From contig JAAYBI010000069.1 in assembly GCA_012718915.1 (NCBI GenBank), forward strand, positions 1 through 40,696: 40,696 nt of DNA. Direction: 5' to 3'. The DNA is from Clostridiaceae bacterium (GTDB lineage Bacteria; Bacillota; Clostridia; Saccharofermentanales; Saccharofermentanaceae). Below, piece by piece: positions 1 through 40,696 of this stretch; position 1 is the stretch's first letter; each line of letters begins with the position of its first letter. The notes under the pieces are model-generated. The model searched no databases. It saw nothing but the letters and a program-made list of their open reading frames with translations, and was not told where the DNA came from. The translations under genes were made by a program, and so were the position numbers.

Positions 1-81
1 ATTGTCAAATAGCATAAATTTTTTTCGGAGCCAAACAGTAGAGATGTATATTTATCAAAATTTTCATGGATTTAGTAATAT

Positions 82-113
82 TTGGTCCTAAATGATTCAT
101 ATCGTATTATAAT
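82..113 (+). promoter_or_regulatory. Putative ilvE promoter
   Basis: A TTGGTC box (82-87) is followed after 17 bases by TATTAT (105-110), which overlaps a TATAAT at 108-113. The predicted RNA would start about 30 bases ahead of the ilvE start codon. No T-box or other leader fits in the short gap. The -35 is weak, so the call is tentative. Confidence 0.45.
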
Positions 114-143
114 ACCAATGAAAACGGCTAAGGAGGCTTCTTT

Positions 144-1214
144 ATGTTCCCATCGATTAAAATTACAAAAACCACTTCACCGCGCAGTAAGCCGGTTCCG
201 GGGCAAGCCTTGCCTTTCGGAAAGCACTTCACTGATCACATGTTTGTCATGGATTACGTGGAAGGTCAAGGTTGGATTAATCCGAGAATTGAGCCTTACG
301 GACCGATATCCATTGAACCGACTGCGATGGTCTTTCATTATGGGCAGGCCGTTTTTGAGGGACTAAAAGCTTATCGTTGCAGCGACGGATCTGTCAATTT
401 GTTTCGCCCGGAGCTCAATTATGAGCGACTTAACGAGTCTGACAATCGCTTGGTTATCCCTCATATTGATCCTGATTTTTGTGTCCATGCGACCAAAACG
501 CTGGTCGATCTTGATAAGGACTGGATTCCGACCGGCGAGTGCGAGTCGCTATACATTCGTCCTTTTGTTTTCGCGACAGATCCCTATCTTGGCGTCAGAC
601 CTTCCTCGACTTACAAATTTATGATTCTTCTTTCTCCTTCGGGCGCCTATTACCCGCAAGGAATCAATCCAATCAAGATTTATGTCGAGGAGACATATGT
701 CCGAGCTGTCAGAGGCGGCACCGGTTATACCAAGTGTGCCGGCAATTATGCTGCAAGCCTTATCGCTCAGCATAAAGCACACGAAAGCGGTTATGTTCAG
801 GTTCTTTGGCTCGATGGCATCGAGCAGAAATACATCGAAGAAGTCGGGTCAATGAACATGTTCTTTGTTATCGACGGTGTACTTGTAACGCCTGCTCTCA
901 ACGGTAGTATACTGCCCGGGATAACCCGTCGCACTTGCATTGAGCTTGCCAAATCACTCGGCATGGAAGTACAAGAACGACAGGTGTCCATCGATGAAAT
1001 TATTGCCGCCGGTCGTGATAATCGTCTGACCGAGGCTTTTGGAACCGGTACTGCAGCTGTTATATCTCCTGTGGGTGAGCTTAAGTACAAGGACGATGTC
1101 ATTATCATCAACAACAACTTAATCGGCCCGGTAGCTAAAATGGTGTACGACACAATCACCGGTGTTCAAAGCGGCAAACTTGAGGATCAATACGGTTGGG
1201 TGACCAAGGTCTGA
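144..1214 (+). CDS. ilvE: Branched-chain amino acid aminotransferase
   Basis: This cytosolic PLP enzyme transfers the amino group between glutamate and the 2-keto acids of leucine, isoleucine and valine, the last step of their synthesis. The 356-residue length and the N-terminal layout (DHMFVMDY near 31-38, FHYGQAVFEGLKAYR near 64-78) fit the longer class of bacterial BCATs. K197 in GYTKCAGNYAAS is the expected PLP lysine, and EVGSMNMFFV and the late GTGTAAVISPVG are further family motifs. ATG at 144 has AGGAGG at 131-136, 7 bases upstream. It stands alone with its own promoter and terminator, about 14 kb from the ilv/leu operon on the opposite strand, so it is probably regulated separately from that operon. 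Confidence 0.96.
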   Translation: MFPSIKITKTTSPRSKPVPGQALPFGKHFTDHMFVMDYVEGQGWINPRIEPYGPISIEPTAMVFHYGQAVFEGLKAYRCSDGSVNLFRPELNYERLNESDNRLVIPHIDPDFCVHATKTLVDLDKDWIPTGECESLYIRPFVFATDPYLGVRPSSTYKFMILLSPSGAYYPQGINPIKIYVEETYVRAVRGGTGYTKCAGNYAASLIAQHKAHESGYVQVLWLDGIEQKYIEEVGSMNMFFVIDGVLVTPALNGSILPGITRRTCIELAKSLGMEVQERQVSIDEIIAAGRDNRLTEAFGTGTAAVISPVGELKYKDDVIIINNNLIGPVAKMVYDTITGVQSGKLEDQYGWVTKV

Positions 1215-1241
1215 TTCTTATACTATTTCATAAATAAATAA

Positions 1242-1286
1242 GTTGTCTCAGTCGGCTTTTAAGGCCATTTGAGGCAACTTTTCTTT
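1242..1286 (+). terminator. Rho-independent terminator of ilvE
   Basis: GTTGTCTCA (1242-1250) pairs with TGAGGCAAC with one G-U pair. A smaller inner GGC/GCC helix is possible, and the stem is followed by TTTTCTTTT. It lies 27 bases after the ilvE stop and points in the direction of ilvE. Confidence 0.85.
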
Positions 1287-1314
1287 TGACTCGGACGATT
1301 TTTCTTTTTTTCGA

Positions 1315-1320
1315 TATAAT
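1315..1320 (+). promoter_or_regulatory. -10 box of the small XRE gene
   Basis: A perfect TATAAT sits 34 bases before the ATG at 1354. No good -35 is seen at normal spacing: TTGACT at 1286-1291 would need a 23-base spacer. The promoter may be intrinsically weak. Confidence 0.5.
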
Positions 1321-1321
1321 G

Positions 1322-1342
1322 ATTATGAATTAAATTCATAAT
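1322..1342. promoter_or_regulatory. Perfect 21-bp palindrome, candidate XRE operator
   Basis: ATTATGAATT, one central A, then AATTCATAAT: ten base pairs per arm without mismatch. It begins one base after TATAAT and ends just before the ribosome binding site, so it spans the predicted transcription start. A dimeric helix-turn-helix protein bound here would block initiation. Autoregulation by the XRE protein encoded immediately downstream is inferred from position. Confidence 0.6.
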
Positions 1343-1353
1343 TAGGGGGCCTT

Positions 1354-1542
1354 ATGAACGCATTTGAATACTATCGAAAAAGGTGCGGGATGAGCCAGCA
1401 GGAGGTCGCCACAAAACTCGGCCTTGATCAGACTGCGATCTCTGCTTGGGAAATGGGGAAGAAAATGCCTCGAGCCGAACGTATGCCGATTATTGCGGCG
1501 CTCTTTCAGTGTAGTATTGATGATCTTTATAAGATGCATTAG
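1354..1542 (+). CDS. Small XRE-family DNA-binding protein
   Basis: This 62-residue protein is essentially one helix-turn-helix domain. Residues 5-30 (YYRKRCGMSQQEVATKLGLDQ) give helices 1-2, AISAWEMGKKMPRAE gives the recognition helix and turn, and IIAALFQCSIDDLYKM is the closing helix pair. It has no sensing domain, so it probably acts as a simple dimeric repressor, or its activity is set by its level. The start codon follows AGGGGG at 1344-1349 with a short 4-base gap. The palindrome just upstream suggests it represses itself; whether it controls the RDD gene downstream is unknown, because that gene has its own promoter. Confidence 0.85.
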   Translation: MNAFEYYRKRCGMSQQEVATKLGLDQTAISAWEMGKKMPRAERMPIIAALFQCSIDDLYKMH

Positions 1543-1596
1543 ATTCAGTATTATAAAGTTCAAACCAATATCGCGGCCATAATATCTAGGAAAAAT

Positions 1597-1625
1597 TTGA
1601 CGAATAGAATCATAAATGATACGAT
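1597..1625 (+). promoter_or_regulatory. Putative promoter of the RDD gene
   Basis: TTGACG (1597-1602), a 17-base spacer, then TACGAT (1620-1625). It lies about 68 bases before the ATG at 1693, which supports that start over the longer reading frame opening at 1597. Confidence 0.55.
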
Positions 1626-1692
1626 TACGTATTATTATCAAAGAAATAATTGCGTGCTCTTCACACAGATCAAACAGACGGAGGCTCCTCCC

Positions 1693-2247
1693 ATGAACGA
1701 CGCTCCCTTTTCTCGTCGATTTGCTGCCCTTTTCCTTGATCTGATCATCGTTGCTTCATTGTTGTGCGGTATTGTTTATCTCCTTGAATACTATTCGATT
1801 TTTAGCATAACTGTTCGCTTTTCCCGGGGAGAATCCACTGCATATTTGCAAGTTTACGTCTTCTACATTTGTTTTTACTTTATTTATGAATTATTGAGTA
1901 CTCTCCTACTACGTGCTACCCCGGGCAAAATCTTAGCAAATATTGAAACTGAATTTCCCGGCGAATTATTCATCGCTCGTTCCATTCTTCGCTCATTCTT
2001 AAAAACGTTAACAATTGCACTTGCACCGATAGGAATTCCCGTAAGCCTCATCTTTGGTCTTTCACAAAGCTCCGGTGTCGTCCACGATGCAATTTGCAAA
2101 TCCCAGGTTACCAACGAAACCAGATGCCCGAGGCTTTTTGGCATTCTTATTTTTGCCCTTTCAGTATCATGCTTTATCGTTTTTTACTTGCACTTTCAAG
2201 TGTATTTTTTCGATTTTCGCTCATTAAAAATGCCAACGCTTTACTAA
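1693..2247 (+). CDS. RDD family membrane protein
   Basis: A 184-residue integral membrane protein. The N-terminus (SRRFAALFLDLIIVASLL) carries the Arg and Asp that give RDD proteins their name, followed by hydrophobic segments near residues 13-35, 54-75, 110-130 and 155-175. TPGKILANIE after the second segment is the usual RDD signature. RDD proteins are poorly characterised; some have been linked to ion transport, but nothing here fixes a substrate. ATG at 1693 has GGAGG at 1680-1684, whereas an upstream in-frame TTG at 1597 has no ribosome binding site and overlaps the -35 box. A strong terminator follows. Confidence 0.85.
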   Translation: MNDAPFSRRFAALFLDLIIVASLLCGIVYLLEYYSIFSITVRFSRGESTAYLQVYVFYICFYFIYELLSTLLLRATPGKILANIETEFPGELFIARSILRSFLKTLTIALAPIGIPVSLIFGLSQSSGVVHDAICKSQVTNETRCPRLFGILIFALSVSCFIVFYLHFQVYFFDFRSLKMPTLY

Positions 2248-2277
2248 GTGGAACCAACTAGTATTCATTGAAATCAG

Positions 2278-2300
2278 CGACGCGAAAGCGTCGTTTTTTT
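2278..2300 (+). terminator. Rho-independent terminator after the RDD gene
   Basis: CGACGC (2278-2283), GAAA tetraloop, GCGTCG (2288-2293), then seven T (2294-2300). It is a textbook terminator for the + strand. Its T-run overlaps the stop codon of the convergent oxidoreductase gene. Confidence 0.93.
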
Positions 2301-3342
2301 ATTGTTCTTGGGGGAATATCATTTGCCATTGGAAACGAAGTAAATCCATCGTTTTCATAACATGTAATGTATCGGACAGCGGCATAATCGGATTCTCTTT
2401 CCATCCATTATTCAGACAATTCAAGAATGACTTTATCTCACAAGAATAACCTAAATCAACCATTTCAGGAATAAACAACTCAATCGCGTCTCTTTTCATA
2501 ACAATTGCCGGCTCTGCCGGCGGATATAATGTAGCCGATTGGCCCGCAAAAAAATTTGCGATTTCGATTGATCCTTCTTGACCGATAATCAACATACGAT
2601 TTGTCATATTCTTATCAATCGATACTGTTGTATAAGCCGTCACATGATCTTGACCAAATGCGTTTTCGGTCATTTTATAACGGAGCATTGCGTCAAAAGA
2701 GATATCAACGCCTGTACTTGCCTTCGCCACAAAACTCTTGCAATCGATTGGCTCTCCGCCAAATAGCATATTGAAAAACGATATCGGATAGACGCCCAAA
2801 TCAAGCAAGGCGCCTCCTCCGTTTTGAAACGACAGCGTCCGATGCTCGGGACGGTCAATCAGCGCCATGCCAAAATCAGCAATTGCGTGTAAAGGCTGAC
2901 CGATGCGACCATCCTTAATCCAAGAAACAACCTTTTGCGTAACGGGCAAGAATCGCGTCCACATCGCTTCCATCAGTAAGACATTGTTTTCACGGGCACA
3001 ATCTATCATCTGCTCCGCTTCTTGAGCATTGAGAGCAAAGGGTTTTTCGCAAATAACAGGTTTTTTATGTCGAAGAAACAAGAGCGCCGTTGCGCAGTGT
3101 GCATCGTTTAGATTGGAAATATACACTGCGTCAATATTCGGATCCAAAGCCATTTCTTCATAACTTCCATATGCTTTTGCAGCGGGATATTTCGAAATAT
3201 ACTTATCGATAAAACTTTTAGCTCTGGCTACGTCTTTGGATGCGGCGCCGGCAAGAACAACATTCGGAGTAACCATAAGGCCTTGAAGGAATTTTTCGGC
3301 TATCACACCCGGACCGGCTATACCAAATCGATATTTTTCCAT
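2299..3342 (-). CDS. Gfo/Idh/MocA family NAD(P)-dependent oxidoreductase
   Basis: A predicted cytosolic dehydrogenase of 347 residues acting on a sugar, inositol or related polyol; the substrate cannot be read from sequence. The N-terminal Rossmann motif is FGIAGPGVIAEKFLQG (residues 5-20). AVYISNLNDAH and VICEKPFALNAQEAE match the family's conserved EKP segment, and GGGALLDLGVYPISF opens the substrate-binding domain. ATG at 3342 is preceded by GGAGG; a longer frame to 3405 lacks a ribosome binding site and adds a non-homologous tail. The gene is transcribed divergently from the small beta-sandwich gene at 3458 and seems monocistronic. Confidence 0.9.
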   Translation of the reverse strand: MEKYRFGIAGPGVIAEKFLQGLMVTPNVVLAGAASKDVARAKSFIDKYISKYPAAKAYGSYEEMALDPNIDAVYISNLNDAHCATALLFLRHKKPVICEKPFALNAQEAEQMIDCARENNVLLMEAMWTRFLPVTQKVVSWIKDGRIGQPLHAIADFGMALIDRPEHRTLSFQNGGGALLDLGVYPISFFNMLFGGEPIDCKSFVAKASTGVDISFDAMLRYKMTENAFGQDHVTAYTTVSIDKNMTNRMLIIGQEGSIEIANFFAGQSATLYPPAEPAIVMKRDAIELFIPEMVDLGYSCEIKSFLNCLNNGWKENPIMPLSDTLHVMKTMDLLRFQWQMIFPQEQ

Positions 3343-3388
3343 TTTGCCTCCGATAATTAATGTAAAGCAACATAATAATGTCTGTTGC

Positions 3389-3417
3389 TTGCAAGAGTGA
3401 GCCATCTTTTCTATACT
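3389..3417 (+). promoter_or_regulatory. Promoter of the 3458 gene
   Basis: TTGCAA (3389-3394), a 17-base spacer, TATACT (3412-3417). The ATG is 41 bases beyond the -10 and has GAGGG ahead of it. Confidence 0.65.
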
Positions 3418-3457
3418 ATATCATCAATAGAAAAAACAAATCAATGAGGGTGTAAAT

Positions 3458-3913
3458 ATGACCAACGATATTGATCACAATTTGAACCAAACCAATCCGT
3501 CTGAAAATCGATTCATCTCAGGAGATAGATTTGACGGATTAATTGTATCAGATTACGTTGACAACATTTATGAAATGTCGACAGATGATACTACCGTAGT
3601 CGTCACCCAAAGAGTAATTTCGAAAGCATCGGATCGCTTGTGCTTAGGATTTCTTTTTCAGTGTACGCAGCCGGCACGCTTTCGATTAGATGTTTTGATT
3701 CCGGAGAATTGCATCAATGCGAATGTCTCTCTAAACGATCACGAATTAATCGGATACTTTTCAGAAGACCTGCCCGATAACCCCGAGTTCGTCATCAAGC
3801 CGACTTGCGACGGCAAAGACAAAGTCTCGACTTTGAAGCCCGGCGAATTCCAGTCGATTAATTTCCGATGGGAATCCGGCGACGTATTGAAGTTTTTCTT
3901 CTATTTCAATTGA
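3458..3913 (+). CDS. Small protein resembling the GH127 C-terminal beta-sandwich
   Basis: I do not recognise this 151-residue protein as a named family. Its second half follows the order of conserved elements in the beta-sandwich of GH127 (DUF1680) beta-L-arabinofuranosidases: RFRLDVLIP (74-82) resembles the strand with the consensus l.lRIP.W, NVSLN (89-93) resembles the v.vNG turn, and INFRWESGDVLKFFF (134-148) resembles the i.R.W..GD.v.l.l strand. It has no signal peptide, membrane segment or catalytic domain. It could be a free-standing carbohydrate-binding or accessory protein, a remnant of a larger enzyme, or coincidence of beta-rich sequence. GAGGG precedes the start and it has a good promoter, so it looks like an expressed gene. 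Confidence 0.7.
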   Translation: MTNDIDHNLNQTNPSENRFISGDRFDGLIVSDYVDNIYEMSTDDTTVVVTQRVISKASDRLCLGFLFQCTQPARFRLDVLIPENCINANVSLNDHELIGYFSEDLPDNPEFVIKPTCDGKDKVSTLKPGEFQSINFRWESGDVLKFFFYFN

Positions 3914-3928
3914 TATGCAATTCAGAAA

Positions 3929-5179
3929 TTATTCCGATTCGGTTTCTTTTGCACGAGGATCTTTTGCTACTTCAACTGTGTGTATCGGATCTAAGCGCAC
4001 TCCTTTATCGTACGAGGATGTCGGAACGCAGTTGTGAGAACCCTTGTACACTGACTCTAATAGAATGAACGCTACATTGTTAATTCGTTTCTCAAGCTGT
4101 TCCTTGCCGATTTCTTCTAACAAAAGGGTCGACGAATCCTGTATTGTCCCTCGAACAAAGCCTCCTGTGCGCTGAAGGTTCAGATTCTTTGTCTCTTTCA
4201 TTTGCTCAACCACCGGAAAATTATAATCATACGACTCAATAAACACGACCGGCACATTTTTTGCATCAAAAGGCAAATGATCGGAAGGCGTTAACGTCAC
4301 TTCTCGATAAATATCAACCTGACTATCACCGTTGACATCTACATAAGCTCCGGACATGTTGTATAGCAAATCCACTCCATTCTTCGAATTCAACATGTTG
4401 TCATAGACAACATCGTATGCTTCATAGAGTTTTCTGCGTTTCTCATACTTTTTACCCGGCTCCAATGAATTGCGTCCGGAGCTGGCATAAAGCTTATCTC
4501 CGGCATAAATACTTTCTATGCAATACATGACTTCTAGAGACAAGAAAGCCTCCTGATCCATCGAACCCAAAAAGAAATCTGAACCGGCGTAATTTGAAGA
4601 CGATGCTCCGAAAAACACCAGAACAACATCGTAAGCGTAGTTGTAGTTGACTGCTTGCTTAGCAAAAGTCATCAGCGCCGCCACACCGGAAGCATTATTT
4701 TGCAAGCCGTTATAATGTGGCAGGATCTCGCCCTCAGCGGGTTCGAAAAACGCCGGCTGAGGCGTATCATAATGTGCTCCGATCACGACTGTTTTTCGAA
4801 TCGGCAGATATTTCTCATCTGTTTCCCGCCGCATAAAACCTTCGCCCTCAATCCGGACTATATAATTCTGCGATGAAAGACCCTCAACAGAAAAATTCTG
4901 AGTTTCTACTTCGTAACCCATACTGATTAATTCGTCTCGGATCATCTCCCCGGCTTGCTTCTCTTGATATGAAAAAGAGTGACGGTTCGGGTAAGTGGTT
5001 GCCAGTTTCAGCGCGAATTCAGAGCCGTAATCCCCGTAAGCGGCGGGCTTGATATCTTCGTTGGCTGTATCAGAGCATGCACTTAAAGATATCGAAACCA
5101 GCGAAATGATTACGAGTAACATCGGTAAAAATCGTCCGGAAATTTTACTGAGTTTTTCAGTCGTTTTATGGATTGTCAT
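3929..5179 (-). CDS. M28-peptidase-like lipoprotein, catalytic residues replaced
   Basis: A 416-residue exported protein. The N-terminal hydrophobic stretch ends in a lipobox (ISLSAC), so Cys35 is the predicted lipid-anchored residue. The body aligns with family M28 zinc aminopeptidases: VVIGAHYDTPQ, then NGLQNNASGVAALM, then VFFGASSSNYAGSDFF, then SDHLPFDAKNVPVVFIE. Family members normally have DN(A/G)SG, an EE pair and an Asp before the strand; here these read NNASG (Asn161), SS (193-194) and Glu222. Only the first His (136) and last His (301) persist, so zinc binding and hydrolysis are unlikely. ATG at 5179 has GAGGT upstream; an in-frame ATG at 5191 has no such site. It lies 8 bases after the AroB-like gene and is probably co-transcribed with it. 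It may be a binding or scaffold protein. Confidence 0.85.
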   Translation of the reverse strand: MTIHKTTEKLSKISGRFLPMLLVIISLVSISLSACSDTANEDIKPAAYGDYGSEFALKLATTYPNRHSFSYQEKQAGEMIRDELISMGYEVETQNFSVEGLSSQNYIVRIEGEGFMRRETDEKYLPIRKTVVIGAHYDTPQPAFFEPAEGEILPHYNGLQNNASGVAALMTFAKQAVNYNYAYDVVLVFFGASSSNYAGSDFFLGSMDQEAFLSLEVMYCIESIYAGDKLYASSGRNSLEPGKKYEKRRKLYEAYDVVYDNMLNSKNGVDLLYNMSGAYVDVNGDSQVDIYREVTLTPSDHLPFDAKNVPVVFIESYDYNFPVVEQMKETKNLNLQRTGGFVRGTIQDSSTLLLEEIGKEQLEKRINNVAFILLESVYKGSHNCVPTSSYDKGVRLDPIHTVEVAKDPRAKETESE

Positions 5180-5187
5180 TATATACC

Positions 5188-6198
5188 TCATGTTGATAAT
5201 ATCATGCCGAGAGTGCGGTCAAAGTAAGATTGAGCCATCATTTTATTCATTCGCACGGGCCCGACAGAACCGTTATTATCTTTCATCATAATGGAAACGG
5301 AATCTTCTTGATAGTCCAATCGGCTGAGAATCCTTTTTGTCAAAGTTTCGCGAGATACACCATCTAATCTTATTGGTAGTTCAAGACGACGATAAAGCTC
5401 TTCAAACTTTGGTGAACCATTCATTGCCATCAGAGAAAGCGCCAGCGCTTCACCGGAATTGTACTTCAAAAATCGAAAATGCGTCTCGATAGCATCAGCG
5501 ATTTCTTTCCCGTAACACAATAGTTGCGGTTTCTCTTTTCGGATCTTCATTCCCGATCGAATGGCCGCCTCAATTAATCCGGTTAAATCACCGGGAACGG
5601 AAAGCCTCGTCAGTAATTCTTTGTCGACCAGCAATCCGTATAGAATAATCTGGGCGGTGCCGTTATTTATGATACGCTTCGAAAGCGACTGAAGAAAAGC
5701 GATGTCGATGATAACGTCGCTGACCTGAGCCTCAATCTGCAACAAATCCTTGTGACTTTGAAAACTCAAGTAAGCCTTGTTATTCTGAGATACTTCAACC
5801 ATCGAAAGTAGTGTAGTCGGTACAATGAGCGTTTGCATCGGTCGGTTTAGAATCCCGATGACGAAACGCGCGACGTCAATGAGTCCACCGCCACCCAAAA
5901 CAATCAGCAAATCGCGAGGACCGAATTCGATATCCAATAACCTCTCAATAATTGGCTTAATCGCGTCAATGGTCTTGGACATGGTGTTGCCATCTGCAAT
6001 GATTATAGATGGGTTTGTAACAATCGGACTTAGATGCTCGACTAATTCTTTCAGATAGTATCCCGATACTTCGCGATCCGTGAGAATAACAACTCTCGGT
6101 TGCGTAGTGAGTTTCAAAATATGCTCTGAAATGGAAGCCTTGGCAATATTATGACCAATAACAGCCCATTTGCCACTGCCGATATCCATGCGATTCAC
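5188..6198 (-). CDS. 3-dehydroquinate-synthase-like protein lacking metal ligands
   Basis: A 336-residue protein with the fold and motif order of AroB and related sugar-phosphate cyclases: a nucleotide-binding GGGGLIDVARF (about 102-112), then PTTLLSMVEVSQNNK, then FLQSLSKRIINNGTAQIILYG. The AroB zinc ligands are Glu in AEVIK, the first His in GHTFGHAIE and His in HGEAV. The equivalents here are Gln183, Lys231 and Ser248, the second His of GHTFGHAIE is Asp235, and VGGK is QNNK. Cyclase activity is therefore unlikely. The GTG start at 6198 sits 8 bases after GGAGG; TTG at 6213 and ATG at 6189 fit less well. It is the first gene of a unit with the M28-like lipoprotein and is divergent from gltX. 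A degenerate Fe-alcohol-dehydrogenase relative is an alternative reading. Confidence 0.82.
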   Translation of the reverse strand: MNRMDIGSGKWAVIGHNIAKASISEHILKLTTQPRVVILTDREVSGYYLKELVEHLSPIVTNPSIIIADGNTMSKTIDAIKPIIERLLDIEFGPRDLLIVLGGGGLIDVARFVIGILNRPMQTLIVPTTLLSMVEVSQNNKAYLSFQSHKDLLQIEAQVSDVIIDIAFLQSLSKRIINNGTAQIILYGLLVDKELLTRLSVPGDLTGLIEAAIRSGMKIRKEKPQLLCYGKEIADAIETHFRFLKYNSGEALALSLMAMNGSPKFEELYRRLELPIRLDGVSRETLTKRILSRLDYQEDSVSIMMKDNNGSVGPVRMNKMMAQSYFDRTLGMILST

Positions 6199-6353
6199 TT
6201 GATTGACCTCCAAAATTTCGCTAATGATAATAATATCACTTTTATTAATGCTCTGTGAATAGATATATCTTTATTCCACAGCGCTTTTCGTGTTTCTGAA
6301 ACGCGATTTTAATGGTAATATATGTATTTAGTATTACAGTGATGAGGTGTTCT

Positions 6354-7844
6354 ATGCCAAATTCAGCCATAATTTTTTCAGGCGTTCGCACTCGATTTGC
6401 GCCAAGCCCAACCGGATTTATGCACGTCGGAAATCTTCGCACGGCACTTTATGAATACTTGCTCGCCAAGTCCATGGGCGGAAGTTTCGTATTGAGAATT
6501 GAAGACACAGATCGTGAACGCCTCGTTGAAGGCGCAACGGACACTATTTTTCAGACTCTTAAGTGTGCCGGCCTGATCCATGACGAAGGTCCTGATATCG
6601 GAGGTCCCTGTGGTCCCTACGTACAAAGCGAGCGCATGCACCTTTATCGCCCGTATGCCGAGCAATTAGTTCGCGAGGGTAAAGCATATTACTGTTTTTG
6701 TACAAAGGAGCGTCTTGATCAACTAAGACTCTCTTCCGACAATCCTGATTCTGCAGGATATGATCGTCACTGCAGAACATTAAGCGACGATTTGGTCGCA
6801 GAGCAGCTTGCGTTGAATATGCCTCACGTCATTCGTCAGAAAGTCCCCCTTGAAGGCGTTACGACATTTTTTGATCATGTTTACGGTGAAATCAGCGTTC
6901 CTAATAAAGACTTAGAGGATCAGGTTCTTATTAAGGCAGATGGTTTCCCTACCTATAATTTTGCCAATATTGTCGACGACCATTTAATGGGTATTACTCA
7001 CGTTGTACGCGGAAGTGAATACTTGTCTTCGACGCCCAAGTATAATCTTCTGTATCAGGCATTTGGCTGGAACATTCCTGAGTATGTTCACCTTCCTCTG
7101 ATTCAAGGCAAAAACCCGGACGGTACCGTATCCAAACTTTCCAAGCGACACGGAGCTACCGGTTTTGAAGACTTAGTCGCCGAAGGATATTTACCGGAAG
7201 CCATAATCAATTATATTGCATTATTAGGTTGGTGCCCGAAAGACAACACCCAAGAAGTCTTTTCTCTGGAAGAATTGGTTCGTGCTTTTTCGATAGATGG
7301 GATAAGCAAGTCTCCGGCAACCTTCGATTATGACAAACTGGATTGGTTTAATTCAGAGTACATTCGTGCTATGGACGCGAGGGCTTTTTATGAACATGCT
7401 GCGCCGTATTACCGCCAACTTGGCGTTGACGAAGCTCTTAGCGCGACTTTACTCGAGGTATTACAGCCTCGAATCACAAAGTTCATAGAAATACCCGAAA
7501 AAATTTCTTATGTAAAAGCATTGCCTGAATATGATCTCAGTCTTTTCGAGCACAAGAAAAGCAAATCTACCATTGAAACGTCAATATCCATGTTAGGAAA
7601 ACTCACTGATCTTCTTTCTGACATATCAGAATGGAATAAAGATTCGCTGATGAGCCGCCTTACCGCTTTAGCAGAATCCGAAGGAGTCAAAAACGCACTT
7701 GTCATGTGGCCTTTGCGTATTGCAGTTACAGGAACCCTTGTAACCCCGGGTGGTGCGGTTGAGGCCTTATTGCTGATTGGACAGAAAGAATCGTTAAATC
7801 GAATAGAAATAGCAAGAGCGAGACTTTCAATATTTAACAATTAA
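6354..7844 (+). CDS. gltX: Glutamyl-tRNA synthetase
   Basis: Class I aminoacyl-tRNA synthetase that charges tRNA-Glu. The 496-residue protein opens with TRFAPSPTGFMHVGNLRTAL (the HIGH motif reads HVGN), has the GluRS segment LRIEDTDRERLVEGA, and carries the KMSKS-type motif VSKLSKRHGA. The C-terminal half is the alpha-helical anticodon-binding domain. ATG at 6354 follows GAGG with a 6-base gap; the earlier in-frame ATG at 6312 has no ribosome binding site and precedes the conserved N-terminus by 20 residues. glnS follows 19 bases downstream in the same direction, so the two are probably one transcript. Confidence 0.97.
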   Translation: MPNSAIIFSGVRTRFAPSPTGFMHVGNLRTALYEYLLAKSMGGSFVLRIEDTDRERLVEGATDTIFQTLKCAGLIHDEGPDIGGPCGPYVQSERMHLYRPYAEQLVREGKAYYCFCTKERLDQLRLSSDNPDSAGYDRHCRTLSDDLVAEQLALNMPHVIRQKVPLEGVTTFFDHVYGEISVPNKDLEDQVLIKADGFPTYNFANIVDDHLMGITHVVRGSEYLSSTPKYNLLYQAFGWNIPEYVHLPLIQGKNPDGTVSKLSKRHGATGFEDLVAEGYLPEAIINYIALLGWCPKDNTQEVFSLEELVRAFSIDGISKSPATFDYDKLDWFNSEYIRAMDARAFYEHAAPYYRQLGVDEALSATLLEVLQPRITKFIEIPEKISYVKALPEYDLSLFEHKKSKSTIETSISMLGKLTDLLSDISEWNKDSLMSRLTALAESEGVKNALVMWPLRIAVTGTLVTPGGAVEALLLIGQKESLNRIEIARARLSIFNN

Positions 7845-7863
7845 TAAACCGAAGAGGTGTGAG

Positions 7864-9537
7864 ATGAATCAGAGTAGCAATTTTATTTTCGATATTATTG
7901 AGCAGGATATTGCGCCCGGAGGACAGTTTTTCGGCAAGACCGTACATACTCGTTTTCCTCCCGAGCCGAACGGCTATCTTCATATAGGCCACGCCAAGGC
8001 ATTGGAAATCGATTTTGGTGCGGCGGAACGCTTCGGAGGACTTTGTAACCTCCGTATGGATGACACCAATCCGACCAAAGAAGACGAAGAATATGTCGAC
8101 GCTATCAAAGAAGATATTCGCTGGTTGGGTCACGACTGGGGCGATCGTTTTTACTATGCATCCGATTACTTCGAGCAGATGTATGAGTTTGCCAAAGAAT
8201 TGATTACCAAAGGTCTTGCATATGTATGTGAGCAAACACCGGAAGAGGTTCGACTGAATCGCGGCGATCTTTCTACTCCGGCAAAAAGTCCTTTTAGAGA
8301 CCGGCCGATTGAAGAAAGCATGGCGCTATTCGAAAAGATGCGAGACGGTGAATTCGAAGACGGCAAAATGACGCTCCGTGCCAAAATCGATTTGGCTTCC
8401 GGCAATTTTAACATGCGAGACCCCGTTATATATCGCATCAATCGCATCCGCCATCACAACACCGGTGATCGTTGGTGTATTTATCCGATGTATGATTTTG
8501 CTCACCCGATTGAGGACGCACTCGAAGGCATTACACATTCGCTATGTTCATTAGAATTCGAAGCGCATCGTCCGCTATATGATTGGGTCATCAACCATTG
8601 CTCGGTACCTTGTAAACCGCGCCAAATTGAGTTTGCCAGACTGGGTATCACGCACACAGTCATGTCCAAAAGAAAACTTCGCAATTTAATAGAACAAGGA
8701 ATCGTCGACGGTTGGGATGATCCACGCATGCCGACTCTTTGCGGACTAAGGCGTCGCGGTTACACGCCTTCTTCTATTCGCACTTTCCACGAGCGCAACG
8801 GTGTTTCAAAAGTTAACAGCGTTGTTGATTATGCTTTTCTGGAGCATTGTCTTCGTGAGGAATTGAATCGCACCGCATTTCGTGCCATGGCCGTTTTACA
8901 ACCGATTACGCTGATTATTGAGAATTATCCGGAGAATCAAACCGAAGTATTTACTGTTGAGAATAATCCCGAGAATCCGGAAGACGGAACCCGAGAAGTG
9001 AGTTTCTCAAAAAAATTATTTATTGAAGCCGATGATTTTCAAGAAGTCCCCGAGAAAAAGTACTTTCGACTTTTTCCCGGAAATGAAGTCCGCCTGAAGT
9101 CCGCATACGTCGTCAAGTGTATTCGCTGCGAAAAAGACAGCGCAGGTAAAGTCCACACGGTATACGCGACTTATGATCCCGACAGCCGCGGTGGAAATAC
9201 CGCGGACGGACGAAAAATCAAGTCAACCATTCACTGGGTAGACGCTGACACAGCTTTCAATGCCACCGTCAAGCTCTATGATCGTCTGTTTGATGTTGAG
9301 TCACCCGATCTTGCCGACTGTGACTACATTGCACATGTTCGCGACGACTCCGTTATAACCATAGAAAATGCAAAACTGGAAGCGTCTCTCCGGGATTGCC
9401 CGGATCAGGCTCGCTTCCAGTTCATGAGATTGGGCTATTTTTGTAAAGATGCTAAGTCGTCAAATCCTGACGAGCCGATTTTTATCCGGTCCGTCTCTCT
9501 CAAAGACAGTTTTCGACCGAAAAACGATACCCCGTGA
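7864..9537 (+). CDS. glnS: Glutaminyl-tRNA synthetase
   Basis: Class I synthetase that charges tRNA-Gln directly with glutamine. The 557-residue protein has TRFPPEPNGYLHIGHAKAL near the N-terminus (HIGH), MDDTNPTKEDEEY, and VMSKRKL (KMSKS), followed by the two beta-barrel anticodon domains expected of bacterial GlnRS (about residues 340-550). GAGGTG precedes the ATG. It is downstream of gltX. Its last 38 bases overlap the end of galM on the other strand, so no terminator separates the convergent genes. Many Bacillota lack GlnRS and use the GatCAB amidotransferase; a true GlnRS here implies tRNA-Gln is charged directly. Confidence 0.97.
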   Translation: MNQSSNFIFDIIEQDIAPGGQFFGKTVHTRFPPEPNGYLHIGHAKALEIDFGAAERFGGLCNLRMDDTNPTKEDEEYVDAIKEDIRWLGHDWGDRFYYASDYFEQMYEFAKELITKGLAYVCEQTPEEVRLNRGDLSTPAKSPFRDRPIEESMALFEKMRDGEFEDGKMTLRAKIDLASGNFNMRDPVIYRINRIRHHNTGDRWCIYPMYDFAHPIEDALEGITHSLCSLEFEAHRPLYDWVINHCSVPCKPRQIEFARLGITHTVMSKRKLRNLIEQGIVDGWDDPRMPTLCGLRRRGYTPSSIRTFHERNGVSKVNSVVDYAFLEHCLREELNRTAFRAMAVLQPITLIIENYPENQTEVFTVENNPENPEDGTREVSFSKKLFIEADDFQEVPEKKYFRLFPGNEVRLKSAYVVKCIRCEKDSAGKVHTVYATYDPDSRGGNTADGRKIKSTIHWVDADTAFNATVKLYDRLFDVESPDLADCDYIAHVRDDSVITIENAKLEASLRDCPDQARFQFMRLGYFCKDAKSSNPDEPIFIRSVSLKDSFRPKNDTP

Positions 9538-10627
9538 AGTAGCACTTGCGCTCTCCCGGTTGGATAATCGCATCCGGAAACTCGGAGTGATTCACCGCAT
9601 CCGGATACATTTGTGCTTCAAGACAAATACCGGAGTACGCCTCGTAAGTTCCGTCATTTTTCGAAGGACAGGCAAGCAGATGATTGCCTGTGTATATTTG
9701 TACACCCGGAAAATTTGTAAGCATTTCCATCTTACGGCCGGTCTTCGGATCATAAAGATACGCAGACGGAATGTCAGCGTGTCCATTGTTGTCCAAGCAG
9801 TAGTTCTGATCCATACCTTTGGAGCATGCGAGTTGAGGATGTGAATCATTCATGGACTTACCGACGTAATCCGGTTTCTGAAAATCAAATGGTGTACCGG
9901 TTACATCAAGATATGTTCCATCAGGTACATTATCTTGAGCCTTCTTAGTTATTCGGGAGGCGTTAATCCAAAGAAGGTGATCCTTAACGCTTCCGGCATC
10001 ATGGGACTCCAGGTTGAAGTAGGAGTGATTCGTCGGTGCAAACACGGTTTTCTTGTCCGTTTCTGCTGTAAATACTATGATTAGCGTCTTGTCTTTTCCC
10101 CATGCATAAAACACTTGTGCCTTGAGATTCCCCGGGAAACCTGCGGCGCCATCGGGAGAAATCATTTCAAACAGCACAGCCTCCCCTTCTATCTCCTGCT
10201 TTGAATCGATATGGGTATGATTCAGGAAATCTTGTCCCTCTGATTCCGATAGCACTGTACCCTTCCAAAACGTATCATGAAAACCGGGCGAACCACTGTG
10301 CAAATTATTATCTCCCTCATTTTGGGAAATATGATATCTCTCGCCGTCTATTTCAAATGTGGCCCCCTTGATTCGATTTGCGCTTCTGCCGACCGTGATA
10401 CCATGCCACGACGGATTCAGTATATAGGTATCCAAATCCTTATGGCCAAGTTCAATATCAGCCAGTTGACCGAATCGATCCGGAACCATAATCTTTGTGA
10501 TTAGCGCACCGAGATTGATTACCGAAAAAGACGCTCCGGATGAATGCTTGAGGGTGTACTCAAATGATACTTCTCGGAACTTATCCGGGTCTTGGGATAA
10601 TAGATAGGGCTTCATTTCGATTCTCAT
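9500..10627 (-). CDS. galM: Aldose 1-epimerase (mutarotase)
   Basis: Interconverts the alpha and beta anomers of galactose, glucose and related sugars in the cytosol. The 375-residue protein has the family layout: GRSANRIKGATFEIDGERY (substrate-binding Arg), NLHSGSPGFHDTFW, TNHSYFNL with the catalytic-acid His, and CLEAQMYPDAVNH with the catalytic-base Glu. ATG at 10627 has GGAGAAG upstream; an in-frame ATG four codons later has none. It follows ppk1 by 78 bases on the same strand and may be read through from it, although the functions are unrelated. Its 3' end overlaps glnS by 38 bases in convergent orientation. Confidence 0.93.
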   Translation of the reverse strand: MRIEMKPYLLSQDPDKFREVSFEYTLKHSSGASFSVINLGALITKIMVPDRFGQLADIELGHKDLDTYILNPSWHGITVGRSANRIKGATFEIDGERYHISQNEGDNNLHSGSPGFHDTFWKGTVLSESEGQDFLNHTHIDSKQEIEGEAVLFEMISPDGAAGFPGNLKAQVFYAWGKDKTLIIVFTAETDKKTVFAPTNHSYFNLESHDAGSVKDHLLWINASRITKKAQDNVPDGTYLDVTGTPFDFQKPDYVGKSMNDSHPQLACSKGMDQNYCLDNNGHADIPSAYLYDPKTGRKMEMLTNFPGVQIYTGNHLLACPSKNDGTYEAYSGICLEAQMYPDAVNHSEFPDAIIQPGERKCYFTGYRFSVENCL

Positions 10628-10705
10628 GATTCTCTTCTCCGTTTCAATTATTATTCAAATATGATTTGTATTATGAATGCGATATGAACTCAATACCGGA
10701 TTTTG

Positions 10706-12934
10706 TCATTGACGATCAGAAGGAGGTTCTGCAGGAACAAACGCCTTGTGTTCCCTCTCTCTATCTTTCGCTTTCGCAGATTCATCCGCGAGTCGAATCA
10801 ACTCAATCTGGCTATCGTATTTTTTCTTGCCTCGTAAATCAAGCTTGTGATAAGTACCGTCAGAACAGAGCCAATGCGAACGAAGTGTATCTTTCAGCTC
10901 AATATCAAGCACTTCTTTGACTCTATTACGACACGCCTCATCCTCTATGGGGAACATTAACTCTACCCGACGATCTAAATTTCTGGGCATCCAGTCTGCC
11001 GAAGACAGATAAATATCTTCGGCGCCCTCATTGAAAAAGTAGTATATACGAGAGTGTTCTAAAAATCGTCCGGTAATCGAACATACTTTTATATTCTCAG
11101 ATAGCCCCGGAACTCCTGGACGCAAACAGCAAATTCCACGAACAATTAATTCAATTTTAACGCCGGCGTCCGACGCGTCGTAAAGTGCATCAATAATTTT
11201 GCCGTCGACCAAGGCATTCATTTTCGCTATGATATGCGCTTTTTTACCTTCCTTGGCATTTTTTATCTCTTTGCGAATTTTTTGAATAAAAAAGTCCTTC
11301 ATCCACAAGGGTGCCGGAACAAATCTTCTCCATTCGGGCGGCTGCGAAAAGCCCGACAGCATATTAAAAAATTCAGACGCATCCACGCCAAATGGCTCCG
11401 ACGCCGTAAACAATCCGATATCGGTATATATTTTGGCCGTGATGTTGTTATAATTGCCTGTACCCAAGTGGAGATATCGACGAATACCATCCTCTTCCTG
11501 TCGAACGACTAAGGTTATCTTGCTGTGTGTTTTGAGACCCACCAATCCGTAGATCACATGACAGCCGGCGTTCTCAAGTTTCTTCGCCCAGTTGATATTA
11601 TTCTCCTCGTCAAATCGAGCCTTTAATTCTACGAGCGCCATAACCTGTTTTCCGTTCTGCGCCGCCAGGGCCAAGCTCTCAATAATCGGAGAAGCTTTAC
11701 TGACACGATAAAGCGTCTGTTTGATAGCTAATACTTTCGGATCTCGCGCCGCCTGATCCAAAAACGCAGCGACCGGTTCAAAAGACTCATACGGCAGATG
11801 CATTAAGCGATCCTTTTCGCGTATCTGGTCTAAAATATTATCCGTACCATCAAACATCGACGGCTTTTGTGGTGTATGAGGTGCATCGCATAAAGCCGGA
11901 TAGCTATGGGCTATACCGGAATACATGCGCATCAAAAAAGTCAAATCGATCGGACCGGTAACGCAAAAAATATCTTTTCGATCGATTTCAAGTGCATCCG
12001 ATATATACTTCAATAAATTCAGGTCCATGTCCTCATTGATTTCCAAACGAATAATTTCACCATAACGACGCATACGAACTTGCTCTTCAATTTCTTTAAG
12101 CAAGTCCTCCGCTTCGTCTTCATCTATATCGAGGTCCGCATTTCGCATCACTCTGTAAAACCCGGTCGAAATAATATCCACACCGGTAAATAGGAGATGA
12201 ATATTCGCTCGAATAATTTGCTCAATGGGTACAAATCCGATTCCGTTTGACGTTCTGAACTCAAAAAGTCTCGGTACAACTGTCGGGACTTGAAGGGTCG
12301 CAAACAATAGCTCCTCATCTCCAGCCGAAATAGAATTAACAGAAGTCGAAATATCTTCGACATTTCGGCGCACGGCCAATATACAAATATTGAGTTGCCT
12401 ACTGTATATAAGCGGAAAAGGTCGAGACACATCAACGGCCATCGGTGTCAGTATAGGATATAGCGTCGACATAAAGTATCGATCCGCCAATGCCTTTGCC
12501 TTTTTATCCAATTGTTCGTAATCAAGAATACTGATTCCGTGAACTTGAAGAGAAGGCAGAAGTGATCTTGAATATGTTGAATACATCAGCGCCATACTGC
12601 TTCTTGTTTTTTGATCAATTTTTTCAAGTTGCTCGTCCACCGTCAATCCGGATATGTCACGCTCGTTGTAGTGAATGCTCTGCATATCCCTTAATGACGC
12701 AACTCGAACAATATAGAATTCATCTAAATTCGATGCAGTAATTGATAGAAACTTGATACGCTCCAGCAAGGGATGTTTCGTATCTCTCGATTCAAAAAGA
12801 ATTCTGTCATTGAATTCAAGCCAACTGAGTTCTCTGTTGAAAAAACGCTCGGGATTAGACTCAATGCCGGCATTATCCGTATTCTTTTTATCGCCGGTCT
12901 TCTGAGATTTTTTCTTTTCATTCTTGGAATTCAT
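10706..12934 (-). CDS. ppk1: Polyphosphate kinase 1
   Basis: Makes inorganic polyphosphate from ATP, reversibly. The 742-residue protein has the four-domain Ppk1 layout: N domain with RFFNRELSWLEFNDRIL (30-46) and SNLDEFYIVRVA (68-79), head domain, and two C-terminal phospholipase-D-like domains. H470 in LKTHSK is the expected phosphorylated histidine, H489 in YLHLGTGNYN the second active-site histidine, and FLEHSRIYYF and YLSSADWMPRNLDRRVE match later conserved blocks. The 17 or so N-terminal residues are Lys-rich and probably disordered. Its ATG overlaps the ppx stop (ATGA) and its AGGAGG lies inside ppx, so translation is coupled: synthesis and breakdown enzymes are made together. Confidence 0.97.
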   Translation of the reverse strand: MNSKNEKKKSQKTGDKKNTDNAGIESNPERFFNRELSWLEFNDRILFESRDTKHPLLERIKFLSITASNLDEFYIVRVASLRDMQSIHYNERDISGLTVDEQLEKIDQKTRSSMALMYSTYSRSLLPSLQVHGISILDYEQLDKKAKALADRYFMSTLYPILTPMAVDVSRPFPLIYSRQLNICILAVRRNVEDISTSVNSISAGDEELLFATLQVPTVVPRLFEFRTSNGIGFVPIEQIIRANIHLLFTGVDIISTGFYRVMRNADLDIDEDEAEDLLKEIEEQVRMRRYGEIIRLEINEDMDLNLLKYISDALEIDRKDIFCVTGPIDLTFLMRMYSGIAHSYPALCDAPHTPQKPSMFDGTDNILDQIREKDRLMHLPYESFEPVAAFLDQAARDPKVLAIKQTLYRVSKASPIIESLALAAQNGKQVMALVELKARFDEENNINWAKKLENAGCHVIYGLVGLKTHSKITLVVRQEEDGIRRYLHLGTGNYNNITAKIYTDIGLFTASEPFGVDASEFFNMLSGFSQPPEWRRFVPAPLWMKDFFIQKIRKEIKNAKEGKKAHIIAKMNALVDGKIIDALYDASDAGVKIELIVRGICCLRPGVPGLSENIKVCSITGRFLEHSRIYYFFNEGAEDIYLSSADWMPRNLDRRVELMFPIEDEACRNRVKEVLDIELKDTLRSHWLCSDGTYHKLDLRGKKKYDSQIELIRLADESAKAKDREREHKAFVPAEPPSDRQ

Positions 12935-14475
12935 TTTGTTGGCCTCCTAAGACGAAGACTTGGAGTTACGCCAAACACCTGACTGTAGAGTACACGTTTC
13001 TGTTCAAAAGCCCACTCCTCAAACGTCAAATCATAGGCGCTGTCACAAAGAATGGTCAGCGAATCCGTGCTTGCTGTAATCGATGTGCTTCGAATTTTTT
13101 GACGGTGCGACGCATCCATCGCATCTGCGATACGCAATATTCCGGTCAGTTTTGAGACCAGCATTTTTGTTTCGGATGGCAAGTAGGTATAAAACCGATC
13201 GGAAAACATCTCCGGCTTTGCATAAAACCTTGCGCAGCAGGCAACGACTTCACGCTCATTTTCATTGAGGCCAATCAACTCCGTCGTGTTAATGATGTGA
13301 TACGACCGGGAACCGTGTTTGCTGACATGAATATATTTACCTACCTCATGAAGAATGACGGCGATTCGTAATAGCAAGCGCTCTTGTGAGCCCATACCGT
13401 GATACTTAACACTGGAATCAAAAATTGAAAGCGCATGCTTTTCGACATTCTCCGTATGCTTCTTATCACTTCGATAACGTTTGGCGATATGCCTTGCAGC
13501 TGCAATTAAGTCGAGTTCCGGATCCAGTTTGAGCTTGAACCCCCAGGAATCGTAGGCCAAATGATACGCGACACCGTCACTTAATGAGGCCGCCGGTAAA
13601 TGCACGCCATCCAATCCGGTGTAGTCCAGCATTTTCTTAATTAGTATGGCTGTCGGCAGCAACAGCGAAGCAATCAAAGAAGGCACATTATGCGTCAAGG
13701 AAAGATCGGTCGATTTTGTCCGGAGCAAGAGTTCATAGACATCCAAAAACTGCTTCTTGGTCAAAAAACAATATGCTCGACTCGACAATCCCGCTAAAGT
13801 CTTGATGAATCCGATATTTCCACCAAATGCAATAAACTCCTTATAACTAATGCCCTTAGGCTCAACTGAGTGATAATCATCCAAATCTTGAGAAATAAAT
13901 TCTTCAAGAACTTCTGTGTAGTGAGTCGTCTTGCGCTCTAAATCTGACAATAACTCACTGACACGCAGAGACCCCAAAAGCATATTCTGGCTAAAAACAA
14001 ACTCCGACTTATCATAAACGGTAGCCTGAATGCTTCCGGCTCCGATATCAAGCATCATCGTACCGTTCCGAATGATGTCGACAAAGTCCGGCTGGTCTTC
14101 TTTGACCGCTAAATTATGATAATAGCGCTCTTGGGCATTATCAATAACCTTCACCTTAAAATCTGTCCGCAACCGAATCTGCTCAACCAAAAAATCTTTG
14201 TTTCTGGCCTCGCGAAAAGAACTGGTCGCGACACAAACCGCTTTTGCAACACCGTACTCCTTCATCTTCATGCGATATCCGTCGAGAATTTCACAAAACT
14301 CGGCAATCTGTTCTGCCGTTACATAGCCGTCACGATATGTCTTGGCACCAAATGAAAAATAGGTCCGAACAGACTCTACTTCCCTGGGCTTACGATTGGG
14401 AAAAGTTTCAAATATCTTGAGTCTTAATGCAAGTGACCCAAAATCAATGATTGCAATAAAAGGGTCCTTAGACAT
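12931..14475 (-). CDS. ppx: Exopolyphosphatase / Ppx-GppA family phosphatase
   Basis: Predicted to release phosphate from polyphosphate ends, and possibly to hydrolyse pppGpp as some relatives do. The 514-residue protein has an actin-like N-terminal domain: AIIDFGSLALRLKIF (8-22) is the first phosphate loop and MMLDIGAGSIQATVYD the second. Residues about 310-500 form the HD-type helical domain, with ILHEVGKYIHVSKHG where many relatives have HD, so the metal-binding aspartate reads Glu. It is the first gene of the ppx-ppk1 pair, with AGGTGG before the ATG and a good promoter. Which activity it has cannot be decided from sequence. Confidence 0.93.
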   Translation of the reverse strand: MSKDPFIAIIDFGSLALRLKIFETFPNRKPREVESVRTYFSFGAKTYRDGYVTAEQIAEFCEILDGYRMKMKEYGVAKAVCVATSSFREARNKDFLVEQIRLRTDFKVKVIDNAQERYYHNLAVKEDQPDFVDIIRNGTMMLDIGAGSIQATVYDKSEFVFSQNMLLGSLRVSELLSDLERKTTHYTEVLEEFISQDLDDYHSVEPKGISYKEFIAFGGNIGFIKTLAGLSSRAYCFLTKKQFLDVYELLLRTKSTDLSLTHNVPSLIASLLLPTAILIKKMLDYTGLDGVHLPAASLSDGVAYHLAYDSWGFKLKLDPELDLIAAARHIAKRYRSDKKHTENVEKHALSIFDSSVKYHGMGSQERLLLRIAVILHEVGKYIHVSKHGSRSYHIINTTELIGLNENEREVVACCARFYAKPEMFSDRFYTYLPSETKMLVSKLTGILRIADAMDASHRQKIRSTSITASTDSLTILCDSAYDLTFEEWAFEQKRVLYSQVFGVTPSLRLRRPTK

Positions 14476-14503
14476 CTCTCCACCTCGCTTATAGACTACA
14501 AAT

Positions 14504-14532
14504 ATTATACAACGTCAAGTGATATTAACCAA
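14504..14532 (-). promoter_or_regulatory. Promoter of ppx-ppk1
   Basis: Reading the minus strand: TTGGTT (14532-14527), a 17-base spacer, TATAAT (14509-14504), 29 bases before the ppx ATG. A TTGACG also lies inside the spacer. No PHO-type repeats were noticed. Confidence 0.65.
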
Positions 14533-14713
14533 CAAGACAGAATAATAATTGAATCGACTCTAAACGGTTAAGATACCCTACTGAAATCCGGATTCTGATC
14601 AATTAATATATATACTCATCATCCGACGAGCAATTAGTAAGATTTTGGCGAGAAGATGAATATAATATCTTAGTAATTCACTCAAGACCTCACGCACAAG
14701 AGATCTTTTTTGA

Positions 14714-14719
14714 TATAAT
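14714..14719 (+). promoter_or_regulatory. -10 box of the thioesterase gene
   Basis: A TATAAT sits 28 bases before the ATG at 14748. There is no recognisable -35 at 16-18 bases. The rest of 14533-14713 is AT-rich and shows no gene. Confidence 0.45.
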
Positions 14720-14747
14720 TCAGAAAACAACTCTTCGGAGGATCATC

Positions 14748-15272
14748 ATGAATACTGATAAATGCGAGCCTATTTCAGAAAATCCCGTAGATGCACTATT
14801 GAAGACTCAACAATATTTTGAGTGCGAACTGAATAAGTTGGTCGACGAAATTGCAACAGAAGAGGCTTATCGTTTTTCAAAAATTAAGAGCAGAAACGAT
14901 TCCCGCACAGAGCATGTTCAAATAGTCATGTATCGGCATACCAATGGTTCCGGTCGACTTTTTGGCGGAGCACTGCTTCAGATGATTGATGTCGTCGGTG
15001 CAATATGTGCCAGAAGACATGCAGGAACCGAAGTCACCACCGTAGCTATCGACCACCTGGAATTTAAGGCTCCGGCACAAATCAACTCGACACTCGTGTT
15101 GATATCAGAAGTCGAATCCGTCGGTAGAACATCCATGAAAGTTAAAATTTCAACTTTCGTCGAACAACTGAACGGCTCTCGTGAAGAAATAAATACCGCT
15201 CATGCAACCTTTGTTGCACTAGATCGTCAAAACCGCCCGACACCCGTACCACGTTTACTTGAAGCACAATAA
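14748..15272 (+). CDS. Acyl-CoA thioesterase (hotdog fold)
   Basis: Predicted to hydrolyse acyl-CoA to free acid and CoA, like YciA/YkhA-type enzymes. Residues about 55-165 form the hotdog domain: NGSGRLFGGALLQMIDVVGAICARRHAG holds the conserved Gly-Gly and catalytic Asp of the N..G.lfGG.l..wiD pattern, VTTVAIDHLEFKAPAQ forms the dimer strand, and SREEINTAHATFVALD closes the sheet. The first 50 residues are a charged helical extension longer than in typical 130-150-residue relatives. GGAGG precedes the ATG. It has its own promoter and shares a bidirectional terminator with ilvB. The substrate is unknown. Confidence 0.88.
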   Translation: MNTDKCEPISENPVDALLKTQQYFECELNKLVDEIATEEAYRFSKIKSRNDSRTEHVQIVMYRHTNGSGRLFGGALLQMIDVVGAICARRHAGTEVTTVAIDHLEFKAPAQINSTLVLISEVESVGRTSMKVKISTFVEQLNGSREEINTAHATFVALDRQNRPTPVPRLLEAQ

Positions 15273-15297
15273 TCTCTTTTACATAGCAAAGACAAAA

Positions 15298-15319
15298 CGG
15301 GCTCCTTTTCGGGAGCCCG
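15298..15319. terminator. Bidirectional terminator, thioesterase and ilvB
   Basis: CGGGCTCC (15298-15305) pairs perfectly with GGAGCCCG (15312-15319). The + side is followed by CTTTATT and the minus side by TTTTGTCTTT. It lies between the convergent stops at 15272 and 15329. Confidence 0.85.
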
Positions 15320-15328
15320 CTTTATTGA

Positions 15329-17029
15329 TTACATTCCCGGCATCATCATATCTTCCGGATTCTTACCCGCCGGTATCATCGGGTATACCAGCTCTTTAAT
15401 ATCAAGCATGACGTGTAGAACATAAGGCCCATCTGTGTCGTGCATAATCTTGATCTGCTCAATCAACTCGTCCTTGTTGGTTGCGCGACCTCCCTTAAGT
15501 CCGTATGCATCCGCAATCTGAATAAAATTCGGATTGTTTTCAAGAAGCGTCTGACTGTATCGTTTTTCGAAAAACAATTCTTGCCACTGACGAACCATGC
15601 CAAGCTGCTGATTATCCATAATGATAACTTTGACATTAAGATTCATCGATTTCAAAGGTCCAAACTCTTGAATCGTCATTTGCAATCCGCCATCACCGAC
15701 AAACAAGACCACCGGTCTCTCCGGAGCGGCAATTGCAGCACCGACCGCATACGGCAAACCGGTTCCCATTGTCCCCAAGCCACCGGATGTCAAAAACGAA
15801 CGTGGGCTTTCAACTTGAAAATGCTGTGCCGCAAAAATCTGCTGTTGACCGACATCGGTAACCAAAATTGGTTTTTCTCCGACATACGCCTGAGAAATGG
15901 CATATACCACCGCCTCGGGTAATAAACGATCATCAAGCTCGTGCAAACGGTCCTTGATTCCTTGATACCGAATCCTCTTTTCTGATATGCGTTCATTCCA
16001 CTCAGTCCATAGTCCTTCAAGTGAATCTTCGGGGAACTTTAAATTCATATGTGAAAAAAATGAACAGGCATCATCCTCGATCTCAATGTGCGGACGAATA
16101 TTCTTGCCGATTTCTGCGGGATCAATATCCACATGAATCACCGTACGACCCTCATACGCATTGTATTTGGAAGGATTTCCGATTATTCGATCTGAGAATC
16201 GACATCCTACGGCCAAAAGCAAGTCACACTTTCCGATTGCAACATTGGCTTGCGGGGTACCGTGCATTCCGACCATTCCGAGATATTTCGGATGATTTTC
16301 ATCAATAGCGCCCTTGCCCATCATGGTTGTCGCAACGAGCATACCGCTTTTGCTCATAAACTCGGATAAAGCCTCGCATGCGCCATCTGAGATTACGACG
16401 CCACCACCGATGAGAAGTAGCGGTTGTTTTGCATTTTTCAATGCATCAAATACTTGCGAAACCATGTCAACTGCTTCTTTTCGTTTTGGACGATGAATGA
16501 TAACGCCTTCTCCGCTCGATTGATCTACAGGGATTTCAGTGGTAAATAAATCTTTGGGAACGTTGACCAAAACCGGTCCGGGACGACCTTCGGTCGTCAA
16601 TTGCCAGGCTTCTTCGAGTGTCGGAATCAAGTCTTCCGGCGTCATAACAAGATAGTTATATTTTGTTATCGGTTGAGTAATACCGGTGATATCCGCTTCT
16701 TGAAAAGCATCTTTACCAATGCTGTCTCTGGCGACCGCGCCGGTGATTGCCAGTAACGGAACCGAGTCAAGATAAGCATCAGCGATACCCGTCACGAGAT
16801 TGGTAGCTCCGGGTCCGGATGTGGCAAATACGACTCCCGGACGGCCGGTAACCTTCGCATATCCTTCCGCGGCATGAACCGCCCCTTGCTCATGCCGTGT
16901 TAACACATGAGGAAATTGAGTTTGATAAATTGCATCATAAAGTACAATAACGGATCCGCCGGGATATCCAAACGCCGGATTCACGCCCTTTTTCTTTAAA
17001 AAATTAATAATGGTCATTGCACCATTCAT
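15329..17029 (-). CDS. ilvB: Acetolactate synthase, catalytic subunit
   Basis: ThDP enzyme that joins two pyruvates, or pyruvate and 2-ketobutyrate, at the branch point of valine/leucine and isoleucine synthesis. The 566-residue protein has the three ThDP-enzyme domains: TRHEQGAVHAAEGYAKVTG (activating Glu), a central FAD-binding domain, and FVGDGGLQMTIQE followed by MDNQQLGMVRQWQELFF for ThDP and metal binding. The long QWQELFF segment and FAD-domain motifs favour the anabolic form over catabolic AlsS. It is the last gene of the operon, 30 bases after ilvD, with GAGAGGTG before the ATG. No ilvN regulatory subunit follows: the operon ends in a terminator, so ilvN is either elsewhere or absent. 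Confidence 0.96.
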   Translation of the reverse strand: MNGAMTIINFLKKKGVNPAFGYPGGSVIVLYDAIYQTQFPHVLTRHEQGAVHAAEGYAKVTGRPGVVFATSGPGATNLVTGIADAYLDSVPLLAITGAVARDSIGKDAFQEADITGITQPITKYNYLVMTPEDLIPTLEEAWQLTTEGRPGPVLVNVPKDLFTTEIPVDQSSGEGVIIHRPKRKEAVDMVSQVFDALKNAKQPLLLIGGGVVISDGACEALSEFMSKSGMLVATTMMGKGAIDENHPKYLGMVGMHGTPQANVAIGKCDLLLAVGCRFSDRIIGNPSKYNAYEGRTVIHVDIDPAEIGKNIRPHIEIEDDACSFFSHMNLKFPEDSLEGLWTEWNERISEKRIRYQGIKDRLHELDDRLLPEAVVYAISQAYVGEKPILVTDVGQQQIFAAQHFQVESPRSFLTSGGLGTMGTGLPYAVGAAIAAPERPVVLFVGDGGLQMTIQEFGPLKSMNLNVKVIIMDNQQLGMVRQWQELFFEKRYSQTLLENNPNFIQIADAYGLKGGRATNKDELIEQIKIMHDTDGPYVLHVMLDIKELVYPMIPAGKNPEDMMMPGM

Positions 17030-17059
17030 TGAAACACCTCTCTTTCTTCTTGTCTCAGC

Positions 17060-18745
17060 TTATTCATTTGGTGTTGAATGTTGCACACGATTCATGCTGG
17101 CTCCGTTTGAAGCTGCATCCGCGAGTTGCTCAAACCTTGAAAGTATGCCACTTAGCCTACGTTGAGGCAATTTCGCCGGCTCTCTTTGCGACAGAATTTC
17201 ATCGGAAACATTCAATTGAATCTTGCGATTCGGTATATCAACGGTAATGCTATCATTTTCATTAACATATGCCAGAAGCCCGCCAACAGCTGCTTCTGGA
17301 CAAACGTGGCCAATACTTGCCCCTCTTGTCGCTCCTGAAAATCGACCATCCGTTATCAATGCCACGCTGTTATCGAGCCCCATTCCTGCCACTGCTGAAG
17401 TAGGTGTAAGCATTTCTCGCATTCCGGGTCCGCCTTTCGGGCCCTCATAGCGAATTACAATGACATCCCCGGCATTAATTTTGCCTGAGAAAATGGCCTC
17501 CGTCGCTTCTTCTTCAGAGTCGAACACTCGAGCCGGTCCGGTATGAACCATCATTTCGGGTAAGACCGCACCCTTTTTTACCACCGCTCCCTCCGGAGCC
17601 AGGTTGCCCTTAAGAATCGCTAGTCCGCCATCCTTAGCATAGGGGTCCGTGTGTGAGCGTATGACCAAACCATCTGAACCGCCGACACCCTGTATTCTCT
17701 CTTTAATCGTGCCATCAACAGTCAGACAATCGGTGTTATAGAACCCGCCCTTTGATAATTCCTTAATAACTGAAGATATGCCCCCCACTTCATTCAAATC
17801 GGTAATGAACAGGTCGCTTGCCGGATTCAGCTTGCAAAGTTGGGGCGTTGTTTGAGCAATTCTCGAGATGTCGTCGACCGTTAACGGAGAACCGCACTCT
17901 CTGGAAATAGCGAGAAAGTGAAGTACACTGTTTGTTGAGCCGCCAAGCGCCATATCCATGCGCATTGCATTCTCAAGCGATTGTTTATTCATAATTTGTC
18001 GAGCCGTAATGCCCTTTTCAAGAACCTTCATAATCTGAATGCCTGTTTGCTTAGCCAATCGACGGCGCTCAGAGAATACTGCGGGAATAGTCCCCGATCC
18101 GGGAAGAGCCATACCCATCGCCTCAGTAAGACAACACATTGTGTTTGCCGTATACATACCGGAGCAACTACCGCATGTCGGGCAACAAGCCTTCTCCCAC
18201 TCGCTGAGCTCGCACTCTGTGATTGTACCGGAAGCACAAGCCCCGGAAGCTTCAAACAAATTAGATAGTCCGACTCTTTGTCCGCCGTAACTACCGGGTA
18301 GCATCGGTCCTCCGGTCACGAAAATTGCCGGTATATCAAGTCTTGCAGCAGCCATGAGCATGCCGGGCACGATTTTGTCACAACTGGGAATGAATACTAC
18401 GGCATCAAGAGGTTGTGCCATGAGCACTAACTCACACGAATCGGCAATGACATCACGACTAACAAGCGAATATTTCATTCCGATATGGTTCATTGACGTA
18501 CCGTCACATACACCGATTGCCGGAAACTCCATGGGGACACCGCCCGCAAGGCGAATGCCATCTTTGACACATTGGGCCAGTTCATTTAAATGAATGTGAC
18601 CCGGTATCAATTCGTTAAAAGAATTGACAACACCAATCATCGGACGCTTCATTTCTTCTTCAGTCATCCCAAGTGCATAAAGCAACGAACGGTGAGGTGC
18701 ACGATTAATTGAGTCGGTCATTTGTCTGCTTCGATTTTTCATCAT
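17060..18745 (-). CDS. ilvD: Dihydroxy-acid dehydratase
   Basis: Fe-S enzyme that dehydrates 2,3-dihydroxy acids to the 2-keto acids of valine and isoleucine. The 561-residue protein carries the IlvD/Edd cluster cysteines in [10 protein letters not shown] and [17 protein letters not shown], plus [30 protein letters not shown] and [19 protein letters not shown]. The ATG at 18745 has AAGGAG six bases upstream, and a second ATG follows directly. It lies 108 bases after leuB with a small hairpin between them, and is followed closely by ilvB. Its substrate would come from IlvC, which is not in this window. Confidence 0.97.
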
Positions 18746-18836
18746 ATCTCACTCCTTATGGTAACGTACAAAAGACTGGAAATTATATGCGAAAGAAGAG
18801 TAAGTCTGCCCCACTCTTCTTGACTGTCTCAGCAAA

Positions 18837-18852
18837 GCCCCGTATACGGGGC
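18837..18852 (-). terminator. Small GC-rich hairpin between leuB and ilvD
   Basis: GCCCCG (18837-18842), TATA loop, CGGGGC (18847-18852), two bases after the leuB stop on the minus strand and followed by TTTGCT. The short T-run suggests a weak or partial terminator, or an RNA processing/stability element inside the operon. Confidence 0.5.
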
Positions 18853-18853
18853 A

Positions 18854-19957
18854 TCAGACAATTGACGCAATCACTTTCGCAGTCATTTCCTTTGTGCCGA
18901 TAACCTTATCATCTTGTCCGTATGCAATATCCTTCGTGCGCCAACCCGAAGCAATCACATCCGTTACCGCTTTCTCGATTGCGTCCGCTTCTCGAGTCAA
19001 AGAAAGCGACCACCGAAGCATCATCGCTGCAGATAATATTGCCGCCAAGGGGTTTGCCATATCCATTCCTGCAATATCCGGAGCGGAACCGTGAACCGGT
19101 TCATACATTCCCGGGGTACCGGGTTTTCCGAGCGAAGCTGAAGGAAGCATACCGATAGATCCGGTAATCATACCCGCTTCATCCGAAATAATATCACCGA
19201 ACATGTTCGTTGTTACGATAACGTCAAAATCATTCGGACGTCGAACCAACTGCATAGAGGCGTTGTCAACATACATAAAATCCAAAGCAACCTCAGGATA
19301 TTCAGATGAAATCTTATTCGCTACTTCGCGCCACAAGCGAGAACTTTCAAGAATATTGGCTTTATCAACGCAGGTTAATTTTTTACTTCGTCCCATAGCC
19401 ATATCAAATCCGACTCGAACAATACGCTCAATCTCGACTTCGCTGTAAGCTTCTGTATCATAAGCCTCCACACCCATAGGCGTGCCATCTTCCAAATTCC
19501 CGCCTGCACGACGTCCTCGCTCACCGAAATATAAACCACCTGTCAGCTCTCTGACAATCATGATATCTATACCTTTGTCAACGATTTCCGCCTTAAGAGG
19601 ACTGGCTACAGATAACGCCTCGAACAAAATTGCCGGACGCAAATTCGCGTAAAGATTTAAGCCGCCACGCAAATCCAAAAGTGCTCTTTCCGGACGTCGA
19701 TTGCCTGGGAGATCATCCCACTTCGGACCACCGACAGCGCCGAGCAAGACAGAATCACTATTTTTGCATGCAGCTAATGTAGCGGCGGGCAAAGCATCTC
19801 CGGTTGCATCAATTGCGCTGCCACCGGCCAACAGTTCTGAAAAATCAAACTGATGATCGAACTTGCGACCAATTTGCTCTAAAACTGCACAAGCCGCGTT
19901 TGTTACTTCCGGGCCAATCCCATCACCGGGTATGACCGCAATTCTGAATGAACTCAT
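18854..19957 (-). CDS. leuB: 3-isopropylmalate dehydrogenase
   Basis: NAD-dependent oxidative decarboxylation of 3-isopropylmalate in leucine synthesis. The 367-residue protein has IAVIPGDGIGPEV at the start, the substrate arginines in LRGGLNLYANLRPA, IMIVRELTGGLYFGERG, the metal-binding DKANILESSRLWR and DFMYVDNASMQL, and FGDIISDEAGMITGSIGMLPSASLG. GGAGG precedes the ATG at 19957. It is the third gene of the operon, 73 bases after leuD. The family also contains isocitrate and tartrate dehydrogenases, but the leuCD context settles leuB. Confidence 0.97.
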   Translation of the reverse strand: MSSFRIAVIPGDGIGPEVTNAACAVLEQIGRKFDHQFDFSELLAGGSAIDATGDALPAATLAACKNSDSVLLGAVGGPKWDDLPGNRRPERALLDLRGGLNLYANLRPAILFEALSVASPLKAEIVDKGIDIMIVRELTGGLYFGERGRRAGGNLEDGTPMGVEAYDTEAYSEVEIERIVRVGFDMAMGRSKKLTCVDKANILESSRLWREVANKISSEYPEVALDFMYVDNASMQLVRRPNDFDVIVTTNMFGDIISDEAGMITGSIGMLPSASLGKPGTPGMYEPVHGSAPDIAGMDMANPLAAILSAAMMLRWSLSLTREADAIEKAVTDVIASGWRTKDIAYGQDDKVIGTKEMTAKVIASIV

Positions 19958-20030
19958 ACTGCCTCCGTCACGCTCATAAAACGTGTTCTGAATATTATAA
20001 TATGATTGCCAAACAATGAGAAGTCAGATA

Positions 20031-20525
20031 CTAAGACTTAGCTTTTTCGGCAATATAACCAACCAATCCATCTGCTTCAATAATCTTTCGAATAAACTCA
20101 GGAAATGGTTTTGCCGTAAACACTTCACCGGAAGACAAGTCTTTTATTTCTCCGGTGGTGAAATTGACTTCTACTTCATCGCCATCGCCAATACGCTCAG
20201 AAGCTTCTTTAGATTCCATAATCGGCAATCCCATATTGATGGCATTGCGATAAAAAATTCGTGCAAAAGACGGAGCGATGACACAGGAAACACCGCTGGC
20301 CTTTATTGCAACCGGCGCGTGCTCACGAGAAGATCCGCAGCCAAAATTCGGACCGGCAACGATAATATCGCCGACACGAACACGATCGACAAATGTCGCA
20401 TCAATGTCTTCCATACAATGTTTCGCCAGTTCTTTAGGGTCGGACGTATTGAGGTATCGAGCCGGAATGATTACATCCGTATCCACATTGGCTCCGTATT
20501 TAAAAACTTTTCCTTTTGCATTCAT
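20031..20525 (-). CDS. leuD: 3-isopropylmalate dehydratase, small subunit
   Basis: The small swivelling subunit of isopropylmalate isomerase, which pairs with LeuC to convert 2- to 3-isopropylmalate. The 164-residue length matches the short form that partners the roughly 420-residue LeuC type. [15 protein letters not shown] and [21 protein letters not shown] are the family hallmarks. GGAGG lies 8 bases before the ATG, and leuC ends 19 bases upstream, so the subunits are co-expressed. Confidence 0.96.
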
Positions 20526-20544
20526 AGTCAGGTCCTCCTATTAT

Positions 20545-21831
20545 TTATTTAGACAACTCATCCGGGCCACCGATATATCCTAAAACTGCCGAGGCAACTG
20601 CAACCGGAACACCGGAGAGATATACTTCGGATTCCGGGTGACCCATACGGCCGACAAAATTTCTGTTGGTCGTTGATACACAGCGCTCGCCCTTTGCCAG
20701 AATTCCCATGTGTCCGCCCAAACACGGTCCGCATGTCGCAGCGGAAATAACACACTCAGCATCAGCAAACACTTCCATCAGGCCTTCTCTCAGGGCTTCT
20801 TTCCATACTCTTTGCGATCCTGGCAAGACAATGCAACGGATACCTTTCTTGACCTTATGCCCTTTAAAAATCGACGCCGCCAATCTAAGATCTTCAAGAC
20901 GACCGTTGGTGCAAGAACCGATGACTACTTGGTCGATATCAACGCGTTCGAATTCACCCAATACTTTCGTATTTTCCGGAAGATGAGGGAAAGCGACCTG
21001 AAGCTGAACCTCGTCTAACTTAATCTCGATAACTCTGACATACTCAGCATCTTCATCTGCCGCAAATACATGGTAACGCTCGGCTGCATAACGCTCCGGA
21101 GCATATTTCTTCAGGTATTCAATCGTTTTATCATCGACAGGGAAAATACCATTCTTGCCACCGGCCTCAATAGCCATATTGCAGATGGTCAATCGATCTG
21201 CCATTGACAACGTAGCAACGCCTGCACCGGTAAATTCCATGGATTGATACAATGCGCCATCAACACCGATCATACCGATAATGTGAAGAATCAAATCTTT
21301 ACCGGTCACATGTCCCTGCAACGAGCCGGAAAGCACAATCTTGATGGCTTCGGGAACACGGAACCAAGTCTGTCCGGTAGCCATTGCACAAGCCAAATCG
21401 GTCGACCCGACGCCTGTAGCAAAAGCGCCAAGTGCCCCATATGTACAAGTATGTGAATCTGCTCCGATTATTGCATCTCCGGGAGCAATCAGCCCATTCT
21501 CCGGAAGAACGACATGTTCAACGCCCATTTTGGGATCACCGATTTCGTAGTAATTCTCAATGTTGAAAGCCTTGGCAAATCGACGCATCTTCATACAATG
21601 CTCTGCGGATTTAATATCTTTATTGGGTGTGAAGTGATCCGGAACCAAGGCAACTTTTGCCGCATCAAATACCTGTGTGGCATTCGTCTTCTCGAAAACG
21701 TCAATCGCGGGAGGTGTCGTCACATCATTTCCCAAAACCAAGTCAAGTTTAGCTTCAATAAGTTGTCCCGGAACAACATGATCCAGTCCGGCATGTTTGG
21801 CCAATATCTTCTGAGTCATAGTCATACTCAT
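20545..21831 (-). CDS. leuC: 3-isopropylmalate dehydratase, large subunit
   Basis: The [4Fe-4S] catalytic subunit of isopropylmalate isomerase. The cluster cysteines are in [13 protein letters not shown] and [15 protein letters not shown], and [23 protein letters not shown] is the conserved substrate loop. At 428 residues it belongs to the shorter LeuC/homoaconitase type, matching the short LeuD next to it. ATG at 21831 has AGGAGG with an 8-base gap; two further in-frame ATGs follow within five codons but fit worse. First gene of leuC-leuD-leuB-ilvD-ilvB. A 235-base upstream region carries a putative promoter and a long hairpin that may form a leader. Confidence 0.96.
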
Positions 21832-21948
21832 AATGAAATCCTCCTAATTGTAAATCAAGGTTACTTTGCATATTCAGAATACCTTTGATTCAGGCGGCTT
21901 ACAATAACAGCTCACCGAGAAAATATGATTGTTTTCTGCCATTTAAGA

Positions 21949-21996
21949 AAGACATATCTTAATTCGTGAATAATATTACACGAAAAGATATGTCTT
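21949..21996 (-). repeat. Long inverted repeat ahead of leuC
   Basis: AAGACATATCTT (21949-21960) and AAGATATGTCTT (21985-21996) pair perfectly. After a two-base bulge (21961-21962) the stem continues with TTCGTG (21963-21968) and CACGAA (21979-21984), leaving a 10-base loop: 18 base pairs in all. On the minus strand it lies downstream of a putative promoter and 117 bases before leuC. It could terminate the zinc-ribbon gene (stop at 22067), but the following TTTCTTAAATGG is only modestly T-rich, so a regulatory leader hairpin or operator is also possible. Confidence 0.75.
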
Positions 21997-22009
21997 AAGG
22001 ACAAGATAG

Positions 22010-22038
22010 ATAATACAAAAATATACTATTTACAACAA
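22010..22038 (-). promoter_or_regulatory. Putative leu/ilv operon promoter
   Basis: Minus strand: TTGTTG (22038-22033), a 17-base spacer, TATTAT (22015-22010). A transcript from here would include the long hairpin as leader RNA. The area is very AT-rich, so chance matches are possible. Confidence 0.4.
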
Positions 22039-22066
22039 GATATTTGTATAAACTTGAAAATTATTC

Positions 22067-22489
22067 CTAGAAATCAAACGGATTACCAATCCTTTCGTGA
22101 CCACAGTAAATGCAACGATGAACGATTCCTTCGGTCCTCATCATCGGCACTTGGCAGTTCGGACATGGATCCGTCGTGTTTTCTCTTTGTCTTTTAATTC
22201 GATCGACTTCAGAGACATCGACTTCAGCTAATGCTTTTAATAGCTGGTCGTCAGTCGCTCCTTGAGATTTAACTATATACCAAATTGCCTCAAGAATAAG
22301 TTTCTGCCGTTTATTTTGTTTGCGAAGCTTATTCATCTCCTCAATGATTTCAAATTCAGTCATTTTTGCTGCCATCGCTTTATACGACTTATTCTGAATC
22401 AAATCTAAATCAAAACCCGGCAAACCTGAGAAGTCGGGCATATTACTCATACCGGACAAATCATCTATTGGATCAAGATTCATATCCAT
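22067..22489 (-). CDS. Small zinc-ribbon protein of unknown function
   Basis: I do not recognise this 140-residue cytosolic protein. Its last 40 residues hold a zinc-ribbon pair, CPNC and CIYCG, in the order DPCPNCQVPMMRTEG then HRCIYCGHER. The middle (about 35-105) is predicted helical and charged (FEIIEEMNKLRKQNKRQKLILEAIWYIVK), and the N-terminus is acidic and Met/Asp/Pro-rich. ATG at 22489 has GAGG five bases upstream; the frame can extend to ATG 22504, which lacks a site. A TATAAT at 22538-22533 on this strand is a candidate -10. It stands alone between the leu leader and the marR-SDR unit. Confidence 0.75.
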   Translation of the reverse strand: MDMNLDPIDDLSGMSNMPDFSGLPGFDLDLIQNKSYKAMAAKMTEFEIIEEMNKLRKQNKRQKLILEAIWYIVKSQGATDDQLLKALAEVDVSEVDRIKRQRENTTDPCPNCQVPMMRTEGIVHRCIYCGHERIGNPFDF

Positions 22490-22585
22490 ATATACCTCAT
22501 GCAAATCGAAATCACTTTTATTTTACATATTTATTATATCATCGGTGGATTGATTATAAAATGATTCTTTTTAATCTCATATTTC

Positions 22586-23359
22586 TTACGAGATTTTGCT
22601 CATTCTTTGATCGACATGCTCAGTAATATTTTGAATCTTCTTGAAGAAAGATCTCTGTTCGCAAGGCATTGACAGAAGAAGTTTCTCTTCTAAGTCTTTC
22701 ATAGCGCGCACGACCAATTCTGAAACCGAAATTAATCGACGAGATGATGCCTTATGACCCGAATAAATTCTATTCAGGGAACCATTATCGTATGCGCCCA
22801 AATTGACTACTTGGACTTTAATTTTTGTATCCTTAAGTTCGGATGATAAACCTCTCGCAAACTGTCTTGCAAAAGTTCTGGCAGACGAAAAAACCAAACC
22901 CGACTGAGCGTCAGCTATACGACTCGTTTCCGGACATAACTGTATGATCACTCCTTCGTTGCGCTCAATCATCATCTTCAGAAGATAAAGACTAATACTT
23001 ACCGTAGCATTCATATGAAGATCCATAAAGCGAGATGCATCCAGCCGATTCTGCAAGGGCAGCTCAGTCATCCATGTCTCCATAGCATTGTTAACATAAT
23101 AAGAAATTCGCAGTCCATCCAGATGAGATCGAAGTTGTAAGAGAGATGCCTTACTCGATAAATCCAACGCCAGCCCGTCAATTTCAACGCCATGCGATGA
23201 AGAGATTTCCAAATATGCATCATCTATCTTTGCATCCAAAGGATGAACAACAACAACGTTGATTCCTCTTTGCGCAAAATACCTAACATACTCAAGACCG
23301 ACTCCGGATGACCCATCAACAACAAGTGCCGATACCTTTTCGTTAATGCAGTTACTCAT
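22586..23359 (-). CDS. SDR-fold protein with altered active site
   Basis: A 257-residue protein with the Rossmann layout of classical short-chain dehydrogenases: ALVVDGSSGVGLEYVRYFAQRG near the start, DLSS and VNNA midway, and the helix GLVFSSARTFARQFARGLSSEL near 154-175. The family's TGxxxGxG is VDGSSGVG (TG changed to VD), NNAG is NNAM, the catalytic Ser position is Cys/Pro (142-143), Tyr is Phe157 and Lys is Arg161. It may still bind a nucleotide, but ordinary SDR catalysis looks lost. ATG at 23359 has GGAGGG; its first eight bases overlap the end of marR, so translation is coupled. It is probably controlled by that MarR protein. Function unknown. Confidence 0.85.
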   Translation of the reverse strand: MSNCINEKVSALVVDGSSGVGLEYVRYFAQRGINVVVVHPLDAKIDDAYLEISSSHGVEIDGLALDLSSKASLLQLRSHLDGLRISYYVNNAMETWMTELPLQNRLDASRFMDLHMNATVSISLYLLKMMIERNEGVIIQLCPETSRIADAQSGLVFSSARTFARQFARGLSSELKDTKIKVQVVNLGAYDNGSLNRIYSGHKASSRRLISVSELVVRAMKDLEEKLLLSMPCEQRSFFKKIQNITEHVDQRMSKIS

Positions 23360-23801
23360 ATAAATTCCCTCCATCATCAACAATTGACCAGAGCAATTTC
23401 AAAAACAAACGAGACTCTTTATGGGTTAAAGGCGCCATTAGCCGATGAAATAGCGCCTTCTCAAAATCGTCATACTCAGAAACAAGAGCCTTGCCCTGCT
23501 CTGTCAAAAAAAGTGAAAACGTGCGCAAATCCTGAGGATTGATACGCCGCTCTATATATCCCCTGGACTCCAGCCGGGCAACCAAGCCTGTCACCGTACT
23601 TTTCGGAAGTTCAAGCCTCTTAGAAATATCACCGACCACAAGCGAATCAGACAAGTTCATCATCCACATAATGTCAACCTCACTATCCGATAAACGCAGA
23701 AGACGACTGGTTCCCAGACCGCGAGAAAGCCTGCGATGTTTACGCTTCATCGCCAACCACAAATCCGAAATATCCTTTGTATTTGTGCTTCGCTCTGTCA
23801 T
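23352..23801 (-). CDS. MarR family transcriptional regulator
   Basis: A 149-residue winged-helix regulator. Helices fill the N-terminal third, VVGDISKRLELPKSTVTGLVARLESRGYIER (about 75-105) is the helix-turn-helix, and RRINPQDLRTFSLFLTEQGKAL is the wing with its conserved Asp-Arg region. MarR proteins typically bind palindromes as dimers and release on ligand binding. ATG at 23801 follows GGGAG with an 8-base gap. It is the first gene of a two-gene unit with the SDR-like protein, whose ATG lies inside this gene's end. The promoter carries two copies of a 14-bp repeat, strongly suggesting self-repression. Confidence 0.9.
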   Translation of the reverse strand: MTERSTNTKDISDLWLAMKRKHRRLSRGLGTSRLLRLSDSEVDIMWMMNLSDSLVVGDISKRLELPKSTVTGLVARLESRGYIERRINPQDLRTFSLFLTEQGKALVSEYDDFEKALFHRLMAPLTHKESRLFLKLLWSIVDDGGNLYE

Positions 23802-23823
23802 CAAAAACTCTCCCGTCTATTTA

Positions 23824-23853
23824 GTACGATATACGTATTGTACGATATACGTA
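23824..23853. promoter_or_regulatory. Tandem MarR-type operator
   Basis: GTACGATATACGTA occurs twice (23824-23837 and 23840-23853), offset by 16 bases. The second copy extends to the symmetric GTACG-N5-CGTAC (23840-23854). The copies overlap the spacer, the -10 box and the predicted start of the marR promoter. Binding by the MarR protein is inferred. Confidence 0.75.
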
Positions 23854-23865
23854 CATTTATGTCAA
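23837..23865 (-). promoter_or_regulatory. Near-consensus marR promoter
   Basis: Minus strand: TTGACA (23865-23860), a 17-base spacer, TACAAT (23842-23837), 35 bases before the ATG. This is a strong sigma-A promoter, as expected where a repressor sets the level. Confidence 0.85.
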
Positions 23866-24010
23866 TGATTTTTATGCATAATGACGTCGTTTTTTCAATC
23901 AGAAATAGTTGCCGACAAAATTACCGAATGCTTTGATTCTTTATAAAACAATCCAATAATCCAGTATTCTTAAATCAACAGAATTACTGTCATAAGATTC
24001 AGACTTGTTC

Positions 24011-24019
24011 TGGTATAAT
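24011..24019 (+). promoter_or_regulatory. Extended -10 promoter of the ABC-F gene
   Basis: TGGTATAAT (24011-24019) is an extended -10 (TGn-TATAAT) without a clear -35, 27 bases before the ATG. Confidence 0.55.
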
Positions 24020-24046
24020 GATTTCGGATAAAAATCGGGGTGAAAA

Positions 24047-25996
24047 ATGCAGTTATTACTGGCGCAAAATATTTCAAAAATCTACCACGGCAGAACGGTT
24101 CTCGACAGCGTCAGCTTGACGATAAACGACGGCGACCGCATTGCCCTGATCGGCAGTAACGGCGCCGGTAAGACCACCCTTCTCAAAATCATCAACGGAA
24201 TTGAGCAACCGGATGTTGGTTCTATCGTTATCAGCAGGGGCGTGATAACCGGGTATCTTGCACAAAATATCAGTTTGCAGGATCTTGGAAATAATCCTTT
24301 AATGAGTCGAGAGCTGATAGATGCCCAGGCCAAAATTAAAACTTTGGAATCAATCCTTGCTCACAAGACGTACTCTGACGAAAAAGAATGTCTTTCTGAA
24401 TACGCCTTGGCGACAGCCGAATTTGAATCTTTGGGCGGATATGATTACGAATACAGAATGAAAGACGCGCTCGCCGGGTTAGGTCTTGAGTCTTCAGACC
24501 TGACCCGTTCAATGGATACATGGTCTGGCGGAGAGAAAATGCGAGTCGGACTGGCGCGATTGATTGTCACTCGACCCGATTTGCTGCTGTTAGACGAGCC
24601 CACCAATCATTTAGATACGGACGCCATGGAATGGCTCGAAGATTTTTTGTCTCACTATAAAGGTGCCGTCTTGATTATTTCTCATGACCGACGTTTTATT
24701 GATCGAACATGCAACAGAGTCCTCGAGCTTTCCGCCTCTAAATTGAAATCTTTCCCCGGCAACTATTCAGATTATGTTATGCAAAAAAAAGCAATAGAAG
24801 AAACTCTTTCTCGTTCAATTGAAAACCTCGAAAAAGAGATCGAACGACAAAAAGGTGTTACACAAACCATGTTGTCTCACAGAAAAATGTCTTCTTATCA
24901 CGCTCGGGAAAAGGTTGTTGATAAGCTATATAACAAACTAGCGTTAGAAAAGCAAAAAGCGGCGAGAGATAACCGCGCTTTGAGTTTTTCGCTTATGCCA
25001 CAAGAACGAATTGGAGACCCGAATCGAATTATCATTCAGGCTGACAAAATCGGCCTTGCTTTTGGAGAAAAGCGACTGTTCAAAAATCTCAGTTTTACGC
25101 TCAAGGCCCAGGAAAAATTGTTTTTTGCAGGTCCAAACGGCTGCGGAAAAACATCTTTACTACAACTACTCTTGGGCAAAATCTCTGATTTTGACGGACA
25201 TGTCTATATCTCAGCAAACGCTGAATTTGGATACATGGGACAGTTTGTCCCATTCGCGGATGAAAAGCGAACCGTATTTGATGAGTGTTATAGCAGAACC
25301 GAAATGACGGAAACCCAAGTGCGCTCACTTTTAGCTCGTTTCGGCTTTTGGGATGTTGATGTTTTTAAATCTATTGACGTTCTTTCAGGCGGCGAACGAT
25401 CAAGACTCTATTTGTGTTGTCTTCTCCAAGAAAAGCCCGACGTTCTTTTTCTCGACGAACCAACCAATCATCTCGATATCGCCTCTCGCGAAGTACTCGA
25501 GCAAGCTCTTTCGGAATACAACGGCGCAATTGTGGCTGTTAGTCACGACCGCTATTTCATTAACAAATGTGCCAACCACCTTATCGGATTTCTAGACCCT
25601 GATAATATCGGATACTATTCTGATTTTGAACGTTATCGCATATCATATCGGAACTTCGTCGAAAGTATTGACAATAAAAAAGTCGACAGCAAAACCGATT
25701 CTTCAATCCTTGCATCACATCAAGTCACACCTCAGACTGACAGGGGACCCAATACAAAAAACAAAGCACTCCGCAGAAAAGAAAACGCGAAGCGAATAAA
25801 CAGAATCCGAGAACTCGAACAATTGATTGAGAGCCTCGAGCAAGAGCAAGCCGATGCCCAAAATCAATTTACCAAGGATACTTCTCCCGATGAATACATC
25901 GTTTTCGCAAACAAGGGCGAGCAATTAGATGCGTTCATTGAAGAGTACTTACTATTGATATCCGAGGACGAAAACGAGTCCGAGGATGATATCTGA
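24047..25996 (+). CDS. ABC-F family ATPase
   Basis: A soluble twin-ATPase protein of 649 residues without membrane segments; ABC-F proteins act on ribosomes. Domain 1: GSNGAGKTTLL (about 36-46), SGGEKMRVGLARL, LLLLDEPTNHLD. A charged helical linker (about 250-310) follows, then domain 2: GPNGCGKTSLL, SGGERSRLYLCCLL, VLFLDEPTNHLD and the H-loop VSHDRYF. The C-terminal 90 residues include a charged coiled coil (NRIRELEQLIESLEQEQADAQ). The coiled-coil tail resembles Uup/YdiF-type housekeeping members more than target-protection resistance proteins, but subfamily cannot be set by eye. GGGGTGAAAA precedes the ATG. Confidence 0.93.
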   Translation: MQLLLAQNISKIYHGRTVLDSVSLTINDGDRIALIGSNGAGKTTLLKIINGIEQPDVGSIVISRGVITGYLAQNISLQDLGNNPLMSRELIDAQAKIKTLESILAHKTYSDEKECLSEYALATAEFESLGGYDYEYRMKDALAGLGLESSDLTRSMDTWSGGEKMRVGLARLIVTRPDLLLLDEPTNHLDTDAMEWLEDFLSHYKGAVLIISHDRRFIDRTCNRVLELSASKLKSFPGNYSDYVMQKKAIEETLSRSIENLEKEIERQKGVTQTMLSHRKMSSYHAREKVVDKLYNKLALEKQKAARDNRALSFSLMPQERIGDPNRIIIQADKIGLAFGEKRLFKNLSFTLKAQEKLFFAGPNGCGKTSLLQLLLGKISDFDGHVYISANAEFGYMGQFVPFADEKRTVFDECYSRTEMTETQVRSLLARFGFWDVDVFKSIDVLSGGERSRLYLCCLLQEKPDVLFLDEPTNHLDIASREVLEQALSEYNGAIVAVSHDRYFINKCANHLIGFLDPDNIGYYSDFERYRISYRNFVESIDNKKVDSKTDSSILASHQVTPQTDRGPNTKNKALRRKENAKRINRIRELEQLIESLEQEQADAQNQFTKDTSPDEYIVFANKGEQLDAFIEEYLLLISEDENESEDDI

Positions 25997-26029
25997 TATA
26001 TCGGGAATTCTCAATAACTATCTCAATAT

Positions 26030-26311
26030 TTATTCGACATTTATCTGAAGTGATTCTATGGAAATCATCGTATTCACAGGGACAGAATTATGCCTGTTCA
26101 ATGAAACACTTCGCGCAGCAAGCAAAATCATTATAAGCAACAGCACCAGAAGCAATGTCAGCAATGCCAAAATTTGTATTTGTTGCGTGAGCGTACCTCC
26201 GGATTTCGGACGTTCATTTGGATGAACCGGAAACGATTCTTTTGCATCCGAAAAACCATTGCTATCAGAAAGATATTCAAACGGAAATCCGTTTTTATCT
26301 CGCTTGACCAT
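26030..26311 (-). CDS. Small single-pass membrane protein, unknown
   Basis: I do not recognise this protein of 93 residues. The first 45 residues are polar, residues about 48-68 (ILALLTLLLVLLLIMILLAA) form one transmembrane helix, and a 25-residue tail follows. ATG at 26311 has AAGGGG upstream; ATG at 26332 (100 residues) is possible but lacks a ribosome binding site. It converges with the ABC-F gene, 33 bases apart with no terminator seen, and lies downstream of the fba terminator. Confidence 0.6.
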   Translation of the reverse strand: MVKRDKNGFPFEYLSDSNGFSDAKESFPVHPNERPKSGGTLTQQIQILALLTLLLVLLLIMILLAARSVSLNRHNSVPVNTMISIESLQINVE

Positions 26312-26351
26312 CCGTTTATACCCCTTCTTCATATACGATCTTTGCGCGGAA

Positions 26352-26360
26352 AGTATAACA
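26352..26360 (-). promoter_or_regulatory. Extended -10 box of the small membrane protein gene
   Basis: Minus strand: TGTTATACT, an extended -10 (TGn-TATACT), just downstream of the fba terminator. Confidence 0.4.
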
Positions 26361-26370
26361 CAGACGGTAA

Positions 26371-26404
26371 TAAAAAAGCAAAGGCAGTGAATATCTGCCT
26401 TTGC
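26371..26404 (-). terminator. Rho-independent terminator of fba
   Basis: Minus strand: GCAAAGGCAG (26404-26395), 7-base loop, CTGCCTTTGC (26387-26378), then TTTTTTA. A perfect 10-bp stem 33 bases after the fba stop. Confidence 0.93.
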
Positions 26405-26437
26405 TCAAATAACGATTGATTATGCTTAAGCGAAAAA

Positions 26438-27373
26438 TCAGATCTTTCCTTGACAACCGAGAACCTCAGTAATCTTGTGAGCGACCATTTCTTTAACCGC
26501 AAGACGTGCAGGTGCCAAGTATTGACGAGGATCAAAGTGCGAAGGATTCTCGTTAAAGTACTTGCGAATTGTTCCGGTCATAGCCAAACGGATGTCCGAA
26601 TCGATGTTGATTTTGCATACTGCCATGGATGCTGCCTGTCTGAGCATGGACTCCGGAATACCGATTGCATCAGGCATCTTACCACCGTTTTCATTCACCA
26701 TCTTGACGTACTCCGGAATAACGGAAGACGCACCGTGAAGAACGATCGGAAAACCAGGTAAACGCTTCTCTATATCTTCGAGAATGTCAAAGCGCAGCTG
26801 CGGCTTCTGTCCGGGCTTGAACTTGAAAGCACCGTGGGATGTACCAATGGCAATCGCCAAGGAATCACAACCTGTGCGCTCAACAAAATCTTGAACCTGT
26901 GCGGGATCCGTGTAGGACGCATCCTCAGCGGATACATTGACCGCATCCTCAATGCCTGCGAGACGTCCGAGCTCTGCCTCGACGACAACGCCATGAGCAT
27001 GAGCGTACTCTACAACTCTTTTGGTCTCCTTAACATTATCTTCGTATCCGTGATGTGATCCGTCTATCATAACAGAGGTGAAACCACCGTCGATACAACT
27101 CTTACAGAGTTCAAAAGAATCACCGTGATCCAAATGTAATGCAATCGGAAGATCGGTCTCAATCAAAGCGGCCTCAACTAACTTCACAAGGTATGTGTGG
27201 TTAGCATACTTTCTTGCTCCCGCAGAAACCTGAAGAATCAATGGTGCATTCAATTCCTTACCGGCTTCGGTAATACCCTGAATAATCTCCATGTTATTCA
27301 CATTAAATGCTCCGATAGCGTAACCGCCTTCGTAGGCTTTCTTAAACATGTCTGTCGTTGTTACTAATGGCAT
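26438..27373 (-). CDS. fba: Class II fructose-bisphosphate aldolase
   Basis: Zinc-dependent cleavage of fructose 1,6-bisphosphate into DHAP and glyceraldehyde 3-phosphate. The 311-residue protein has LHLDHGDSFELC (the catalytic Asp and first zinc His), VMIDGSHH, VVEAELGRLAGIED, AIAIGTSHGAFKF and VLHGASSV with the other zinc histidines and phosphate loop. ATG at 27373 has GGAGGAG; the frame extends 28 codons upstream but through the promoter and without a site. It is a single gene with its own promoter and terminator, divergent from the DUF4234 gene. Confidence 0.97.
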   Translation of the reverse strand: MPLVTTTDMFKKAYEGGYAIGAFNVNNMEIIQGITEAGKELNAPLILQVSAGARKYANHTYLVKLVEAALIETDLPIALHLDHGDSFELCKSCIDGGFTSVMIDGSHHGYEDNVKETKRVVEYAHAHGVVVEAELGRLAGIEDAVNVSAEDASYTDPAQVQDFVERTGCDSLAIAIGTSHGAFKFKPGQKPQLRFDILEDIEKRLPGFPIVLHGASSVIPEYVKMVNENGGKMPDAIGIPESMLRQAASMAVCKINIDSDIRLAMTGTIRKYFNENPSHFDPRQYLAPARLAVKEMVAHKITEVLGCQGKI

Positions 27374-27428
27374 AATATTCTCCTCCAAATTGCGCCAAAC
27401 GCGTCTTCCCATACTTTTTTTCTCAATC

Positions 27429-27457
27429 ATTTTACGAGTCTGTCTACAATTCGTCAA
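27429..27457 (-). promoter_or_regulatory. fba promoter
   Basis: Minus strand: TTGACG (27457-27452), a 17-base spacer, TAAAAT (27434-27429). The leader before the ATG is about 50 bases. Confidence 0.75.
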
Positions 27458-27503
27458 CGTTTATGATAAAATATGATTTATGAAAGAAAAGGAGGAATTC
27501 ACT

Positions 27504-27845
27504 GTGCAACAAAAAAACATTGTAACGTGTGTCATTTTATCCCTCGTAACCTGTGGAATCTATGGAATCATTTGGATGATCTCTCTGACAGATGATACCG
27601 GAAAAATGGCTGGAGACAGCAGCATGAAGGGATCAACCGCTGTTCTGCTCACCATTGTGACCTGTGGTATTTACGGATACTTCTGGGCTTACAAGATGGG
27701 CGAACTGGTTTCCAAGGCTCAGACGGCTCAAGGTCATTCGTCGGATTCTAATTATCCGGTCTTGTTCCTGATTCTTCAGATCTGCGGTTTGGGTATCGTC
27801 AATTATGCACTCATCCAGAACGAACTCAACAAATTGGTTGCTTAA
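27504..27845 (+). CDS. DUF4234 small membrane protein
   Basis: A 113-residue membrane protein of unknown role. It contains two related segments, ILSLVTCGIYGIIWMISLTDD and LTIVTCGIYGYFWAYKMGE, each with the TCGIYG(x)(x)W motif typical of DUF4234, and a third hydrophobic helix near residues 82-102. The GTG at 27504 sits 8 bases after AAAGGAGG and is the better start; ATG at 27480 lies upstream of that site and would read through it. The next gene begins 18 bases downstream, so the two form an operon. Confidence 0.88.
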   Translation: MQQKNIVTCVILSLVTCGIYGIIWMISLTDDTGKMAGDSSMKGSTAVLLTIVTCGIYGYFWAYKMGELVSKAQTAQGHSSDSNYPVLFLILQICGLGIVNYALIQNELNKLVA

Positions 27846-27863
27846 TTCATGAGGGAACGTCTA

Positions 27864-28247
27864 ATGCGGCTGGCTCGTCCAGCCGCATTTCTTTTTTTTA
27901 TCGTCATTTTATATATCGCTGTTCATCACTTGACCGGCTATGGATTGCCTTGTCTTTTTCACCTGATTACAGGTCTCTATTGCCCGGGTTGCGGCACCGG
28001 CCGTATGTTTTTTGCCATTTTAAGACTAGATTTTTCTTCTGCCTTTCGCGCTAATCCTTATGTTTTTATACTCATCCCCATTTTTTCAATATACTACATT
28101 GCAGAGATAAGAGCATATTTGAAAGGGCAATCGAGAAAGGCTTCCCGTTCTGAATACATTTCTCTTTTCTTTATATTGGCCGGATTAATTATTTTCGGTG
28201 TACTTAGAAATATTCCTTATTTTTCTTTTTTAGCCCCGTCAACTTGA
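27864..28247 (+). CDS. DUF2752 membrane protein
   Basis: A 127-residue membrane protein with three predicted helices. CLFHLITGLYCPGCGTGR holds the CPxCG(T/L)xR signature of DUF2752, followed by LRLDFSSAFRANPYVF, the family's second conserved block. The function of DUF2752 is unknown; the two close cysteines could bind metal or form a disulfide. ATG at 27864 follows GAGGG with an 8-base gap; ATG at 27849 is the weaker alternative. It is paired with the DUF4234 gene, which suggests related roles. Confidence 0.88.
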   Translation: MRLARPAAFLFFIVILYIAVHHLTGYGLPCLFHLITGLYCPGCGTGRMFFAILRLDFSSAFRANPYVFILIPIFSIYYIAEIRAYLKGQSRKASRSEYISLFFILAGLIIFGVLRNIPYFSFLAPST

Positions 28248-28272
28248 ATCACTAAATTAATGAGAAATAAAC

Positions 28273-28293
28273 GGGCATGTCACAGACATGCCC
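28273..28293. terminator. Hairpin between convergent genes
   Basis: GGGCATGTC (28273-28281) pairs perfectly with GACATGCCC (28285-28293) over a 3-base loop. The minus side continues GTTTATTTCT, so it most likely terminates the minus-strand gene ending at 28326; the + side is less T-rich. Confidence 0.7.
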
Positions 28294-28325
28294 ATCAACA
28301 TAATATTCGACTATTCAGGAAACAA

Positions 28326-29018
28326 TCATTTTTTGTTCTCTTCAAGAACATCGTTAACAAGCTTACTTATAGCGTCGTCAGCCAAATCTTCTTTTTCAAT
28401 TTCTGCCTTCCTGTCATTTGCTCTGTATTTTTGACTGATGAGAAATGTCTCTTCCTTAAGAGTTAAGAAGTCTGAGACCGAAGCCAAATCATCAGAAGTG
28501 GTCTGATAGCAAGCATCTGAATTAATATCGTCGAGAATCAGGTACATTCTCTGGTTTTTCCCGACCATCGATTTGGCACGAACGAGCATCCTTTCCACTT
28601 GATCCGGCTCACCTAATCTGGCATCAAAACTTTCAAAATCAATCGGCAAGAGTCTAAACATGTACCTTAAGATTACTTTCTTATTAGAATAATCAATAGC
28701 GACGCGGTACTTTGTGATTAAAAACGTCTGAATAAAGACCGGAACACATATGATAATCGGAATAATCAAAAGCGGCAAGAGAACATAATATCCGGATCCT
28801 TGAGTTAACAGTAATATGAGTCCTGCAATCAAGATTGGCAGAAGCACAATCGTCACAATTCTACGGACCAGAACTTGCTTAGGATTAGCAGGAAAACAAT
28901 GCACACCGCTATCAGGGAGCTCCGCAACCGTGACTGATATCTTATCATCAGACGTTAACTCATTCTGAATTTGTGTATCCTCGTATACTTGATTGTTATC
29001 GATGCCTGTCTCGTCCAT
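28326..29018 (-). CDS. Two-TM membrane protein of unknown function
   Basis: A 230-residue protein. The first 48 residues are acidic and polar, two hydrophobic segments follow (about 51-68 and 72-95), and the remaining 130 residues are probably cytosolic. The stretch after the second helix (TKYRVAIDYSNKKVILRYMFRLLPIDFESF) has the beta-strand pattern seen in bacterial PH-like domains attached to membrane pairs, but the match is loose. AGGAGG precedes the ATG. It lies 45 bases after valS and is probably the last gene of that transcript. Confidence 0.78.
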   Translation of the reverse strand: MDETGIDNNQVYEDTQIQNELTSDDKISVTVAELPDSGVHCFPANPKQVLVRRIVTIVLLPILIAGLILLLTQGSGYYVLLPLLIIPIIICVPVFIQTFLITKYRVAIDYSNKKVILRYMFRLLPIDFESFDARLGEPDQVERMLVRAKSMVGKNQRMYLILDDINSDACYQTTSDDLASVSDFLTLKEETFLISQKYRANDRKAEIEKEDLADDAISKLVNDVLEENKK

Positions 29019-29063
29019 ACAAAACCTCCTGATGGTATTGATAGTTTTAGAATAACGGAATTC

Positions 29064-31718
29064 TTATGTCTGAAGTAATGTTAATCTGTCATTGATGCTC
29101 GCAAGCATCTCAACATACTTATCTCGCTTTTCTTTCTCGGCCAGAACAACTGCCTCGGGTGCTCTTTCAACAAAAGACGCATTCTGCAATTTTGAATCAA
29201 CACGCCGAACTTCATTCTCAAGATTATCCTTTTCTTTGTTCAGTCTCTCAAGCTCTTTATCAATGTCGATAAGATCTTCAAGAGGCAAAAAGAATGTTCC
29301 GCCATCAAAAATCGCCGTAACGGCCGTAGCAGGTATTCCGGACTTATCAGTTCGGAATTCGATGCTGTTGATGCTTGCAAGCCGATCCAAAAACGCAATG
29401 CTATCTTCAAATATTCCTCTTGTCTCTTCCCTTGCGACGACCAGGATACCCCCGGCTTTTCTTGATGGGGCAACGCCCAATTGAGTGCGAACATTTCTAA
29501 TCGATCGAATAGCATCCATGAGTATGATCATTTTTTCTTCTTCTGCATTAAATGACCACTCCTGTCTAACTTCCGGCCAACGATCAACCATGATCGCTCC
29601 GGCTTTGTTAGCGAGAATGAGGTGAGAATATACCTCTTCGGTAAGAAAAGGCATAAACGGGTGCAACAGTTTCATCGCTTCGCCGAGAACATAATTCAGG
29701 ACATATTGCGCCTCGATCTTTGTCGATCCGGATGCATCAAATAGTCTGGACTTAGCCATCTCAATGTACCAGTCACAGTACTCCTCCCAGATAAATGAGT
29801 ATATTTTCGCGACGGCGATACCAAACTCATACTTTTCCAGATTCGACGTTACCTCCGAGGAAACCTTGTTAAGTCTTGACAGAATCCACTTGTCTTCTAA
29901 TGTGAATTTGCTTGGATCAACCGCATCAAAACATAAATTCTCTTCGCAATTCATCAAGACGAAACGCATCGCATTCCAAATCTTGTTCGCAAAATTACGA
30001 CCGGCCTCAATCTTGTCTTCTTGAAAGCGCTGATCATTTCCCGGCGCGTTTCCGGTAACCAATGAATAGCGCAACGCATCTGCTCCGTATTGATCGATAA
30101 TTTCCAGAGGGTCGACACCGTTACCCAGTGACTTGCTCATTTTTCGACCTTGCGGATCTCTGATAATTCCATGAATTAATACATGCTCGAAAGGTACTTC
30201 ATTCATGTTCGCTACGCCAGAAAAAATCATACGCGCAACCCAGAAGAAAATGATGTCATATGCCGTCACCAAAACATTAGTCGGATAAAAATACTCGAGT
30301 TCATCGGTCTTATTCGGCCAACCCAAAGTAGAGAACGGCCAAAGGGCTGAAGAAAACCATGTATCAAGCGTATCTTCATCTTGTACCGGATTGTTTGCAC
30401 CGCAAGATTCACAACGCTCAGGCGCAGTTCGAGATACCGTGATATGCCCACAAGCACAATAGTAAGCAGGAATACGGTGTCCCCACCAAAGCTGCCTTGA
30501 TATGCACCAATCACGAACATTATCCATCCAGTTGAAGTAGATTTTATCAAATCGTTCCGGAATAAATCGAGTCTTTCCTTCCCTTACAGCCTGATTAGCC
30601 GGCTCGGCAAGAGGCTTCATTTTGACAAACCATTGAAATGATACCCTGGGTTCAACCACCGTACTACAACGGTAACAAGTTCCGACATTATGCTTATGCG
30701 GTTCAATTTTCAAAATCAAACCTTGCGATTCCAAATCCGCAACAATCCGTTTTCTCGCTTCATATCGATCCAGTCCGGCGTAAACGCCGGCGAACTCGTT
30801 CATATGGGCATCATCCGTCATGACCGTGATAACCGGAAGATTGTGACGAAGACCAACCTCAAAATCATTCGGGTCATGAGCCGGCGTAATTTTAACTACG
30901 CCGGTTCCGAAATCTTTTTCAACGTAGTCATCTGCTACGATTGGAATTTCCTTGTTGAGAAGCGGAAGAATGACTGACTGTCCGACAAGCGCTGCATATC
31001 TCTCATCTTCAGGATGAACAGCAACCGCAGTATCACCGAGCATCGTTTCCGGACGTGTAGTAGCAAGAACCAAAAAGCCACTTCCGTCTGCTAACGGATA
31101 CTTAATATGCCAAAAATGTCCGTCCTTTTCTTCGTACTCTACTTCAGCATCCGAAATCGAAGTTAAGCAATGTGGGCACCAATTGATGATACGTTCCCCA
31201 CGATAAATCAACCCTTGCTCATAGTAACGAATAAATACCTCTGTGACGGCATCCGACAGGCCACGATCCATCGTGAAGCGCTCTCTCTCCCAGTCACAGG
31301 ATGACCCGAGCCTTTTGAGTTGTTCGACAATTCTGCCACCAAACTCGGCCTTCCATTGCCAAGCTTTTTCAAGAAAAGCATCCCGTCCGATACCTTCCTT
31401 TGATAGGCCTTCTTCTTTCATTCGAGCCACAATACGAGCCTCTGTAGCAATTGCCGCATGATCAGTTCCCGGCAACCAAAGTGCTTCGAAGCCCTGCATA
31501 CGCTTGAATCGCGTAAGTATATCCTGTAACGTATTGTCCAAAGCATGTCCCATATGGAGTTGCCCGGTAATGTTCGGCGGCGGCATGACTATGCAATACG
31601 GTTTCTTATCCGGATTGGGCTCAGCATGAAAATAGCCTTCATGCATCCATTGTTTATATATTCGCGGTTCAGCCTCGCATGGCTCAAATGTCTTGCTGAT
31701 GTTGTCTATTCTGCTCAT
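29064..31718 (-). CDS. valS: Valyl-tRNA synthetase
   Basis: Class I synthetase charging tRNA-Val, with editing of threonine. The 884-residue protein has PPPNITGQLHMGHAL (HIGH) near residue 47, a CP1 editing domain (ATTRPETMLGDTAVAVHP), GRKMSKSLGN (KMSKS) near 530, a helical anticodon domain, and a C-terminal coiled coil (about 815-884, IDIDKELERLNKEKDN) as usual for ValRS. GGGAG lies six bases before the ATG. It follows the acyl-CoA synthetase by 32 bases. A TATAAT in that gap could be its own -10; no T-box leader is present. Confidence 0.97.
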   Translation of the reverse strand: MSRIDNISKTFEPCEAEPRIYKQWMHEGYFHAEPNPDKKPYCIVMPPPNITGQLHMGHALDNTLQDILTRFKRMQGFEALWLPGTDHAAIATEARIVARMKEEGLSKEGIGRDAFLEKAWQWKAEFGGRIVEQLKRLGSSCDWERERFTMDRGLSDAVTEVFIRYYEQGLIYRGERIINWCPHCLTSISDAEVEYEEKDGHFWHIKYPLADGSGFLVLATTRPETMLGDTAVAVHPEDERYAALVGQSVILPLLNKEIPIVADDYVEKDFGTGVVKITPAHDPNDFEVGLRHNLPVITVMTDDAHMNEFAGVYAGLDRYEARKRIVADLESQGLILKIEPHKHNVGTCYRCSTVVEPRVSFQWFVKMKPLAEPANQAVREGKTRFIPERFDKIYFNWMDNVRDWCISRQLWWGHRIPAYYCACGHITVSRTAPERCESCGANNPVQDEDTLDTWFSSALWPFSTLGWPNKTDELEYFYPTNVLVTAYDIIFFWVARMIFSGVANMNEVPFEHVLIHGIIRDPQGRKMSKSLGNGVDPLEIIDQYGADALRYSLVTGNAPGNDQRFQEDKIEAGRNFANKIWNAMRFVLMNCEENLCFDAVDPSKFTLEDKWILSRLNKVSSEVTSNLEKYEFGIAVAKIYSFIWEEYCDWYIEMAKSRLFDASGSTKIEAQYVLNYVLGEAMKLLHPFMPFLTEEVYSHLILANKAGAIMVDRWPEVRQEWSFNAEEEKMIILMDAIRSIRNVRTQLGVAPSRKAGGILVVAREETRGIFEDSIAFLDRLASINSIEFRTDKSGIPATAVTAIFDGGTFFLPLEDLIDIDKELERLNKEKDNLENEVRRVDSKLQNASFVERAPEAVVLAEKEKRDKYVEMLASINDRLTLLQT

Positions 31719-31750
31719 TACTATCTCCCATAATTATAGATTGCTCGCAT

Positions 31751-33448
31751 TTATGAATTGTCACCGCCGGCTTGATCCTTTTCACGGATTTCAACGCGAC
31801 GTATTTTACCGCTAATCGTCTTTGGCAACGCTTCGACATATTCGATTATTCGAGGATACTTATAAGGTGCAGTTACTGACTTAACGTGACTTTGCAGCGC
31901 TTTTGTCAGTTCATCGGATGGTGAATAACCCTTTGACAACACAATCGTAGCCTTGACTGCAAACCCTCTGTCGGGATCCGGCACGCCGGTAACGGCACAC
32001 TCAAGAACGCTCGGGTGTTCCATCAAAGCACTCTCTACCTCAAACGGTCCGATACGATATCCGGAACTCTTAATGACATCATCAACGCGGCCGACATACC
32101 ATAAAAAGCCCATTTCGTCGCGATAAGCGGTATCTCCGGTATGATACAGTCCGTCGTGCCAGGAACGATTTGTCGCCGATTCATCGCGATAATAACCTCT
32201 GAACACACCGATTGGTTTGCCACCGACTTCGTCATCCGTACGAATGCAGATCTCTCCGGTGACACCCGACTCGACCTCATTTCCTTCGTCATCTACAACA
32301 ACGATATTATTCCCGGGAGTTTGAAGGCCCATCGATCCGAGTCTCGGAAGCATCCAAGGATAGATGGTTCCACAGACTAACGTCGTCTCGGTCTGTCCAA
32401 ATCCCTCGAAAATTTTGAGATTAGTATTCTTGAGCCACTGGCTATATACTTCCGGATTAAGTGCTTCTCCTGCCGTGCAACAATGCTTGAGTGAAGAAAA
32501 ATCATACTTGGAAAAATCTTCCTTGATCATGAATCGATACATGGTCGGCGGCGCACAGAACGTCGTAATTTTGTATTGATCGAGTTTTTGAAGAATGTCA
32601 GTTGCCGAAAATTTCTCGAAATCATATGTAAAAATAGCAGACTCTCCCAACCACTGGCCATACATCTTACCCCAAAGCGATTTGAGCCAGCCCGTGTCGG
32701 ATATCGTAAAATGTAGTCCGCCGTCTTCTACTCGATGCCAAAAAACACCCGTGAGCAAATGTCCCAGAGGGTATGAGTGATCGTGCAAGACCATCTTCGG
32801 ATAACCCGTTGTGCCGGAAGAAAACGACATGGTCATGATATCCGTAACTTTTGTTGCAGCTTCTCCGGTCGGCCGCTCGAAAACATCGCTTTGTAATTCG
32901 AACTCACGATCAAAATCAATCCATCCCGGAACGTTCTTGCCTCGAGTCACCGCACGAAGCTTAAGTGTCTCATATTGATCCAACGCTTCATCAACATGCT
33001 CCGTGCATTGATCATCGCCGGTCATAACCACCATCTTAATGCCTCCGGAATTCATACGGTAGACATAGTCCTTAGCGGTCAAGAGATGTGTGGCTTGTAC
33101 TGCAACCGCACCGATCTTATGAAGTCCCATCATACAGTACCAGAACTCATACCCGCGCTTTAGAACCAGCATGACATAGTCACCTTTTCCGATACCTTTT
33201 GAAGTGAAAAAATTCGCTGCCTTGTTGGAAAGTAATGACATTTCACCGAATGTAAAACGCTTCGAAACGTTGTCATTACTGACCCAAAGCATCGCTAACT
33301 TGTCCGGTGTTCTCGCGGCAATCTTATCTAAAACGTCATATGCAAAATTAAAAGTCTCCGGATAACTGACTTTATAGTTTCGGGATAAATCCTCAAAAGT
33401 GGCATAATCATCTCGATGGCGCCCAATAAATTCTTCATAGATTGGCAT
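31751..33448 (-). CDS. AMP-forming acyl-CoA synthetase
   Basis: Activates a carboxylic acid to acyl-AMP and then acyl-CoA. The 565-residue protein has the adenylate-forming motifs SFSSGTTGYPKMV (about 175-190), GFGQTETT, YHTGDTAYRDEMGFLWYVGRVDDVIKSSG in pieces, and KTISGKIRR with the catalytic lysine. Length and layout match medium-chain/acetyl-type (ACSM-like) enzymes rather than long-chain FadD. The acid cannot be named; a branched-chain or short-chain acid is plausible in a fermenter, but this is inference. It starts 4 bases after the XRE-cupin gene, whose last codons supply the AAGGAG site, so the pair is tightly coupled. Confidence 0.93.
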   Translation of the reverse strand: MPIYEEFIGRHRDDYATFEDLSRNYKVSYPETFNFAYDVLDKIAARTPDKLAMLWVSNDNVSKRFTFGEMSLLSNKAANFFTSKGIGKGDYVMLVLKRGYEFWYCMMGLHKIGAVAVQATHLLTAKDYVYRMNSGGIKMVVMTGDDQCTEHVDEALDQYETLKLRAVTRGKNVPGWIDFDREFELQSDVFERPTGEAATKVTDIMTMSFSSGTTGYPKMVLHDHSYPLGHLLTGVFWHRVEDGGLHFTISDTGWLKSLWGKMYGQWLGESAIFTYDFEKFSATDILQKLDQYKITTFCAPPTMYRFMIKEDFSKYDFSSLKHCCTAGEALNPEVYSQWLKNTNLKIFEGFGQTETTLVCGTIYPWMLPRLGSMGLQTPGNNIVVVDDEGNEVESGVTGEICIRTDDEVGGKPIGVFRGYYRDESATNRSWHDGLYHTGDTAYRDEMGFLWYVGRVDDVIKSSGYRIGPFEVESALMEHPSVLECAVTGVPDPDRGFAVKATIVLSKGYSPSDELTKALQSHVKSVTAPYKYPRIIEYVEALPKTISGKIRRVEIREKDQAGGDNS

Positions 33449-33452
33449 GTCA

Positions 33453-34016
33453 TTAATTCTCCTTCTTAAGTACTATGGCTAAAAACTGACAAGGACGATC
33501 GTTGTTCGCCTTCATTGCGTGCGGTACGCCCGAATCAAAATATATGCTGTCACCTTCACCAAGAATATAGGTCAGAGAATCAAGGAAAAAAGTCATTTCT
33601 CCCTTTACAACATAGTTGAACTCTTGTCCGGCATGCGCGTTAAGAGTCGGCTTTTCGTCAATCTTCGGCTCCACCGTAACTAAAAACGGTTCGGCTAACT
33701 TATTTCGAAATGTATATGCCAAATGCTTATAATTATATGATTCTCTACGATTAATGTCGAAGCCTTCACCCTTTTTCACGACTGTAGCCATTGAGAGTTT
33801 CGGCGATTCACCACTCATGATATCTAACACATCAACGCCAAAAATCGAAGCTACATTATTCAGGAAAGAAAAAGAAAAATCCTTATTCCCGGCCTCGTAT
33901 TCGATATAGTCAGAAACACTGATTTGGCATTTTTCAGAAACTTCCTCGGGAGATAACTCCATAATCTCTCGCAACGTCCTTATTCGTTCACCCATCTGTT
34001 GAAGTTGATTTTCCAT
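33453..34016 (-). CDS. XRE-cupin transcriptional regulator
   Basis: A 187-residue two-domain regulator: an N-terminal helix-turn-helix (about 8-60, IRTLREIMELSPEEVSEKC then ISVSDYIEYEAGNKD) and a C-terminal cupin (about 110-185, HAGQEFNYVVKGEMTFFLD then GDSIYFDSGVPHAMKA). Such proteins sense a small ligand in the cupin barrel and often control the adjacent metabolic gene. Here the next gene, 4 bases on, is the acyl-CoA synthetase, so its substrate or product may be the ligand. GGGAGG precedes the ATG. It is divergent from moxR, with 154 bases between. Confidence 0.92.
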   Translation of the reverse strand: MENQLQQMGERIRTLREIMELSPEEVSEKCQISVSDYIEYEAGNKDFSFSFLNNVASIFGVDVLDIMSGESPKLSMATVVKKGEGFDINRRESYNYKHLAYTFRNKLAEPFLVTVEPKIDEKPTLNAHAGQEFNYVVKGEMTFFLDSLTYILGEGDSIYFDSGVPHAMKANNDRPCQFLAIVLKKEN

Positions 34017-34126
34017 AAGTCCTCGCCTCCCTTAAGACTATAATTGTGCATGATAAACATAATAGGTTTAGTGCGTTCTCATGTCAACAAAAACAGGCGT
34101 GTTCAAGACTTTCAATACCACTTCAT

Positions 34127-34134
34127 GCTATACT
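34127..34134 (+). promoter_or_regulatory. Extended -10 promoter of moxR operon
   Basis: ATGCTATACT contains TGn-TATACT with the hexamer at 34129-34134. No clear -35 is seen. It lies 36 bases before the ATG at 34171. Confidence 0.5.
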
Positions 34135-34170
34135 AAAACAATAATTTTCACTGAGATTGAAGAGGTATAT

Positions 34171-35178
34171 ATGGAGAGCAAAACGATGTCTCAGCACGCG
34201 ACCGGAGATTCAACTTTCGTACAAGAGCTTACAGAACGCATAGTTAGTAATATTTCCAACGTGATTCTGGGCAAAGAGGATCAAATCCGGCTTATTATCA
34301 CTGCTCTTTTGTGCGACGCCCATGTACTCATTGAAGATATACCCGGAACCGGTAAAACCAGACTGGCTCGTTCGCTGTCTCAGTCTATCCGGGCAGATTT
34401 TAAGCGAATTCAATTCACTATAGATTTACTCCCGTCAGATTTGACGGGAATTCATTTTTTTGACCGAAAAGATAGCGAATTTGTTTTTCGACCCGGCCCG
34501 CTGTTCACGAACATATTGCTTGCTGATGAAATCAACCGAGCAACTGCCAGAACCCAATCCAGCCTTCTTGAATGCATGGAGGAAAAACAAATTACCGTTG
34601 ACGGAAAGCGCTTCCCTCTCTCTGCACTATATTTCGTTATAGCAACCCAAAATCCTATCGAAACAATAGGTACATTTCCATTACCGGAAGCTCAACTGGA
34701 TCGATTTGGACTACGCTTGAGCCTTGGCTATCCGGACAGGGATACATCCAGGCAAATCATGGATGTCTACAGTAAAGCAGATCCTTTTGACACGCTGCAA
34801 TCCGTATGCGACTCAGATGACATCCTGACCGCGCGAAGGATTTGTTCTGATGTAAAAATTCATCCGTTAATCACCGAATACATTCTCGACATCGTAGAAG
34901 CAACTCGCCGCCACTCTGCGGTGGCCTTGGGCGCGAGTCCGCGAGCCGCTATTACAATGATGAGTATGGCGAAGGCTTTCGCTGCTACTCATGGGCGCAA
35001 TTTCATTTTGCCTGATGACATCAAAGCATTGGCCAAGCCGGTCTTTTCTCATCGACTGTTACTCAAGACAACCGGTTACGCTTCCGAAGGCCCATCCGAT
35101 AGTTCCGGTATGTCAGAATATATCGTCGAACAAATTATCGGTCAAGTGCCCTGCCCTACCGAATCATTTTTCGCATAA
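34171..35178 (+). CDS. MoxR family AAA+ ATPase
   Basis: A 335-residue cytosolic AAA+ ATPase, thought to act as a chaperone for VWA/DUF58-type partners. Walker A is IEDIPGTGKTRLAR (54-67), Walker B and the following loop are LLADEINRATARTQSSLLECMEE, sensor 1 is ATQNPIETIGTFPLPEAQLDRF, and the C-terminal lid holds GASPRAAITMMSMAKAFAA. ATG at 34171 follows GAGG by five bases; an in-frame ATG at 34081 lies upstream of the promoter. It is the first gene of moxR-DUF58-DUF4129. Confidence 0.95.
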   Translation: MESKTMSQHATGDSTFVQELTERIVSNISNVILGKEDQIRLIITALLCDAHVLIEDIPGTGKTRLARSLSQSIRADFKRIQFTIDLLPSDLTGIHFFDRKDSEFVFRPGPLFTNILLADEINRATARTQSSLLECMEEKQITVDGKRFPLSALYFVIATQNPIETIGTFPLPEAQLDRFGLRLSLGYPDRDTSRQIMDVYSKADPFDTLQSVCDSDDILTARRICSDVKIHPLITEYILDIVEATRRHSAVALGASPRAAITMMSMAKAFAATHGRNFILPDDIKALAKPVFSHRLLLKTTGYASEGPSDSSGMSEYIVEQIIGQVPCPTESFFA

Positions 35179-35195
35179 TTTTCGGAGATATTGAG

Positions 35196-36323
35196 ATGGA
35201 AGTTCTATTTGTATTGGCTTTTATATCGATATTTATTGCACTCCAGTCTTGGATATATCGTGTTTATGCACTAAAAAATCTTTCCGCAAGGATTGGTTTT
35301 TCGAAAAATATTGCTCAATGTGGTGAGACCGTTCTTATCGAAGAGATGATACGCAACGAAAAAGCCTTGCCTCTTCCAATGCTTGTACTTAAGTTCGAAG
35401 CTCCAAGACCTCTAATTTTCGAGGATATGACCAACACCAGTCTTTCGGATTATCATTACCGGGAGGACTTGCTGTCTCTTGGTGCTTGGAAAGCACACAC
35501 CCGACAAATACCGGTCAAATGTAAAAAGCGAGGCTATTATTCTTTCAAACGTTTTTCTTTGACTACTTCTGACCTCATGTTATTGGTCAAAATCGTATAT
35601 GCACTTGAATGCGATGCGACTCTGACTGTATTCCCTAAACAAATCAAAAGCATCGACTTCGAGATTATGCTGATGTCCTTTATTGACGAGAGAACCGTAA
35701 AAAAATACCTTATTGAAGATCCATTTGCATTTAACGGGACGCGCGAATATCTGCCGACAGACCGAATGAGCGCCGTGAATTGGGGCGCTACTTCACGATG
35801 CGATGAATTAATGGTTAACACCTATTGCTCGTCCGTTCATTCTGAAATATCCATATTAGTAAATGTCGAGCCTTACACAAATGACCGCCGTGAAGACTGC
35901 ATTGAAAAGGCCATCTCGATTGCTTACTCAACAGCGCTAGTCCTCACGCAAAGACATTTCGAAGTCGCGGTTTACTGCAACAGTCGTGATGTTCTCACAG
36001 AATCAGACATTCGAATCAATCGAGGATCAGGACCCAAACACGCCGAAAAAATTGGCTATCATCTGGCACGTATTGATCTCAGCCGCGGTTGTGGAGATTT
36101 CGATAATTTACTTGAAGACGTCACACGCTCAAGGCGGGATCTTAGTGCGATTATTATTTCGGCGAATACGGTTAATTCGCTTCAAAGACAGCTTATTCGC
36201 AGACATCAAAACGGTTTCGATTTCATATGGATTGTACCGCTGAATATATACGACCCGGAGCCGGTCATCCTTGACGCACTTAAACCTTTGACGAAATTCT
36301 GGAGGCACCGCTTTGATGGATAA
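35196..36323 (+). CDS. DUF58 domain protein
   Basis: A 375-residue protein with one N-terminal hydrophobic segment (about 2-22) and a membrane-proximal beta-rich region (about 30-120). The DUF58 core follows: NGTREYLPTDRMSAVNWGATSRCDELMVNTY matches the family's reY..GDd.r.i.W..sAr...l.v pattern, and the C-terminal half has a VWA-like order. DUF58 proteins partner MoxR ATPases, often in cell-envelope functions. GGAG precedes the ATG, 17 bases after moxR. It overlaps the next gene by 8 bases. Confidence 0.9.
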   Translation: MEVLFVLAFISIFIALQSWIYRVYALKNLSARIGFSKNIAQCGETVLIEEMIRNEKALPLPMLVLKFEAPRPLIFEDMTNTSLSDYHYREDLLSLGAWKAHTRQIPVKCKKRGYYSFKRFSLTTSDLMLLVKIVYALECDATLTVFPKQIKSIDFEIMLMSFIDERTVKKYLIEDPFAFNGTREYLPTDRMSAVNWGATSRCDELMVNTYCSSVHSEISILVNVEPYTNDRREDCIEKAISIAYSTALVLTQRHFEVAVYCNSRDVLTESDIRINRGSGPKHAEKIGYHLARIDLSRGCGDFDNLLEDVTRSRRDLSAIIISANTVNSLQRQLIRRHQNGFDFIWIVPLNIYDPEPVILDALKPLTKFWRHRFDG

Positions 36324-37530
36324 ATTTTTGATAAAAATCAAGCGTCGATTTAACGGAGAAGCAATATTTACAGACTTCTTGGTCTTCGTCATACTTATGG
36401 TAAACTTAATATCGGTTGGCTCGACGCTGGTTATATATATTGGCGGCAGTTTCACTCAATCGCTGATTTTATATTTTGTTTGTCTTCCTGCCATCCTTGT
36501 ATTTTTCTTTCGAAGGTTAACATTTTCTCTGTCGATACGTTTTGTATGTTACTCAGCATTCGCAACCATCGCTTCACTTATCGGCTTATCGGGCGGACAA
36601 TTAATCGCCATCGTATCGTTTCTAATCTTATTCATAGTCATTCTAATATCATTTTCCAGACATTACCGGGCTCAATTCAGCATTACTACTCCTTTGGAAA
36701 TGTTTATATTTATTTTGGTCAATCATTTCAGCATGTCAATCCTCGCCTCATATATTCGTTCACGAGAATTATTTATGCAGCTCTTTCTCCATGCAATTTG
36801 TTGTATATGCTTGTTTTTCGCGGCCAGGCAATACCATGTGTTTACTACTCAATATGCTCATCTTTCACTTTCACCGACACAACCGTCAGCCATAGTCAAA
36901 AAAAATCACCTGAAAACTATTTTGTCACTGGCATTATTCGGCATCGTCGGCGCCCCATTGATATTGACACTTCCATACGATAAAATATCGCACTTTCTAA
37001 ACATACTCACTCAAAAAGCATTCGCTTTATTGAGTCTCATCCTTCTTTTTCTAAGAAGAATCGGCGTCTTCCCCGAAGGAGATATCTTCACACCACAGGA
37101 ATACGGTGAAAATGGGGTCGCCGAAAATAATCTGTTGGCGAAAATTTTCGAAAATCTTTTTTATATAATCACAATTGTATTGTTCTCTTTGATTGTCATC
37201 GCCTCAATCCGCGGAATTGTGGTCTACATTGTGAAAATGCATCTTCGCGGAAAGGCGAGCGATGAGGTAAATACTGAAAGTATTGTGCATGATCATGTCG
37301 AGAAAATTTACAAACGCTCAAGACACAAACGTCTTCGTCATGATTTTGGCAAAGGAGAAGAAAGAAAGATTCGTCGCGAGTTTTACCATCGAGTAAAGAA
37401 GTCTATACGTGATGGCGCACCAATACGCAAGTCGGATACTTCTGCGGAAATGCGCAAGAAAATATCGGGTCAAGATGAAAAATCACTCGAATCACTCATT
37501 AAGGCCTATGAAAAAGCCAGGTATTCCTGA
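36316..37530 (+). CDS. Polytopic membrane protein with DUF4129-like C-terminus
   Basis: A 404-residue protein with about six membrane helices in the first 220 residues and another near 275-305. The last 80 residues (KIRREFYHRVKKSIRDGAPIR ... SLIKAYEKARYS) fit the DUF4129 pattern of TgpA-like proteins, ending in the typical Y..ARY. A transglutaminase core (Cys-His-Asp) usually present between the two membrane parts is absent. It starts inside the DUF58 end: ATG at 36316 is 10 bases after GGAGG; TTG at 36313 is possible. The third gene of the MoxR operon; it converges with the Dabb gene only 6 bases away. Confidence 0.85.
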   Translation: MDKFLIKIKRRFNGEAIFTDFLVFVILMVNLISVGSTLVIYIGGSFTQSLILYFVCLPAILVFFFRRLTFSLSIRFVCYSAFATIASLIGLSGGQLIAIVSFLILFIVILISFSRHYRAQFSITTPLEMFIFILVNHFSMSILASYIRSRELFMQLFLHAICCICLFFAARQYHVFTTQYAHLSLSPTQPSAIVKKNHLKTILSLALFGIVGAPLILTLPYDKISHFLNILTQKAFALLSLILLFLRRIGVFPEGDIFTPQEYGENGVAENNLLAKIFENLFYIITIVLFSLIVIASIRGIVVYIVKMHLRGKASDEVNTESIVHDHVEKIYKRSRHKRLRHDFGKGEERKIRREFYHRVKKSIRDGAPIRKSDTSAEMRKKISGQDEKSLESLIKAYEKARYS

Positions 37531-37536
37531 ATAAAT

Positions 37537-37839
37537 CTATATCTCGTAATCGATTGCCGTACGCGTTTCAACAACAGTGGAAATGTATTCGGCTACTTTC
37601 TTATGCTCCGGATGTAAGGCATAACGTCCTAGATCCTCAAGCGAATCAAACGCCGAAATTAATCCGATATCCATATTTCTGCCATCATGGTTAATATTTC
37701 TAACTACGCAAAATTCACGAATGAAAGGAATCAGGTCCGGCAGATCGTCTAATTTCTGTATCAAAGTCGCGATAGCCTTATCCTTCTCTTCATCTGAAAA
37801 ACTAGTCTTTAGAGTCCATAATACGATATGCTTCAACAT
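37537..37839 (-). CDS. Dabb (stress-responsive A/B barrel) protein
   Basis: A 100-residue single-domain alpha/beta barrel protein. The start MLKHIVLWTLK with its conserved His, and the later DIGLISAFDSLEDLGRYALHPEHKKVAEYI, match the Dabb family (PF07876-type). Relatives form small dimers of mostly unknown role. It is the last gene of the clpX operon, 13 bases after the ROK kinase, with GGGGGG ahead of the ATG. No terminator separates it from the converging DUF4129-type gene. Confidence 0.9.
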   Translation of the reverse strand: MLKHIVLWTLKTSFSDEEKDKAIATLIQKLDDLPDLIPFIREFCVVRNINHDGRNMDIGLISAFDSLEDLGRYALHPEHKKVAEYISTVVETRTAIDYEI

Positions 37840-37852
37840 AAATATCCCCCCA

Positions 37853-38806
37853 TTATTGCTTCAATATTAGCGCCAGTGCGCCATAAAGTATCGAATCGTC
37901 ACCCAGATCAGCCGCAACAAATTCAACGGTGTCCCGAACAGAAGTCAGGCAGTAAGCATCTACTTTTTGGACTATTTTGGGAATGAAAACATCTCCCATG
38001 GACTCCATAATACCTCCACCAAAACATATCATTTCAGGGCTGAAAATATTAACAAGATTGCCGGATGCAACAGCCAAATACAGACAAGAGCGCTCGACTG
38101 CCTCGATTGCAACTTCGTCACCGACATCGTAAGCAGACTTTAATGCCTTGCTCTTGAAAAGTCCATCCGACATTGCGTCCGACATCAATGTCTTGCGACC
38201 TCTTTTAATCTGAAGAGCAATGTAATTAGACATTCCGACCTTAGACGAAAAGGCTTCAAGACAACCTCTCTGCCCGCAATTGCAAGAAGGTCCTTCAATG
38301 TTGAGAACTATATGTCCGAATTCTGCACCCTTATAGTGATGACCTGTATAGAGTTTGCCGTTTAGAATCAGGCCGCCGCCGATACCTGTGCCCACAAAAA
38401 TACCTGCAACATGATTCTTCTTTTTAGCTACACCGAATCGCCACTCGCCCAACACCCCGAGATTCACATCATTGCCGATATAAAAAGTTGTGGACAGACG
38501 CGACTCGATGGCTTTCTTAATCTGATAATTTTTCCAAGGCAAATTCGGCGAAAATAATACAACTCCTGTGTCATTATTAATTATTCCGGGAGCACCGGCG
38601 GATACCGCAATAACATCGGAAATATCAATGCTATATTCTTTTAGCAAAGTCTCAACGACGTTGATGATCGTATCTTCAACGTTCTTAATGCCCTCGCTCG
38701 CCTTGGTCTTTCTCTTGTATCGATGAACAATCTTAAGGTCACTGTCGAATATTGCGCCAAGCACTTTTGTACCACCGATATCAAGACAAATGTAATATTT
38801 AGGCAT
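37853..38806 (-). CDS. ROK family sugar kinase
   Basis: A 317-residue protein without a DNA-binding domain, so a kinase rather than a NagC/Mlc-type repressor. CLDIGGTKVLGAIFD (6-20) is the ATP loop, GNDVNLGVLGEWRFG holds the catalytic Asp, GTGIGGGLILNGKLY the sugar-binding strand, and GAEFGHIVLN followed by CNCGQRGCLEAF is the ROK zinc motif. Glucokinase is likely but another hexose or amino sugar is possible. ATG at 38806 follows GGAGG with a 6-base gap; the upstream gene stops inside this start (38799), so translation is coupled. Confidence 0.93.
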   Translation of the reverse strand: MPKYYICLDIGGTKVLGAIFDSDLKIVHRYKRKTKASEGIKNVEDTIINVVETLLKEYSIDISDVIAVSAGAPGIINNDTGVVLFSPNLPWKNYQIKKAIESRLSTTFYIGNDVNLGVLGEWRFGVAKKKNHVAGIFVGTGIGGGLILNGKLYTGHHYKGAEFGHIVLNIEGPSCNCGQRGCLEAFSSKVGMSNYIALQIKRGRKTLMSDAMSDGLFKSKALKSAYDVGDEVAIEAVERSCLYLAVASGNLVNIFSPEMICFGGGIMESMGDVFIPKIVQKVDAYCLTSVRDTVEFVAADLGDDSILYGALALILKQ

Positions 38807-39173
38807 GAAATTCCTCCGCAATTCTTATCAACTGATCGTATATCTCATAAAGCTTTTGAACCCCATTTTCCAAAGCAAAATAATGAAAAATGTAAGGGAC
38901 CAGAAGGATCAACATTAAAACATTAATAACAATAAGAAACCACTCTGTCACAAAAAGAATAACGCAAAAGGAAGAAAAAAACAGTAGAGCAAACAATATT
39001 GTAACTAATAAATGAATTAATCGTTCATGTTGATAAAATCGTATGCGAACTAAAAGACGCGCCGCCTCAACAGCAGCACGCCTTTGATATTCATATCCGG
39101 AGGAAAACGCGCGCGCTCCTCTGGATAAAAACGCCGTCATTGACTTGATTTCGTCACGAATCAAACGATTCAT
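38799..39173 (-). CDS. Small two-TM membrane protein, unknown
   Basis: I do not recognise this 124-residue protein. An amphipathic, Arg-rich N-terminus (1-50) is followed by two adjacent hydrophobic segments (about 53-72 and 77-98) and an acidic helical tail (NGVQKLYEIYDQLIRIAEEFHA). ATG at 39173 follows GAGGAG by six bases; the frame also opens at TTG 39194. It starts 36 bases after clpX and its stop overlaps the start of the ROK kinase, so it belongs to the clpX-ROK-Dabb operon. Confidence 0.8.
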   Translation of the reverse strand: MNRLIRDEIKSMTAFLSRGARAFSSGYEYQRRAAVEAARLLVRIRFYQHERLIHLLVTILFALLFFSSFCVILFVTEWFLIVINVLMLILLVPYIFHYFALENGVQKLYEIYDQLIRIAEEFHA

Positions 39174-39209
39174 TCGCTTCTCCTCGATCGACAATCGGAC
39201 CTCAAGTGT

Positions 39210-40541
39210 TTAAGCTCCAATATTCGAACTCGCCGCAGATCGCGTCTTCTTTTTGCCCTTCGCTTCTAATATCAGCTCCGGAGGTTTCTTGTCTGTGACA
39301 CTTTCTCTGCCGATAATGCACTTCACGACATCATTTCTTGAAGGGATTTCATACATGATGTCGAGCATAATGTCCTCAAGAATCGCTCTGAGACCTCTGG
39401 CACCGGTATTACGTTCAACGGCTAGCTCAGCTATGGCTTCCACGGCCTCATCTGTAAAGACCAGCTCTACTCCGTCCATTTCTAATATCTTCCAATATTG
39501 CTTCAGCAAAGCGTTTTTAGGCTCTTTAAGAACTCGAACCAAGGCTTCACGATTCAAACCTTCAAGTGTGACAGATACCGGAACGCGTCCGACAAATTCA
39601 GGAATCAGTCCGTATTTTACCAAATCTTGCGGAAGCAAAAATTTGAGGAGTTCAGACTGCGCCTTCTCGATTTTCGACTGAACATCTGCGCCAAACCCAA
39701 AAGCCTTCTTCCCAACACGTGTCTCGATTATCTTCTCAATGCCATCAAATGCCCCGCCACAAATAAACAGAATATTCGTTGTATCAATCTGAATCAGTTC
39801 TTGGTTAGGATGTTTTCTTCCTCCCTGAGGCGGCACGCTGGCCACTGTGCTTTCCAAAATTTTCAAGAGAGCCTGTTGAACACCTTCTCCGCTAACATCG
39901 CGAGTGATTGAGGGATTTTCGGATTTGCGAGTAATCTTATCAATCTCATCGATATAAACAATACCCTTTTGGGCTTGCTCTATGTCATAATCCGCGCTCT
40001 GAATTAACTTTAGAAGAATGTTCTCGACATCTTCTCCAACGTACCCTGCCTCAGTCAAAGTAGTCGCATCCGCTACCGCAAAAGGAACGTGAAGGATTTT
40101 TGCTAGAGTCTGTGCCAGAAGAGTCTTGCCGCAACCGGTCGGACCAACTAAAAGAATATTGCTCTTGGTCAACTCGATATCGTCATTGGCTGACGGCTTC
40201 GAATAAATGCGTTTGTAATGATTGTAGACAGCGACAGACAGTGCTTTCTTAGCATGGTCTTGACCGATGACGTATTGATCCAGCGAATTCTTAAGTTCTT
40301 CGGGAGTAGGTACGTGGTCCATTTTGATGTTGCCGCTTCGGATGTGAGCGTATTCTTCATCATCGGCCAGTAGTGTATCACATAGCGATATACACTCATT
40401 GCAAATAAACACAGACGGTCCTGCAAATAATCGTGAAACTTCATGCTCGGACTTTCCACAAAAGGAACATCGCACAATCGCTGTCGAACCATCATTTTTC
40501 TTGTTTCGATTCATATCATTTTTGTTTTTGTCATCACTCAT
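39210..40541 (-). CDS. clpX: ATP-dependent Clp protease ATP-binding subunit ClpX
   Basis: AAA+ unfoldase that feeds tagged substrates to ClpP. The 443-residue protein has the N-terminal zinc-binding domain with four cysteines (25, 28, 47, 50), Walker [12 protein letters not shown], pore loop GYVGED, Walker [11 protein letters not shown], and the pore-2 RKH in [10 protein letters not shown]. The ClpP-docking loop reads KKAFGFGAD, so the usual IGF tripeptide is FGF. The ATG at 40541 follows AAGGAG with an 8-base gap; a TTG is adjacent. It heads an operon with a small membrane protein, ROK kinase and Dabb protein; clpP is not in the window and may lie beyond the right edge. Confidence 0.97.
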
Positions 40542-40565
40542 CAATATTTCTCCTTACAGATGAAA

Positions 40566-40588
40566 CGAGGCTTCTATAAGAAGCCTCG
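40566..40588 (-). terminator. Hairpin upstream of clpX
   Basis: CGAGGCTTC (40566-40574) and GAAGCCTCG (40580-40588) form a perfect 9-bp stem with a 5-base loop. On the minus strand it is followed by TTTCATC, a poor T-run. It may terminate a gene beyond the right edge or sit in the clpX leader. The remaining bases to 40696 are AT-rich and show no gene. Confidence 0.6.
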
Positions 40589-40696
40589 CAGTATTTCTGC
40601 TATACCTATGTTAACCGAAGTTGCAAGAGGGTTCAACGATTCTATGATAAAAATAATATTAAGAGTTAATTGCATTATTATGATTATCGCAGAAAA

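Follow-up and report, generated by a model that had tools for sequence, protein, structure and literature searches.

Two adjacent genes of a Clostridiaceae bacterium (GTDB family Saccharofermentanaceae) encode a protein with the fold of 3-dehydroquinate synthase (DHQ synthase, DHQS), an enzyme of the shikimate pathway, and a predicted surface lipoprotein with the fold of M28 peptidases, both lacking the catalytic residues of their relatives. The two genes are a real functional unit and not decaying genes, because adjacency and strong selection have been kept throughout the family. The pair is probably co-translated and vertically inherited as a unit of one order of Clostridia, and it is a real, conserved and apparently undescribed combination of known folds. 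As a whole explanation we favor, at slightly less than even odds (a probability of roughly 0.45), a co-translated surface pseudopeptidase that acts as a receptor or adaptor, together with a zinc-free, NAD(H)-binding cytosolic input. The stretch of DNA analyzed, referred to here as the window, comprises 40,696 nucleotides (assembly GCA_012718915.1, contig JAAYBI010000069.1, positions 1 to 40,696) and comes from a 2.2 Mb metagenome-type assembly that is 96% complete.

Both genes have intact frames and lie on the reverse strand (Table 1) where the original prediction had located them, adjacent, on one strand and separated by 8 bases; sequence and open reading frames agree with this layout. The mechanical open reading frame of the DHQS-like gene begins with TTG at 6213. 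The GTG at 6198 is preferred as the start because GGAGGT stands 8 nt upstream of it. For the M28-like gene, the second ATG (5179) is most likely used, with GAGGT just before it. This GAGGT overlaps the stop codon of the DHQS-like gene (TGA at 5188) and can serve as a ribosome-binding site, an arrangement consistent with translational coupling. Note that residue numbers for both window proteins refer to the longer mechanical frames (starts at 6213 and 5191). An Rfam search of the whole window found no RNA element. Promoter and terminator scans of the window yielded nothing beyond consensus matches, with 17 promoter-like sites compared with a mean of 7.0 in shuffled sequence, and these were not counted as evidence.

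Table 1. The gene pair and its flanks, in window coordinates
Feature	Position	Strand	Description	Basis
151-aa protein gene	3458..3913	+	beta-sandwich-like, weakly resembling the middle domain of GH127; next to the M28-like 3' end	
M28-like lipoprotein gene	3929..5179	-	416 aa from second ATG; mechanical ORF to 5191	
Spacer, DHQS-like stop to M28-like start	5180..5187	-	8 bases	sequence
DHQS-like gene	5188..6198	-	336 aa, predicted cytosolic; retains the NAD site but neither the zinc ligands nor the catalytic His	
gltX and glnS	6312..9537	+	divergent from the pair, upstream	ORFs, neighbourhoods

The DHQS-like protein matched DHQ_synthase (PF01761) at 61.7 bits, above the Pfam cut-off, and Fe-ADH (PF00465) at 23 bits, short of the required 31.3; it fell far below the cut-off of the NCBI aroB equivalog model. 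Its AlphaFold2 model (pLDDT 92) has the DHQS fold over the full length, the best structural match being DHQS with NAD (5eks; Z 35.6, rmsd 2.5, 329 residues). Fe-ADH enzymes matched at Z 23-24, well under this value. The zinc ligands E194, H271 and H287 (in what we take to be Aspergillus DHQS numbering, as for H275) read Q188, K236 and S253 in the window protein, and H275 reads D240. Among 57 distinct relatives, none of the three ligands is kept in 45, one in 10, two in 1 and all three in 1; the zinc site is thus lost in 55 of the 57 sequences, while 24 of 24 ordinary AroB proteins retain every ligand. K152, K197, N268 and H275 (catalytic or substrate positions) vary freely among the relatives and are invariant in the 24 AroB controls. 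The NAD site, by comparison, is invariant or shows a single gap in the 57 relatives (D46, K80, G107-G109, D113, P132 and T133), so that the family has the Asp, Lys, GGGxxxD and PTT elements of NAD binding. K155 is likewise invariant or nearly so. Arg247 is present in 57 of 57 sequences and is not conserved in AroB; that is, it is new. In Candida Aro1, a double His-to-Lys replacement at the metal site abolishes DHQS activity (PMC9074039). The idea that the protein is a second AroB serving shikimate synthesis was rejected, since the zinc site is gone and a genuine aroB (158 bits) is found on another contig of the same genome.

The DHQ synthase active site of the protein is lost, which is less than a demonstrable loss of all chemistry. 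The original prediction had called it a pseudoenzyme. This stands for the DHQS active site and is unproven beyond it, given that maleylacetate reductases, members of the same superfamily, are active without metal and have Asn or Arg where the ligand Asp would be; members of FeADH2 have Gln there (PMC5125639). In a comparable way, the DHQS-like protein may be an oxidoreductase that uses NAD(P)H, needs no metal and acts on a new substrate, the M28-like protein binding a substrate or signal of the same pathway. This is the main rival explanation, and we regard it as possible, if rather unlikely. The fully kept NAD site, the new and invariant Arg247 and strong purifying selection all suit such an enzyme, as does the zinc ligand at an assumed matching position, where 26 of the 57 sequences have Gln and 10 have Arg (36 in all). 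However, K152, N268, H275 and the zinc positions vary freely, and except for Arg247 and the retained Lys155 there is no fixed replacement of the kind expected of a new active site; the Fe-ADH score below the Pfam cut-off also speaks against it. The retained NAD residues would fit an active metal-free oxidoreductase and a sensor equally well, and in sequence a DHQS-like sensor and a metal-free dehydrogenase would look alike.

The M28-like protein matched Peptidase_M28 (PF04389) at 42.1 bits, above the Pfam cut-off, and was far below the cut-offs of NCBI aminopeptidase equivalog models; against PRK10199, which is presumably E. coli Iap, it reached 47.6 bits for a cut-off of 298. The best structural match of its AlphaFold2 model (pLDDT 90) was AaaA (9oqa; Z 35.6, 27% identity), which together with the Pfam match identifies the M28 fold. 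Other M28 aminopeptidases and glutaminyl cyclases gave Z 25-30 and transferrin receptor 1, a pseudopeptidase, gave Z of about 26. Nicastrin was absent among the structural matches listed, which says nothing against likeness. The signal peptide carries a lipobox (LSAC), and Cys39 (long form) is invariant in 30 aligned relatives. Signal peptide aside, neither product of the pair is predicted to span the membrane, and the two would reside on opposite sides of it, in line with the expectation of one cytosolic and one extracellular protein.

In the window protein the two-metal set His/Asp/Glu/Asp/His is incomplete and reads H140/N165/S198/E226/H305: the bridging Asp is replaced by N165, the Glu-Glu(-Glu) run by SSS (197-199) and the fourth ligand Asp by E226. 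The general-base Glu, S197 here, is absent in 84 of 85 M28-like relatives, the neighbouring ligand Glu is gone in nearly all paired members, and the remaining ligands drift across the 85. Among ordinary M28 proteins, 11 of 13 kept the complete set with the base. The residue tables, with their controls, thus bear out for both proteins the claim of intact enzymes that have lost catalytic residues. Could the M28-like protein still be a metallopeptidase with an altered site, using one metal or a substituted mechanism? All 56 paired members examined keep His140 and 32 keep the bridging Asp, and AaaA retains 46% activity when the first Glu of its EEE run is replaced by Ala (PMC3426542). Replacement of the third Glu by Ala, however, leaves 7% (PMC3426542), and in the window protein each of the three EEE positions of this closest solved relative is occupied by Ser. 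With both the general base and the neighbouring ligand gone, we consider a working peptidase very improbable. Part of the relatives do retain three of the metal ligands, and residual metal binding is possible for these. What is predicted for the M28-like protein is a non-catalytic fold on the outer surface, as in transferrin receptor 1 and nicastrin.

Distribution was assessed by profile searches, with membership of the DHQS-like clade set at 250 bits or more. This clade extends throughout the window's family and into some genera of one sister family; a sample of the class outside these gave no match above 217 bits, and those matches were ordinary AroB. Note that scanning named genomes with the single protein gave no DHQS-like match, and that the alignment query did find relatives. 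The M28-like clade is present in every one of the order's 30 genera and in 178 of its 188 genomes; in the class sample outside the order, no score exceeded 103 bits. Among the relatives with names are Saccharofermentans, Mageeibacillus and Candidatus Scatonaster, and many come from rumen and gut.

The M28-like gene lies directly downstream, on the same strand, in 112 of the 116 genomes that have the DHQS-like gene. The other four comprise two in which the genes are adjacent at contig ends (G005 and G180), one that is unlisted, and one that is rearranged (G182, locus L159), with an AlaX-like gene between the pair and the M28-like gene reversed. Spacing in 56 same-strand relatives ranges from -38 to +78 nt (median 3), and overlap or tight spacing persists down to about 30% protein identity. 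Chance adjacency was rejected on the basis of the 112 conserved cases. For independent sister pairs, dN/dS was 0.036-0.113 for the DHQS-like gene and 0.041-0.158 for the M28-like gene; dS was saturated in the remaining pairs. The frames of both genes are intact across more than 100 genomes. The original prediction would have fallen if the pair had not been conserved in relatives, or if both genes had shown relaxed selection and premature stops. Neither outcome occurred: the neighbourhoods keep the pair together and selection is not relaxed on either gene where dN/dS can be computed. Lost catalytic residues are what two randomly degenerating leftovers would show, but dN/dS of 0.04-0.16 where computable, the intact frames in over 100 genomes and the newly invariant residues allow this idea to be practically dismissed. 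Recent decay of the pair was rejected on the same selection values and intact frames.

It is also conceivable that the genes have no functional tie and are joined merely through inherited order beside gltX and glnS. These head-to-head neighbours are kept in the window's family, gene order in the region is fairly conserved, and the DHQS-like gene borders gltX/glnS in 23 of the 26 loci that hold both. In other families, however, gltX and glnS lie outside the unit, and in the sister family the flanks differ (an Rrf2-type regulator upstream, NfeD/SPFH downstream) and the pair stays. Overlap or tight spacing at about 30% protein identity argues in the same direction. Furthermore, genomes of the family without one gene are without the other, except for one contig-end case: in the seven where the M28-like gene is missing, the DHQS-like gene is missing too. 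Co-loss would fit this pattern but is unproven, because all seven genomes are incomplete (64-88%). Inherited order as the sole link is therefore quite unlikely, and a functional unit is preferred.

Phylogenetic analysis placed the DHQS-like proteins in one clade (support 100/100) on a long stem, apart from the AroB proteins of the order. Two intermediates, L158 and L159, fall outside the remainder of this clade, although the placement of L158, a long branch, is unsure. In L159 all three zinc ligands are still present together with the new Arg motif, and an M28-like gene is nearby. L158 has lost two of the zinc ligands. In 29 members of the order that lack a DHQS-like partner, the general base of the M28-like protein is absent without exception. 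Since the M28-like protein is dead in partnerless genera and zinc ligands were lost stepwise, the first event was most likely the loss of peptidase catalysis in the order's ancestor; the DHQS-like gene most likely joined later, in one part of the order only, and its metal ligands disappeared stepwise afterwards. The original prediction had argued for joint repurposing over random decay. Random decay is indeed refuted, and the joint part requires correction, in that the M28-like protein lost catalysis earlier and independently of its partner.

Downstream of the M28-like gene, sister families carry genes for NfeD and/or SPFH (stomatin-type) proteins in the same orientation, and this is the usual arrangement in genera without the DHQS-like gene. 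In one genus with the DHQS-like gene, NfeD lies 4 nt away. Three lineages that lack the DHQS-like gene have a gap of 15-180 nt to NfeD/SPFH, and the gap is larger in others. Four loci of a sister-family genus, g7 (L092, L093, L160 and L162), have a compact run of DHQS-like, M28-like, NfeD and SPFH genes, with overlaps or 4-nt gaps among the first three. In L159 (G182:C101, 5935-10297), the DHQS-like gene with intact zinc ligands (5935-6975) and the adjoining AlaX-like gene are followed by the M28-like gene on the opposite strand and then by NfeD and SPFH. NfeD-SPFH operons are known and have been tied to membrane scaffolding and the FtsH protease, and the available part of the published operon survey contains no M28 gene (PMC2636767). 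SPFH genes of the window's genome are on other contigs. Because the M28-like gene is no longer beside NfeD/SPFH, the link may be at most historical in the window's own family.

Wherever a paired locus also has the gene for the 151-aa protein (12 of 12 loci), this gene adjoins the M28-like gene. The adjacency is seen in three genera of the family and in some other genera. The gene is convergent in some genera, and in another it points the same way, overlapping or as little as 4 nt apart; it is a possible third member of the unit. An RDD-family membrane protein gene near the pair (window 1597-2247, forward strand) recurs near it in 12 loci. Further away (window 10706-14475, reverse strand), genes for a probable polyphosphate kinase and a Ppx/GppA-like phosphatase, named from sequence, overlap by 4 bases.

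For the favored explanation we propose the following mechanism. Both products would probably be made from one message. The M28-like lipoprotein would act as a surface receptor or adaptor, holding peptides or protein termini uncut in the old peptidase groove. A binding role is proposed because other M28 pseudopeptidases bind proteins: the ectodomains of transferrin receptor and nicastrin do so. The ancestral partner of the M28-like protein would have been the NfeD/SPFH membrane-scaffold operon that still lies 3' of its gene in sister families. On the cytosolic side, the DHQS-like protein may bind NAD(H) without metal and give redox or metabolite input, as a sensor or scaffold, to the same membrane process. 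A more specific version is doubtful: a two-compartment unit, working at first through an SPFH/NfeD membrane scaffold, in which a cytosolic, metal-free and NAD(H)-reading DHQS fold and a peptide-binding pseudopeptidase lipoprotein tie redox state to recognition of peptides or proteins at the surface. If true, this sensing unit would combine two enzymes that have unrelated folds and were disabled independently.

In literature searches, mostly outside subscription journals, neither the two families nor their pairing turned up, as the original prediction of an undescribed system had anticipated. To our knowledge, pseudoenzymes have mostly been studied singly and in eukaryotes. Here two unrelated folds would have been disabled in turn and then fixed in one operon, in more than 100 species. 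Intermediates are alive, namely L159 with its three zinc ligands and sister genera with a dead peptidase and no partner; the order of events and the reason why dead enzymes are kept are therefore directly testable. Routine annotation likely calls the pair a DHQ synthase and an aminopeptidase, because general domain models match both proteins.

Comparison with known systems places each protein near a characterized family and apart from it. AroB (PF01761, TIGR01357) shares with the DHQS-like protein the whole-length fold and the NAD residues and supplies its closest known sequences; in contrast to AroB, the DHQS-like proteins have neither zinc ligands nor catalytic His, carry the new Arg247 and form their own clade beside a real aroB. 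Maleylacetate reductases and other metal-free members of the DHQ-FeADH superfamily resemble it in fold, in the NAD site and in having another residue, often Gln or Arg, in place of a metal ligand; this combination of replaced ligand and kept NAD site is found in the DHQS-like protein when compared with the published enzymes (PMC5125639), although by sequence it belongs to the DHQS branch and not to Fe-ADH. The M28C aminopeptidases (E. coli Iap and P. aeruginosa AaaA) have the fold and the closest sequences to the M28-like protein, which unlike them has lost the general base and most metal ligands and, unlike AaaA, is predicted to be lipid-anchored and is no autotransporter. Transferrin receptor 1 and nicastrin offer an M28 fold without catalysis as an ectodomain, as predicted for the M28-like protein; they are eukaryotic membrane proteins with other domains, and the residue losses probably arose independently. 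Finally, NfeD-SPFH operons of the QmcA/stomatin type are approached by the sister families, in which the M28-like gene directly precedes NfeD/SPFH, often by 4-180 nt, unlike the M28-like gene of the window, which stands apart from the SPFH genes of its genome.
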